A stretch of DNA of 64,000 nt from NCBI GenBank assembly GCA_950295325.1, contig OX485803.1, positions 64,931,554-64,995,553 on the forward strand. Direction: 5' to 3'. Position numbers and translations under genes: made by a program. Position 1 is the stretch's first letter. Each line of letters opens with the position of its first letter. This DNA is from Polytrichum commune. Lineage: Eukaryota; Streptophyta; Polytrichopsida; Polytrichales; Polytrichaceae. The notes beneath the pieces were generated by a model, which was not told the DNA's origin, did no database searches, and saw only the letters and a list, made by a program, of their open reading frames with translations. Shown piece by piece: positions 1 through 64,000 of the stretch.

Positions 1-910
1 TTTCTTTGACCACAAATGTGCTCCACATTGATGAAACCAATGAACATTTTGAGCGATTGAATGCAATGAAAACAAAGACTAAAATGCATATAATCCTCAA
101 ATAAAGAGGTTCATACTTCAACAATTTCAACTAAAAGCTATGTAATCTTGATGTATGCGAATTTTTATAGCTTTAAACGCAAAAATGGTAACATAGAGTT
201 CATCAAGCTTCTAAGGATACCAATTGCACATGGGTGTGATCTTCAAACAAATATCAACAATTTTTTTATAACAAAATCTTGACTTTCTAGGTGCAACGCA
301 ACAACCTTCATTTATATAGGAAAATGAAATGATTTTTTTTTAATATATTAGAAAAACGCTTGAACCTTCAGGAAAATAAGGAGTGATGAGTTTGCTTTAT
401 GTAATTGAATCCCTAAAGGTGGTCTTACCGTAAATTTGGGATTGTGGTTGGTTCTTGAATGCTTGATTTGAGATAGTGATTGCCAATGTGAAGAGAAAAC
501 TTTTTAATTAAAGCATGACTCATCTCTATGTTGTGTGTATAGTCGTTATCACCAACCAAGTCCTCCTTATCGCCTTTGAATGGTTTCTTGTGTTGGAGTC
601 TCCACCTTAGGTCCATTCACAAAGTGAAGGTCTTCACATGGGATGATGTTTGGTTGGGCAAAAATTCAAAGGATGGAACTTGTAGGGCTAAGAAGGTTGA
701 ATGGATTTGCTTGCTCTCAAGCAAAAGCTAATTGGATACAAGGTTGTTGACTACAAGACCCAAATCAATACACTATCGGGTGGAAAACACGCTACTTATA
801 GCCCATCTCTTTGTTAAAAGTCTTGTCCTTAATAAAGCATCTTGGAAATTTAATCTCCAAGATAGAGTCAATTCCATCAAACCCGGGAGGGGAAAGTGTT
901 TGGCTGCTCA
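1..910. other. no gene seen
   Basis: AT-rich sequence with scattered short open frames that overlap on both strands. No domain, repeat or RNA gene recognised. Confidence 0.6.
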
Positions 911-1397
911 TACCGTAGCTCTCTAGCAACTTGGGCACTTGTCTGCCTAATAGTTAATCAAAGTGCGAAAGTAAGTTAGGCATGCCAGAAAATAATATCT
1001 TAAAATTGGGCAGATTCAAAAAGTAATTTCAAGTAAGGTAGACATTCATCCAAGTCATTTCTATAATTCATGAATGGTTTTCCTAATTTCATCTATGACG
1101 GCCATGATTAACCTAACCACTTCCCTTCACCAACATTCCTTACCCTAAAGTTTGTCTTTTACTTGTATGTCAAGGTTTTGCCTGGCAACAAATTTTGCTT
1201 TTGTGTGAGAGTTATAGAGAGTGGTCTTTGTGAGAGACTAAGTTGTTATGTTGTTTGTGAGAGATTATTATGAATTTAGGCACTCTTTGAATGTTATTTC
1301 TTCCTTTTTTTCGACACTTAAAGAAATGAATTTCCCACAAATTTAGGCACCTTTGAAACTAATTATTTTCTGCCCAAGCTACTAGAGAGCTACGGTA
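911..1397. mobile_element. inverted-repeat element of unknown superfamily
   Basis: TACCGTAGCTCTCTAG plus CAACTTGGGCA (911-937) is matched by its reverse complement at 1371-1397 with 25 of 27 bases equal. The element is 487 bp and non-coding. The target duplication is not clear, so the superfamily is not assigned. Confidence 0.65.
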
Positions 1398-4300
1398 TAT
1401 GTGCAATGATCTTTATTAAGAAGGGCAAAGACACTGGCTCACGTGCCTTTGAATAGGGCGTTATTGGTTCAAAGAAAATAAACTAAAAAAGCTTGAACGG
1501 AAGTTATATGTTGTCGAACAACAACAAGTTACTTAAACATTCCATCATCCTTAGTTCAAATAGTGCAAATCAATAGGGGAAAATGCTTGGTGACCCAACC
1601 CAATGAAACAAGTAACTTGTTTTCCACATTTGGGGATCTTTTGTGGCAAAAAGGAACCACAACTACCAAACCTTAGAGGATTGTATCATGATGGTGGGCT
1701 CCATGAATGGTAGGAGAAAACATCGTTACTAACTCAACACCCCTCTTCGGTGGAGCCTTCAAGTAAAATTCTTCCCATGACAGATGGGAGTGAGGGGTGA
1801 TCAATGCCAACAACAACTTTTGCAAAAAAGAAATCAACCTCAACTCCAATACACGTGGTGTGGAATGCACTCACTCAAAGTGGTCAAGACACTTAGTGGC
1901 TCACATGATAGTTTCCATGAGTAGTCATTGATTTATCTCTTGAAGAATATTTTGCAAGGATTCTCATTCCGAACATGCATAAAGTCGTTCAGCTTGAGAT
2001 CGTTGCACCGTGGGGCCAATTTTTTTGAGTGGAGATTAACAATGGCACTTGATGGGCTTGGGAATGAAATATGTTGTAGAACATGCCTTCACAACATGAG
2101 TCCACTCTCTAATTCTCTGGTTCAATTCTCAATGCCTCAATGTTGCCACATTCGCAATCGAATTGGAGGAGGCGGTAAGACAAGAAATGGAATATATTTG
2201 GGGAGTGCATGTTGGGCGCGAGGGAAGCTAAGACATGAGCAGTGAGTGGTAACATCAATGTTATATTATGGCCGAGTTGTTCCCTATACCAATCTTCTCC
2301 ATGTGTTCAAACAACCACATTGTGATAACTTCTCTACAATCCAAGTGATAATAACTTCAAATTGTGCAACAATGTTGGATCTTGGGCTTCTTTTTTAACT
2401 TACCACAATCAATGGACAATGATTCATGTGAGAAATTTCTCTAATATTTCCATCGATGCCCAAAAACTTAATTTCTTTTTTTCCAGCATGTTGCCATCAA
2501 TTCATATCTCAAACCTACATGAATTTTGAAGAAACAATTTAAATTATATTCCACAATAAGAATGTGCTTGCATTTTTTGAAGAATTAGATGTTAAATGCA
2601 ACAAAAATATTTAAGTCCATTTCCATCCATAATATTATAATAGAAGTTGTCATTATTTATGGGAAAATATCACATGTATATGATATTAGTGGGTGTAATT
2701 CCAAATACTTGTCCTCCCTCACCGCTCACTGCTCACTGCTCTCATCATAGCACTCCCATGTTGGGCATCATAGTGGGCTTCGGTGTGTCCACTATGATGG
2801 AGTGTTGTGCTGCACTCTTGGCCTTCACATAGAAGGCTTGGCATTCATCGTCCAAGACCCGAAAATGATCCAAAGCATGCTTGATGGGTGGCCCAAATAT
2901 GTGAAGCTAGAGTGAGAGCAAGCGGAGGGTGCATGGGTGACAATGCCACCCACAATTGCCTGAGCATGAGTCGAATAACTTTGGGTTTGAAGCAGAATGA
3001 TATCAAGTGGCTAGTTGTTGGGGGCACTATGCCTACAAGGTGGACACATGCATTGGTCTTGCAATTGGGGAAAATGATTGTGCCTTCAAGGTAGGGATGG
3101 CCCTCCTTGCCCATGATGTGGAGCGTCCTGCTTTGGTAGGTTACAAGATTACTTGAGGGGAGGCTCCTTGGGGGTCATGGGAGGAATTCATTGTGTACCC
3201 ATTTTTTTGGTTATGTTTGAGAACGGTGTACTCGGCATAGTCATCCTCTTCCTTGCTATCAACAACGTGTTTTCATAGTGTTGGAAACGAGACATTTCGG
3301 TCATGTTTTCTCAATGGCATGGACATCTTGTTCGCTTGGGCATCTATGAGTGCCACCATTAATGCCTTCAAAGGAGTCCAACGTAAGCTTGTATGAAGTG
3401 GCGAACTTCGATTCGAGCCCTTGGAGGTGGGACTCTAACCTTATCGAGCTCATGATTCATCTCCAACCAAGTTTGCGAATCAACATGGACTTCCTTTGCA
3501 TGTATGGGGTCGCCTCACTGCATTGAGTTCATGTCCTTGCTTTGCTTTGCCATTTCTAGGTTTAGATACATTGGGAGCTTCAACTTTACCCCAATTGCAA
3601 AGATTGGATTTGTAGAACACCCACCGATACGGTGGTCAGTGAGCCTCAACTTGCTCAAGGAAAACCCCATGCAATACACACACATTGTCAAGCACCCATG
3701 TCCTTCATGTTGTCCTAAACGCAATTTGTGGCAACTTATTGTAGCCTCAATCCTCAACGCGATATACACCTTTCTCCACACATGTTGTTCAACCCAGCTT
3801 GCAAAGTCTGTATTTGCAAAATTACATAACCTTGTCATCTCCATGCACATGGTCCATGTCATAGAGTTTATCAACGACATCCACCAAGTGCCAAAATGCC
3901 CATTCTGGTCGTAGGGTTTTGTCAAGACCTGTACCGTAGTGTAAAGGTAGGGTATTCACAAAGCTCTCACATGCACCACCGCACCATGCATCACCACTAA
4001 GGACCGTCATCTTGAAGGACCACCAACAAAAAACAAAAACAAAAACAAAACAAAAAAGTGTGGAAATGTGAAACTACGTTTTGCCAATTTTTTGACAATC
4101 ACACCACAAAGATTGCAATGCAAAGATCTTTTACAAGGGCATAGCCTTTCTAACTTATAACCTCTAACAATGACGTGTGTGCAATGAGAGGATGATCATG
4201 TGCATGGTGGCAACATGAAAGGAAAAGAAGAGCACAATTGATGTTGGAGAATCAAGTTGGCCTTCCAGCCAACCCTAAACTATGTATGAAGTGGGCCTTA

Positions 4301-4559
4301 ATGTCACATGCTTTATAGTGTCACGTACCCTAGTTTGGCGCATACACTAGGTTCCACTAACGATCTACAACTTCACCCTTAGTTTCACCTCATAACACTT
4401 GGTGTTCAAGTACGCTTACAAAAATCTTGGCATAAGTATGTTCAGTAATGTTGAGGTGTATGGCAATGTTACACAATGCTCTACAAGTTGACTGAAAATG
4501 TACACAAATGATACTTGGCATGAGTATGCTCAAGAATATCTTCCTCTTGCATACTAATA
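1398..4559. other. no intact gene seen; possible ancient coding relic at 2845-4010
   Basis: Two opposed 136-codon frames overlap at 3504-3925. The minus-strand reading (with WAFWHLVDVVDKLYDMDHVH just upstream in another frame) looks slightly more protein-like, but no family is recognised. The rest is AT-rich with a (CAAAA)n tract at 4030-4056. Confidence 0.4.
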
Positions 4560-4690
4560 TGTAAACACATTATATTTACTACACTAAATATGTTATTTAG
4601 TGTCATATGGTATTTTATGTCACTATGGTAACTTTTCATATGACACTTCTTATGAATAAGTGAACAAATATTGTCATGGATGATGCATGA
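4560..4690. repeat. dispersed repeat R4, copy 1
   Basis: CTACACTAAATATGTTATTT, GGTATTTTATGTCACTATGG then TAACTTTT, and TGACACTTCTTATGAATAAG. The same blocks occur reversed at 42405-42530, and a looser relative lies at 31040-31250. Confidence 0.55.
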
Positions 4691-4959
4691 GTTCAACCAT
4701 TGGCCAACCTTCTCTTGTCACCAACTTGTGATGAAAATATTGTCATGGATGATTGAAACTTTGATGAAAAAATCACTTGGTAAGCAACGTTAATTGCAAC
4801 ATTGAAAATCTATTATCACCAAAAAAAAAAATTAAAAAAAATTACAAGGAATGATAGGTTATGTTGGGTGTAACATTTGGTGTTGGTGATGCTACACCAC
4901 AGTTTACAATTAATATTGTGTAAGACAATTAAAATCAGTGACACTAAATATCATAAGTA

Positions 4960-7400
4960 GTATAGTACTATGCTCAACAACATCTTCTCGTTGCGTATTA
5001 AAACGCAAAACTATCATCTCAAGTGTCCCAATGTGCTACGCTAAATGTCGTAATATAACCTAGTTTTCGCTTCAAATGTTACTTATGTTGACAATAGTGG
5101 CATGTCGATAATGAGCAGACGTGAAACTTTGGAACCTCTAGGCATTCACCAATGGTGCGCGTAACACCAAATACCCTAACCAGTGTGGTCTAATTCAGGG
5201 GTCTCGTACCCCCAACTCAGGGATCCACTTAACCAGTGATCGGGAAAGATTATGGGCATAATCGGTAGAGATCCTAGTGTTTGCAAGTCCAACCGGTTAC
5301 ATGTTGACATCCTTCGGTTTTCCTTTATTAAATTGGGGTATATTCTATAAACTGCTCTAACATGATCGGTAATTCTCCTGAAGTCTTGAACTTCAACCGG
5401 TTATTTCTCAAACTCAACCGATTCATCTGGAATGAACTGCCGGTTCTCCCTGATCATACCACTTAACCAAAATGCATAAACCACCAGGGTACTTAATGTT
5501 CCTGCGCTTTTGGCGTCACCAAATCCTTCACCCAGAAACCGATGGGAATGCGAGGACTGATAAGTGACATAAATATAGGTACGAGGTTTAGAAGAGAAGA
5601 TCCCTTGCGAGCTCCTGCAACCCATTGGGATCTCAAAGAAAAGCTGCCATAAAGAAGATATAGACAGACGGAGACGTGTGGGAACTCATGAGCTGACAGT
5701 ATACATGCAACTGAACTTCACTTAGTTGCAGACAGGGATGTTGCAGACCCACAGACTGACAAGTATGCAACAGTAGTTGCAGACAGAGAGAAAGATGAAG
5801 AGAAAGTTAAGGAGAGAGACAGGCAGACGTGTAAGAAACTGTGGAACTTAATAAGCTTGCAGGTGGGGAGGATGTGGATGTGCCAGAAACGATCATTTAC
5901 ACTACTTCCAGACGTGCCATGGGAACAACGAAGAAGTGGTAAATGCTTGAGTCGTTGGTATGTGTGTGACTGACAGGCGGAGACTAGAGTGACGGTGTGA
6001 AGAAACGGCAGTAGTTATAAGGTAAGCCTCGTTTTGCACTATAAGTTTAAGGTGGATGTTCACTGTTGCCTGGCAATATTAGTGTAATATGTGTTTACAC
6101 GATGATCTTATGACTTGGACGTATGGACGATTTGGAATTTGAGGAAGTAGTTCTGAGCTTGTGCAAGTTTTCAGTAAGGTTACAGAGAAGCTTCCTATCC
6201 GTACGGCCGTATTTGTCATAAGAGGTGTCCGTTTTCTGTATTGAGCTTTGTCATTTGTGTGCTTAATAATAAGTTTATGTTTGCCTCGTCTTTGCCTCAT
6301 TGTTTTGTGGAAGGTGTCATTGATGGGTCACATTACATTCTTGCATATCAACGTGCAAAAGGCGATCATCTTAAGCATCTCAATGTGCTACAATGAGCAT
6401 CATAAAGTAGGTATTTTTGCACTTTAAGAGACTACCTATCTTGACAAATAGTATCATGTTGATAATTAGTGGGCGTGACACTTCTAGACCTCTAGGCATC
6501 TAGTTTAGGCCCTTCGAAAAGATGGTATGTGACACTACATACCATAGACAGTGTGGTGTTCGAGCATAGAGCTTGAGTCGAGAGCTCGGAGAAAAGAACG
6601 TTTTTGTTGGTGGGGTGCCTCTTACATGTGCTTGTTCACTCAAGTGCACTTTACACACGAGCTCTCAAGCTTAAGATGGCGCTTTGATGGATCCTATGTG
6701 GAATGACTATTACAAGCTCTCGATAAATTTTGACAAGCTCTCACTTAATTTTGACAAGCTCTCGCTCAAAATCTTAAGCAACCTTGTGGAGGTTGGTTAG
6801 GAATTGTCGAGAGCTAGAGCTCTCGTCTTGTGGGCCCCAAAGCTAACGGGCATTCGAGCATTATTTAGCTTGTCATGAATGCTACCATTGACTTGACATG
6901 AATGCTTTTTATTTATTTAATATCGTTCCCTCCTTTATCTCTCACTTTGAGAATGGCCACTATACTAACTCGAACTATTTTGAACTTGAAGACATTTGTC
7001 GACCTCTCTATAGTTTGAGATCTAAATGAAAGCTTGTTAGCTTCAAGAATCAAACTCCCAAAAATGGCTTTAGTGTACACAAATGACACTTGGCATCTTG
7101 GTGCTCAAGAATATCTTCCTCTTGCATATTAAAATGTAAACACATGACACTTGCCATTGGTAGGCTCAATAATATCTTCCCCTTGCATACTAGAACGCAA
7201 ATAAAACTATTATCTCAAGCAACCCAACGTGTTGCACTAGTTGTCATAACGTAAGTCATTTTTCGCTTTAGAAAGTCTCTTATGGTAATGAATAGTACCA
7301 TATTGGCAATTAGTGGACGTGGCACTTTGAGACCTCTTGGCATCTAGTTTAGGCACTTCGCAAATAGTGTACGTGACACAAAAATACCATACACGGTGTA
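4960..7400. repeat. dispersed repeat R1, three copies in a cluster
   Basis: Copies at about 4960-5175, 6325-6560 and 7070-7400 share (C/T)TTGC(A/G)TA..AAACGCAAA, GTCATAA, GTAGTGGGCGTGACACTT, ACCTCTAGGCATC and a CAGTGTGGTST end. The DNA between copies 1 and 2 (5190-6320) holds repeat R3 and unassigned sequence. Confidence 0.65.
5240..5450. repeat. dispersed repeat R3, copy 1 (uninterrupted)
   Basis: GATCCTAGTGTTTGCAAGTC then CAACCGGTTACATGTTGACA and TCCTTCGGTTTTCC, then GAAGTCTTGAACTTCAACCG. It matches 34680-34850 and the SINE-split copy at 33310-33600. Confidence 0.72.
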
Positions 7401-7700
7401 GTATACAAATTAGTTGAATGCATGTTACCAATACCTAACAATCAATAATGGTATCAAAGAACCTCCATGTGGGTATCTAAATTATAATACCAATTAGATA
7501 TTGATATTTGATGGGTATGTTAAATTGAGAAAGAGTCTTTGTATACCCAAGTTATTATGTGGGTCAATACCCATCCTACAACATATTGATAATAAGACAA
7601 TTCTACCCTAGGTATGAAGGATCTTGCATGGAACATAGACCTAAATGGTATTAAAACATAAATATCCTCAAATACCCATAACCTAGTGTATATATAGAAA
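7400..7700. repeat. dispersed repeat R2, copy 1
   Basis: Contains TATCAAAGAACCTCC, GAGTCTTTGTATACCCAAGT, TATTATGTGGGTCAAT and GGTATGAAGGATCTTGCATG. The same order of blocks is found at about 34250-34570 and, reversed, at 40860-41090. Confidence 0.65.
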
Positions 7701-8040
7701 TGGAATATTCATCATAGACACCCGAATGCCATTTAAAAAAAGAGGTTCAAGTCCAACATAGGGCATGACTCCCAAGATCCTTGAATACACAATTGGGCTG
7801 TTATTGTACTTCTCCTAACTTACAATACATCTATAATTGGAGAGAGGAAATTATTGTTTATGAATGCACCTCTCATCTATCCAACATAAAAACTTGACCC
7901 CTAAGGTAGAAAATACCATACCCCGTGAAAATAAGGTGATTCACATTGAGGATCTGGCTGACAATCATGAGATAAATTTTCAAGATAGACGAGAAGGATT
8001 CATGAAGAATGCAAGTTGTTTCGTATTTTTCAGCCTTACA

Positions 8041-8062
8041 CAAAAAAAAAAAAAAAAAAAAA
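8041..8062. repeat. poly-A run
   Basis: About 22 consecutive A. The sequence to its left shows no SINE or LINE body that I can recognise. Confidence 0.9.
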
Positions 8063-8109
8063 ATGCTACAATTTTTCAAAGTGGAAAGTTGTCAAAACCC
8101 CTACTCGTT

Positions 8110-8900
8110 CACTAGATTCTCCCTACACCGAACACGGTAATCCGCAATTCCATACAAAAACATCGCCTAAATCGGTTACCTTGTGAGTACATTAACACTT
8201 GACTCCCATTGGCGACACTAAGTGTACACACATTGAAGTTGCCGCCGAGTCATGATATGTTTTAGAAATGGCACTTCACCATTATGACGGCGGTCGAGTG
8301 CACGGCTGGAGGGTGGAGAACGGGTTACGGTATGTCTACCTTATAGGATTGTTGCCGATTCATCTCAAATAACCTAACCTCAAACAGACAAATTGGAGGT
8401 CTCCAAGACTGAATTCCGGTGTCAAATCACTCAAAACACAGGATTCATACTTGTCTATGTTGCGTGAGCGAGAGAGAGCGAGGCAGTACGCTCAAATGCG
8501 ATAATTTCATCTCCCTCCTCCATGATTGTGCTCAGTCGAGTCAAGTCGACGAGATCAAAGTGACATTCTGATTCCGGTATCATTTCCACGTCGTGCTCGA
8601 AGCAAGTTCATTCCTAACAATCTCTGTCGATTGTCAGTTTGGAGAGGAGCTCTTCCCTTTCTAGGAGAAGCCTAAAAGCTACACTTATCTTATTAGACGA
8701 TGATGCGCACAGGTGAGGTGTGGTGTACTGGCGTTGCCTTTGTTACGAGGTTGAGCATGAGCTTCGAATGATTCCAAACGAGTCGCAGTGCGACAGTTAG
8801 AATGTAGTACCAATAACGAATTCAGATCTAGGACTCATCACCGCTTCATCTTTGTCAGTCAACTCGATGTATAGGTGTTAGTATTAGTACTATTTCACAG
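8110..8900. other. CpG-retaining, less AT-rich stretch without open frames
   Basis: This interval is visibly richer in CG dinucleotides and less AT-biased than its surroundings, but it has no long open frame and no known repeat. It could be an old gene remnant, a non-coding RNA locus or a recent insertion. Confidence 0.35.
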
Positions 8901-9390
8901 TGACATCAAGATTTGGACATTGAGATTTAGTGGGATGGATAAATAAATAAATAAACAAGAAAACGGTAGAACCGTGAGGCTCTGTCCTTTATTATGAAAG
9001 ACTACAATTATAGTTGTCCACTTTGCTCATGCCAATCCATGGCTATTTACTATACCAAACCTTTCTTGGATTTTGTGCACCTTCTTCTCAAATGCAGGTC
9101 AAGGATTTTGATATCACCCGAAATTTTTAGAATAAATAATCAAGAATTGCCGAAATAACTATAGTTAACTAGATTTCTTTCAATGCATTTTAGGGAGCAA
9201 TTATAGTTCTATATATACATATACAGATATATACACACACATATACATATATAATTATAGTTAACATCCACATTAAATAAAGTGGACCAAAAATAACAAG
9301 AATAAGTAACGTCCAAGTGTGAACACAAAGTGGTTAGGAAATTTGCTCTTGAAACGAAGAAGTTGATGCATAGTCTTTGTCCTACAGACA

Positions 9391-9645
9391 GAGCCAATAA
9401 ATAAATAACGAACGTCGGGCAATCCGATGTGAATTTGAGGTCTATTGGCTCTACCCTGCTCAAGAATCTTCTTGGTGCAGGGTGAGGTTTACTGCCTACC
9501 TTGTGGTGGGTGGGTTCTTGGCTTCCTACCTACTTAGCTAGTTTTTTTTGCTGTCAAGTAGAAGGAAGATTTCACAGCGAGAATCGAACCGCCAACCACT
9601 CCCTTCGGAAATGGGTACCTCTTCACTATCACCCAGTAGTTTAGG
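9391..9645 (-). mobile_element. tRNA-derived SINE, family B, copy 1
   Basis: On the minus strand: A box TAGTGAAGAGG (9618-9628 reverse, perfect to TRGYNNARNNG), B box GGTTCGATTCTC (9579-9590 reverse), 27 bases between them. A body containing CTACTTGACAGC and CCTGCACC follows, ending in a TTATTTATTTATT tail. The body matches 42637-42775 and the head matches 33391-33537. Target duplication not recognised. Confidence 0.78.
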
Positions 9646-10741
9646 GTCATCTTGGACCAGGTTTAGTAGGATGATTTGTTGTTTATGAGAGTGTTGTAGA
9701 ATTCGATAGAGCCACTTTGGGAAAGTTGGTCTTATGGTACGATCCCTTAGACACGTGACAATTGTGATTATTGGAATCTAATGTCATTTTTCCACTCATG
9801 CTGAGATGTGGTTTCCATACCAGACTCAAGTGGGTCTCAACCAACAAAGGAATGGCATGTGACAAAAATGTGGGGGGGGGGGATTATTATTCTTGTTTGA
9901 AAGAGAGAGCCCTTTCTCATATCAACCCTTAAAGGATGTAGTGTCTCGATATACAACTACATACATAATTTAGACTTTACCAAGTTAAAATTGATGTTCT
10001 ATATAATAATGGATTTGAAACCTTATTTGGAACTTTTTTTATGTCAAGGAGAAAATATATTCATACTCGATGTTAATGATTAGAATATAAAATATGTATT
10101 TGCATCCAAGGGCACCCATGTTGTGTATTTGAAATTAAACCTTTAGTAACATCAAGATTTTCAACTGATTCCAAAAAGTGCACTTGAAAATATATCTAAT
10201 TTTAGACAATGTCACTCTTGACATATTAGCTAGTGAAAGAATGTAGTTCAAATATATGTTTTTGTAGGCTCATTGTGGGCCTCTTGGACGCTTAAAGGTT
10301 AATAGGGGTGGGAGAGAAAAACGGCCATTATTCTAAAAAGTCGAGAACCTTGTCATTGTTATTGGGTTTTACAATAACCACCAAAAAATTGATCATGTGT
10401 CGTTTCATATCTCTCGACAAATGATACAAATGGAGTGAGGACATGGCAAAACATCCCCAATCGAATTGAACACGTTGAAATATGTAGATTTTGAGTTTCT
10501 TATTAGGTAGTATACATTATAAAAAATGTGGTTTAGTTTCTAATTCTCAAATCTCCATTTTACTTGGTGGAATCACACCGTTGGGTGAGAGAGTTTAGGG
10601 TTAGTGGGATCTATCAAGCCATTGCCATGGTGTAGTTTGCCCTAAATGTAACCGGTGTTGTGGAATTTTAGGTGTAATGATATGCAACGAGATTGATCTT
10701 AAAATTCGGAAACCAAAAGGCTTATGGAACTATAAAGTGCA

Positions 10742-11300
10742 TCAAGATGATATCCATAAGATTGATATTTTAGAATAATGGACTGCAATAGCTTCTTGCC
10801 ATGAGATAGAGGCTACTATCAATTTGATGGTCCAATTGAAATATAAATTTGAGTACTGCATTTTGAAATAAGGAAGTAAACACATCTCTAACGGAGATGT
10901 AAACATGACACTCCAACACAAAATGTGTCTCATTTTCAGTTACACTATGAGTGCAAAAGTGACATAATTTGTTATCTCTAGGGATTGGGATAACCAACCA
11001 TCAGCAAATTTCAACAGCGAGTTCGTGGTTCATGGTGTGGAAAGCACCAATGATTTTTAGTACGGGTGGTGTCAATGGTTGTTTCAAGTACAATACACAT
11101 TGGCAGTGGAGAAAGTCCGTGAGGCGATAGATTTAAAATTTCTTCCATGTCAAGTTGAAATAATTCCATTCTTTAGCCAAAAAAAAAAAAAGGCCTCCTT
11201 AATATCATTGAATGTAGTAGTGTTGGGATGTCATGGGTTTTTCATCGTAATAGAGCCCATGATGCATTCCAAATGGTTGTCATTTTTGCGCCAAATGCAA
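10742..11300 (-). pseudogene. LINE-like relic with reverse-transcriptase-type zinc knuckle
   Basis: The 10742-10997 frame reads VIPIPRDNKLCHFC, then THFVLEC, i.e. C-x2-C-x9-H-x4-C, followed by sequence of the kind found after reverse transcriptase domains (ECHVYISVRDVF). Upstream sequence up to about 11300 continues in other frames with stops and a 12-base A/T run. No reverse transcriptase core is visible. It differs in sequence from the 15.9-kb LINE and may be another LINE clade. Confidence 0.55.
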
Positions 11301-11529
11301 ACCTATTTTTGGTCAGGCGAGGATGTTGAAAAATGTCTCTTCTTGATTCAATGTGATATTTTCTCCTTCATTCCCACACGATGTGTCTATATAAAACAAT
11401 TTGAATGAAAAAACACAAACATGTCGGACAATGATCACATGTATTTCACACCTCAAAAACATGTACTTCACTATATTATATTATAAAATGATGTGCACAA
11501 TACCATCCTTGACGAATTATGAATGAGTT

Positions 11530-11628
<99 letters not shown>

Positions 11629-11637
11629 ATATATTGT
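11530..11637. repeat. compound (AT)n/(GT)n microsatellite
   Basis: An (AT)n run is followed by more than 30 GT units broken by single A changes. The poly-His/Thr reading frame across it on the other strand is an artefact. Confidence 0.95.
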
Positions 11638-11846
11638 TGTCTCCCTTTAACATGACATTTTGGCCTCAAAAATCAAATTATTGAAGTTTTTCAAGAAAAA
11701 TGCCTATTTCAATGTAAAATTTTATTCTATATACACAGTGAAGATAGAAAAGTATGAAAGAATATTTTTATGGTAAAAATTTGTTGATAACGTCACGTAA
11801 TATGGAGTTCAAGGGAAAATAGTCCCATGATGATGTCTTCACCATA

Positions 11847-12370
11847 TCACACACTATCAAAGTAAGAATTTATTGTCTTATGATGATGTTTGTTAATGTT
11901 AGAAATTGACATCTTGTTCAATTTATCCATAAAAGATTACATGTTCATCACATCTACAACTGAAAACTTTGAAGGATGTTCCACTGCAAAATTGATAGTA
12001 ATTGCGCATACTCGCAAGCTTGAGGAACCTTGACTATTGGTGTTGGCTAGTCATCTACATCATTCCCCTCCACTTTCTCTTGTTTCAAATATGAACCCAA
12101 ATGGATTTCTCTACCCCATGCTAAATCCACCAACTCAACCATGATGTACTATGCATCAACAATTTCTTCTCATACCAATTGCACATATTCTTCAATTGGC
12201 ATTTCTTCACTTCCAATATTCAAAGAGTAATTGAGACTTGCCAATTCATTTGTTGCTTCTTTCATTATTGATTTCTCACGTTCATCATATATGGCAAAAT
12301 CAGCACTCCAATATGTAATTAAAAACTTGAACATCTTCAAGTTATTTTGTATGATTTGCACTTTCATCTC
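11847..12370 (-). pseudogene. Tigger transposase relic, C-terminus
   Basis: Reading downward: SADFAIYDEREKSIM, EEMPIEEYVQLV, EIVDA, MVELVDLAWGR, PTPIVKVPQACEYAQLLS, EHPSKFSVVDVMNM, then FMDKLNKMSISNINKHH and a stop at 11847-11849. This is the acidic, poorly catalytic tail of plant-type Tigger transposases. About 300 bases between this part and the middle part (12370-12677) do not align and may be another insertion. Multiple stops and frameshifts. Confidence 0.75.
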
Positions 12371-12676
12371 TCACCATATAATAGCATGTGTTACATTAGG
12401 AATTATTTGTATCTTGTATATATTTAGTATTTACCTTGGCTATCTTTGATTTCAACTAGACTCTATTATAAATAAGACTAGAGGACTCCACCTGGGAGAT
12501 TTAATAGTTCCAAAAGGTAAAGGGGAGTTACCCACTAGTTGGAACTATGGTATTACACGATGTTTGTACCTCATCAATAATGATTGTTAGTTAAGAGCAC
12601 TTAACTCACCCCAAATGCATGGAGGGAAAGCCGGTTAACTACATGCCTCAGGACTAGCTAAGGGGACCTTCAACTC

Positions 12677-12861
12677 TTAGTTCCTACAATATATAAGGCT
12701 CAAGGTTGGGTGGTTTGTGCCTCTTAATTTTCCTCTCATTTCAAGAGATGTTACATTATTTTTCACAAGTCCTAAGTGACAGAAGATCCATTCCAAGTGC
12801 TTCTTTTTATGTTGTACTTTGATTGAAGCAATTATTCCATGATCCAAGGGTTGTACCACAC
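12677..12861 (-). pseudogene. Tigger transposase relic, middle part
   Basis: Begins VVQPLDHGIIASIKVQHKKK, the conserved VVQPLDQGIIASFK block that directly follows PPNVTSVV in pogo/Tigger transposases. The two halves are separated by the 847-bp insertion at 12862-13708. Similarity fades below about 12760. Confidence 0.82.
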
Positions 12862-13708
12862 CTCGAGAAGGTGACTATCGGACTTTTAGAAACCACGTGA
12901 GATTTTTAAATATACATAAATATATATTTAATTATTTAATTATTTAATTCGTTGAGGGTAAGAATTATAAATTCGTTAGATCTACCATAGCATTGGAAAT
13001 ATGTCCCCTACATGATTATATGTAAAATAGGGTGGTGAATAATTCATCCAATTTAGTAATCAGTAGAAGAAAAAAAGGGTTATAGATATTGGATCCCCCT
13101 AAAAGTTTGTAGTAGGATCAATACTATAATCATGGCTTTTGTATTTAGCTTTCATGTATTTGAATGCAATTTTTTTTTGGGAGTAGGTAGTTGTGCGAAA
13201 TTCTATGTCTTGTCATAACCGATTGTAATTCTTGTTTATTTTTATCCGTGTTTAAAACTTGTCTATGTTAGCTTGTATATTTTGTTATCTCCATGTTTAT
13301 TGGTAACCCTTTAACTAGTACCCAAATGCTATTGGTTGTGTTTTGAATGGTACTTTGAATGGTTGAGAATTGGTATAACTAATTGAAACCAATTGAATGA
13401 CAAGATGGATGGTATGGAATGTCTGTTGCTCACATAGTCGATTTTGCAATGCTATAGTATTCCGTCCATTATTTGGCACTTGTACAATTTATAAAAAAAA
13501 TATGGTGCCAAAAATTAGCCTCTCTAAATAATTAAAATTAAATATAGGGTGCTAAAAGTAGCTTTATATCTACAAATATATACGTCAAAGTAGCTTTATA
13601 TCTACAAATAGGGTTGGAAAAAATATTGAGAGGTGCATAAATATCCCCCCATTAAATACCCCACTATCGCACGTGGCTACAAAATGTAAGGGGGTGTGAT
13701 CACCCCGA
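12862..13708. mobile_element. insertion nested in Tigger, 9-bp target duplication
   Basis: The Tigger reading is interrupted exactly between TSVV and QPLD. GTACCACAC occurs on both sides (12853-12861 and 13709-13717). The 847-bp insert is AT-rich, has a short internal repeat (AGTAGCTTTATATCTACAAATA twice near 13560-13610), and has no open frame and no clear terminal inverted repeat. A 9-bp duplication would suit a Mutator-like element, but the ends do not confirm it. Confidence 0.8.
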
Positions 13709-14200
13709 GTACCACACTTGTAACATTAGGTGGTAAGAAAGAAATAGTAATCTTGCACGCTTGCAAGGTTAAAAACCAAATGATTCACTTCTACCAACAT
13801 GCTTAAGGGAATGAGTAGCACAATTGTCCATAATTAAGACGTACCTTTCATTTTTTTAATTTGAAATGTACATTGAGGCTCATCATCCAACTTTCAAACA
13901 CATCAAAAGTTATCCATGCCACTTGGTTTGCAAACCACCACACATAATTTGTTGGCAACCACCTTCCAGAGCATCTTGGGCGTAGAGGATTTGTAAATAA
14001 TCACATGTTTCAACTAGTTAGTGCCTATAGTGTGTACAACAAGAGCAAGAGTGAAGCAGTCCTTCTGAATTTTGCACCCATGAACTTATCCTTGCACTTA
14101 GTGTCTTGTTTGGTTGGGCACAATAAAATAAATCAATCTCGTTCATATTGTAAACATCTTCCGGTGCCGTAACCAATGCAGAGGAGGTCAGTGCTTATCA
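13709..14200 (-). pseudogene. Tigger/pogo transposase relic, first half of DDE domain
   Basis: Cut-and-paste transposase of the pogo/Tigger group (CENP-B-like HTH plus DDE_1). Reading downward from about 14195: APEDVYNMNEIDLFYCAQPN (the motif around the first catalytic Asp), then in shifted frames LRPRC.GRWLPTNYVWWFANQ, FESWMMSLNVHFK and a decayed DNCATHS-like segment, ending at LPPNVTSVV. Several frameshifts and stops make it dead. The HTH part above 14200 is not readable. Confidence 0.8.
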
Positions 14201-15866
14201 AATTGCGTGCAAGCCCTTTTGTGTACAAACATGGTCATCAACAATGAAATTGTTAAAATAATAACCGAATTGAAAAGCACCCACCACTCAAGATTGCGTC
14301 ACCTCCGGAACCAAGAAATGAAGCATGGCAGGGGGAAATCAAGAAGTATAGGTCTATAAGGATTGAAATTTCCAATCAAAAGAATTGTGAGATCTATGTG
14401 TGAGGACAAATTGCAAATCAAGAAGAGACATCAACAACTTCATAATAGTAGTATGCATATCCAACAATCCCAAAACCGTTCAACGTCCACCTAAACCCAA
14501 AGATTGAACAATGCAACATTTGTTTTGAAACCAAGGTTTAAAACGGTTAACTTGAGTTTACTTAGGTTGACTGATTGATGAATTTGCTATGCACTCCCAT
14601 ATCCCAAGCCAAGTCCTTAGTGTTAGTCCCATCTCTTGCTTGCATTAGTTACCTCTATTATATGACAAACTGGGCCTAAAAATGTCGTATTACAAGTGTC
14701 GTAGTTGTAATATCGGTGTAAATTTAGCACTAGAAAGTTTGATCAATGGGAAATGCGTTGTACAATTGAGGTGTCGTATCATGGGGGGTTAGATTGTATC
14801 TACATGATTCTAAATGTGTTGATTATTGCATGCGGAGTGTGGTCTAGTTTGCACTATTCTAGCACATTAGCACACAAGATAATGTCATAAACACATCCAA
14901 GTTAGCATTTACATTATTACTTATGTTAATTGAATAGTTTATTTTATATTCCACGATGATTTGTAATTCATTCATCATTTGTGTGACTAACTCAACATCA
15001 TAAACAACACTTATAATGATAGTCCATTTGGTGGTCATATAGAAGCTCATATGATGGACACTTTGAGCACTACAACCTTTATGTAACTTGCGTTGTGTGA
15101 CATTTGACTTCTTCGACCCTTCTCTTGCATTCAACTCCCACCACCCAAAACTTGCATTGTATGACTCTTGAGTTCTATAATACCTCTCTTGTGTGTCTCC
15201 TTGTTGTAGTTTTTCACCAAAAAAAAATAGAATAAAAAATAGAAATCAAATCAAATCAATTAAAAACATGCTTGTAATGGAGCTTGTACACCCCTCTGAG
15301 CTTGACCCCGCACACCCTTGTTTGTTGTGTGATAGATGAGAGAGAGGAGATCAAAATGAGCTCCCCACCCCCACCCCATTAGGGTTTAGGGAATGTCTTA
15401 CTTTCTTTCCTAAGGGTTGCCTGCACAGGATGAAATATGGATTCTCATGAATGAAATTCACCTCATTTCTTGAACTAGTGATTACTCTCACATGATAGAT
15501 ATTGTTCTCATAAGGCAAAGATCATAAGGTCTCCCTAAAGTCTACACAATAAATTGGCATTTGTTGGTAAACTTGCAAAATATTATCTCAACTAGCTATA
15601 GATTTTTCTTTTGGAATATTTGTACATGTATGTTACTTATAATATTCTCTTATAAAATTATAATAGCTAGTAGGCTATGTTTTTTAAATAAAATTATCAA
15701 GTACGGATTCCATCCTTTGTTAATTGACATTTTATTGTAAATTTTACTTTTGAAAAATAAATGTCACCATGTGTTATATTCCACCCTCTTTTGGAAAGTA
15801 TTGGAAGTGTGCCCCCCCCCCCCCCCCCTCGTGGTTGTCTACATCAAACGGACGCAACACGATCTA
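14200..15866. other. no gene seen
   Basis: AT-rich; the left edge may hold the unreadable HTH part of Tigger. Nothing else recognised up to the LINE target duplication. Confidence 0.5.
15812..15828. repeat. 17-base C run
   Basis: Pure poly-C about 40 bases left of the LINE target duplication. Similar runs occur at 20654-20669 (C16), 36832-36847 (G16), and shorter ones near 9871, 44092, 45171 and 55366. Confidence 0.9.
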
Positions 15867-15880
15867 CCAACACTATCAAA

Positions 15881-16055
15881 AGAAGAAGAACTCCGGCCCC
15901 TTTTAGGGGCCGGAGTGAATAGAGTGTCTGTTCATAAGACATCCTAAGCCATACCCCAAGGTAATGGCGTTGGGTGTAATACTACTTCACCCTTTTAAGG
16001 GAGTAGACACTATGTTAGTAACTAGTGATTTTTTACCAGTTTAACCGGTGGGATG
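15881..16055 (-). other. LINE 3' UTR module with CCGG hairpin and (TTC)n tail
   Basis: On the element strand the last 175 bases contain a conserved box around GAACAGACACT followed by TATTCACTCCGG and a hairpin CTCCGGCCCC-TAAAA-GGGGCCGGAG, then TTC repeats. A further AGTGTCT/AGACACT pair can fold around the middle of the module. The same module recurs at 33877-33961 and 44487-44640, in both cases right at the 3' junction of an insertion. It is therefore the likely recognition signal for this element's reverse transcriptase. Confidence 0.85.
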
Positions 16056-16090
16056 GGCTTTGGGGGTGAATATGTTGAGTCCTTTAGGAT

Positions 16091-17478
16091 TTAAGTATAG
16101 TTTTGTAAATTATTGATGGGTTGCTTATTCTCTATCCGTCTTTTGTGGATTAGTATTGAGTGTGCATATTGTATGGCGATTATGTTGATTTGTTGAAATG
16201 TGTGCCTAATTTGTGATGTAGGTAGTTTTAGTTGTGTTTCTAATGCCTTCATCGAGGGGATGTGAGTTGTGGCTCTGGCTCCTGATGCTAGTACTATGAG
16301 TGGGGCTACCTTCCATCCTCTTGTAGTGAGGTTGTCAATAAGTGGTTGATATTTCATTGTTTTTCTTTCTAGTGTTTCGGCAGAGAACCTGTCATTACAG
16401 TATGTGAATTCTATGTATTGTATAGTGACTTCTTGTGTGGGTGCTTCTGGTGGCGGCAAATTGTATGGATGACCGATGACACATAATAGGTCGGGTTTGA
16501 GCCGAGCATTGCAATGACATCGTTGGGTGTCGCATGTGCATGGTAGTAGCCATGCGGGTACGGTGTTTTCTTGTGGGGAGTCGTTGTATACTCCTGCATT
16601 CATAAGTATATAATGTCTGGTACGTTCATTTGAGATGAGAAGTTTACGGATTTCCCAAACGGCTTTGTTATGTCTATTTGTGATTAGTGCGTGGATATGT
16701 TGTTGTTTACATTTAAGAAGTACATGTAACCATGTATCTGCTTCTAATGTGTTACAAATTGGGCATGTGTGGGATGGGTATGCGATTCTACCAAAGAATA
16801 GTTGTTTCCTGGCGTGTCCCATATATTGTCCAGTTCTAAATTTTACTAGGCATGTTTTTTGTTTATCTGTGATGGCCGGGTTGTTCCAAAAGTCATTTGA
16901 TAGTGGTTTGTCTATGTCTTTGTTGTCAAGCCATTTGTGTAATTGGTGTGTTTGGGATGCCATAATTGTTAGGTTGTGCTTTTTGTCATATTTAAGGATG
17001 TATTTTCCGATGTGTCGGATGGGGCCTTTATTTGGTGTGTCTTGCATTGAGTGCCACCAGTTTTTTTGGAGATAATATGGAGTGGGGTGGGCATGTTCGT
17101 GTGTTGCTAGGGCATATTGTGTACTAGTGTACATCCCATTTTAGCTAGTTTATCAGCTTGTTCATTGCCACTTATGTTCGTGTGGGCTTTGACTTTATGA
17201 AGTGTGGTGGTTTGTGTGCGGGCTTGTAACATTTTTACTATAGATTCAAGTATTTTCTTGTTTGGGTGGCTGTTGTGTAAGGTTGGATGTTTTGTTTGTG
17301 TGTTTATGAGGTATAAAACGTTGAGACAATCCATAAAAATATGTGCGGGTTCATTATGATATGTGGTAGTAAGGAGGCGGAGGGTGTGGTGTATAGCCAT
17401 GAGTTCTGCTCTTAGAATATTTTGGAGTCCTGGTAGTCTTTCTGCAATTTTAAGATTTTTGAAAGGGTTATATATACC
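16091..17478 (-). pseudogene. LINE ORF2 C-terminal part: RNase H, zinc knuckle, R2-type endonuclease
   Basis: Read from 17478 downward the frame is open. It holds the RNase H segment with LRAELMAI (catalytic Glu), IFMDCLNVL (catalytic Asp) and KVKAHTNISGNEQADKLA. A single frameshift near 17107-17134 leads into a 347-codon frame ending at 16091. In that frame a C-x2-C-x9-H-x4-C knuckle lies at residues 124-142 and RHN at 154-156. A PD-(D/E)XK-like set follows: KPD 213-215, E242 in IEFTYC, RK 257-258, KY 261-262, then GWKVAPLIVL. This order (CCHC, RHN, PD, acidic strand, KY) is that of the restriction-like endonuclease of R2-type LINEs. Four extra cysteines (199, 201, 206, 208) sit between RHN and PD. 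Reverse transcriptase and the first RNase H Asp are lost through the 5' truncation. Confidence 0.88.
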
Positions 17479-17492
17479 CCAACACTATCAAA

Positions 17493-19167
17493 TGTAATTA
17501 AGATGTACTTTGATGCATTGTATGTTGTTGCAACTAGTAATGCGAAAGATAAAAAAAAATCCTCATCCATTGATAACAACTATATTCATTACTCTCATAG
17601 TGATAATCTCATTACCATCTTCCTTATGTGAGAAGTTGTGGGGTGGTTTATATCCAAGGCCACCATAGAAGTTGAGATCTTTGAGGGTAAGCCACCTAAG
17701 GCCCAAAATTTGTGGGATGGGTGACCTTCTTAACACTACACTTTATTTCAAGTGCACCCTACTCTTTATGATATACCTTGATCAAAGTGAAGGTATCCAG
17801 GTGAGTTGAACATTTTCAAGCAACCAAATGTAAACTTAAGGTATGTAGTCCTATGATGGTTTGTGATGTTAAATAGTCTCCAGTACATAAATACACACCC
17901 AAGTCTAAAATGCGTTACATATGAGCCCATTTACAAAAATCTATGAGCACCACTTCAAAAATTTATAAGATCTTCACTTTGACTCCACAAATACAAGCTC
18001 CAATTCTTACTTTCCTCATTTGGATTTGCTTATGTGTTCATGAATGCTTTCTTGGTTTAACAAACCCCTATATATGTTGAAATGTTTGAAGTGTCCACTT
18101 GAGTGTATTTCACTCTATGTTGGTTGTGGAATTGTCATGGACACATTGTGAGGTTAAAATGACGTTTATCCGTAGGATCTTCAAACATGGGAGATGAACA
18201 ATTTTAAGGGAAAAGTTGGCCATGAATAATCCTTTGGATTTCTAGATTACTCGTAGATTATAACAATTGAACAAAGGGCTACATAAGAAAATGCCAAGTT
18301 TTATCCCCCCGAGAAGACATTTAACCAATCAAATTCACTTGAAAAATGAGCATAATGCTTGTGTGGTCCACTAGATAGGAATAACTCAATAGTTGAGCAC
18401 CTCTAGAAACTCCCATGCCAAAACATGCAATCCACATTGCACATGGAGTATGTAAACCGTTCTATATTCCTAACTAAATATATGCGGAATATTCTTTGAA
18501 AATCACCTTTACACGAGCATAATTGTTTCACGATTATCAAATAAACATCATTGATATTCATGCAAAGTTTGTGTTGGAGTGGCAACCATTGATTAGAGTC
18601 AACACCATCACATGAGCTCCAAACACACCAAAAACGTGATCACTTCCCACTTTGACAAATTTTCACACGTTCTAAACCTCAAATTGCATGGGTCATGTGT
18701 CTATGGATAAGATTTCCTTGTCGGTTCGATGTTTATAGATATTTCGAGTGCGGATGAATGAATTAGGTGGGTTTACTATAGAGAAAAATCATCCATCAAC
18801 CAAAAATGGTTGTTTGATAAATTAGGGGCTCAGGGCTTGCCCTTAGGAGAAATATGTGCAACACGGCTTGTCTACCTTTAAAGGGTGACAATACTCTCCA
18901 TGGGCATGGTAATTCCTATGATATTTGTTATAGGATTGTATAGAGACTTTGACCACTTCAACAACCAATACTATGATTTATGTCGGTGGCAACATCAAGG
19001 TCATCTTTCTTATAAGAATTTGTGCATCTCAAAACAAGAAATCATGTCCTTTGGTTGACAATCATATTGAGAGAAATTTAAATAACCTTTTGATCCAACA
19101 ACATTATGATTACAACCATGTGTTACATAAATCTTAAGACTCCAAATGGCCTTTCCCCCTTATACGA
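17493..19167. other. no gene seen
   Basis: AT-rich sequence without recognised repeats or open frames longer than about 60 codons. Confidence 0.55.
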
Positions 19168-19755
19168 GGGCCACTTCACACATGAGCCAATAGCCGTGAC
19201 CTTGTAATGGTGAGGACCCTTGACTCTCATCCAAAGGCCGTACCATGGGTGTTGGGAAAGCCGTTTCATGTAGTCACAAGCCATCAAGCATAGTGTGAAG
19301 TGAGAATGGACCGTGATGCAGGACCATCGCATATTTTGTTGGCAGAAAAAGAGGGGAGGATTTGGTTTAATATAATATGTCTCAAACTCTATCAATTTGA
19401 GAGAACGACTTGGTGATGTCTGTCTATCCTGAGACTTGTTGCGGAATATGATCTTGAATTTGCCCTGTAATTTATCATGAAATCTATCATGTTGAAAAAA
19501 TATTAAAAAAATCAAGCCGACCTAACGCAATTATTGGAGGTAGGCATGATGAAAATTCTGGGAGACCATGAAACCTTATCCATAGTCCGCCATGTAGGAC
19601 TCCATGTACACTTTTCATCCATGAAATCTTCTTTGGGCATGTGGGCCTTCACCTTCATGTGTGAAGTGAACTTGGACGGTCTCCGCCCTTTCAACCAATG
19701 AGAGCTCTTAGATTGCAATGGTCACGGGCCTTCAGTCTTGTGCGTGAAGTGGCCC
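19168..19755. mobile_element. PIF/Harbinger MITE copy 1 (longer subtype)
   Basis: 588 bp. Terminal inverted repeats GGGCCACTTCACACATGAG and, at the right end, CTTGTGCGTGAAGTGGCCC. Flanks are CGA/TGA, so the TAA target duplication has decayed. The interior matches the copy at 41639-42184 (the CGAAAATTCYGGGAGACCATGA block), defining a subtype. Confidence 0.88.
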
Positions 19756-20450
19756 TGAGTATCTTGAGTGTATCTTGAGGATAACGTCTCCTTGTTCCTT
19801 TTCAGAGGTGGGCTCTATACTTATGGGTGACATTGAGTGGAGGGGAAACCTTTGCACGGACACCTACTTATGGAATGGTCAATCACATAATAACCCCAAA
19901 ACAATATATCAAAGTCGAGGTCAAGCACTTCAGTCCTTTAAGAGAGTTGGGGTAGGGACCTAAAGCTCTCCTTATTGGCACGAGCATGTGATAATGATTG
20001 TATATTGATAATATTTGAGAACTATGTCACACCATCATTAAAGAAAAAATCTAGGTACAATTATGGTAAGATCCTTAACCTTGACATTTTGGTTATGTCA
20101 TGTGATGATAAGTGGAAGAGATGTGTGTGTATGAGTAGGTTGCCGGGTACCTGTGTATTCCAAAGAAAACCCAACTGAGATGTATATTATGTACTCCATG
20201 GTAAAATGATAATAATAGTAATAATAATCTATTTAAAGTACTATTATAAATATTAATCACAATCCTAATATTATGCTATTAGAACTAATGTATAATATAA
20301 TATATGAATTAATCATAAATTATATAGTTCTTAAGTTAATGTGGTTTACTATTGTTTTAACGTAATTGAATAGTAATTGTTGCATTGAAAATCATAATCA
20401 CGCATATTTTGAAAGCATTGAACCTGCACTCAAACTACACTCAAACTACA

Positions 20451-20473
20451 ACCCTAAACCCTAAACCCTAAAC
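20451..20473 (+). repeat. interstitial telomere-type repeat (CCCTAAA)3
   Basis: Three consecutive CCCTAAA units, plant-type telomere sequence, sit just left of the LINE fragment at 20.5 kb. Confidence 0.8.
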
Positions 20474-21670
20474 AAGTAAACACTCCAACCTCTTGACGAA
20501 CTAAATCACCCCTCTCTCAACTATACGGATGCAACAAAAAAACACGTCATCAACACCGAAAATATTCAAGATATCATAACAAACCCATAACCCCTCTCAT
20601 TTCACTAGCCTACCCACCACTCCTCGTCCCACAACACTTCTACAACAATCTTACCCCCCCCCCCCCCCCACAACATCTACTGGAGGCTCCCAAGCAAATA
20701 AAATATCCTCCAGTCCATATTAATTGTTGTACTAACATCCTTCCAAAACACACAAAACAACATCTACACCTACTAGATCTTCACATACAATCTCAATTCC
20801 CTCCACCTCATTGGTAACCAAACTCATTGCCACTCACCCCAACCAAACCATCTCCATAAACTCCTCTTTACCTAAATCATCAACCTCCTCCTACAACAAC
20901 AAAAAGTGTTAATGGCCTCCACAAAATTCAAGCCCAACCATGCATCTTTGACGATGACGACAACAACAAGAACAACAAGCCAATAATAGAACTTGAAAGC
21001 AAGAAAAATGTTGTGTGGGACATATTATATATATATATATATATATATATAACTACAATTGCTTGTGGCTAAATATGAATTAGGGCAACTACAAGATAAA
21101 GCCATTTCTCTCTCACCAAACTAGGGTATGCCCTACCCAAACCATAAACCTCTTTTGGCACTCACTGCGCTTTGATGCTCCGAACTCAACTCCGCCCACC
21201 AATAAACTCATTTGTCACTGCACAACTTGAACACATCCAAGAGGATTACAATAAACAACTCATTGTCTAAGTCATCCTATATATCCATAAGTAAGACAAG
21301 TCTAGATAGGCTCTCTCCAACTATTCATGGACCACCCTCACATGCCAAGACACTCAAATAACACAAAAATATGAAGCTCAAATATGCACAACACATGTGC
21401 AATCTTCTCAAACAAATATTCTTAGGCCGATACAAACACCCATCGTTGCATGTCACTTATGCCAACCAAACCACATAGACACATTGGCCCATCTTCTCAC
21501 TATGTGCAACAACCAAATAATAAAATTTGCCCAACATACTTGGGAGTCCAACAATCTTTATTGCACAAATTAATCATACCATGTGCAATGTCATGGAGGC
21601 ATGGGCACTGTCATGGAGGCATGCACATATAAGGTAAATCCACCATACAACATCATCCTCCACTAATTAT
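20474..21670 (+). pseudogene. decayed fragment of the same LINE family
   Basis: The strand is strongly A/C-rich like the LINE coding strand and carries many stops. Around 21310-21550, switching frames recovers LSPTIHGPPSHAK, KLKYAQHMCNLLKQIFLGRY and then CHLC...H...C. These line up with LSNDFWNNPAITD, VKFRTGQYMGHARKQLFFGR and CPIC...H...C of the copy at 16.7 kb. The CCHC knuckle is at 21451-21507. Positions 20474-21170 are presumably older upstream LINE sequence interrupted by a 16-base C run and an (AT)n tract, but no domain could be read there. Confidence 0.7.
21022..21051. repeat. (AT)n microsatellite
   Basis: About 14 AT units inside the decayed LINE fragment. Confidence 0.9.
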
Positions 21671-23925
21671 AAGAGCATGTCTTGGGGAATTTATTTAAAA
21701 CACACGCACACACACACACACAATTTGAGGTGGCACTACATGAATGCCATTGAAACTTCCCACAACAACCTAATAGAAGGCTCTCAAACATTACCCTCTA
21801 GTCCATATAGTCCTACATACAAACAAAATGTTGTTCACACTCCAACTTTTTTTTATTACATCCACATGGTTGAAACAATATTAGCATCTTCACATGGAAT
21901 AAACCATACATAAGATTTTGATTCTAAATTTAAGGGAAAATACATATCAAAGTATCAAATAATAATTTTGTGTCCCAAGCTTTAAAATTATGACATGTAA
22001 AACACAATTTGAAGGATTGGAAAAACATTAAATAAAGAATTGGAAATGATGAATTTTTTATGGATGTTATATAGAAATGTCATTACTAAACAATGATGGC
22101 ATTCTATGTACATTCTAAGTTGTAATATTTAATGTATTTCTCCATATGTGCACCCTAATATGAACTCCTTTTGTTAATTGGAGAATCTCACCGCAAAAAT
22201 AAAGCTATTTCAAGAAGGATACATTTTAAAGATATTAACTAAAATCGAAGACAAAGACAAAAATAAATTTGTTGATTTGTCTCCAAAGTCTCATCGGGCC
22301 TTGGTGATGTTTAAAGGTTGAATTCCTCACCAAAACCATGCTTAGCAAACGCAACCTCAAAAACTACCAATTTCTTACATTCAAAAACAACACCTACGAA
22401 TCAACCCAAACACAACTCGACAACCAGAGGGTCTGATGGTTTTTTCAAAGGTGACCACATCCAATGTGATGCAATAATGCTTGTCCCATGAGACTAACCT
22501 CGAATTGGCAAGTGGTGGAAATTGCCGTTTTGTTTATGGGAGAGTGTGGTAGAGAGAGCCCGCCTTGAATTTGGAAGGGTTTCACCAAGCTCTCCACTAA
22601 CCACCTCAAAAGCTCCTCAAAAAATTGGCCCTCACCACCCATCATGATTGCCTAACTCATGTCCACAATTTGTTCATGGGTGTCCAACCTTTGTGCACAA
22701 TTCATTCATGAAATGTCTAAGCCTTTTGCTTAATTTCTTAAGTTGCCTGATTGTATTCACCACCCACTCACATACTAAGTACAACGAAGTATGGCTAGTC
22801 ATCATTATTCATCAATTAACCAACCAATCTCTTACATCAAGGTACCACTAAGGTACATCACACTCTCCATCATCCGTTATCAACAGTAGATGTGCATATC
22901 TTGGATGCTATGACAACCATCAAGTGTAGGATATGCTCCAAATATAATATGATATGTATAGATTTTGGGTCTATTCACGTTTGTGATGTTAATTACTTTC
23001 ACTAGTCAATCTATATGGAGATGTCAATGTCGTCTTGCCTCCCATAACTTTTGGTATCCCTAGTTTATATGAAAATGGAATCATAACGACAACCATACAT
23101 GGTGTACCAAAGAAACAACAAATACATGAAACAAGTTTGGATTAACATGTCAAGGATCTTCATGTGCCGATCATCTCCAATGCTACATTGACTTATGTGA
23201 TTATCTACTTTGATATAGAGGACTTTGCAATAACAACAAGTGGAGCGGCATTACATTGACCCTTTCTCGAGTTGAGCTTTTACCCCATGATAAATCATAA
23301 TTGCAATGCCATATTTGTCACATCATGTCCTTATCTAGGTGTGTACAATCACCCAATAGAGTATACATTGAGTCTATCAACATGGCTTACCGATGTATGG
23401 CAAACGAGGTCAACAAAATTCCCATTGCAAAAAAATTGCAAATATCATAGCAACTAGTAAGTAATTTATACTTTATGACCTCTTTTAGACACTAGCTTCT
23501 TGAGAACTAAACCACATCTAAGATTCATCATTGGAGGTAGCAAGCAACAAGTTCTCCACATTAACATCCTTTACTTAAATGAAAATTATGCCAAGAATAT
23601 TGTATGTTTCATTCGTAGTAATATGTATACTATGGTCAATATGATAATGCTAAAAAGCCACTCTTGTTCCAATTTTGTCCATGATAGATGATTTCGTTGG
23701 CATTCAAAAGATAAGGTATTTGCCTTTAAAGTGTCCATGACATGACATGTACTGGTATGACTATGTTTTGAGATTGTTTTCATCACTCACCTTCAATCAC
23801 AAGAATAGATTCATAATGCAACCTAAGGTTCTTCCTCTTACTTATGGTTAGTAGTGTGGTCTCTTAGGATTTTTTTTTTTTGCAATTGTGAAGGTTTTCT
23901 TGCTCATGAGAACAATACTAGAGGA
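21671..23925. other. no gene seen
   Basis: A/C-rich composition continues to about 22430 and may be further LINE sequence, with a (CA)n run at 21700-21721. 22430-23925 shows nothing recognisable. Confidence 0.45.
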
Positions 23926-25068
23926 GAAGAGGTGGAATGCTACATAGCCATGTTCCAACATGGACATATCACATGTGAAGTGTCAAAATTGTTGGTGTAA
24001 ACACTTCGTTGGGGTTTTAGACAATAATCCAACTCTCGTTTAACTCGATGTTGTGGAGTTAGGAAAGTGTTATGTGCTGGATAGGTTTACATCTACATGC
24101 TCTAGGATTCAAAGAGAGTGTGATCCTCATGTGGATCAAGAGGAGGACACCCGAAAAAATTACCCTTGCTCAACGACGAACGTGTGTAAAAACCATCACA
24201 ATTGGTGGATTAGATACTATTGTAGACGTGGGAAATGCTTTGAGTGAACACTTGAATGTGGTAGTGAGCACCAACACGATGAGGAGTGCACTTCATGAAG
24301 CATGTCTTGAATCATTAAAGAAGTAGACGAAGCCATTGCTCACAACCAAGAATGTGTATTGCAGGTTCTCATCAAGATCGGACTATCCATGATTGGTATA
24401 GGGTTATATTTATCATTGAGACTCAGATCAATCGTCGTTCTTGCAATTGAATTTTCAATTTGTGCCACACAAAAACAAAAACAAAAAATCTAAGATCGAT
24501 GGATTTCAATTTGATGATTGCACTTGGTGTTGGGGTGAGGGATGAAGAATCTAAATTATAAGCATATCATGTGAGTCAAAGAGTTAAACATGGAGGTGGT
24601 CAATTTTTGTGTGGGGTGGTATGACTTCCCATGCCATGGGTTACATGTGCAAGATAAAGGGGAAGATGACATCAACTTTGTATCTTAGCATTCTTCAAGA
24701 TGTGTCATGAAAACAATTGAATGGTATCATTTCAGCCCTTCTCGTATCATATTTCAACATGATAATGACCCTAAACATACTACAAATTAGTCAAGCAGTG
24801 GTTGTCAATGCAAAATTTTGATGTACTTACTTGGCCTCCTCAATCACGTGACCCAAATCCAATGGAGATATGTGGGCACTTGTGATACGGAAATTAAACG
24901 AGCATCCAACACTAGCCAAAGGAATATATGCTTCGATTGTGATAGTGTGTGCAAGCTTCTTTCCATTGCATTGACACTCTTGAGGAGTGTTAAAAGTTTT
25001 ATCATAGCATGCCCAGTTGTATCCAAGATGTTTTAGCTTCTAAAGGAGGAGGGTGAACACATTATTGA
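23926..25068 (+). pseudogene. Tc1-like (DD34E) transposase pseudogene
   Basis: Tc1 transposases cut and paste DNA at TA sites. In shifting frames from 23926: a HTH segment (YIAMFQHGHITCEVSKLL), then RRTPEKITLAQRR and STNTMRSALHEACLESLKK, KPLLTTKNVYCRF, KHGGG, TSHAMGYMCKIKGKM, the second catalytic Asp in FQHDNDPKHT (24752-24781), WPPQSRDPNPME with Glu at 24865-24867, and a tail SMPSCIQDVLASKGGG ending with a stop at 25066-25068. Asp-to-Glu spacing is about 34 residues once one frameshift is allowed. Stops and frameshifts throughout mean it is inactive. The motifs recall Tc1-like elements of fungi more than the DD39D mariners usual in plants. No terminal inverted repeats were found by eye. Confidence 0.88.
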
Positions 25069-25293
25069 TCTTTAAATGGATGTAGGTTACAAAATTTGAG
25101 TAAGTGTATATAGTTTTCTTCATATTATTGTTTTCTCATGTGTAGGTTTGCAATAGACATGAGACTTTGGAATTGATGTACTACACTATTAAGAAAAGAT
25201 TACATAAGTGAAGGTATGTATGTAAGTGTTTTTATTTGCCTAGCATTGCGAGAGAAAATTGATGTGCTAAGTCACCGACTCAATTTTTGAGAG

Positions 25294-26440
25294 TTAGTGT
25301 ATGTCGTAATAACATGGTAATGTAGTGGTTATTTCTATTTTTGGTGTATCATTGAATATTCCTACACCAACTATGTTTCCATTGCCATCTTTGTATGGAG
25401 TTGTGAATGAGCCATCTATGTAGTATGAGTGATGAGGGAGATATCTTAGTGGGAGGAGGTTGGTAACTTGTAGTGGTAGTGGTGGTGTGTTTTGGGTGGT
25501 GAATTTAGGAGATGGGGGTGGGCTCTTAACCACACCTTAGTAGTTTTGATGGTTGGTGGTGGTACTGGGTGGGATTATGGGTGAGTAAGTAGTAGTATTG
25601 ATTGTGAGTAGAGGATTATGAAAAGTTTGGAGGAATTTATGTATTTGGGATTGAATCGGCGTGTATGAGACAATGAAGATGGAGGTGACAAGAGGCTTTT
25701 TATCGTTGTAATATGCATGAAGGGTGGGGAGGTGTGTGTATTGAAAGGTAAGAGGGGGTAAGAGGGGGAGTGTTTTGATGACGATAATATACGTTTGGTG
25801 GAGGACGTTGGTTTGGTTGGGCAACTAGTCTTCATGTGTGATGACAATAATAATTTTGCTATTCAAGTTGTCTTTGGCTATCATTTTAGCCAGTTTGATG
25901 GTTTGGGGGATGAGGTTGGCATTTGTAATGTGGGGATATCCATGTCTGCCCATTGTGTGGAGTAGGTTGGGCCTAGCGAACGTAAGATTTTCTCACTTTC
26001 TCGTTAAGACTAGTATTGTGTGAATGTAGTGGGCATGTTTGGGGGCTTGAGAAATAGGAATGTGTGAGTTGGAAGGTGGTTATTAGGGTGTTTAAGATCG
26101 GTGATGGAAAAATATGGTGGTTGTGTATGTGGTTGTGGATATAGTATTTGGTAGTTTTGTAGGTAGTGGGTTGACATATATATTAGTTTGGAGGAGAATT
26201 TATGTTGCAAAGTCCGTGCGGGGGGAGGAGGGTTCAAGTTGAGTGTGGGCATGTTTATATTTACCAAGAATCTTTCCCATTGCCAAAATAATCTTTTAAG
26301 TGATATGGTGGCTTCATAGTTGTTAGCTTGGTGATGGTGTTTACTCTGACATCTACTAGGTTTGAGTGTTTCATGCCAAGTGTTATGTTCATCTTTTGTA
26401 ATTTTTCCATGCATGCTCTTCTTGTCTCCCCTTTGCAAAT
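25294..26440 (-). pseudogene. LINE fragment: N-terminal half of RNase H and unassigned upstream region
   Basis: Reading downward, one frame with two stops (near 25535 and 25825) covers 25960-25294. The end of it is an RNase H start, YYIDGSFTTPYKDGNGN then IVGVGIFND, with the first catalytic Asp at 25414-25416. The following residues (GIFN...KIEI...LP) align with GIYN...KIAE...LPG at the truncated edge of the 17.48-kb copy, so the two fragments complement each other in one family. Upstream (25850-26440) lies a hydrophobic-strand-rich stretch, NLIPQTIKLAKMIAKDN then SKIIIVITHED, that I cannot assign. No reverse transcriptase motif (YADD or FADD) was seen. Confidence 0.72.
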
Positions 26441-27460
26441 GTTTTTAAATCCGGTATCAAAACGAACAATGACATGAAATGCATTTGAGAGGCCGGTTTC
26501 TTGGTCTACTTTTCTCGCCATGGGAATTGAGTGAAATGTAGGTGGTTACATGGGATAGCATCTGGTCGTTCATTCAAGTAGAGTCATTGCGGTATTCTTG
26601 GGAATATCCACCTCATTTAATGATGTGTCCACCACAAGGAACTTTTAATCCCCGCGTCTCTCTTTCTTGAACAATTTGCCTTGGTATATATGTTGCGTGG
26701 GCTTTGTGAATTGGATATCCAAACCACATTTGAGTGAACAGTTCTATGCTTGGAATTGTGATTTCACATTATGCATGACTTTTTGTGGCCTCAAATTGCG
26801 GGGAATGTTGATGAGGACAACACGGTGTGCACTTCGGTGGTTGACTTCCTTCTCTTGGCATTGTGTGGGATGCTTGCGTATTGCTTCTTCGGCTTTTGTA
26901 ATGTAGGGTGGATGGTGTGTTGGCTGCTAGGTGTATGATGTCATATATGTTGGCAATTTGCAATGGATTGGTATTCATGAGAGAAGATTGGCAGTGACTT
27001 ACCCCCATGCTTGGGGGAGATATCCTCCAACTCCATATCAAGGTCGTAATCATGATAAGAGGTCATATTTGGCTTCTTTAATGCTTATGTTAATTGATTT
27101 ACTACTTCATTATGGCCCTCCCCTTATGGTTAGTGTTGAATGTGAACACCTTATGTAGGTGTGAGTTTGGTTTGAAGGGCGAGTTATTTTGGCTTGAGAG
27201 AGGTCTGCATTGGGTTTCTACTTGGCGATGTGTGGTTGTCTGCTTGTGCCGAAGGGGAGGTGGCCAATTTTGGCAAGGTGCTATATGATGTGAGAGGGGT
27301 GTAGACTTGGATTTGTAGCTTTAAGTGTTTATTTTCTTGCACCAGTAGGGAGGTGTCCAAAATCGGTGAAGAACGGTTGGAAGGATAACCACATTTTTCA
27401 AAATTTTGACGTTGTATGATTGGTTTCTTGTGTTTGGGCCGGCTTGGCGAGGTCATGGGT
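26441..27460 (-). other. possible further upstream part of the LINE fragment
   Basis: The same strand continues A/C-rich. Short open stretches exist at 26261-26521 (starting MARKVDQETG) and 27184-27456 (containing LVQENKHLKLQIQ, a possible coiled-coil segment). Neither matches a family I recognise. They may be N-terminal LINE sequence or a different decayed element. Confidence 0.3.
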
Positions 27461-29925
27461 GTAGTGTGATAGATTCATTCTTACTTCTGCATCATGGGGT
27501 GGTTGTGTGCTTGTACTAGGGGAGATATGGCCAATGTTAGCGAGGTGTCATGTGCGGTCTAAGGGTGTTGTAGCTTGTACCAAGGTAGAGAATGTGTGGC
27601 GGCTATAGGCATGGTGTGATTTGGGGTAGATGGTGATATGTGGATGTATGGGCCAATTTATTTATTTTTTCGATTTTTTATTTTTTATTTTTGCATATTT
27701 AAAGTAGCGAGTTGGTTTAAAAATCATGTTGGCGTGCATGTGTGGATGGGGAGGAGTGTGTTGTTGGAACTGTCGTGGTTCACATTGTGTGCATGTAGTG
27801 GGCATGTTTAGTTTGTTTGCGGTGTTCTCTAGGCGGTGTGTTTTTTATGTGGTTTGGGTGCATGCATGATGGTGGAATCTTTGTTGTTTTTTGAGGTAAT
27901 GCCATTGGTCACCAGCCATGGTTAAGGTGTTTGGTGTGTGTATTTGTGGCTACAAGTGTTGTTGGTGGGCGCATGCTTGGTGGTTTGCTTTTGCGTGTAT
28001 TGTGGTTTGTGTTTTTTACATTGTGTATATATTCATGTTGGCTTAGCTTAGTCAATGTTTTATGACCAACGATAACTTAATGATATGTTGATCAATAACT
28101 TATAATTTATCGGGATAAGATTTTGTAACTTCTAATTAGGGTTAGGTATAGGGTTTTGCTACATAAGGCAAGGAATAAGACTTTGGAGTTGTTAGTTGTT
28201 AGTACTAATTGTTTGAGCTAGAAGTTGGAGGTTGGTTAAGGGAGGCTTTTAGTTCTTAGTAGCGAAGATGTTAGAGGACATTTGTGAGATAGGATTTGAT
28301 ATCCTTGTAAGAGGTTTTCAGTTGCAAGTGGATTCAATAAAGATCGAAGGGAACCGTACTTGAGGCATTCTCAAAGTGAAAGTATTCTTGCAAGTATGGT
28401 TGACGATAAGGATCAACAAACTCCTTCATGGGATCATTATGAGGGTGTGCATGTTAGTTACATTTGGTTGGGTGACATGGTGGTCAAAGAAGACGCCTAA
28501 CTAGGGTTGCGAGAAGTTAGAGCTAGGAATGTAGATCTAGGCCAAAATATAGTATGTTCAAGACCAATGGTAGTTAGGATGGGTAGTTTAGGACTGGGCA
28601 TAGTTTATGGAAGAGAAATGCCTCATGATTCATCATGAAGGAAAAGTAAGGATGAATAAAAAAGATTCATGGTTAGGTGTAGCTCAAATCGGAAGACGGA
28701 GTTGCATATCGTGATAAACCATGTTGGGATGCCCATGATAGCGGAACAACATGTTGATTTTGACTAGGATTGGTCATGTCTTAGAAATTAGGTCACATCT
28801 CATAACGACATGGATAGGGCGGTAAGAGGCCTAGGCCACAGTTTAGATGGAGAAAACCATGACCATGAGGCTTGGGGAGAGAATCAACGTTAGCATGCTT
28901 GCTTTGTGGTGGATGTGCGAGGGAGTGGCAAGTGTTGTTTGCATTATGTAGGAGTTGAGATATATATTTTGTCAGTTTTCATGAGGTTTTGTTGGAGGTG
29001 TTTGAAGAGATAGTTGTGGGTTGGTGCATTGGGGTGTGCGGATGACATTGTGCAATGGTGCGTGTGTTTCAACATTTTGTGTGGGCTTTGAGTGTGAGTC
29101 TGTGTATGGCATGTTGTATGTTGGCTTGTAATGGAGGAAGTTTGTAGAGGTATAAAGAGTGTAGGGATAGAGGGTTGTGAAGAGTGGTACTTGATGATTG
29201 GTAGTGTATTGGGGATTAAAAGTTCAGTGCTAAGAGGGTTTGGGTGCTACTCTTTCGGGCATTTTCCTTGGATTTGTTGCTCATGAGGAAGGTAGTGTAT
29301 CTACCTGGGGAGAGGCAAGTGCAAGTTGTTGGAGTTCTTAGCATTCCACTTGGGCATGTATTGGTTGATGGAGTTATTGGCATCCTATTTGGTAGTGATA
29401 CATGCTCATTTGACTTGGTTGTTGATCCAAGATGCTCCTACTCCTTGGTTGTTGGAGTAGGATCTACATTCGTTGGGTTGTGGCTGGTTGGAGGGTTAGG
29501 GTGGGCTTAAGAGAGCAAGTAATTGTGTGAATGTTAGAAACACTTTGTAACTATGGGGCATTTGCTCTCATATAATAAGACATGGTGGCATTTTGAAGTA
29601 GCGTCTTTGTAAGACTTATGTGTTTGGCATCAATCCATTGGTCCTTTGCTATGTGTGGCTTGTGTGGTTTAGATTTGGGGTTGCAAGGCTTTTTCCAAAG
29701 CTCATATATGGGATGTAAGTCAATGTGTGTATCATATTATTTGCTGCATATTGGTTGTATGTGTTTGTTTGTTTCGGTTTCATCGATGTTATTTTGTGCG
29801 CTATGGTTTGTTGTAAAGTAGACTTGTTCGTGTGGTTGCGCGGGGAAGCGCGTGATAGCCAGTCACTCATCACTCATCCTCTCCAATCTCAACAAAAAGA
29901 ATCATCTTTCAAATGGCGCCCAACC
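27461..29925. other. G/T-rich stretch, no gene seen
   Basis: Strong plus-strand G and T bias, mirroring the A/C bias of the LINE coding strand, so this may be eroded minus-strand LINE sequence. No domain is readable. Confidence 0.4.
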
Positions 29926-29929
29926 ATAT

Positions 29930-30190
29930 TCTAGCGCGGTGGTTATAAATGCAGTGCCATAGCAAGGATGCCCATGGAATCTTTGGGAAAACCAATGTCT
30001 ATCTTGGACCATGGGTAAATAAGCCTGCAATATACCACATTCAATGTTCTAATGCTTCAACATGAAGTGTTACCACTTCATGTTCACATATGAGCTCACG
30101 GTTGTGATCAAGGTGAAGTGTCCTTCATCCACACCAACCCCAGCGGCTAGCATCATCTCTCTCCAAGAACCACCATGAAGAAATGGAAGG
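29930..30190 (+). mobile_element. SINE family C-like, older copy
   Basis: A-box-like TAGCGCGGTGG at 29932-29942, and near 30085-30140 the family 3' block TTCACATATGAGCTCACGGT then GTGATCAAGGTGAAGTG. The B box is not recognisable. Confidence 0.5.
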
Positions 30191-33100
30191 GAAAAAAACA
30201 AAGTACCGATATAGTATTAATTTTATAAAACTAACACAATGTCAATGTCACACACATAGCATTACTAAACGTCTAGATGTTGATCTCTTTCCAAAGAAAG
30301 AAGCCACAATTTCTTTTTTTATATTTATTTAAAAAAATATAATTTATAGTTGTTTGTAGAAATTTTCACAATACTAATTATAAGTGCTCCCATAAATGAG
30401 TACTCCCAAAATTAAAGAAAAACTATTGTTGACCAGTACGTGGTTCCATAAAACACAATCAAGGAGCTAAGTGATGTTATGTAAAATGTTACACTTACCA
30501 GGAAGGTAATATTACTTGGAGCAACGCCTTACTCTAACCCCAAGGCAACATGGGACGGCATGTTGTCAAGCATTTATTTCTAGGTGGGTGCATTGATAAC
30601 CATCATGGGCAACTATGATAGGGTAGGTAGAGTGGGATAGAGTGGGATAGATGGCACCACCATTGTGAGTTCTTTCCCCTAGACTACAAGAGGATGCCAC
30701 CTCGGCTGCCAACCAGGATTGGCACCTAAGTAGGTGCTATGATGTGGGCCATGCAATAGCTAAAAGTGATCGGCTCTCTTAAGACGTTGACAACATTAAG
30801 GTAGAAAACAAAAACTGGTGAATGGATAATTATAAAAATGGCGGGCCAAAAAGGTTGTAGTGAGAGGCTGGATGCAATGCTTGATCGAATACAACTTTTT
30901 TCACACCACTTGGGATCACTTTTGGGTGTTTTTGAGTTAATTACTTTGTGTGCATACGTATACAAAGTAGAATACTTTGATGCTCATATTAGGGAGATTC
31001 CATTGTACAAAAAGGGGGTTTAATTACTTGCCTCTTTAGGGAAATGTAACTACACTAAAAAGGATATTTAGTGTTTGATACATTAAATACGAACACATAC
31101 ACTTAATGTCAATAACCCTATGAAAGTAAGTAACATTATATGTAAACTCAAACACTAAATACCAACTATGGTAATATGAGGAAGTTACATGATTGAATTT
31201 AGTGTTTGTAAAGATATGAAAATTTCGCAAGTCTAGTAAAATCCATGCTTCAGAGGAAGGGAGGTGGTATTAGGGAAGGTAGCGGCACATTTATGTCTTA
31301 CACTAATTGTCAAGAAATTGAAAATTAGTGTTGAGCAGGGTAGGGTGGTAACAACATTATATATAATCAGCACTAAATATCCTTCTCAGGGTTTTGTTGC
31401 GTGCAATTATGTGACTCATACTAACATACTAACTTAGTCATAGTTTATTCTTAGATAGATTGACAAGCATCACGCTGCATTCCTAGGTTTAAAATATGGT
31501 CAATACCTTTATAATAAGTTTCCATAATTATATTTGATATGTGATGATTTTATCTACTAGTGTCATTATAACATATTATTATAACTATTGTGTAAACCAC
31601 AATGGTTATCATAATCTAGTAATTGATGAGAAGCATAATATCTAAATAACTTTGGGAAATTTAATTTAAAAAGTCAAATAATCATATCTAAAAATGATGA
31701 AGTATTTCAATGTGATACTCTAATAATAATGCAATAATGCATCATGACCAAGGGGCAAGCATGGTGTGTGATACATGGACTTTTCCTTCGTTCTCTATAA
31801 ACTCTAAACCCTAGCCCCGCCCCCCACCACCACCACCAAATACACACATACTCGTCCAACACATCTTTGCAATAAACTAATATTTTCAAATGGTAACACT
31901 TCCTCTCAAAAAATGTTGAGTCTTTTTGCTTTATTTATTTTTTAGACATCAAAATATGATATCTAAGTGGGTGTCTTAGTTTACCGACAATGATTGTTAA
32001 CATCTCATATTTTGTTGCATTCACATGCCTAGTTTAAATACAACCATAGTAACACATGCTTGGACATAATCCAAGTCTTCAGACAAAGTCAAAGTAAACT
32101 AGGATCCTCATGGGCCTTTTTGAGATGTGCCCAACATGCCTACTCATAATCTATTCAATGTCAAGCCTACATATGCAAAGACGGGTCCACCATGTTTTTA
32201 AAGCCCAAGGGTTGACAAAATCTCTGAAAAAGGGTGGCCCAAGCAAAATGGACAGTCTACCCCACACTAAATGGCTTAGTTGTCAAGTGATCCTCATCTA
32301 CTTTACCTTTCTCAATTCTTGTAAAGCAATGACTAGCTAGGAGACAAGAAATGGGGGTTGATAACTTTAGTTGTTGCCATATGTTGACATCCATGTGATC
32401 TTTGCCTAGGGCTCTCGCTGGGCCTAGCCTCTTAAGGACCCTTGGGGACCAACATGGATAGGAATGTTGTTTCACAAGATAGACGAGGATGTTACTTTCA
32501 TGCATGGGTGCGAGCATTCCCAGAAACACCCTTCCCACATCCTTCATGAACCATATTTTGCCCAATCATATGTAATAAACATTTGAAGGACACTTGCCAC
32601 ACGAACCTTTTGTGTTGGTGCTTGAGGGCCTCATTTGGGCATGCTCTCATAACTTTCCATTTACATGAATGATTTGAAGTCATAAGAAAGTCTTCAATAC
32701 TCGGTGCTTGAGTTATGATGAGCATTCATTGCATGGTTCAATTGCAATTATGGGACCCACTAGAGTTATCCGTAAAGTTCTCTAAAGAGGAATGACAACA
32801 TGGGTTCGATCCTCCTCTAATAAACTTTCTATTAATAGAACGTTAGCTTGTCAAGTATCGAATCTTATTATGAAAGTTGGGTGAAATTTCAGGAATCTCT
32901 TATTTCTATCTCTTAACTTTCAAAGGATGTCGGGATCTAAAATAGGATATGTGCACGGGACCCGCTTATCCTAAATCTCAGATCGGCCTATGCAAGGTTA
33001 GCATGGCCCACCCATCTTAGTATGACAAGCTAGACAATCAAAATTTTAATAGCCCGACACCACTCTATGTGTATGGTGATTTAAGAAACTTAGATGACTT

Positions 33101-33309
33101 TTTGTTGATTCTCAAAATCTATAAGTTTGAGACTAAACCCATGGTTTCATCTGCTTTTACTTTTACAAATAACTATACTCTCCTCCAATGTCTCTCTTGT
33201 GACTTAAGAAGTACCCTAATTTATGTGGCATCCCTTGTGGCAGAAGTGTTGTCAGTCCCAATCCAAGAACATAATCCTCTCAGATTGTCACACGAATCTT
33301 CAAAGCAGT
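30191..33309. other. no gene seen; possible SINE B box at 32813
   Basis: AT-rich. GGTTCGATCC at about 32813-32822 is a good B box, but no matching A box is clear. A repeat related to R4 lies at 31040-31250. Confidence 0.4.
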
Positions 33310-33600
33310 GCTTGGGACATTTTTGGACATAGTTGGTCAAGATCCTAGTGATTCTAAATCCAACCAGTTACATGTTGACATCCTCTGGTGTAGAAAGAGG
33401 TCGGCAGTTCGATTTCCAGATGTGTAATCTCCTCTCTACTTGACGGAAAAACTTGCCAGGTGATCAACTGCCTCATGTGATTTGGCGTTGCTATGTCGGC
33501 CTTCTGTCTCAAAAATGAAAAAGAAAAAGAAAAAGAAGACATCTTCCGGTGTTGCTTTATTCATTTGAGGTATATTCTGTAGATTCCTGTGCTCCACACA
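33310..33600. repeat. dispersed repeat R3, copy 2, split by a SINE
   Basis: The left half ends at GACATCCTCTGGTG and the right half resumes at GACATCTTCCGGTG, with 147 bp of SINE between. The flanks are collinear with the two intact copies. Confidence 0.75.
33391..33537 (+). mobile_element. SINE with family-B head, nested in a dispersed repeat
   Basis: 147 bp starting TAGAAAGAGG, with B box GTTCGATTTCC (33407-33417) and the family-B block CTACTTGACGG, ending in a (GAAAAA)n tail. It is flanked by GACATCCTCTGGTG (33377-33390) and GACATCTTCCGGTG (33538-33551), a 14-bp duplication with two differences. Uninterrupted copies of the host repeat at about 5310 and 34735 show the empty site. The head is shortened between A and B boxes. 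Confidence 0.85.
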
Positions 33601-33876
33601 ATATCATCTTTAAATGCTCTCTATATCTTCCATTTTGGAATTAAACTAAGTATAGTTATTAGAGTCAAATTAAAAACTCGTCGTTATACATTAGCATTTA
33701 CTGTGATAAATATATTAATTTCAAACTCAAGCAGACATCCTGAGTGTATAAGGGAGTTAAATTTCCAGACTATGAATGAACACATGTAATAACAAATACA
33801 GTACTGTTTTTTTAACTATTCATGCCACTTTTTACCAAGTAAAGATGTTAATGTTCTACAATACCAACACAACCCA

Positions 33877-33961
33877 GAAGAAGAAGAAGAACTCCGGTCC
33901 TTACTAGGGACCGGAGTGAATAAAGTGTCTGTTCGTAGGACAACCGTGGCCGTACCCCTAT
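33877..33961 (-). mobile_element. 85-bp LINE 3' stub with 13-bp target duplication
   Basis: Only the 3' module is present: on the minus strand, GGGGTACGGCC-like sequence, GAACAGACACT, a CTCCGGTCC hairpin and (TTC)n. It is bounded by the perfect duplication CCAACACAACCCA at 33864-33876 and 33962-33974. It matches the LINE copy at 15.88 kb better than the SINE at 44.49 kb (shared GGGGTAYGGC), so it is best read as an extremely 5'-truncated LINE insertion. Confidence 0.88.
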
Positions 33962-34029
33962 CCAACACAACCCATTTGATCTTTGTTGGCATAAAATGAG
34001 ATCTATGATTACTTATAGCATCACGTAAT

Positions 34030-34570
34030 TCCCAATAGAAAGTGACACTACATACAATAATTAGTGTAGTAGCCTATGAATTGTATTATAACAATATCAT
34101 ATGATATGTGAATGTAGTAAACCCACATTGTGAATCTTGCAAGTGTTGTCACTTGTGAATCATGTGTTGGTTGAGACCCTCTTGAACCTCAAATGCAAAT
34201 TACATTCCAACACTAATAAAATGAAGTAGAGCACCTTCTACAGTAGTCTACGAATGTTGGTTTGGTACTATACATGTGAAAGTAGAACATCAATAATCAA
34301 CATCAATAGCCGTATCAAAGAACTTCTACAAGTATCAACATAGTCAAATATTGGATTTGGTGGGTAGCATGTCATGACAGAAGAATCTTTTGTATACCCA
34401 AGTTATTATTTGGGTCAATTTCATTTTGAATTGTATTGACATGAGAGTGATTGTACCTAGGTATTAAGGTTCTTGCATGCCGTATAGACCCATATGTTAT
34501 AAAAAATATATAATATTTTCATATACCATACCCTAAATGGTGTCAAAGAAAACATCAATCAACATTATTG
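34030..34570. repeat. dispersed repeat R2, copy 2
   Basis: GTATCAAAGAACTTCTACAA, TTTTGTATACCCAAGTTATT, ATTTGGGTCAATTTCATTTT and TAGGTATTAAGGTTCTTGCA follow the order of copy 1. Confidence 0.65.
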
Positions 34571-34679
34571 ATAGTACTCAAATGGTATTAAATGAATCAA
34601 TAATTGTGTTTTTATAACAAAAACAATACTAAACCAATTTCGGTCTCTACCATACATTGAACCAATGTTTGGAGAGATT

Positions 34680-34850
34680 TTTGGGCATAACTGGTTAAGA
34701 TTCTAGTGTTTTCCAAGTCCAAACAATCACGTGTTGACATCTCTCGGTTTTCCTTGATTAATATAGATTCCTTTAAAATGATGGGTAATTTTCATGAAGT
34801 CTTGAACTTCAACTGGCTATTTTTTCAAACTCAATTGGCTCATATGTAAG
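34680..34850. repeat. dispersed repeat R3, copy 3 (uninterrupted)
   Basis: GATTCTAGTGTTTTCCAAGT, CACGTGTTGACATCTCTCGG, TTTTCCTTGATT and GAAGTCTTGAACTTCAACTG. Confidence 0.72.
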
Positions 34851-35387
34851 TACACTAACAATGAAGGGCTAATAGTGAGTGTAGGAAATTAGTGAAGGTG
34901 GTACTATATTTATTTACGATATGAAATCAGTGCAGCCAAAAGATTTAGGAAACAATGTTCATTTCAGACCTTTCACTAAAAGTACCAACACCATTCATCT
35001 TGACCCTATTCACTAACAAGCATGTGTTGGCATATAATCTATTCTCACTCTACAACCACCTTAGAGCACACATTCATTTTCTTGAAATGTAGGGTAAATG
35101 AGCATGTATTTAAGAATTTGGTATTGCTCCATAAAGCTTTTAGCCGTCACTAATTTTGAGATTTGGTGAAATAGTTCATGCTACATGGAATTAGTTACAC
35201 ACACATTAATTGGGATAATTAATTAGTGTAGTGGTTGGTTCTCCCTGTTCATTGCATTGGACTACGGGGATGGAATGGGTGGTAGGCAGCACCGGGCTAG
35301 AACTCAATTCATGACATGCAAACTGTAGCCACAAGCAAGTTAGGTTGGAACTTGTATATTCTCTCATCGATCAATTCACTTGCATGA

Positions 35388-35520
35388 CATAATTAAGCAG
35401 CGTGCGTTTGTTCATGTGGGCTTCAATAATATAACCATGTGATGCCACAACTAGTGTAAATTGACTATGATGAAATAATGATTACTTAATGATGTTATGT
35501 GGGAATGAAATGTTATACGA
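35388..35520. mobile_element. fold-back MITE, single-arm relic
   Basis: One arm is clear (GTGCGTTTGTTCATGTGGGC, AATATAACCATGTGATGCC, ACTAGTGTAAATT). The second arm is eroded beyond recognition. Confidence 0.5.
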
Positions 35521-38491
35521 GCCTTGTTTCATTTAAGGTTATTCATTTGGGGAGTCCCGTATATATGTAATTCTTTATATAGACATAACAATGGGAGAAA
35601 GGGATAGGATGATAGGACAAAGGTTAAAAGAATTGGGGTAGGCACTTAGTGGGTCAACACGCATTCCTTCAATAAGTATGACCATTGAAAGTAAGTTGAT
35701 ACGAGGCCCACTATGTATTAAAAGCATAAGAGAATCATATATATATGAGAATTAGCAACAGGGCACCTCAAACAAATTGATGATATGTTTGTATAAATGG
35801 AAAAAGTCTTGGAAATACAACCCCAATGAACTTGAAACTCACAAAATAATTAAAATAATGGAAATTGAAACCTATAAACCCTCTACATTTACCAAAAATA
35901 GCCAACAAACATCATGAAATGACCAAAATCTTTTAGATTAGATAAAAATGTTCATGGTGAACTTGATGGAATCACTTTGTGCCTATAAAGAAATCAATGT
36001 AGATCCATGTAGATTAGTTTGTGGATTGCATCAAAGGTTGAAGTAACTTTCATTCGAATTTATGATGTTTGATATGAGTTCTAGATGAATACATATTGAC
36101 TTATAATTCTTGCCAATTCGTACTTCGTATCCAGGGGTGACATGTTCATGTTTTCCACAAACCAAACTAGTTATATGACAATGTAATTAGATTTGCCTTG
36201 ACTTTGGACTCAAAGCCTTTATAACATAACGTGTTCTTTTCTTTTCTTTTTGGCACAATTCGAGGTATCAATTGCAAGAAGGAAACCAAGAACACCCATC
36301 AGCACAAAATCAAGAATTTTTGTCCATCCGGGGCCTAACCATCCACGTGACAACTAAAGTTGAACACCTTCACACTACGACCTTTGACCCCCAAGTTGTA
36401 TCAAAGTTGTTAAGGCAACGTCCAAATTTGTTTCAAATTCAAGAGGACATGTTGCCACTTGATCCTACCATGATTATAATATACACTATTGAAAATAACA
36501 TTCTAGTGCCTTGTTCATGCTTGGAGTTGGGTCTAAGGAAGGGTTTCTTGGATCCCAACTTCATTGAATTTTAGACCCAAAAGGTCAAGTTCCATTGGGA
36601 TGGGGGCAAGCATTTTTTTTTGCCTACAAATGCCCCCCCCCCCCACCCTCCCAACAAGGTCTTGGGTGTTTCCATGAGGGTGGGCATATATGCAATGGGC
36701 CCACCATCACTTTGTTTCACCTCTAACATATTCTCGAATTGAAACTCTTCATTTCATGGTAAACTGGTGGTGTGTTCATGTACCTACCTCACATTTTGGG
36801 ACCTTTGTATCCACGCCTGCATAACGGGGGCGGGGGGGGGGGGGGGGCAAGGAGGGAATTTAATCATTTTAACCTTAATGATTATGTGTTCACCCGCGAA
36901 GTATGGTTAACTCCATGGAACTTGAGCCCAAGTCATTAGGATGCATTTGCATTGAAAAGTAAGAACATGATGTTGGTGTCATCATGAATATATGGCACGA
37001 GTTTTCTCTTTTGGAGGAACAATTCTCGTTAATGTTTCACCCCATTCACCTTTTTGACAAAGTGTCATAGATGGGAAAAGTGGGGATTTGCCTATGAATC
37101 CCCTTAACATACACTACCTAGGTGAAGAAGTGGGACCAAGGTGACAACAAATTAATTGTTTATGTTTCTCAATGGAATTGCACCCTAACACGGCCCTACA
37201 CTTCAACCAATACTTTGTAACAATATATAAGCTTCATGTCCTCGCCCTCCTCAATCCTACACCTATGTGTGAGCAGTAGATGACCATGACTGTAATTAAA
37301 AATGAACACCATAAGACATATGCAATGGAGGGATTGGAGTATGTGCTCAATACTATGTGTGTGTGTGTGTGTGTTGATTCAATAGTGAAAATTAATTGTA
37401 GGTTATGAGTGTGGTTTGAAGAGAAATATGATCTTCACTTTGACCTCCTAAAACTTGACGATTCAACTCTACTTATGAAACTTGAAATGACATTCATCAA
37501 AATTTGCTAATTGGATGAGGCAAATTCCTAATCGATCCTATGGGCAACATTGCTCGTGGAGTTAGAAGTGCCAAAATAGGGATGCATCCCTTGGTGCCAG
37601 TTTACCCTCGCGACTAGTGAGTGACCACCAATTATTAAAATCTCTCATTGGTCAAGAAATGATTGGCTGTCTTGAATTACACTTGGTCACGTAAAATAGA
37701 AGTGACCCTAGGTGAGCATGCCAAAAAATGGATGAGAAATGGCATGGCATCACCTGTGTCCATTAATGAATAATGTTTGGTGGTCACGTGGATTTTTGCG
37801 GCAAGACACCCAAATGGGTTGTCTCAAAGGAAAATAAGGGTGACCATGTCAGTGAAACCCTATTCTTAGCATAGAATGGTTCAACAACATACATGGCAAA
37901 GTTTGGTTTAAATTTTCTTATCCTAAACATTTTCATCAAAACACCACATACTAGTCTTAGTGCACTTCACACTATGGCATGTGACCAAGGCTTTTAATTT
38001 GTGACGTGGACTTGTCATGATCATGGTCTTTGGACCACCGACCATGACCACAATGTTTTTGTCAAAGTTACTAAGTGTAAATCTAAACAGCCCATACATA
38101 ATACTACAGAGGGCTCTCTACTTCATCTTTATGTGTGCCAAGCTATGGTTTCATGTGGAATACAAACTTGGTCTTGACAAATGGGAGCATGACATGTGAC
38201 AAAACTAATTATGTTGGGGTCGGAATAGAGAGCCGTCTACGGACGTATGCGGTGAGTGCATGACCCATCATTGATTGTGTGGGCATAGAACGCGTGATGA
38301 GGTTGCTATAGGCCAATAAATGAAAAGCAATGGCTTTGACTCTCGGCCACATCATGGCTCCCTCTATCACTTATTAGACACATACATGTATCATAGATGA
38401 CTTGAACCATCAAACTGCAGCTTGTTTGAATTTGATCACCTCGAGTGGTGCTTACAAATAAAGAGAAGATGTATCAAAATCTATACAACTA
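35521..38491. other. no gene seen
   Basis: A 100-codon plus-strand frame at 36272-36574 matches no family known to me. C and G homopolymer runs lie at 36632-36641 and 36832-36847. Confidence 0.45.
37355..37374. repeat. (GT)n microsatellite
   Basis: About ten GT units. Confidence 0.9.
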
Positions 38492-38989
38492 GGGCCACTT
38501 CACACACGACACTGAGAGCCCGTGACCATTACACTTCAAGCACTCTCATTGGTGGGAAAGGCGGAGCCGGTCCAACTTCGCTTCACACTACTCTTGAGGG
38601 ACCAACGGAGTATGTGAATGCAAAATGGATGTAAAGTCTGCATGGATTCCTACATGGCATCAAATGGATCATGTTTCATGTTCACTTGGACTATTTTCAA
38701 AAACCACCTTTTGGAGGTAGCCTTAACACAAAACCAGGAGATCATGTCACTTTGAATGCTTGCAACCGAGGGTTTATTCTATTTTATCAAGTGTGAGGAC
38801 ATGCACGAATAGAAATCCATTGAAATAGCGTTTGGTTGAGGACCCGGTCACACATGATTTCACACTACACTTGAGGATCCGTGACTACACTACATGATTT
38901 TGGAGGTGTGTGGGACGGCCTTTGGACACTTTCTTTTGGGCTCTCACAATTTCATGGTCACGGTTCTTGGCTCATTTGTAAGGTGGCCC
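38492..38989. mobile_element. PIF/Harbinger MITE copy 2 (inverted)
   Basis: 498 bp, GGGCCACTTCACACACGA to AAGGTGGCCC, flanks CTA/TTA. The interior is the reverse complement of copies at 49.4, 52.8 and 57.7 kb, so this insertion lies in the opposite orientation. Confidence 0.9.
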
Positions 38990-39654
38990 TTAACCATGTA
39001 AACAAACCATTGAGATAAGTAGGTTGGGTGCGTGGGTCCCCGTCATACATCTTATCCAAATAGTAACTCAAAGTGGCTCTACATTGAGAAATGATGACAC
39101 TTTTGTACTTGAACCTTTAGCGATTTGCGGCTCGTTGGCTTGAAAAAAGGGCTACATGATGCTCATTATGCAAATTTAACCGATTGAATATCAATCAAAT
39201 TAGGATAATTGGGAGGAAAGCTCTTTCCTTTTCACAAGTGGAGTGAAGTAGTGTATTCTCTTGTGGGATATGGAATCTTGAGGTGAAGCCCTTATTTACT
39301 AGAGAGAGCATAAAAGATGATATTGTTTTTGCCTTCGTTCATACCGTAGGTTCATAGCTGGTTCGACACATGTTAGCCGAATAATTAATTAAAGTTCAAA
39401 AGATAGGTTCGGCACTAAAAAATAGTATATTCATATTTTTGGCAATTTTCTCTTTTAATTTTAAAAATTCAGCTTAAATTCATTTCCAATTTTCTATTTA
39501 AGCTTATATCTTGTACATCTCTCTTTCATTGAATGACAAGTAAGATGTGAGTGAAGAGTTGAGAATGCTCTGTGCTTTATGCAAGTAGAGTGGAGTTATG
39601 TTCAACAATGCATATGGGATATGTAAACTTTGAGGTGAAGCACCGACTTAGACT

Positions 39655-40020
39655 TCATTTTTATAACACGCATAACTTTTGTATAGAGTCTTCAAATGAC
39701 ATACAATTTGTTGGAGGTGAAAGATTACTTGATTTCTAAACTTTTCTTAGACCAACAAAATTCCAAAAAAGTTGATCTTCTATGCACAAATGAGCTCCGA
39801 AAAACTGTTATGAACGCATTTTAATTTTTTGATCTTTACACGGCTGCAATGTTTTGTCCATATCTTTTGCATAAAGACTTATTTTGACACAAAACTTGTT
39901 GGAGGTGGAAGAAGGATTGATTTCTCAACTTTTGTTAGTTGGACAAAATTCTATAAAACTTCATCTTCTATGCTCAATTGGACTCCAAAAATTTGTGTAC
40001 AACACATTTGAAAAGCCTCA
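39655..40020. repeat. diverged tandem duplication, about 185-bp unit
   Basis: Two adjacent units share ACTTTTGTATAGAGTC/ATCTTTTGCATAAAGAC, then TTGTTGGAGGTGAAAG/TTGTTGGAGGTGGAAG, TTGATTTCTAAACTTTT/TTGATTTCTCAACTTTT and the ATCTTCTATGC block, offset by about 185 bases. Short open frames here are by-products. Confidence 0.65.
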
Positions 40021-40859
40021 CCTAGAGTCTTGCTACTTCTTAACCCATATTCTTTGTGGACTAACTTAATGTAAGTAAGCTTGATTACAAAAGGAGCACC
40101 TTCTCTCTTTCAAAATTCACATATGCTTTCACTGTAAGTAAAACTCTAGTGAGAAGTAAAAATTTCTTACTTTTCGGCAATTTTGAAAAATAATAAATTT
40201 TATATTTGGCAAAAAATGCCAATAATATTTCAAAATTTTGGCATCTATTTTTAGAATTATTTTCTGTCGAACCTGCTATTAAACTACGGTATGTAATCCC
40301 GAAACATGCATCACAAGAAATAGAGGGATCCCAAAAAATACTACTTCTTTTTAGAGGTGAACACCTTGAACATGAGCGACAAACTGATCTTTACAATCAA
40401 CCTCTAGTAGGTTGCCATGTGGTCAACTATATATCATTTGGATACGCGCCCCCCCCCCCAAAAAAAATAAAAAGAATTGGGTGAACTATATTGTAGGGTG
40501 TCTCAAATCGAAATGTCATCAATGATACCAATCTTAACATTGTTTTGGCATCATGCAACTTAATGTCGTTGTTCACTCCAATACTAGTGAAGATGGTACT
40601 TCACACCTCGAGATTAATTATAGAGGGGTGCATTGTTTATTTTGCAAAATTGAGCTTTAAAAATATGTTGAAAACACATTTATGTGTTTGGACCTCCCAC
40701 ACTGCAAAATATTATTTCGGATCTTTTTTTTTTAAACTACAAACCATAGAATTATGTTATAGATGCAATTTATTACTTAAAAAATCTTCTTGTATTCAGA
40801 CAAATTCAAAATGAAGTTCACCTCCTGTGTGTGACCAAGCTTTGAGAAATTTCGAGGTC

Positions 40860-41090
40860 AACTTAGTCCAACCAAATTCCACCTGCTCTCCCATAGTATA
40901 AATATGGTATAGAATGGTAGTGGCCCAATTAATAACTTTGGTATACAAAGATTCCTTCGCCTTGACCTAATCATCAAATACCGATATTTGACTGGTATTA
41001 CAATTTTGATGCCCATGGGTGTGTCCAATTTTGATACTATTATGGATGTTGAGTAGCTATACCCATGCATTCAGTTATTAAGGTCCAACA
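40860..41090. repeat. dispersed repeat R2, copy 3 (inverted)
   Basis: The reverse complement reads GAATGCATGGGTATAG, ATAGTATCAAAATTGG, GGAATCTTTGTATACCAAAG, matching R2 copy 1. Confidence 0.55.
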
Positions 41091-41638
41091 TTGATTCACA
41101 CATATACAAAATAAATACTATATAGTTTTTAGACGCCGAGAATTTTATGGAATTAGAACTTAGCTTTTCTTCTATTGATAGATTTTCCATTTATTATTAT
41201 TATTATTAATGGTAAATTTTAAATGTATACATTTAATCGAATATTTATTGTCTGGATATACAAAAATAGATGTACGATCTAATGGAGCTGTTATGAAATA
41301 TTACTTATAGGTGTACTAAGTTCATCTATTTTAAAAATAAAATAAGAATCAGTTAAAAAAAATTGTGGGTTAATTGTTGAGGGTGAAATATTAAATATTA
41401 AATATTAAATGCTGTTTAGTAGTTTTTTATCCATCAAAGACTATAAGCGTATACAAATTGATTGGAAGCATTTATTCTGAAAAAGCCCTAAAATGAGAAA
41501 ATGATGACAGGTAGGTAACTGCCTGAATCCCAAGTTTACGTTGCCTAAAAGGTAACCTTATTGTGTTAACACTTGCATGTAAGTGCACTAAATATTGTAT
41601 TTAGTGTCACCCATTATAGTTGTCTTGCTCAATTCTAA

Positions 41639-42184
41639 GGGCCACTTCACACATGAGCCAGGAGCCGTGACCTTGTATTGGTGAGGACCCTTGACTCTCA
41701 ACCAAAGGCCGTACCATGGGTGTTGGGAAATCCATTGTCTATAGTCACGGGCCCTCAAGCATAGTGCGAAGTGAGAATGGACCATGTTGTGGGACCATTG
41801 CATACTTTGTTGGCAGGAAAACAAGGGAGGATTTGGTTTAATTTAATATATCTTAAATTCTATCAATTTGAGAGAATTACTTGGTGGTGTTTGTCTGTCT
41901 TGGAATCTATCATGAAATTTGTCATGTTGGAAAAAAACATTCAAAAAAGTCATGATCTCCCGAAAGAGGTGGGCATGACGAAAATTCCGGGAGACCATGA
42001 AACCTTATCCATAATCCATTGTGTAGGACTCCATGTAAACTTTTCATCCATGAAGTCTTCTTTGGACCTCTAGGCCTTCACCTTCGTGTGTGCAACGAAC
42101 TTGGACGGTCTCTGCCCTTTCGACCAATGAGAGCTCTTAGGTTGCAATGGTCACGGGCCTTCAGTCTTGTGTGTGAAGTGGCCC
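41639..42184. mobile_element. PIF/Harbinger MITE copy 3, intact TAA duplication
   Basis: 546 bp, ends GGGCCACTTCACACATGAG and CTTGTGTGTGAAGTGGCCC, with TAA at 41636-41638 and 42185-42187. GGGCC termini plus a 3-bp TWA target duplication are the standard signature of Tourist-type PIF/Harbinger MITEs. No transposase is encoded. Confidence 0.93.
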
Positions 42185-42404
42185 TAATTGTAAACAACCC
42201 ATGTAGTGTCACCAACACTAAAATGGAAACCTACTAATATTTCTCACCCCTTGTTCAAAAACTTGAGCTTTGTAGATTTACAATGTTGCAGTTATTGGCA
42301 CTCGCTAAGGGATTTTTCATCCAAATTCATAGTCAATATATTCATTACGGAAATAATATAGTTCTAAATATACCTAAAGTTGGATAAACACAGTAAGTTG
42401 AGAT

Positions 42405-42530
42405 GAGCATATTTGTGAACTTATTCATAAGAAGTGTCATTAGGGGAAAGAAAGAAAAAGTTACCACACGGACATAAAATGCCGTTTGACACTAAACAAA
42501 ATATTAAGTGTAGCATTAGACACGTACATG
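42405..42530. repeat. dispersed repeat R4, copy 2 (inverted)
   Basis: CTTATTCATAAGAAGTGTCA, GTTACCACACGGACATAAAA and TGACACTAAACAAAATATTA are the reverse complement of R4 copy 1. Confidence 0.55.
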
Positions 42531-42636
42531 AAGCTCAAAGTGAAATTTACCCGTAGCTTACTTATGGACATGTGTTGTGTCATCATGGATGAAGAAGAGT
42601 ATAAAGATGGTTTTTATGCATGTACTTATTCACTAA

Positions 42637-42775
42637 GAGCCCACCCAGTGCAAGGTAGGGAGTAAACCCCACCCTGCACGAGGAGGGTTCTTGAGCAGGG
42701 TCGGGCCAATGGGCTCAAATTTGCGTCGGATTACTCGACGTTGGTTATTTATTAATTTACTTATTTTCGCATGCA
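42637..42775 (+). mobile_element. SINE family B, 5'-truncated copy
   Basis: AAGAGCCCACCCAGTGCAAG, CCCCACCCTGCAC, TTCTTGAGCAGGGTCGGGCC and GACGTTGGTTATTTATT match the body and tail of the minus-strand SINE at 9.4 kb. The tRNA head is missing. Confidence 0.72.
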
Positions 42776-44473
42776 TGTAAAAATAAGCCTTCCCATGGCT
42801 TTGGTTCTCTAGTTTTAATGTCACGAGTAAAACCATGTGGATGAGCCTCATATTTTCCCCGGTGTTGTAGGTGTCTTGCTTTCGATGTCTTAACTTGCAC
42901 TAAATTTACATTACCTCTTGCCCAACTTTTAATCAATGTCATTTACCTCCATCAAGTAGTCTTATTTACACACTAGTATGAACATGGCTTAATATTAGTA
43001 CTCAACAATTGTGGGTTGTGGGAACGTAACCATGGGACGCTTGGAGCTCAACCTAAATATGAGTCTCCCAATGCAAAGTTTGTGCATCCCATGGTTATAT
43101 TCTCAAGGCCCACTGACTGAATGCAAATTACTTAGTAATGTTACGGATCCCTTAGTAAGTTCAACTTTAGTCACAAAGGAAGTTAACACTCGTTATTTTC
43201 ACTAGAATTACACCGTGTGTTGCATGTAGATTTTGAAGGATAATCAATGTTTTTGTTTCATGTGTGACCTTAAATTATTGAAGAGGTGTGATTTTGAGAT
43301 GCCATGATTGGATAGAAAAGTGCACCAAGTGTCACCAAAGAAGCCAATGATTTCTCACTTGGATTCAATTATGCATTTTACAATTTGCACTACTTTCAAG
43401 CGAGAAAAAAAAATGTTGCATACAAGTGTACCTCTTTCTCTCTCCCCATCTGCGGTATCTTGGGAGGCTTTGGGATGAAAATATTTGGATACACACACGA
43501 ACCATTGGAATTTTCATTCAAACCCCACATTCCACCCGATTTGCATCCAAAGACATGCCTCCCATGTGGTCGATATCATGGACTATGACGTTGCTTCACC
43601 TTCAAGGGGGTCTCATTGTTTTGGATTATCTCAAAACGGGTAACCCACAATTACAATTAACTCAAAGAAATATTGCCTCCTTTCAAAGATGAACACCATA
43701 TCCGCACTTAAAGGTAGACATGTGTTATTTGGATTTTTTTTTTCTGTCCACCTCCACTTCTCATAAGATACGAGCATTCAACTAGTGCGAGATGGTTAGC
43801 AAAGCCAAATCGTGGCCTTAGCCACTTTCTTCATAATTTTCATAGTACATATGAATATCTTATTCATTGTCATGGCAAGGATTCTCATACTCTTTAACCC
43901 CTAAGCACCGATGGGACCAATTTTGATTGCATCCGGTGCAAATCATGTTTTTAAAGCGTTTTTGTTGAATCGGTCGAGGGTTGGGGGTTGGGCCCACCTA
44001 CACCCACACTATTTATGGGGGTTGTTGATGTTCTTATGGGGTCCTTGCTTATGGTGAGGAGGCCTAGGGCATTTGTGCACACTAGGCCACCCCCCCCCCC
44101 TTTAGGCATATGGCCCAAAGACGGGTGCCCATACGTGGGAATGAATGACCTCGGGTACAATAACCCTCCCCATGAATAACATGGGCAATGGATAAAACAT
44201 TGGGCCCTACATATAAAAGGGAATGAATGTGCGTTGCCCGATTCATGGTCCGAGATGGCGGATCCGGATTGGGTAAAACATGTCTAGGCCAACTCACGGG
44301 AGACCAATGATTGTATTAGGTGAACATTGGAAGCTAGAATCGCTCATGGCTACAAAAAAATGCAAATTTGTGAGGGAAAAAAAATGGAATTCACACACCA
44401 ACATGTTGTGGTTTGACTAAGTGCATCCACTTACCGGGGGGAGAGGATGGATTTAAAAAACAACCCATAGTAG
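42776..44473. other. no gene seen apart from a fold-back relic
   Basis: Short overlapping frames on both strands. The only recognised item is the fold-back relic at 43000-43135. Confidence 0.45.
43000..43135. mobile_element. fold-back MITE, third copy (eroded)
   Basis: Contains AACCATGGGACGC in one arm and GCATCCCATGGTTATATTCT with GGCCCACTGACTGAATGCA in the other. These are recognisable arms of the 49.3/50.0-kb family with more mismatches. Confidence 0.6.
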
Positions 44474-44486
44474 CCCAAAGAACTCA

Positions 44487-44854
44487 GATATATAGAAACT
44501 CCGGTCCCTTTTTAGCAAGGGGCCGGCGTGAATAAAGTGTCCGTTCGTAATGCCAATGACCTGATGCCCACTGGACAAGGGGACATTGGGACAATACTAC
44601 TCTCCCCTTTCGAGGATGGACACTATAGTGACACACCATACTAGTTCCTAGCTAGCCACTAGTGCCTTGAAGATACCGGACATGGTATCCCCCCCAAAGG
44701 GCTTTGAGGTACCCATACAACAAGGTCCAAGGACCCCCCACCATAGTTGGGTGGACTAAGATGGTGAGCACCACGCCGGCATGGGGAATAGAACCCACAA
44801 CCTCCTCATTGGGGGCCATGAGCCCTAACCACCAAGCCAAGGCCCGTGGTGCCT
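44487..44854 (-). mobile_element. tRNA-derived SINE sharing its 3' end with the LINE
   Basis: A 368-bp insertion flanked by the 13-bp duplication CCCAAAGAACTCA at 44474-44486 and 44855-44867. On the minus strand it begins with a tRNA-like head: A box TGGCTTGGTGG (44829-44839, reverse) and B box GGTTCTATTCC (44785-44795, reverse), 33 bases apart. A unique body follows, then about 155 bases homologous to the 3' UTR of the LINE at 15.88 kb: the AGTAGTATT block, GAACGGACACT, and a CCGG hairpin. The tail is TA-rich rather than TTC. Such a layout is that of a SINE copied in trans by a partner LINE. Confidence 0.88.
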
Positions 44855-44867
44855 CCCAAAGAACTCA

Positions 44868-45984
44868 CCATACAACAAGTCACACAAAAACAAATCATAT
44901 CAATTTACGTATATTTCCATTTACGGATTGAGAGTAGGTCATCATGGATTATATGCTATATTATTAGAGAGGTATTGTTGAAGGTAGGCGTGTGTGTGTA
45001 TGTGTGGGAGGGGGGGGGGTGGGATAAAATTTGTGGGAAACTTACAAGATGGCAAATGTGGCTTCTTCCCACAAGTAGAGAGCAATGGAATTTTTAGCGA
45101 GGGCATGTGTGAAGAGGTTGACACTCCATTTGTTGGATGCACCGCGGCTAGAAGTTCGAGTGAAGCCCCCCCCCCCCCTTTCAATCGGGGTGTGGGTGTT
45201 GGCCCTTTTGACCTATTACCTTTGCAAATACTTTTGGCATTGAAATAGTCCATACTTGTTCGACTAGGGTCCGAGGGGAAAACATACCCTAAAGGTTGTT
45301 GACGATGAGCTCCGAATGTATTGGCCAAGTGGGAAGAAATGCTCGTCCTCCGTGGCCATGTGGAGGTTGTTGCTAACGGTGATGTTGGACACCATCGCCA
45401 AATCGGTCTTGTTGGGGATGTTGTCAACAACCTCCCTTGTAGCACTCTCACCATGCCCACAATTTGCACTCGCCATTCATCCCTTGTTGCCAAAGCTAAA
45501 ATCGCCAAACCAACTTACATTTGGATGTTGAATACAACATGAAGATGCACACAAAACACCTTCACTCATTTACAAGAAACACCATATGTATCATGTGGTT
45601 GGACTATGTTGAAAGGGCCGTGTTGGGTCATAGAATGCTAAAAAATCAAAAGTAATGAATTTTTTTATGAAAACGTTGGGATCCACCCCCTGGTGCTTAG
45701 AGGTTAAGTTTTCATATAGGTCACCTAGTCATTTTGACTTTTAAGCCTATAATGGTTGACTTATTCTCAACATGTAGTCCGACCTCTTTTGTGCACTTGT
45801 TGTTTTGGTATATAAAAGGACAAAACAACCTTCAGAAGACACCTCGACAATCAAACTCAATTCAGGGTGCAACAAGTTAAAACACCATGCCCTCATAACA
45901 CCCACACTTGAGATGCATAACATTGCTAGACCAAAACACATATTCCTACTTGGGCCTACAATGCCCCCCATCATTAGTTACTAA
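44868..45984. other. no gene seen; long but unconvincing minus frame
   Basis: A 188-codon minus-strand frame (44942-45508) crosses C-run and G-run homopolymers and is low-complexity. Competing frames on the plus strand are just as open. Possibly an unrecognised element relic. Confidence 0.35.
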
Positions 45985-46145
45985 AACGGATCCCATATAA
46001 TACAAGGCAATAGCACTGGTCCCATAGCCTTGCTTAATAAACCCACTCCGGATTCACATACGAGCTTGCGGTTATGATCAAGGTAAAACGTCCCTCATTC
46101 ATAGCAACACATGCGTCGTCTCTTTTCTTCTCCCTTTCCTCTAGG
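45985..46145 (+). mobile_element. SINE family C-like 3' part
   Basis: Contains TTCACATACGAGCTTGCGGT then TATGATCAAGG and a pyrimidine-rich end, matching the family C tail at 30.1 and 54.25 kb. No head is visible. Confidence 0.45.
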
Positions 46146-46734
46146 TGTGTTGTATTCACAACTTATAAACGTTTGTGTGTTATGCATGCAATGCCAAATG
46201 AATTCATTATGTTAAAACTACGTAACTAGTGATCCCCACAAGATTGAACATTAACAATTGGCATCCCAACATGGTTGGTTTCCCACGAGGGCCTTCTCAA
46301 GAATTCTTCTTCTTTTTATGAACAAATTTAGACTTTCAATGTGTCTTTGTGGGCCCCTTTATGGCCATCATAGAATCAAATATTTTCATTGTTGAGGATT
46401 GGCCACAACCCCAACCCTCCTCAACATATCATGTTAACCATTATAAGGTCCTATTGCTAGTTGGGGGGTGCATGCCATTAACCCAGTCAACCCCCTTGGT
46501 TGCCTCCCAAATACACCACCAAACCCAACAACAAGGGCAACAAACACCCCTTTAAAATTGTAAGGACAATCTCAAAAGAAGTGAGGTCCAAAGCCTTTGC
46601 AGTTGGGTTGATGGTTAGTTTCAAAAAAACCACATATTATGATTAAATGATTTCCAAAAAGGGGGCCACAAAGACGCACAAAACCAATTGTGGTGTGTCC
46701 AATATTTTGAAATCACCCTCTTATTAACAAAAGG

Positions 46735-47340
46735 GCATTTTTCAAGTTTTTGAGCATGCTTTAGAAGCTTTGAGAAATCCCTAAGAAACACTAGGACATT
46801 GTCTTTAAGGAATTTTTGAAGAAACTAATAAAGGTTGGAACCAAAAACAATGTCTCCTAAAAGTTGGAATACACATGAGAGAGTGTTTTAAATGTATTGG
46901 GCAATATTTAGAAGCCATGAGAAGGCCCTAGGAAACATTGGGGCATCATTTTTAATAGACTTTTGAAGAAATCAATAAAATTTGGAACCAACAACAATGT
47001 CTCCAGAATGTTGGAAGACACCCTCTCAGCACCAAGAAGGCGTTCTCAAGTTTTTGAGATTTTCTTAGAAGCCTTGAGAAGTGTTGGGGGCTCCAATCTT
47101 GGTTTAAATCGAGGAAAAAATAAAAATAAAAAACTGACAATAATGTTGTAAGACACCCTCTCAACACCGAGAGGGTGTCATCTTTCAAGTTTTGGGGGAT
47201 TTTTCAGAAAGCCTAAAAAGGCCCTCGGAAGTGTTGGGGGCACTTTTTTTATCTTAAGATATTCTTCAATTAATAAAACTTCAAACCAATAATAATATCT
47301 CCAAAATGTTGGAAAACACTCCATATAGTAAGTCGAGGCT
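46735..47340. repeat. degenerate tandem array, ~140-157-bp monomer, four units
   Basis: A block TCAAGTTTTTGAG...TTAGAAGC...GAGAAG...GTGTTGGGG recurs at 46761, 46908, 47065 and about 47204 (spacing 147, 157, 139). Each unit also contains an AATGTCTCC...TTGGAA(G/T)ACAC block. The last boundaries carry the hairpin ACACCCTCTCAACACCGAGAGGGTGT. Confidence 0.8.
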
Positions 47341-47639
47341 TTGAGGCTCTTGATGGCCTTTTGGGGCCATGCATAATGGAAATTTGCACTTCAGCAAGAC
47401 TTCAACTTGTGTTTTTTACAAATTTAATGTCTCGTTGCAATTTTTGTGCAAGTCTATGACTTGTAACTAATCTAGCCTCCCCATAAATGGAATGAAACCG
47501 TAATTACAATTATTGCCAAAGACCCCAATAAACCAAATTATAAGGTGATCAACACACAATAGGGCATATGATATTCCCCCAACCTCAAGTAATACCCCCT
47601 GGGAAAAGACCCTTTAGTCGAATGTGTAATGTCAAAAAT

Positions 47640-47930
47640 ACTGGAGGGTGAACCCCTCTGGCATCGCCTCCAAGGAGGGCACCTCCTACCGCGTCACAAT
47701 TGGTAACATCCCACATTGCACATGCCCGAGTTCACAAAAATATCCCCTCATGCTTTGGACAATGAGAGCAAATGGGTGTATGCCAAACATCTCTCTTATG
47801 TGTTTAGATTTTTGTGCATTTTTATGGAAGGCGGATTACAACAGTGACATGTTCATTCACATTCCAAAGTACACCTTCAACAAGGTCATGCAACTACTTG
47901 AACTTGCCGGTGTTGTAGAGTGTGAGTAAT
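47640..47930 (+). pseudogene. decayed SWIM zinc-finger segment
   Basis: Reads SYRVTIGNIPHCTCP in one frame, KWVYAKHLSYVFRFLC in a second, then DYNSDMFIHIPKYTF and NKVMQLLELAGVVECE back in the first. This is the C-x-C...C-K-H layout of a SWIM zinc finger, found in MULE-type transposases and in host SWIM proteins. The first Cys of the CKH half is replaced (AKH) and at least two frameshifts are needed. Nothing homologous was seen upstream. It may be a captured gene fragment or the end of a dead element. Confidence 0.68.
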
Positions 47931-49286
47931 GTTCAAAATATTGTGTTCACTGACATGTGCTGAGATTGTTAGTAAGTAACATGCATTGATAGTTTTTAGT
48001 TAGTATCCATGGTAACAACCTCACTTCACTCTTGTTCATTCAAAGTGCTAGTGCTTTACATTTGAAAAATCGCAATTAAGGAAGTGCCAAATTTAGAATA
48101 TGGAACCTAAAACTATGTGCAATTACTAAATTTGGCTCCATTGCTCACATTCCTAAACCAATCTTGGTTTGTGTTGTCTTTTTTATGGTTTAGGTTTTTG
48201 TTTTTTCAAGACAACATTATGTGAGGTTGACCTTCCTGGATGAGTTTAGCTCATATATCAAAAAATTAGAACTAAGATTAACATTAAAATATCTTGTGGT
48301 TCAATAGGAGTGCAAGCATTGTAAAGTGGGCCAAAAAAGTGCTTTGGTATCTTAAAACCATAGTTTTCTTTTGTCAAACACTTAAAAGTAGTAGCAAAAT
48401 ATTGTTTAAATTGGGCCTTCTTTTTGTTCATGATGGCCTCAATTTTGTATGAAGTACTCATATGTAGAACACCTAGATTATTAAATGTAATGTTTAGAAG
48501 CTGGTTAGATATGGTTTTTGATGTAAATTTCATGATCTTGAGTACTTAGAACTAATTTTTTTTTTCATATTCCTTGAATTCATTATATGCTTTAGGTCAT
48601 CATCAAGAATTTTGTAAAACATCACCAACTCAATGTAAATTTTTTTAATTTTTTAATTTCTACAATTACTTGTTCACCACTTGCACATCCGTTGCCACCA
48701 TCTTCTTAATCATGTAGATTTTTTTGAGATCATTTTTTCCAACATAAATTAATAAACTTTATAGATCAATATATTTATTAAATGTCTATGACCTTTTTCT
48801 ACAAAATTCAAAGTTAATATAACATTTTGAATCACTTTCACCTAAACTTGTGCAAAGTTCAAGAGTTGTCTACTTTACCATGCTTGCACTCACAAACACA
48901 CTCTGGGCACATATGATATGCAAAGTATCATATGTGCCCAGAGATATGTCCAGAGAAATAATAGAAAAATATTCCAAATTTTTATTAGCATTTTCCAAGT
49001 TCCCAAATCCAAGCGGTGTATTACAACATGCATATATTTATAAAAAAACCTACAACTGTATTTCAATCTTTAGGCGTTAGTTCAATTCTAATCGAACCTA
49101 TGTCCATTTATTTTCGTTGATACCAAATGACATCCCCATCGTCCAAAAACATCAGATGTTACCGTCTCTTAGACAAGTCAAAATTACAAAGACATCATCC
49201 AATGCGTCTGCGATTGGCAACAAGTAAAATTACTAGAGCCCGGCCTCCCAAAATTTACAAAGTTATAACTCGCCCGACCATAACAT
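47931..49286. other. no gene seen apart from the palindrome at 48.9 kb
   Basis: Very AT-rich with many T runs. One 91-codon minus frame (48258-48533) is unrecognised. Confidence 0.5.
48901..48943. other. perfect 18-bp palindrome with 7-nt loop
   Basis: CTCTGGGCACATATGATA (48901-48918) is followed by TGCAAAG and the exact reverse complement (48926-48943). It would form a strong hairpin. There is no adjacent T run, open frame or recognised element. Confidence 0.85.
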
Positions 49287-49436
49287 TATTGAACCATGTG
49301 CTTTCATTCATGTGGGCCCCGAGAATATAATCATGGATGCCATAGCTAGTGTAAATTCATACTAAATTCGCACTAGCTACGACATCCATGGTTATATTCT
49401 CGGGGCCCACATGAACGAAAGCACACTGCTGAATAA
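49287..49436. mobile_element. fold-back MITE, near-perfect inverted repeat
   Basis: Almost the whole element is one long inverted repeat. The left arm (GTGCTTTCATTCATGTGGGC, CCCGAGAATATAA, ATGGATGCCATAGCTAGTG) matches the reverse complement of the right arm with few changes, around a short AT-rich loop near 49350. It has no coding capacity. Confidence 0.85.
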
Positions 49437-49943
49437 GGGCCACTTTACACACGAGCCAAGAGTTGTGACTATGAAAATGTGAAAGCCCATAAAAAAATGT
49501 CCAAAGGCCGTCTCAACACACCTCCAAAATCATGTAGTGTGGTCACGGGCCCTCAAGTGTAGTGTGAAGTCATATGTGATTGAGCCCTCAACCAAATGCT
49601 ATTTCAATGAATTTTTGTTCATGTGACGTCCTCACACATGATAAAATAGAATAAATCAATGGATGTGAGCATTTGGAGTGCCATGATCTCTTGGTCTTTT
49701 GTTAGACCCATCTCTAAGAGGTGGTTTTTGAAAATAGTCCAAGTGACCGTGAAACATGACCCATTACCCATTTGATGCCATGTAGGAATCCAAGTAGACT
49801 TTACATCCATCTTGCATTCACATACTCCGTTGGTCCTTCAAGCGTAGTGTGATGCGAACTTGGACTGGCTCCACCTTTTCCACCAATGAGAGTGCTCGAA
49901 GTGTAATGGTCATGAGCACTCAGTCTCGTGTGTGAAGTGGCCA
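49437..49943. mobile_element. PIF/Harbinger MITE copy 4
   Basis: 507 bp, starts GGGCCACTTTACACACGAG and ends CTCGTGTGTGAAGTGGCCA. Left flank TAA, right flank TGA (mutated). It begins exactly where the fold-back element at 49287-49436 ends. Confidence 0.9.
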
Positions 49944-49994
49944 TGATGTTATAACTATGTGAAATAATGATAAGTATACAAAAAAATTGGATAC

Positions 49995-50170
49995 ATAACA
50001 TTATCAAGCAATGTGCATTTGTTCAAGTGGGATGTGAGAATATAACCATGGGATGCCCCAACCTAGTGCAGATTCGAACTTAATATGAGTCTCGTTGCAC
50101 TAGGTTGAGGCATCCCATTAATATATATATTCTCATGTCCCACATGAATGAATGCACACTACTCAATGAT
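49995..50170. mobile_element. fold-back MITE, second copy
   Basis: Arms GTGCATTTGTTCAAGTGGGA...ATGGGATGCCCCAACCTAGTGCA and its reverse complement (TGCACTAGGTTGAGGCATCCCAT...CCCACATGAATGAATGCAC), same family as 49287-49436. The right arm has gained an ATATATAT stretch. Confidence 0.82.
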
Positions 50171-52832
50171 GTTTTATAAGGCCTTATGATCCTTCAAGGG
50201 TTAAGTGTTTGGCTAACTTCAACTCAATGTGCAATCATGACAGAACTAAGCTCTAGATAGAACAATTATAACTCAAGTGAGCTTGAGAAATTTGAATTTT
50301 ATGTGTGGGATGATGTATTTACTCAATATTTGCAGGGAATACTCTTCATACCATGTGCAAACTAACGTGAGTCTAAAAAAGGGGATTATTTGAGGCAATG
50401 GTGTACGTAGTAAGACATCGTTTGAAGTAAGAAGGTAGATGTACATAAGGGAGCCTTAGGGTGTAGAAAGAAAAAGGAAAAAAATAAAATTGTGTGATTT
50501 TCATGTAATTTATGTCTTCATCCATTGTTGTCACATGGTAATAATCCTCAATGACTACCATGTCCATTACGGTTCAGATTTGCATTTGGGTTCTAGGATT
50601 TTTCCAAACCAGAGGCTCCTAGAGCGCTTATCAGCTCCTTTGAGTTTTGTTCTCGTGATCGTGGATTGGTGACATGTGTTATGGGGTCAAATTATTATGA
50701 GTCACATCCAGTGGATGAAAAGTGTTTAGCGACTTTCTCATTGGAAAGTGAAAGTGGATTGTAGAGAGAGACAATGCCAACCTCTTGAGTTGACATGAAT
50801 GAGGGATGCTTCGCCTCGATCTTACCGCAAGCTCATACGTGAACCTGGGATAGGTATATTGAGCGAGGCTTCGGGACAAATGTAGGCAAATTGTATATGT
50901 AGTAAAGGCTTATTTATTTCATGATCTATATATTTTATTGTCTAGTGGGGAATTTCATGACATCAATTTGGAAAGCTTGGTATAAATACACGAGCCCGTT
51001 TTTATGGCCTATTATTACTATGTGTACAAAAAATATCTGCAAGTTTATGTTTGACTCGTAGTCACCCACACACGTCATTTCATGTTCTAATGAAGAGTCC
51101 ACCCCGTGACCTAAAAGGATATGGGAAGGGATTGTGCACGAACATCGCATGTCAATGTAGAACTACACCAAACATTGTTTTTCTTGTCTATACTTTAAAG
51201 TTTTCCAAGCTTAGAACCCTAAAGTTTCACTTGAAAGCATTGAGCCTTGTTCTTGTATATGAATCTTGTGTATAGACGGTTAATTGATATGTTTCCGTGT
51301 GTGTGTGTGGTGTGTTTGTGTGCAATTTTTATTTTTAATTTACTTTTGGATGATTTTTTCTTCTTTCTTTTTGGAATACATACGCAACATTGGAAGCTTA
51401 TAGTAATTTATTAGAGCACAATGTATACAATGGTAAGGGAAACATAGCAAATGCACATAGTAGGAAGGCAAGTTGCAGAATGTAGGGAGGGGGGAAATGC
51501 ACATGGGAGAGGGAAAATGACAAAGAAACTCGGGGCAATCACACCCCCTTACGTTTCATAACCACGTGTGAACAAAGTTTGCTACCTCTGTATTATATGC
51601 CATAGATAAATCTGAAAATTATGATTTTTTTCTCAAATATACATACCTATTGATAATATCTTTTGTATATATTTTTTGAAAATTTTGATTCATCTCCATT
51701 TTGTAGTAATTGTTTTAGTTCAATTATGTATCATTCTAGCTAGAAACGGTATGTTTTACTAAAAACAAAATGATCAAATTTGGTTACCATTCTTTTCTAT
51801 GTAATAAATATTGTGTATATCTACTCATAAAAAATGATAAAAGTTTGGCCCATTTTGGTGATGCTTTATGTAAAAAAATAGTTTTTTTTTGTTCGCACGT
51901 GGTGTTCAACTTGACAATGGAGTGCACTTCCTAGACAAACAAGCAAAGAAAGTGCTTGGTAGAGGAAAGTGGAGTGAGGACAAAGTGAGATGGTCACCAA
52001 CATGTGTCAAGAGGCAAATGGAAGAGCGAATTAGGTCATCGTTTATCAATAGTGTAGATTGCTATATGGAATCATAAGATGCCTCCAACCCAAGCTAGGG
52101 TTGTGGGCCATAATCTCATGTCAAGCAAAACCACATAGCACATGCCAAGTCACTAACATTAGAACACAACGTCCATACGAGGCATCCACCTTGAGTACCC
52201 CGATAACTATAGTGCCCACCTCAAGAGGGGTTAATAGTCTTGCACCACTGTTATTATGCCCAAAAGGGTACAATACGAAGGGTGGGTCGAACGGGCATTT
52301 CAATCACGCTGACCTATGGTCAGCGTTTCTTCTCTCTATAAGATGCCATCATTTCTTGCAAATATTTTAATTCACGATAACGAAAAGTTTGAATGTTCTA
52401 TAAAGTTTAAATGCTCTATCTATGTTGATTATATGTCTACGATGAAAATGTACACAATCGTGTGACTCCAAATAAAAATCCACACAATTTGAGATGAAAA
52501 AATGGCAATTACAACATGAAATTGAACTCATGCACGTGTGAGTGCACCACAAGGGTGTCATGTCCCCCATTCCCGATTTCTTGCAAAGAGAGCAAAAGAG
52601 AAAGATAAGGATGAGTGAAATGGAGAAAGAGGTGTGTGTGCATGTAACTAGAGGGGAGTAGTTGTGTAGGCCACTACAAATTGGATGGAGTGCATGTAGG
52701 TAGCTTTGTACTCAAGAGATGTCATGTCAATGTCACATGTTCACATGTTCCTCCAAGCATGTACTACATGGGTGCTTATTGGTGGGGACATTTATGGCCA
52801 TATACGTATTTTCTAAAATAACAAGTGTTTAA
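50171..52832. other. no gene seen
   Basis: AT-rich without recognised repeats. A purine-rich open stretch at 51889-52077 is not similar to any family I know. Confidence 0.5.
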
Positions 52833-53331
52833 GGGTCACTTCACACACGAACCAAGAGCTGTGACCATGAAATTGTGAGAGCCCAAAAGAAAGTGTCCAA
52901 AGGCCGTCCCAATACACATCCAAAATCATGTGGTGTGGTCACGGACCCTCAAGTGTAGTGTGAAGTCATATGTGACCGGGCCCTCAACCAAATGCTATTT
53001 CAATGAATTTCTATTCATGCGGGTCCTCACACGTGATAAAATAGAATAAACCAATGGTTGTGAGCATTCGGAGTGCCATGGTCTCCCGATTTTGTGTTAG
53101 GTCTACCTCCAAGAGGTGGTTTTTGAAAATAGTCCAAGTGACCATGAAACACGATTCATTCGATGCCACGTAGGAATCCATGTAGACATTACATCCATCT
53201 TGCATTCACATACTCCGTTGGTCCCTCAAGCGTAGTGTGAAGTGAACTTGGACCAACTCCGCCTTTTCCACCAATGAGAGTGCTTGAAGTGTAATGGTCA
53301 TGGGCTCTCAGTCTCGTGTGTGAAGTGGCCC
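52833..53331. mobile_element. PIF/Harbinger MITE copy 5, intact TAA duplication
   Basis: 499 bp, starts GGGTCACTTCACACACGAA and ends CTCGTGTGTGAAGTGGCCC. TAA at 52830-52832 and 53332-53334. The interior is nearly collinear with copies 4 and 6. Confidence 0.93.
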
Positions 53332-53390
53332 TAAGTATCATATTTGTGATTTCCGCTTTTTTTTTTTGGTGTGCTTCCATTTTTATTGCT

Positions 53391-53625
53391 AGAGACTGAG
53401 AAGTGGATAGCCTAGTGGTTCAACGAAGGTATAACTTTGCTTTTCATTCCCACGAGGACTGAGGGTTGAACCTTTGCACCTTGATATTAGGTTAATTCTA
53501 ACATCCATTGTTTGAAAGAAAACAAACCCTAAAAAATAAGTACTTTATAATGGTAAACTTGTCTTGGTTTCACATGTGGGCTCATGGCTATAATGAAAGT
53601 CTCTTTCTCGTTATTGCCTTTGAAC
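53391..53625 (+). mobile_element. SINE family C, copy with tRNA-like head
   Basis: A box TAGCCTAGTGG (53408-53418) is perfect; the B box is weak (GGTTGAACCTT, 53464-53474). A body follows with CTTGATATTAG, GTTTGAAAGAAAACAAA and CTTGTCTTGGTTTCACATGTG. The same body recurs at 54150-54310, and its 3' part at about 30050 and 46050. Confidence 0.6.
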
Positions 53626-54149
53626 TATATAAACAATAAAATGTGAAACTCTTGACAATCTAATTAAAACCTCCTACAAAGCTTGGAATACTTAGTAGGT
53701 TGTACACCAAAGCTAAAACATTACACTATGCTCAACCATGGTCAAGGAAGTTACCACGCTCCACGATTTAGGGTTTCAGTGACCTAAAGCGGCCACTATA
53801 CCTTACTAAACCAATACTTAAACCCTAGACTCTTCCATGTGGAAACTCTTTTACGTGCTTGGAGGAGGAAACACTTGGCTTAGATTGTTCAATAAGGCTA
53901 AGTAGATACGTGATAAGTGTGGAAGCGCATGGTGTTTGGTGTACAAAAGGTTGTTATTGTTCAAGATAGTTACACAATATGGCAAAAGAGCAAGTTTGTA
54001 TACTCATTGCTTTGTATTGAGTATGAGTGTTTGCAAACATTCAATGGACTTGACAAGTGAGGTAAATGTGCGACACGGATGGCAATTGAGCTTAGTTGAA
54101 GACACTTGACACACACCTTTGTAACACAAATGTATGTTTGGGTTGGCAC

Positions 54150-54310
54150 GGGTGCATCTTGATATTAGTTTAATTCCAACATCCCATGTTTGAAAGAAAA
54201 CAAATCCTCCAAAAAAAAAGTAGTTTATAATGGTAAGCTTGTCTTGGTCTCACATGTGAGCTCGTGGCTATAATCAAAGTGAAATCTCTCTCTCTCTCTC
54301 TCTCTCTACC
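54150..54310 (+). mobile_element. SINE family C, body copy ending in (TC)n
   Basis: CTTGATATTAGTTTAATTCC, GTTTGAAAGAAAACAAATCC and CTTGTCTTGGTCTCACATGTG are nearly the same as in the copy 680 bases upstream. It ends in a pure (TC)n run at about 54284-54307. Confidence 0.62.
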
Positions 54311-55412
54311 ATGTCATTAAAACATTTGATGGTAAACTCTTACATTAATCTACCTAGCAATTGTCTTCTTTGTAAATAAACGACTATATGCTCATGAGAT
54401 CCTAAATGTACATGCATGGAAAGTGGTCATACTTACCATGATGGAAAGGTAACAAAGATGTAGATGAATGGAGCAAAATGACCATAGTTACAACTGTGAC
54501 CCACGTCTCCAACCCACGGTAAGAATAGGGTTTGAAAAAACTTACCATAGGTAAGAACTCCAATATAAACCCCTGATCCTAAAGGGAGTTCCTTTTTGTT
54601 TTTACCATTCATGCAAATGTGAGGTGGGGTTGGCTCTGTGTATATTCACATGAGTAGTAGATACGTGTTAAAAGTGAGAGAAATTAGGGCTAATCACCAA
54701 GAGGAGTATTCTACTTGGAGAAACCCAATCATGGGCAAGGAACATGTTTGAACACCCATGTGTCATTATGCAATGAGTGTTGTAATTTGAAATACTTCAA
54801 TGCATTTACAATGGTTTAAATGTGTGCGACATGGATAACAATTGGGTCATGTTGTTATTTACCTCGTGTACGTAACTAATCCTCAAATGTTTGTTGGTTG
54901 GTTGCATGGGCACATGTGAGGCAAGCCCTTCACACCTTCAATACAATGATGTATTGTGATTATGACATCTTATAAAATCTAAACAAATTTAACATTTTAT
55001 GAAAGAGAGCCTGAACAAGCAAGCTACATGATAAGTTTTTATGCCATTGGATTTGATACCTTGATAGAGGCATAGAGAAAAAAATGGAGGAGGGAGACCA
55101 TACATAAAAGGGACATACAAGAGGACATGCAAGGGTGGAAACGATGAATCAAGGAGGAGAAAAGGTCTATTGCAATATGTATGTAGATGGAAAGAAGTGG
55201 TTGCAATAGTCTTAGAGGAGTCAGTAATGTAAAACAACACATACACGTAAACAATATGTTAAAGGTTGTCATGACAATGTCACATGGTCACAACGTTTAT
55301 TTATGCAATTGATGCCACCTACTTACTTAAATATTTTTTTTAGGAATTTCAACTTGGGGGAACCCCCCCCCCAATAATCATACAAAAGGCTACATACCAA
55401 AAAGAATAGTGA

Positions 55413-55444
<32 letters not shown>

Positions 55445-56405
55445 CTTTACAAGCAAAAATGACATGTTGATTGGTTATTTGAGAGATGTGTTGCAACCAT
55501 TCTTTAGAGGGGAGGGATGACAAGTAGAATATGGTATTGTTTCGAACTTGAGCTGAGTTATAGGAGGACTTCTTTTAATGAATTGGAGAAGTGAGGACAT
55601 GGTACATAATGTGTGATGGTTATTGAAGCACATTGGATTGAATGCCTAAAATAGTCACGAGGGTTGTAGGAGAAAGGAGGATGATGTTGATGAATCACAT
55701 ATGCATGTAAAACTAAAGTTGGACTTATGTTAGATGAACATGAAACCTCACCCACATACCTATGGCTGCATATTATGCACATCTACCTCGATTTGATACC
55801 ATAACTAAACCACTAACACCACCTTTTTTTTTTTTAATTATACACATAAGTTACTACTTTACTTGTTTCTCGAATTTTGGTGTATTAGTTAAAGCGCACC
55901 CTATAAGGATGGCAAAGAGGCCCTTCTTTTAAGTTTGCTTCAATAAGAATTGGGTATGTATGTCAATGTGATGGCATTTTGTGTGAATTTGCATTGTAGT
56001 GTTTTTACGGGGTTTGTTATACAAATCCTAAACACATTGAAGCAAAAAAATTGGTAACTTAAGTGGTATTTAAGCTAGGGTGCTATGTTAACTCATTGAC
56101 ATCATTACTATTTCAATAGGAAGCAAAGGTATGTGAATATACCTGCTCTTAAGTGCAAGGCATGAGCCATGTATGTTGTAGGTTTTCTTCTGCTTATGGG
56201 GCATGCATGATAGCAATACATGATGGGTGTTGGTGTTCTTAGAAAGTTGGCTTTGCTTGTTGCATTGAAGTGTGGGTGTGGTGGCCCCACTTTGTGAAAA
56301 TTTGAGAAGAATGAGCATGAACTCATACGTGGGTAAAGCTCAAGATAAAGGTTCAATTTGATGTGGCTTCATGTATCAACTTTGTCAATGTTATTTTTGA
56401 GGGGG
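54311..56405. other. no gene seen
   Basis: AT-rich with microsatellites at 55403-55444 and a T run at 55825-55835. Confidence 0.5.
55403..55444. repeat. (TC)n(TA)n compound microsatellite
   Basis: A run of TC units passes directly into TA units. Confidence 0.9.
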
Positions 56406-56410
56406 TAAGG

Positions 56411-56789
56411 TAGGGGTGGCAATTTCCGTCCAAATTTCAGATGTGCCTAGTTGGGATGCTGAAACTATTTTTTTATAAATTTTGAGCGCTCTGCAAAGTT
56501 GGTGCAAGAGCAACTATGGAAAAATCAAATTTTCCAGCATGTCTATGATTTCCTACAAATTTTTAAAGGAAACCTTGTAGAGTGACCAACACTCGCACAT
56601 AGGGTACGTGGTATATCCACAGGGTGGATTTCTAAAACCGACCGCTTGCAGCCAATGAAATGCTGGCAGCGTTGTGAACAATAAAAGCACCTTGATAGGT
56701 GCTTTTGTAAACCCAGGTAAAAGCACCTGGATAGGTGCTTCCGACCCTAGGGGTCGACTTTAGGACCCGCACGGAAATTGCCACCCCTA
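56411..56789. mobile_element. hAT-like non-autonomous element
   Basis: Terminal inverted repeat TAGGGGTGGCAATTTCCGT at the left and ACGGAAATTGCCACCCCTA at the right, about 380 bp apart; TAGGGGTGGCAA termini are typical of plant hAT elements. The inverted symmetry extends outward by TAAGG/CCTTA. Inside, around 56680-56745, are several GCACCT/AGGTGC hairpins. The expected 8-bp target duplication is not visible. Confidence 0.75.
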
Positions 56790-57705
56790 CCTTATGTTGT
56801 ATGAGTCCAAATACAATAGAGTCGTCAATTAATTACACTCTTATCAACCCCGATTCCGCGTGTAGTTTGGGTCCACATCCCCTTAAACCACCCATATATG
56901 GTAATTGAGGCCAAGCAACCAACAACAAATTTCATTGCATGCATAGGCGGTTGACCTCTTGTTATTAGTGGTCACTAGTAACCACATTAATGGAGTTATT
57001 AACAAACCGTTTGCACGACATCCTCTACAACTCATGCTAGTTCCAAAAGCTCACCAAAACGTGCCAACTCCAACAATGTCAACTTTTGCTAGCTCCAACA
57101 ACTCACCAATTTGTGCTTATTCCAAACACCCATGCGAGCATGTCCAACTTAAGAGCATGTTCACATGTTGGCAATATAGGGCCTCATAACATGACAATGT
57201 TGGGTTTAGTCCAGGATCTGGACCCATGCATCATGCCCATCCACTATTATATTGTTGGCGGGGTCCATAAAGCTCTCCCCGGTCATAATAGCTTGGGTCT
57301 ATTGAGGCCCAACTTTCAACTCCTTTATAAGAGAATCAACTATCAATAACTCACAATCTTTGACCAAATATAATCTTAGCTTCAATTATTTCTACGTAAA
57401 GCCTTGTGTATTGCAAGATATTAGTGTCAATCACGGGACCCACAATTTATGAAGCTCATATAGAGTGAATGTGTGGAACATATAATGAGACTACTCCCCT
57501 CCAAACAAATGTCATCCAATTTAGCATCCCTTCGTGTTTGCGTTTGGTGCACAACGTGTGAACATGCCCTTACACACACTTGGTCTAGCCTCAATCTTTG
57601 CCAATGTTCATGTTGAGAGGTTCCCAATCTAAACAGAGACCTCTCCAACCGACACTCTTCCTATTGCAACAAAACGAATCGTGTTGGAACCCTAAGAAGG
57701 GTTAG
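56790..57705. other. no gene seen between hAT-like element and MITE copy 6
   Basis: Includes repeated phrases such as CTAGTTCCAA and GCTAGCTCCAACAACTCACC near 57035-57110. No coding evidence. Confidence 0.5.
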
Positions 57706-58200
57706 AGACCACTTCACACACGAGCAAAGAGCTACAACTGTGAAATTGTGAGAGCCCAAAAGAAAGTGTCCAAAGGCCGTCCCAAGACACCTCCAAAATC
57801 ATGTAGTGCGGTCACGGGCCTTCAAGTGCAATGTAAAGCCACATGTGACCAAGCCCTCAACCAAATGCTATTTCAATGAATTTCTATTCACGTGGGTCCT
57901 CACACATGATAAAATAGAATAAATCAACGGTTGTGAGCGTTCGGAGTGCCGTGGTCTCCCGGTTGTGTTCATCCTACCTCCAAGAGGGAAATAGTCCAAG
58001 TGAACATGAAACATGATCCGTTTGATGCCATGTAGGAATCCATGTAGACTTTACATCCATCTTGCATTCACATGCATACTCCGTTGGTCCCTCAAGCGTA
58101 GTGTGAAGTAGCGAACTTGGACCGGCTCCACCTTTTCCACCAATGAGAGTGCTGGAAGTGTCCTGGTCACGGGCTCTCAGTCTCGTGTGTGAAGTGGCCC
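57706..58200. mobile_element. PIF/Harbinger MITE copy 6, in SUVH upstream region
   Basis: 495 bp, starts AGACCACTTCACACACGAG and ends CTCGTGTGTGAAGTGGCCC with TAA to the right (TAG left). It ends about 410 bases before the SUVH start codon, so it may affect SUVH transcription or methylation. Confidence 0.9.
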
Positions 58201-58610
58201 TAAGTGACAAAGAACTCTAACAAGCAACATAAGAAAGAAGGCATGGGTTGCCTAAGCGTGACCTTGGTAGTGCTTAAGATAATTAAATTAATTTGATAGC
58301 TAGGGCTAGGGCACCGAGTTACCCCGCCGTCGTGTCGGCTACTTGGACGGGAGGCCGGGCCGTTTGAATACACCCGTTCCCGGGTGAAAAACGCGGGCCG
58401 GGCCCGGTGAGCCCGCGGGTTTGGCCGGGTTACCCGTGCTCTCCGCTCCAAGACCAGGGGTGGGTGCGCGCCCTTTCTTGCTTCTCTAAGTTAGCTTTCG
58501 CGCCACCGAGGGGCCGTTCCTCCGTCGCTCCCCCTTATTCTGCTTGCATTTTGTGCCGTTTTCGCTACAGAATCGTCTGCCATTGCCGCCGAACGTTCAA
58601 CCTGCGACGC
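58201..58610 (+). promoter_or_regulatory. SUVH upstream region with GC-rich patch and pyrimidine-rich leader
   Basis: Between a MITE ending at 58200 and the proposed SUVH start codon lie about 410 bases. Positions 58310-58450 are far richer in G+C and CpG than anything else in the window, with overlapping GGGCC/CCCGG inverted motifs. Positions 58460-58610 are pyrimidine-rich with scattered CG and are probably the 5' leader. The reading frame is open upstream of 58611 back to 58407, but nothing there resembles a protein. The GC-rich patch could be a CpG-island-like promoter. It could also be inner sequence of a hAT-type element, which often has such CCCGG repeats. No transcription start can be fixed from sequence. 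Confidence 0.5.
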
Positions 58611-61600
58611 ATGGCTACAGTGGACAACCCTCTCAACACCAGTGAGCGACAGCAGGCATCTAACGTGGTATGTTCTTTGTGGATTTACTTAGTTTAGTTC
58701 GATTTATGTACTGTGCGTTGAATGTTGTATGTCCTTGGGGAAAAATGTCAATGTTAGCTGTTGTTTGTTTTCTGGTTTCTGAACGTCTTAGTGTCTACTG
58801 GTCTAGATCAGTGTGGGTCTGTCCTAGCCAGTGGGTCACTCCAGTTCTTAGCACTGGATTTCGGGGCTACCTTTGTGTGTTTAGTGTGTTAGTGTTCACG
58901 ATTTCGTTCTCGCAGTGCACCTTGAGTTGACTGAGATTCGTAGTGGAGGCTGGTTTGCGAGAGTTTTGTTGCTCGAACCGCTACTTAGAGGACTTGTGTG
59001 CTCACAGGATTGAGAATCTCAGGATGACCATTTAGCTTCGCGTGGTGGGAGCTCTGAGGAAAAGAGGAGCTGCTTAAGGCATTTGCGAGAGTTTAGTGAT
59101 TCTCCAGGTCGAGTGTCTGCCGTAATGTCGGGCACACCTCCTAGCAGGAAGGACAGGGAGAGGAGGCGCGTGACTTTGGAAGAGCCTACAAGGAAACAGC
59201 TTATGAAGAATTCGCAATGTGAGGTTGAGGAGGATTCGATAACTGTTGTGGATCTGGATCAGATGGAAGATTCAAAGCCAGGTTTGAAGAAGCTGCAGCA
59301 GCAGCAGCAGCAGCAGCAGCGGACCCCAGGGCAGCGGAGTTCTAGTCGTATTGCCTCTCTTAATTCGCGTAAGACAGAAGTTATAGAGGTACCTAGCAGC
59401 CCCCTTGCTGTTAGGAAAACGGTTAAGACTTCCAGGAAGGTCACAGTGAAGGAGAAGAAAGTAGTGAAAGTGGAAATAGAGAAGAAAGAAGAAGACGTCA
59501 AGCAAGAGGTTGAGAAAGTAGTAGAAGATGGGAAGGTGAAGAAAGAAGTGAAAGGAGAAGCAGCTGTGGAGAAAGAAGAAATTAAGGACAAGAGGAAGCG
59601 AGCTAAGAAGGAAGTAAAGAATGAAGCGAAGAAACGAGTGGTGAAACAGGTGAAGGCAGAAGATGAAGCCGATGGCGGAGAAGTTTTGGATTCCAAGAGC
59701 GACGATGACCTGGAAGCCGTGGTAACCAGCGGGGCTGACCTTGCGCTGATGGCCAATCAGCTAGCGGAGAGGCAGAAATTGTCCGACGCTTTGCAAGTGA
59801 AGGCAACGATTCGAATATTCAACTCGATGTATCTTTCAGCCATTCAGGTATGGAATATAAAAAGAGGTAGAGAGGAGAAAAAAGAGTGTAGATGGTCTAC
59901 AAGTAGATGTGCGCCACCGAACAGGCTGTGTCTTCTATAACTCCGTTTGATTTTTATAGTTGAAGCTATCTGCCTCTTTCTCACATCGTTAAAATTGACC
60001 TCAGCATTTTTCAAACTATAGATTATGTGGCCACTGGCTTGATAAGAATTAATTGTGTCCGAGATGTATGCCATCGAAAAGACTCTGTTTTCTATAGCTC
60101 TGTTTTTTTTTAAAAATTTCTTTAATTGAAGCTATGTACCACTTTCTTACACCGTTAAAATTGACTCCAGCATTTTTTAAATACACTTGTGGACACTCGC
60201 ATTGATCAGAATGAATGCTTTCGTTTCTTACATTTTTGATGATTTCATGCAAACAATCAACATATTCTCTGGTTCCGCAAGCATGGTTTAGGGCAGTCCA
60301 TATTTTATTTAATCAATAATTTGAATAACTGGGATAAGTCGCGTGGAAATTGCAGGAGGAGGATAAGAGGGCTTTGGAACAAGCAAAAAAGAAGGACGAA
60401 CCTGGCAAGAGGCCCTCCAAGCGACCTGACTTGAAAGCCATATCCAAGGTACTGCAGTGAGGTTTTCAAGTGGGAAAGGAGATGGGACTTCGGTATTAGT
60501 CAAAGATAGGATGAAGGCTTTGAATGTGATTTGGCATGCTGTTCTTTGGAAAGACTGGCAGGTTGTTCACTACAATTGACAGTAGAGCCTACTTTGTCAG
60601 GAGACAAAGGATTTTTTGTCATTTCAATAGAGGCTACATAGTCTTCTCGAAGTGAGGTGACATTTATGAAGAACCTATAGGTATTCATGTGAAAGTCATG
60701 TAGAGACTGTAAGAAATATCAGTGGAAAGGAACTGTGGTGTTTAGCATTGTCTTGTTTAATCAAGGAATTATGAAAGACCTAAGTTGAATGTAGTTGTTG
60801 ATTCCATCCTGTTGGCAATGCGCAGATGATGAAGCTGAAAGCAACTCTCAATCCTGTGAAGCAGATTGGTGGAATTGCAGGTGACATTGTTCTCCTACCA
60901 TTATCTGTGTGCATTACCGGGCATCTCTTTTTTTACAGCGATTGCAGACCATGCTTAAATATCTCTCTGGAGCTGGCCAAGATTTGCAAGGTTTGAACTG
61001 ACTAGGTTGTTGTGGTTTCCCCATTCTATATGTACAGGTGTTAGTGTTGGCCAACAGTTTCTTTCAAGAGCAGAAATGGTCGTTATAGGGCTACACAATC
61101 ACTGGCTCAATGGCATTGATTATATTGGGACAGGAAGAGGCAAAGTAAGTTTCTCAATGTGCATAGTTCTGCACTTCTGCTCAAGTTTTTGATCATGGGG
61201 TGGTTAAGATACAAATACTTGACTGCTGTTTGTAATCTACATGGGGAGAACAGCATTTCTGACTATCTGGGCATTGTGAGCATTCACATTATATAAAGCT
61301 TTCTAATATGTCTTTTGTTTTGGTATGCAACCAGATGCAGGATTGGCCAGATGTGGTTTTGCCCATAACTGTGTCAATTGTCATGTCGGGAGGCTACGAA
61401 GATGATGTAGATAATTCAGAGGATGTGATTTACACTGGGCAAGGAGGAAACAATTTGACTGGTGACCGTCGCCAAATCAAAGACCAAAAAATGACAAAGG
61501 GCAACTTGGCACTCAAAGTATGCAAATTGATTTGTGGATTATTTTCTTTTTTCAACCCATATTATCGGTCAAAACCTTTTCTTTTTGATCATAGTATTAT

Positions 61601-64000
61601 TGCTCTTGATTTTTTTAGTTGAGTGCATTTTAGCATGGTCATGCCTTGTTTGTGTTCCCTTCTAAAGTTTTTGCCCCATCTTTTTCATCTCTTCCTCTAT
61701 AAAGGATTCTCATATTAATCTTCAGATGATGTTATTGCTTTCTGTGACTGTACTCCATTCCAAAAGTTACTTCATGATAGTTTCCATACAAAAGGTAATG
61801 ACATTTGAGTTTTTGCTCTTACAGAATAGCATGAATCATAAAACACCTGTGCGTGTTATTCGTGGCCATGCTGACAAGCTCAGCTACACTGGCAAGGTCT
61901 ACACATTCGATGGTTTATACGAGGTTTGTCTCATAGTTGCAACCTCAAGATTGGTCAGACAGCCCTTCAGTGATGCTAGCATGTGCTGCTTCTCTTTCCA
62001 TACTTTCTGTTCTAGGACATGAAGCAATCAGTTGCAAAGATGAGGAGAGCTGTCCTTCAATATTCTAGATCTATTTGAACTGTGAAGTGTGAGCCTTGTG
62101 GTGGGTACAGATTCCATGTGGTTAGATAACGTTGGTGAATGTTTTACGTTTCACTTTTGTGTTTCCTGTACATCAATGCAGTTCATGCCTGTGTGTGCAC
62201 AACTTTCTACTCTGCAGTTCATTCCTAGTTTGTCCAAGTACAGATCCATCAGATTCCAAGTCACTTCAATGGAAGCACTTTCTCTTCAGCTACAGTCATC
62301 ACACAGTTACTGCAAGTATTCCAAACCAAGCGACATAGTCATGGGCTATGCACTTTTTTCAATCATCAATCAGTCTTTGATTGGAAGTTAGTTGCTTTCT
62401 AACTACTAGAACTAGTAAGAAGAACTGGGATGTCGTCGTATAGTTTTCGTGATTGTAATGATCTACTTCATGTTGACTGGTCCTTGATTAACCAGTGTAG
62501 CTTATAGGTGCGGGTTCTCTGATTCCGTACCTGCAGAAAAGGTATCATCATTCTGCGAGGGCGGTCACCATCTGTATCATGATTTTTTTTTTGGAAAATC
62601 AGCTATGAAGGCGGTCAAATCAAAATTACCAAAATTACTATCTCTTACCAATGTGTATAGAATTCCATACATTTAATTGGTTAAACATGGTTTTATTTGA
62701 TTTAAAAAATGAAGCTGAAATATCTTACCTGTGTTTTAGTTGACCCTTCAGTTGACCCGCCAGATTGGATCGAATTTCTCACTATGAAGATTGATTATCT
62801 GTTGACGAAGTGGTCGTTTCTAAACACGTGGATTAATTTTTCAAGTTGTATGTGCATGACGTCCAGGTCTATGATCATTGGGCGGAGAAAGGTATTTCTG
62901 GGTTCACAGTGTTTAAATACAAACTGCGGCGGTTGCCAGGGCAGCCCATTCTCACAAGCAAACAAGTGAGTTATTTGTTATGTATGGGAATCATACATGG
63001 GGAAATGTTGCATCAAGGAACAAATGCTTTATCCTTGATTTATTCCTGTGCTTGACATGGTATTAATGGTTACAAATCTTGCAGGTTGAATTCTCGAGGG
63101 GAAAAGTTCCGAACAGTGTGTCAGACTTGCGGGGGTACGTACTTCTTTGTGATCCCAGGCATATTAATATCTGTCAGCTGTTCCTTCTCTCGTCTTAGTT
63201 CCTAATCAAGCCATATGATTTACACCCTCTGCAGGCTTGTGTGCAAAGATATTTCAAATGGTCTTGAGCGTATTCCTGTACCTGCTTCAAATACTGTCGA
63301 CGATCCTCCACTACCCCCAGTCGGTAAGTGCATCTGCAATCCCTTTCGCAAGTTTTCATGCACGAGCAGTAGTTCATATCACATTGCAATCCTGCCATGA
63401 GATTGGTGGAGCACTTTGTATGCAATTCTCACATTCTAGCAGGATTCCTAAATCCAGTGGGAGTCCCTTAAAATCATGCCTCTTCACAGTCTTTATTTGA
63501 TACCGAGGTGCTAGCTTGTCCACGATATTTGATGTGGTCGATAAGAAATTTTCTGCTTGCTTGCTCTAATATGCAATTTTATTTGGGAAACTTGTGTTGT
63601 TGCAACAGATTACACTTACTTGGTAGAAACAATCGTACCAAAAGATATCAGCAAACCTGTACCCGCAAAAGGATGCAGTTGTAAGGGGTCCTGTACAGAT
63701 GATCAGAAGTGTGCCTGTGCTCGCAAAAATGGATCGTCCATCCCCTATGTATTTAATCATGGAGGAAGGTGAGAGTTCTGTCTTGTCGGTTGAAGAGAAG
63801 GTGTTTTAAAGTTCTTAAAGTTGGTGGGAGTGGCCCGGATTTGTCGTTTGTATAGTTCACATATCAATTCTCTATCGAGCATTGTTGACTGTGAATGCCT
63901 TGATAAGATTTTCCTTGCTGTTCTAGGTGTCGTTGTTTCACCTCGGTAAAGTGTTTTCTCGTTGCTCTTATTTGAAAGCCGACTCAGTACGCCTATTCAC
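58611..64000 (+). CDS. SUVH: SUVH-type histone H3K9 methyltransferase, 5' part (SET domain beyond window)
   Basis: SUVH proteins bind methylated DNA through an SRA domain and methylate H3K9 in the nucleus. Eleven GT-AG exons join in frame: 58611-58667, 59023-59847, 60356-60448, 60826-60880, 61038-61144, 61335-61517, 61825-61923, 62867-62965, 63085-63134, 63235-63323, 63609-63768 (605 codons plus 2 nt). Residues 111-118 are eight Gln; about 159-242 are Lys/Glu-rich with basic NLS-like stretches. The SRA spans about 343-500, with GVSVGQQFLSRAEMVVIGLH, SGGYEDD, YTGQGG, VRVIRG and FDGLYE. Pre-SET begins with C575, C577, C581, C587 and C589 (C-x-C-x3-C-x5-C-x-C). The start at 58611 has good context (GCGACGCATGG) and exon 1 splices in phase. 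Translation could instead start at 59125. The exon 6 acceptor could be 6 nt later. No exon after 63768 was recognised. The N-terminus is long compared with typical SUVH proteins. Confidence 0.93.

Follow-up and report, generated by a model that had tools for sequence, protein, structure and literature searches.

A 5'-truncated LINE insertion in Polytrichum commune and its wider family, with two predicted endonucleases, a CAPAM-like domain and StopGo/2A-like motifs

Among the non-LTR retrotransposons (LINEs), R2 elements have a single open reading frame (ORF), carry neither an APE-type endonuclease (APE) nor RNase H and insert into 28S rDNA. Dualen/RandI elements have a domain order that matches that of the element described here, and the 2005 description of Dualen from Chlamydomonas reportedly includes a cysteine protease. 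An APE together with a PD-(D/E)XK endonuclease and RNase H is stated for the Dualen/RandI group (PMC3636483, PMC4640811), and the position of Dualen has been used to argue that APE-type LINEs arose via replacement of the R2-type endonuclease (RLE) by an APE (PMC4640811). LINEs with an RLE are described as carrying a CX2-3CX7-8HX4C knuckle and a displaced catalytic lysine that sits in a KX2KY motif, and the RH residues of R2Bm are reported to be required for DNA binding and cleavage (PMC5678591). A search of the openly licensed literature for RandI in bryophytes brought up no LINE of the kind described here.

The window, the whole 64,000-nucleotide stretch of Polytrichum commune DNA that was analysed, contains on its minus strand (15880-17478) a 5'-truncated LINE insertion of ~1.6 kb with a target-site duplication, a 3' hairpin and a (TTC)n tail, which codes for most of RNase H followed by a CCHC knuckle and the signature of an RLE. 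The window contains exactly two occurrences of CCAACACTATCAAA, starting at 15867 and 17479, which constitute a 14-bp target-site duplication (17479-17492 beyond the truncated 5' end and 15867-15880 at the 3' end, where its final base is common to the tail), so that the boundaries given in the original prediction were right.

Read from the truncated end, the insertion begins with the C-terminal ~121 residues of RNase H (17119-17481, minus strand), the start of the domain being lost; this piece gives a 90% tblastn match to residues 1707-1827 of P0001, the stop-free frame of 2,169 codons from copy L009 in which the Pfam RNase_H match covers residues 1681-1823, and the minus-strand ORF at 17107-17484 itself matches RNase_H with an E value of 4.1e-13. 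The reading frame changes at 17113-17119 between two tblastn pieces of one protein, and comparison with the unbroken stretch of another copy indicates that this single frameshift (~17119 to 17113) joins the window frames. The knuckle and RLE region follows (16091-17113, minus strand), comprising the C-terminus of ORF2 with its stop codon, and is 82.6% identical to residues 1830-2168 of P0001. It belongs to a minus-strand frame of 349 residues (16091-17140), for which a Pfam scan matched no family and which carries the C-x2-C-x9-H-x4-C knuckle (16709-16765), the RHN motif at the start of the RLE (16667-16675), the PD of the PD-(D/E)XK core within KPD (16490-16495), the second acidic residue of this core, the E of IEFTYC (16409-16411), and K-x2-K-Y, the displaced catalytic lysine motif of LINE RLEs (16349-16363). 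Every motif listed in the original prediction, from RNase H to RK..KY, is present on the minus strand together with the single frameshift. The 3' untranslated region (15916-16090) is followed by the terminal hairpin CTCCGGCCCC-TAAAA-GGGGCCGGAG (15891-15915; fold z-score of -4.0 for the window 3' end) and by the (TTC)n tail read from the sequence (15880-15890), all on the minus strand; a 230-bp 3' query matched 40 scored places, among 1,014 candidates, with 81-100% identity. A run of 17 C lies at 15812-15828 of the plus strand, ~40 bases beyond the 3' end of the insertion.

The genome searched comprises 408 Mb in 64 contigs, of which C1-C7 add up to about 406 Mb; seven chromosomes would agree with several mosses. 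Contig C8 holds the plastid gene rbcL, after which come tRNA-Arg(CCG) and a frame recognisable by eye as accD, and this tRNA placed between the two genes is an arrangement of bryophytes. The 349-residue frame has 116 scored relatives in it with 66-100% identity (5,703 first-look candidates), and the full RLE signature, written as a regular expression, was met in 22 of 58 records (some being the same insertion twice) and in none of one shuffled set, which argues that the window frame is not a product of chance. Thirteen copies were taken with the DNA around the match, and upstream DNA was joined for 11 of these, none of which has an unbroken ORF2. Full-length copies measure 12-13.5 kb and have two ORFs; the elements delimited by target duplications are 12.2, 12.4, 12.75, 13.15, 13.3 and 13.5 kb long. 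Collecting such copies, as had been proposed for checking the prediction, yielded others that carry the APE, reverse transcriptase (RT), RNase H, knuckle and RLE signature in one frame. Matches at C24:11558-13828, on an unplaced contig, and at C3:874345-876615 have equal scores and spacing, and this suggests that C24 is a duplicated (haplotig) contig of the assembly.

Recent activity, which had been read from the nearly intact frame of the window copy, is supported at the level of the family, since L013 and L016 agree at 99% identity along 12.4 kb and a frame of 2,924 codons is open in another copy; the window copy itself, a frameshifted stub of 1.6 kb, lends it no support. A second pair, L009 and L012, is 99% identical over 8.4 kb. 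The last 7.6 kb of six copies (L009, L012, L013, L015, L016 and L017) are about 97% identical, and upstream of this point the same six copies are only 65-83% alike where they can be aligned, outside the two 99% pairs, as if the 5' module, made up of ORF1 and the beginning of ORF2, evolved faster or were exchanged between subfamilies.

Of 17 distinct insertions (20 rows with repeats removed), eight carry a target duplication, its longest match being 12-14 nt, and these matches shrink to 8-13 nt when the bases common to the tail are taken away; in the remaining nine there is no duplication of 12 nt in the stretch examined, outside which the 5' end may fall for some, and L002 has a weak 9-nt candidate. 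As the eight duplicated target sites differ in sequence, insertion is not site-specific. In each of the eight duplications at least the first T also belongs to the end of the (TTC)n tail, a pattern that would fit a pairing of target and tail through one or a few bases during priming. The purine that tends to precede the T at the border of the eight duplications is not taken as a preference, since the choice of the longest match produces it in part. L001-L020 have in common a TTC-type tail and the 3' hairpin, for which the search pattern selects and in which mismatches are scattered; L021, which belongs to another subfamily, does not share them. By reading, some subfamilies have C-G and others T-A at one hairpin pair, where L014 and L015 show a C-A mismatch; L002, L003 and L008 have single changes elsewhere in the hairpin.

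ORF2 codes for ~2,900 residues in the order APE, RT, a domain resembling the CAPAM/PCIF1 methyltransferase, RNase H, CCHC knuckle and RLE signature. In P0001, Pfam matches over the cut-off were obtained for Exo_endo_phos_2 (residues 162-290, E 5.3e-7), RVT_1 (659-925, E 2.5e-26), PCIF1_WW (1410-1525, E 1.6e-9; score 38.1 bits, cut-off 31.1) and RNase_H (1681-1823, E 8.3e-15), with the knuckle and RLE region C-terminal to the last of these. L033, which represents a second family, is open over 2,924 codons (2,900 counted from the ATG) and has RVT_1, PCIF1_WW (1.3e-10) and RNase_H over the cut-off; RNase_H thus lies downstream of the RT in two open frames (8.3e-15 and 3.6e-12), and its D-E-D-H-D set, read by eye in P0001 and L033, is kept. 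The APE was matched by Pfam in one of the three ORF2 frames scanned (P0001, not P0003 or L033), and the APE stretch aligns residue by residue in seven of seven copies (L014 in part), with changes confined to single copies, for example in L017 and L018. No protease family was matched in P0001, P0002, P0003, the ORF2 of L033 or the ORF1 of L017, of which the N-terminal parts are divergent.

Two further stretches of the window deserve mention. An old, decayed relative from the same LINE group lies at 25300-27045 on the minus strand, with pieces of ORF1 (26327-27045), of the CAPAM-like domain (26027-26110) and of RNase H (25300-25521); it lacks the APE and RT, given that only ~220 bp separate the ORF1 and CAPAM-like pieces, and represents either an internal deletion or a non-autonomous derivative. 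On the plus strand, a C-rich, strand-skewed stretch at 20300-21900 contains a C-x2-C-x9-H-x4-C knuckle in the ORF at 21310-21573 and is perhaps a degenerate LINE; tblastn gave no match between it and the studied LINE at E 0.05.

When compared with solved structures, the RT of the element matched R2 (1.8e-26) better than human L1 (1.8e-14), the reverse of an L1 RT from the same genome (human L1 2e-44, R2 1.5e-17). In an unrooted tree of 12 rows from the element, L1 and R2, in which human L1 and R2Bm are long branches flagged by a program warning, five RTs of the element form one group apart from L1 and R2 (support 100/99), the L1 group consists of the human sequence and three from the same genome (99/97), and three R2 sequences group together (97/94). 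Membership of L1 is ruled out by this separate branch, which bears out the expectation that the RT would fall outside the L1 clade, and membership of R2 is ruled out by the two ORFs, the APE, the RNase H and the unspecific target sites, the eight duplicated sites all being different where R2 would target 28S rDNA. The element is like R2 in its CCHC knuckle, in the order of RH, PD, E and KX2KY and in having R2 as the best RT match among solved structures, and unlike it in those same excluding features. With the plant L1 elements (zf-RVT) of the same genome it has in common an RT and an equal knuckle spacing, and the L1 copy L055 has an APE match just below the Pfam cut-off; it differs from them in its separate RT branch and in the CAPAM-like domain, for which L055 gave no match. 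The RLE signature was not seen in the L1 parts L055-L057, which stop soon after the knuckle. No relatives of the element were found in viral contigs (three scans), by tblastn against phages or among PHROGs.

The combination of APE, RT, RNase H and RLE signature agrees with the Dualen-like element of the original prediction. The RT is neither L1 nor R2, as is said of Dualen, and the comparison of the predicted proteins, extending for the RT to L1 and R2, supports a Dualen/RandI ground plan. The feature in the window is probably a copy, 5'-truncated and dead on arrival, of a non-LTR retrotransposon that has this ground plan, measures 12-13.5 kb and lives in a bryophyte host. The element resembles the Chlamydomonas elements in the four domains just named and in an RT that is neither L1 nor R2; it differs from Dualen/RandI in the CAPAM-like domain that separates its RT from RNase H, in its 2A-like motifs, in the overlap of ORF1 with ORF2, in a length of 12-13.5 kb, in its bryophyte host and in giving no protease match. 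The CAPAM-like domain, the 2A-like motifs and the overlap were missed at first reading because they are absent from the window stub.

The unexpected parts of the element are the CAPAM-like domain and the StopGo-like motifs, and it is quite conceivable, if short of probable, that such extra domains are ordinary for Dualen/RandI, went unrecognised in the 2005 Chlamydomonas description, and make the present element a routine member of its group. That RNase H and an APE next to a PD-(D/E)XK endonuclease are already described for the group (PMC3636483, PMC4640811) agrees with this, as does the occurrence of the CAPAM-like domain in two families of the genome, from which it follows that the domain is old in the lineage; against it, no LINE with a CAPAM-like domain was found in the openly licensed literature.

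The CAPAM-like domain is recognised by PF12237, which is labelled as a WW domain in Pfam and is described as a CAPAM-like methyltransferase (PMC7641849). In the genome all 150 scored matches (of 697 candidates) are over the cut-off, and the 20 that were examined all align to the LINE domain, with 55-84% identity to P0005; no match to PF12237 was found in 14 control genomes, a result that is uninformative for plants, as the five controls listed by name for a different family are prokaryotes. PCIF1, a cap-specific adenosine N6-methyltransferase, is the best match among solved structures, although a weak one (E 0.034 with a single sequence and 0.0063 with a profile), and on these matches the domain is assigned as homologous to the CAPAM/PCIF1 methyltransferase domain. 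It is unlike PCIF1 in being embedded in ORF2 and in lacking the catalytic NPPF motif. HMMER aligns NPPF opposite HPHT; all 22 copies read (20 genome matches, P0001 and L033) have His in place of the Asn, the Phe position holds Thr or Asn where read, and the motif as a whole reads HP[HPY]. Ahead of the catalytic loop the segments F-SSP-[IV]TC and RD-FG-G are kept. Asn and Phe mutants of NPPF are reported as standard inactive forms of human PCIF1 (PMC10544176), and the LINE domain is probably disarmed.

Selection nevertheless acts on it. In the copies compared, dN/dS is 0.08-0.10 for the CAPAM-like domain (seven pairs), 0.05-0.07 for the RT (five pairs), 0.04-0.10 for RNase H and 0.06-0.09 for the RLE (seven pairs each), and is higher in the linker between RT and CAPAM-like domain (0.11-0.14, seven pairs) than in the CAPAM-like domain itself. 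For the APE it is 0.05-0.11 in 16 of the 17 finite pairs (21 pairs, four saturated), the young pair L009-L017 giving 0.26, and residues 311-600 of ORF2, with no recognised domain, are under a similar degree of constraint (of four pairs, two are saturated and two give 0.07 and 0.10). Left out of these ranges are two comparisons of the RT with L018 over 32 codons, of which one gave 0.21 and the other was saturated, and the pair L009-L033, which is saturated in four domains and gives 0.10 for the APE, 0.22 for the linker and 0.20 for RNase H. These ratios show purifying selection on both predicted endonucleases and on the CAPAM-like domain. Because NPPF is lost while the domain stays under selection, the domain appears to be kept for a function that is unlikely to be N6-adenosine methylation; with the essential Asn gone and the rest constrained, we infer that it is most likely a non-catalytic RNA- or cap-binding module.

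An active methyltransferase with an altered motif or substrate, which methylates the element's own RNA cap or DNA, is an unlikely reading of the same domain. The strong purifying selection (0.08-0.10) and the two segments kept before the catalytic loop would fit it, and methyltransferases captured by retrotransposons have precedent in charophytes and dinoflagellates, as reported in PMC5890265; those captured enzymes are, however, cytosine DNA methyltransferases shown to be active (PMC5890265), whereas the LINE domain is CAPAM-like and probably inactive, with His for the NPPF Asn in 22 of 22 copies and Thr or Asn at the Phe position, PCIF1 mutants of this kind being reported as inactive (PMC10544176).

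The polyprotein around the CAPAM-like domain may be divided during translation. An ATG lies 5 bases before the ORF1 stop (ATGNNTAG) in eight of ten copies, and is in frame with ORF2 as it stands in L010 and L013-L017 and out of frame in L012 and L018; L033 also has the stop-start overlap, in frame, which brings the totals to nine of 11 copies with the overlap and seven of 11 in frame. L011 lacks the overlap, and in L009 ORF1 was not identified. The arrangement fits a termination-reinitiation mechanism for the putative ORF1/ORF2 coupling.

The motif [DGCN][IV]xxNPGP occurs 22 times in 12 copies, always in the sense of the element, against 0.1 per shuffle. One to three such motifs are found per ORF2, upstream of the APE in all 11 copies checked (L021 lying outside this check). 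Position 14 (p14) is E in six of the 22 motifs (six of 12 copies), which thus have the StopGo/2A core (D/G/C/N)(V/I)ExNPGP, H in ten, Q in five and K in one. With H at p14, StopGo activity in native contexts is reported to exceed 95%, and for E14Q it is given as 26-56% (PMC12846837). StopGo/2A is known from trypanosome and sea urchin LINEs and from those of other species (PMC4981915), and natural StopGo is reported to be missing from plant viruses (PMC12846837). The motifs resemble known examples in their GD[IV]xxNPGP sequence and the hydrophobic lead before it, and are unlike them in that there are often several per protein, that p14 is often H or Q, and that they come from the plant lineage. 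Judged by these motifs, the ribosome may split the ORF2 protein into several.

The second endonuclease is assigned from residues. The knuckle C/C/H/C, RHN, PD, E and both K and the Y of K-x2-K-Y are invariant in seven of seven aligned sequences, down to 64% identity, and the RH, PD, E and KX2KY residues serve to assign a predicted C-terminal PD-(D/E)XK endonuclease. L005, which has stops, is missed by the signature pattern. The x9 spacing in the knuckle is one more than the x7-8 given for RLE LINEs (PMC5678591), and L1 elements of the same genome have the identical C-x2-C-x9-H-x4-C spacing, so that the knuckle alone is not specific. In phmmer against the PDB the window protein had one match only, unrelated, at E 0.7; the RLE alignment profile matched no solved structure up to E 10, and AlphaFold run on the window protein alone, as a single sequence, gave a pLDDT of 36. 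That the element is an L1- or I-type LINE with APE and RNase H, which uses one endonuclease and has a knuckle region that merely resembles an RLE, is very improbable: the knuckle it has in common with the L1 (zf-RVT) elements of its genome, the lack of a PDB profile match, the low pLDDT and the target duplications, which reach 12-14 bp, lie at unspecific sites and resemble those of APE-type LINEs, are outweighed by an RT that lies outside L1 and nearer R2 by score, by the invariance of RH, PD, E and K-x2-K-Y (7/7) with a whole signature absent from the shuffled set, and by the dN/dS of 0.06-0.09 in the RLE region.

Taken with both endonucleases, the element may be pictured as follows. Ribosomes that end ORF1 would reinitiate at the overlapping start of ORF2, and the StopGo/2A-like motifs would free the N-terminal parts of ORF2, which are hydrophobic and change fast, from the APE-RT-RLE enzyme. 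This enzyme would bind the 3' hairpin and nick a loosely specified site with one endonuclease, the RNA would be copied by target-primed reverse transcription and removed by RNase H, and the second endonuclease would cut the other strand, with the CAPAM-like domain serving as a non-catalytic RNA- or cap-binding module. A further-reaching reading, in which a cap methyltransferase captured by a land-plant LINE lineage has become a disarmed cap reader, two endonucleases serve one DNA strand each and StopGo splits the polyprotein, is tentative and rather unlikely.

If it were true, the element's own mRNA would be gripped at the 5' cap by the reader inside the polymerase and at the 3' hairpin by the RT, and copying would be restricted to full-length, capped self-RNA. 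For the recognition of full-length self-RNA, a physical basis is suggested by the presence of a cap-methyltransferase-like domain within a polymerase. With both nucleases under equal selection, it becomes testable whether each serves one strand during integration, a step of LINE biology that is unsettled. A natural StopGo in the plant lineage would extend to it a recoding mechanism that has been reported as unused by plant viruses.
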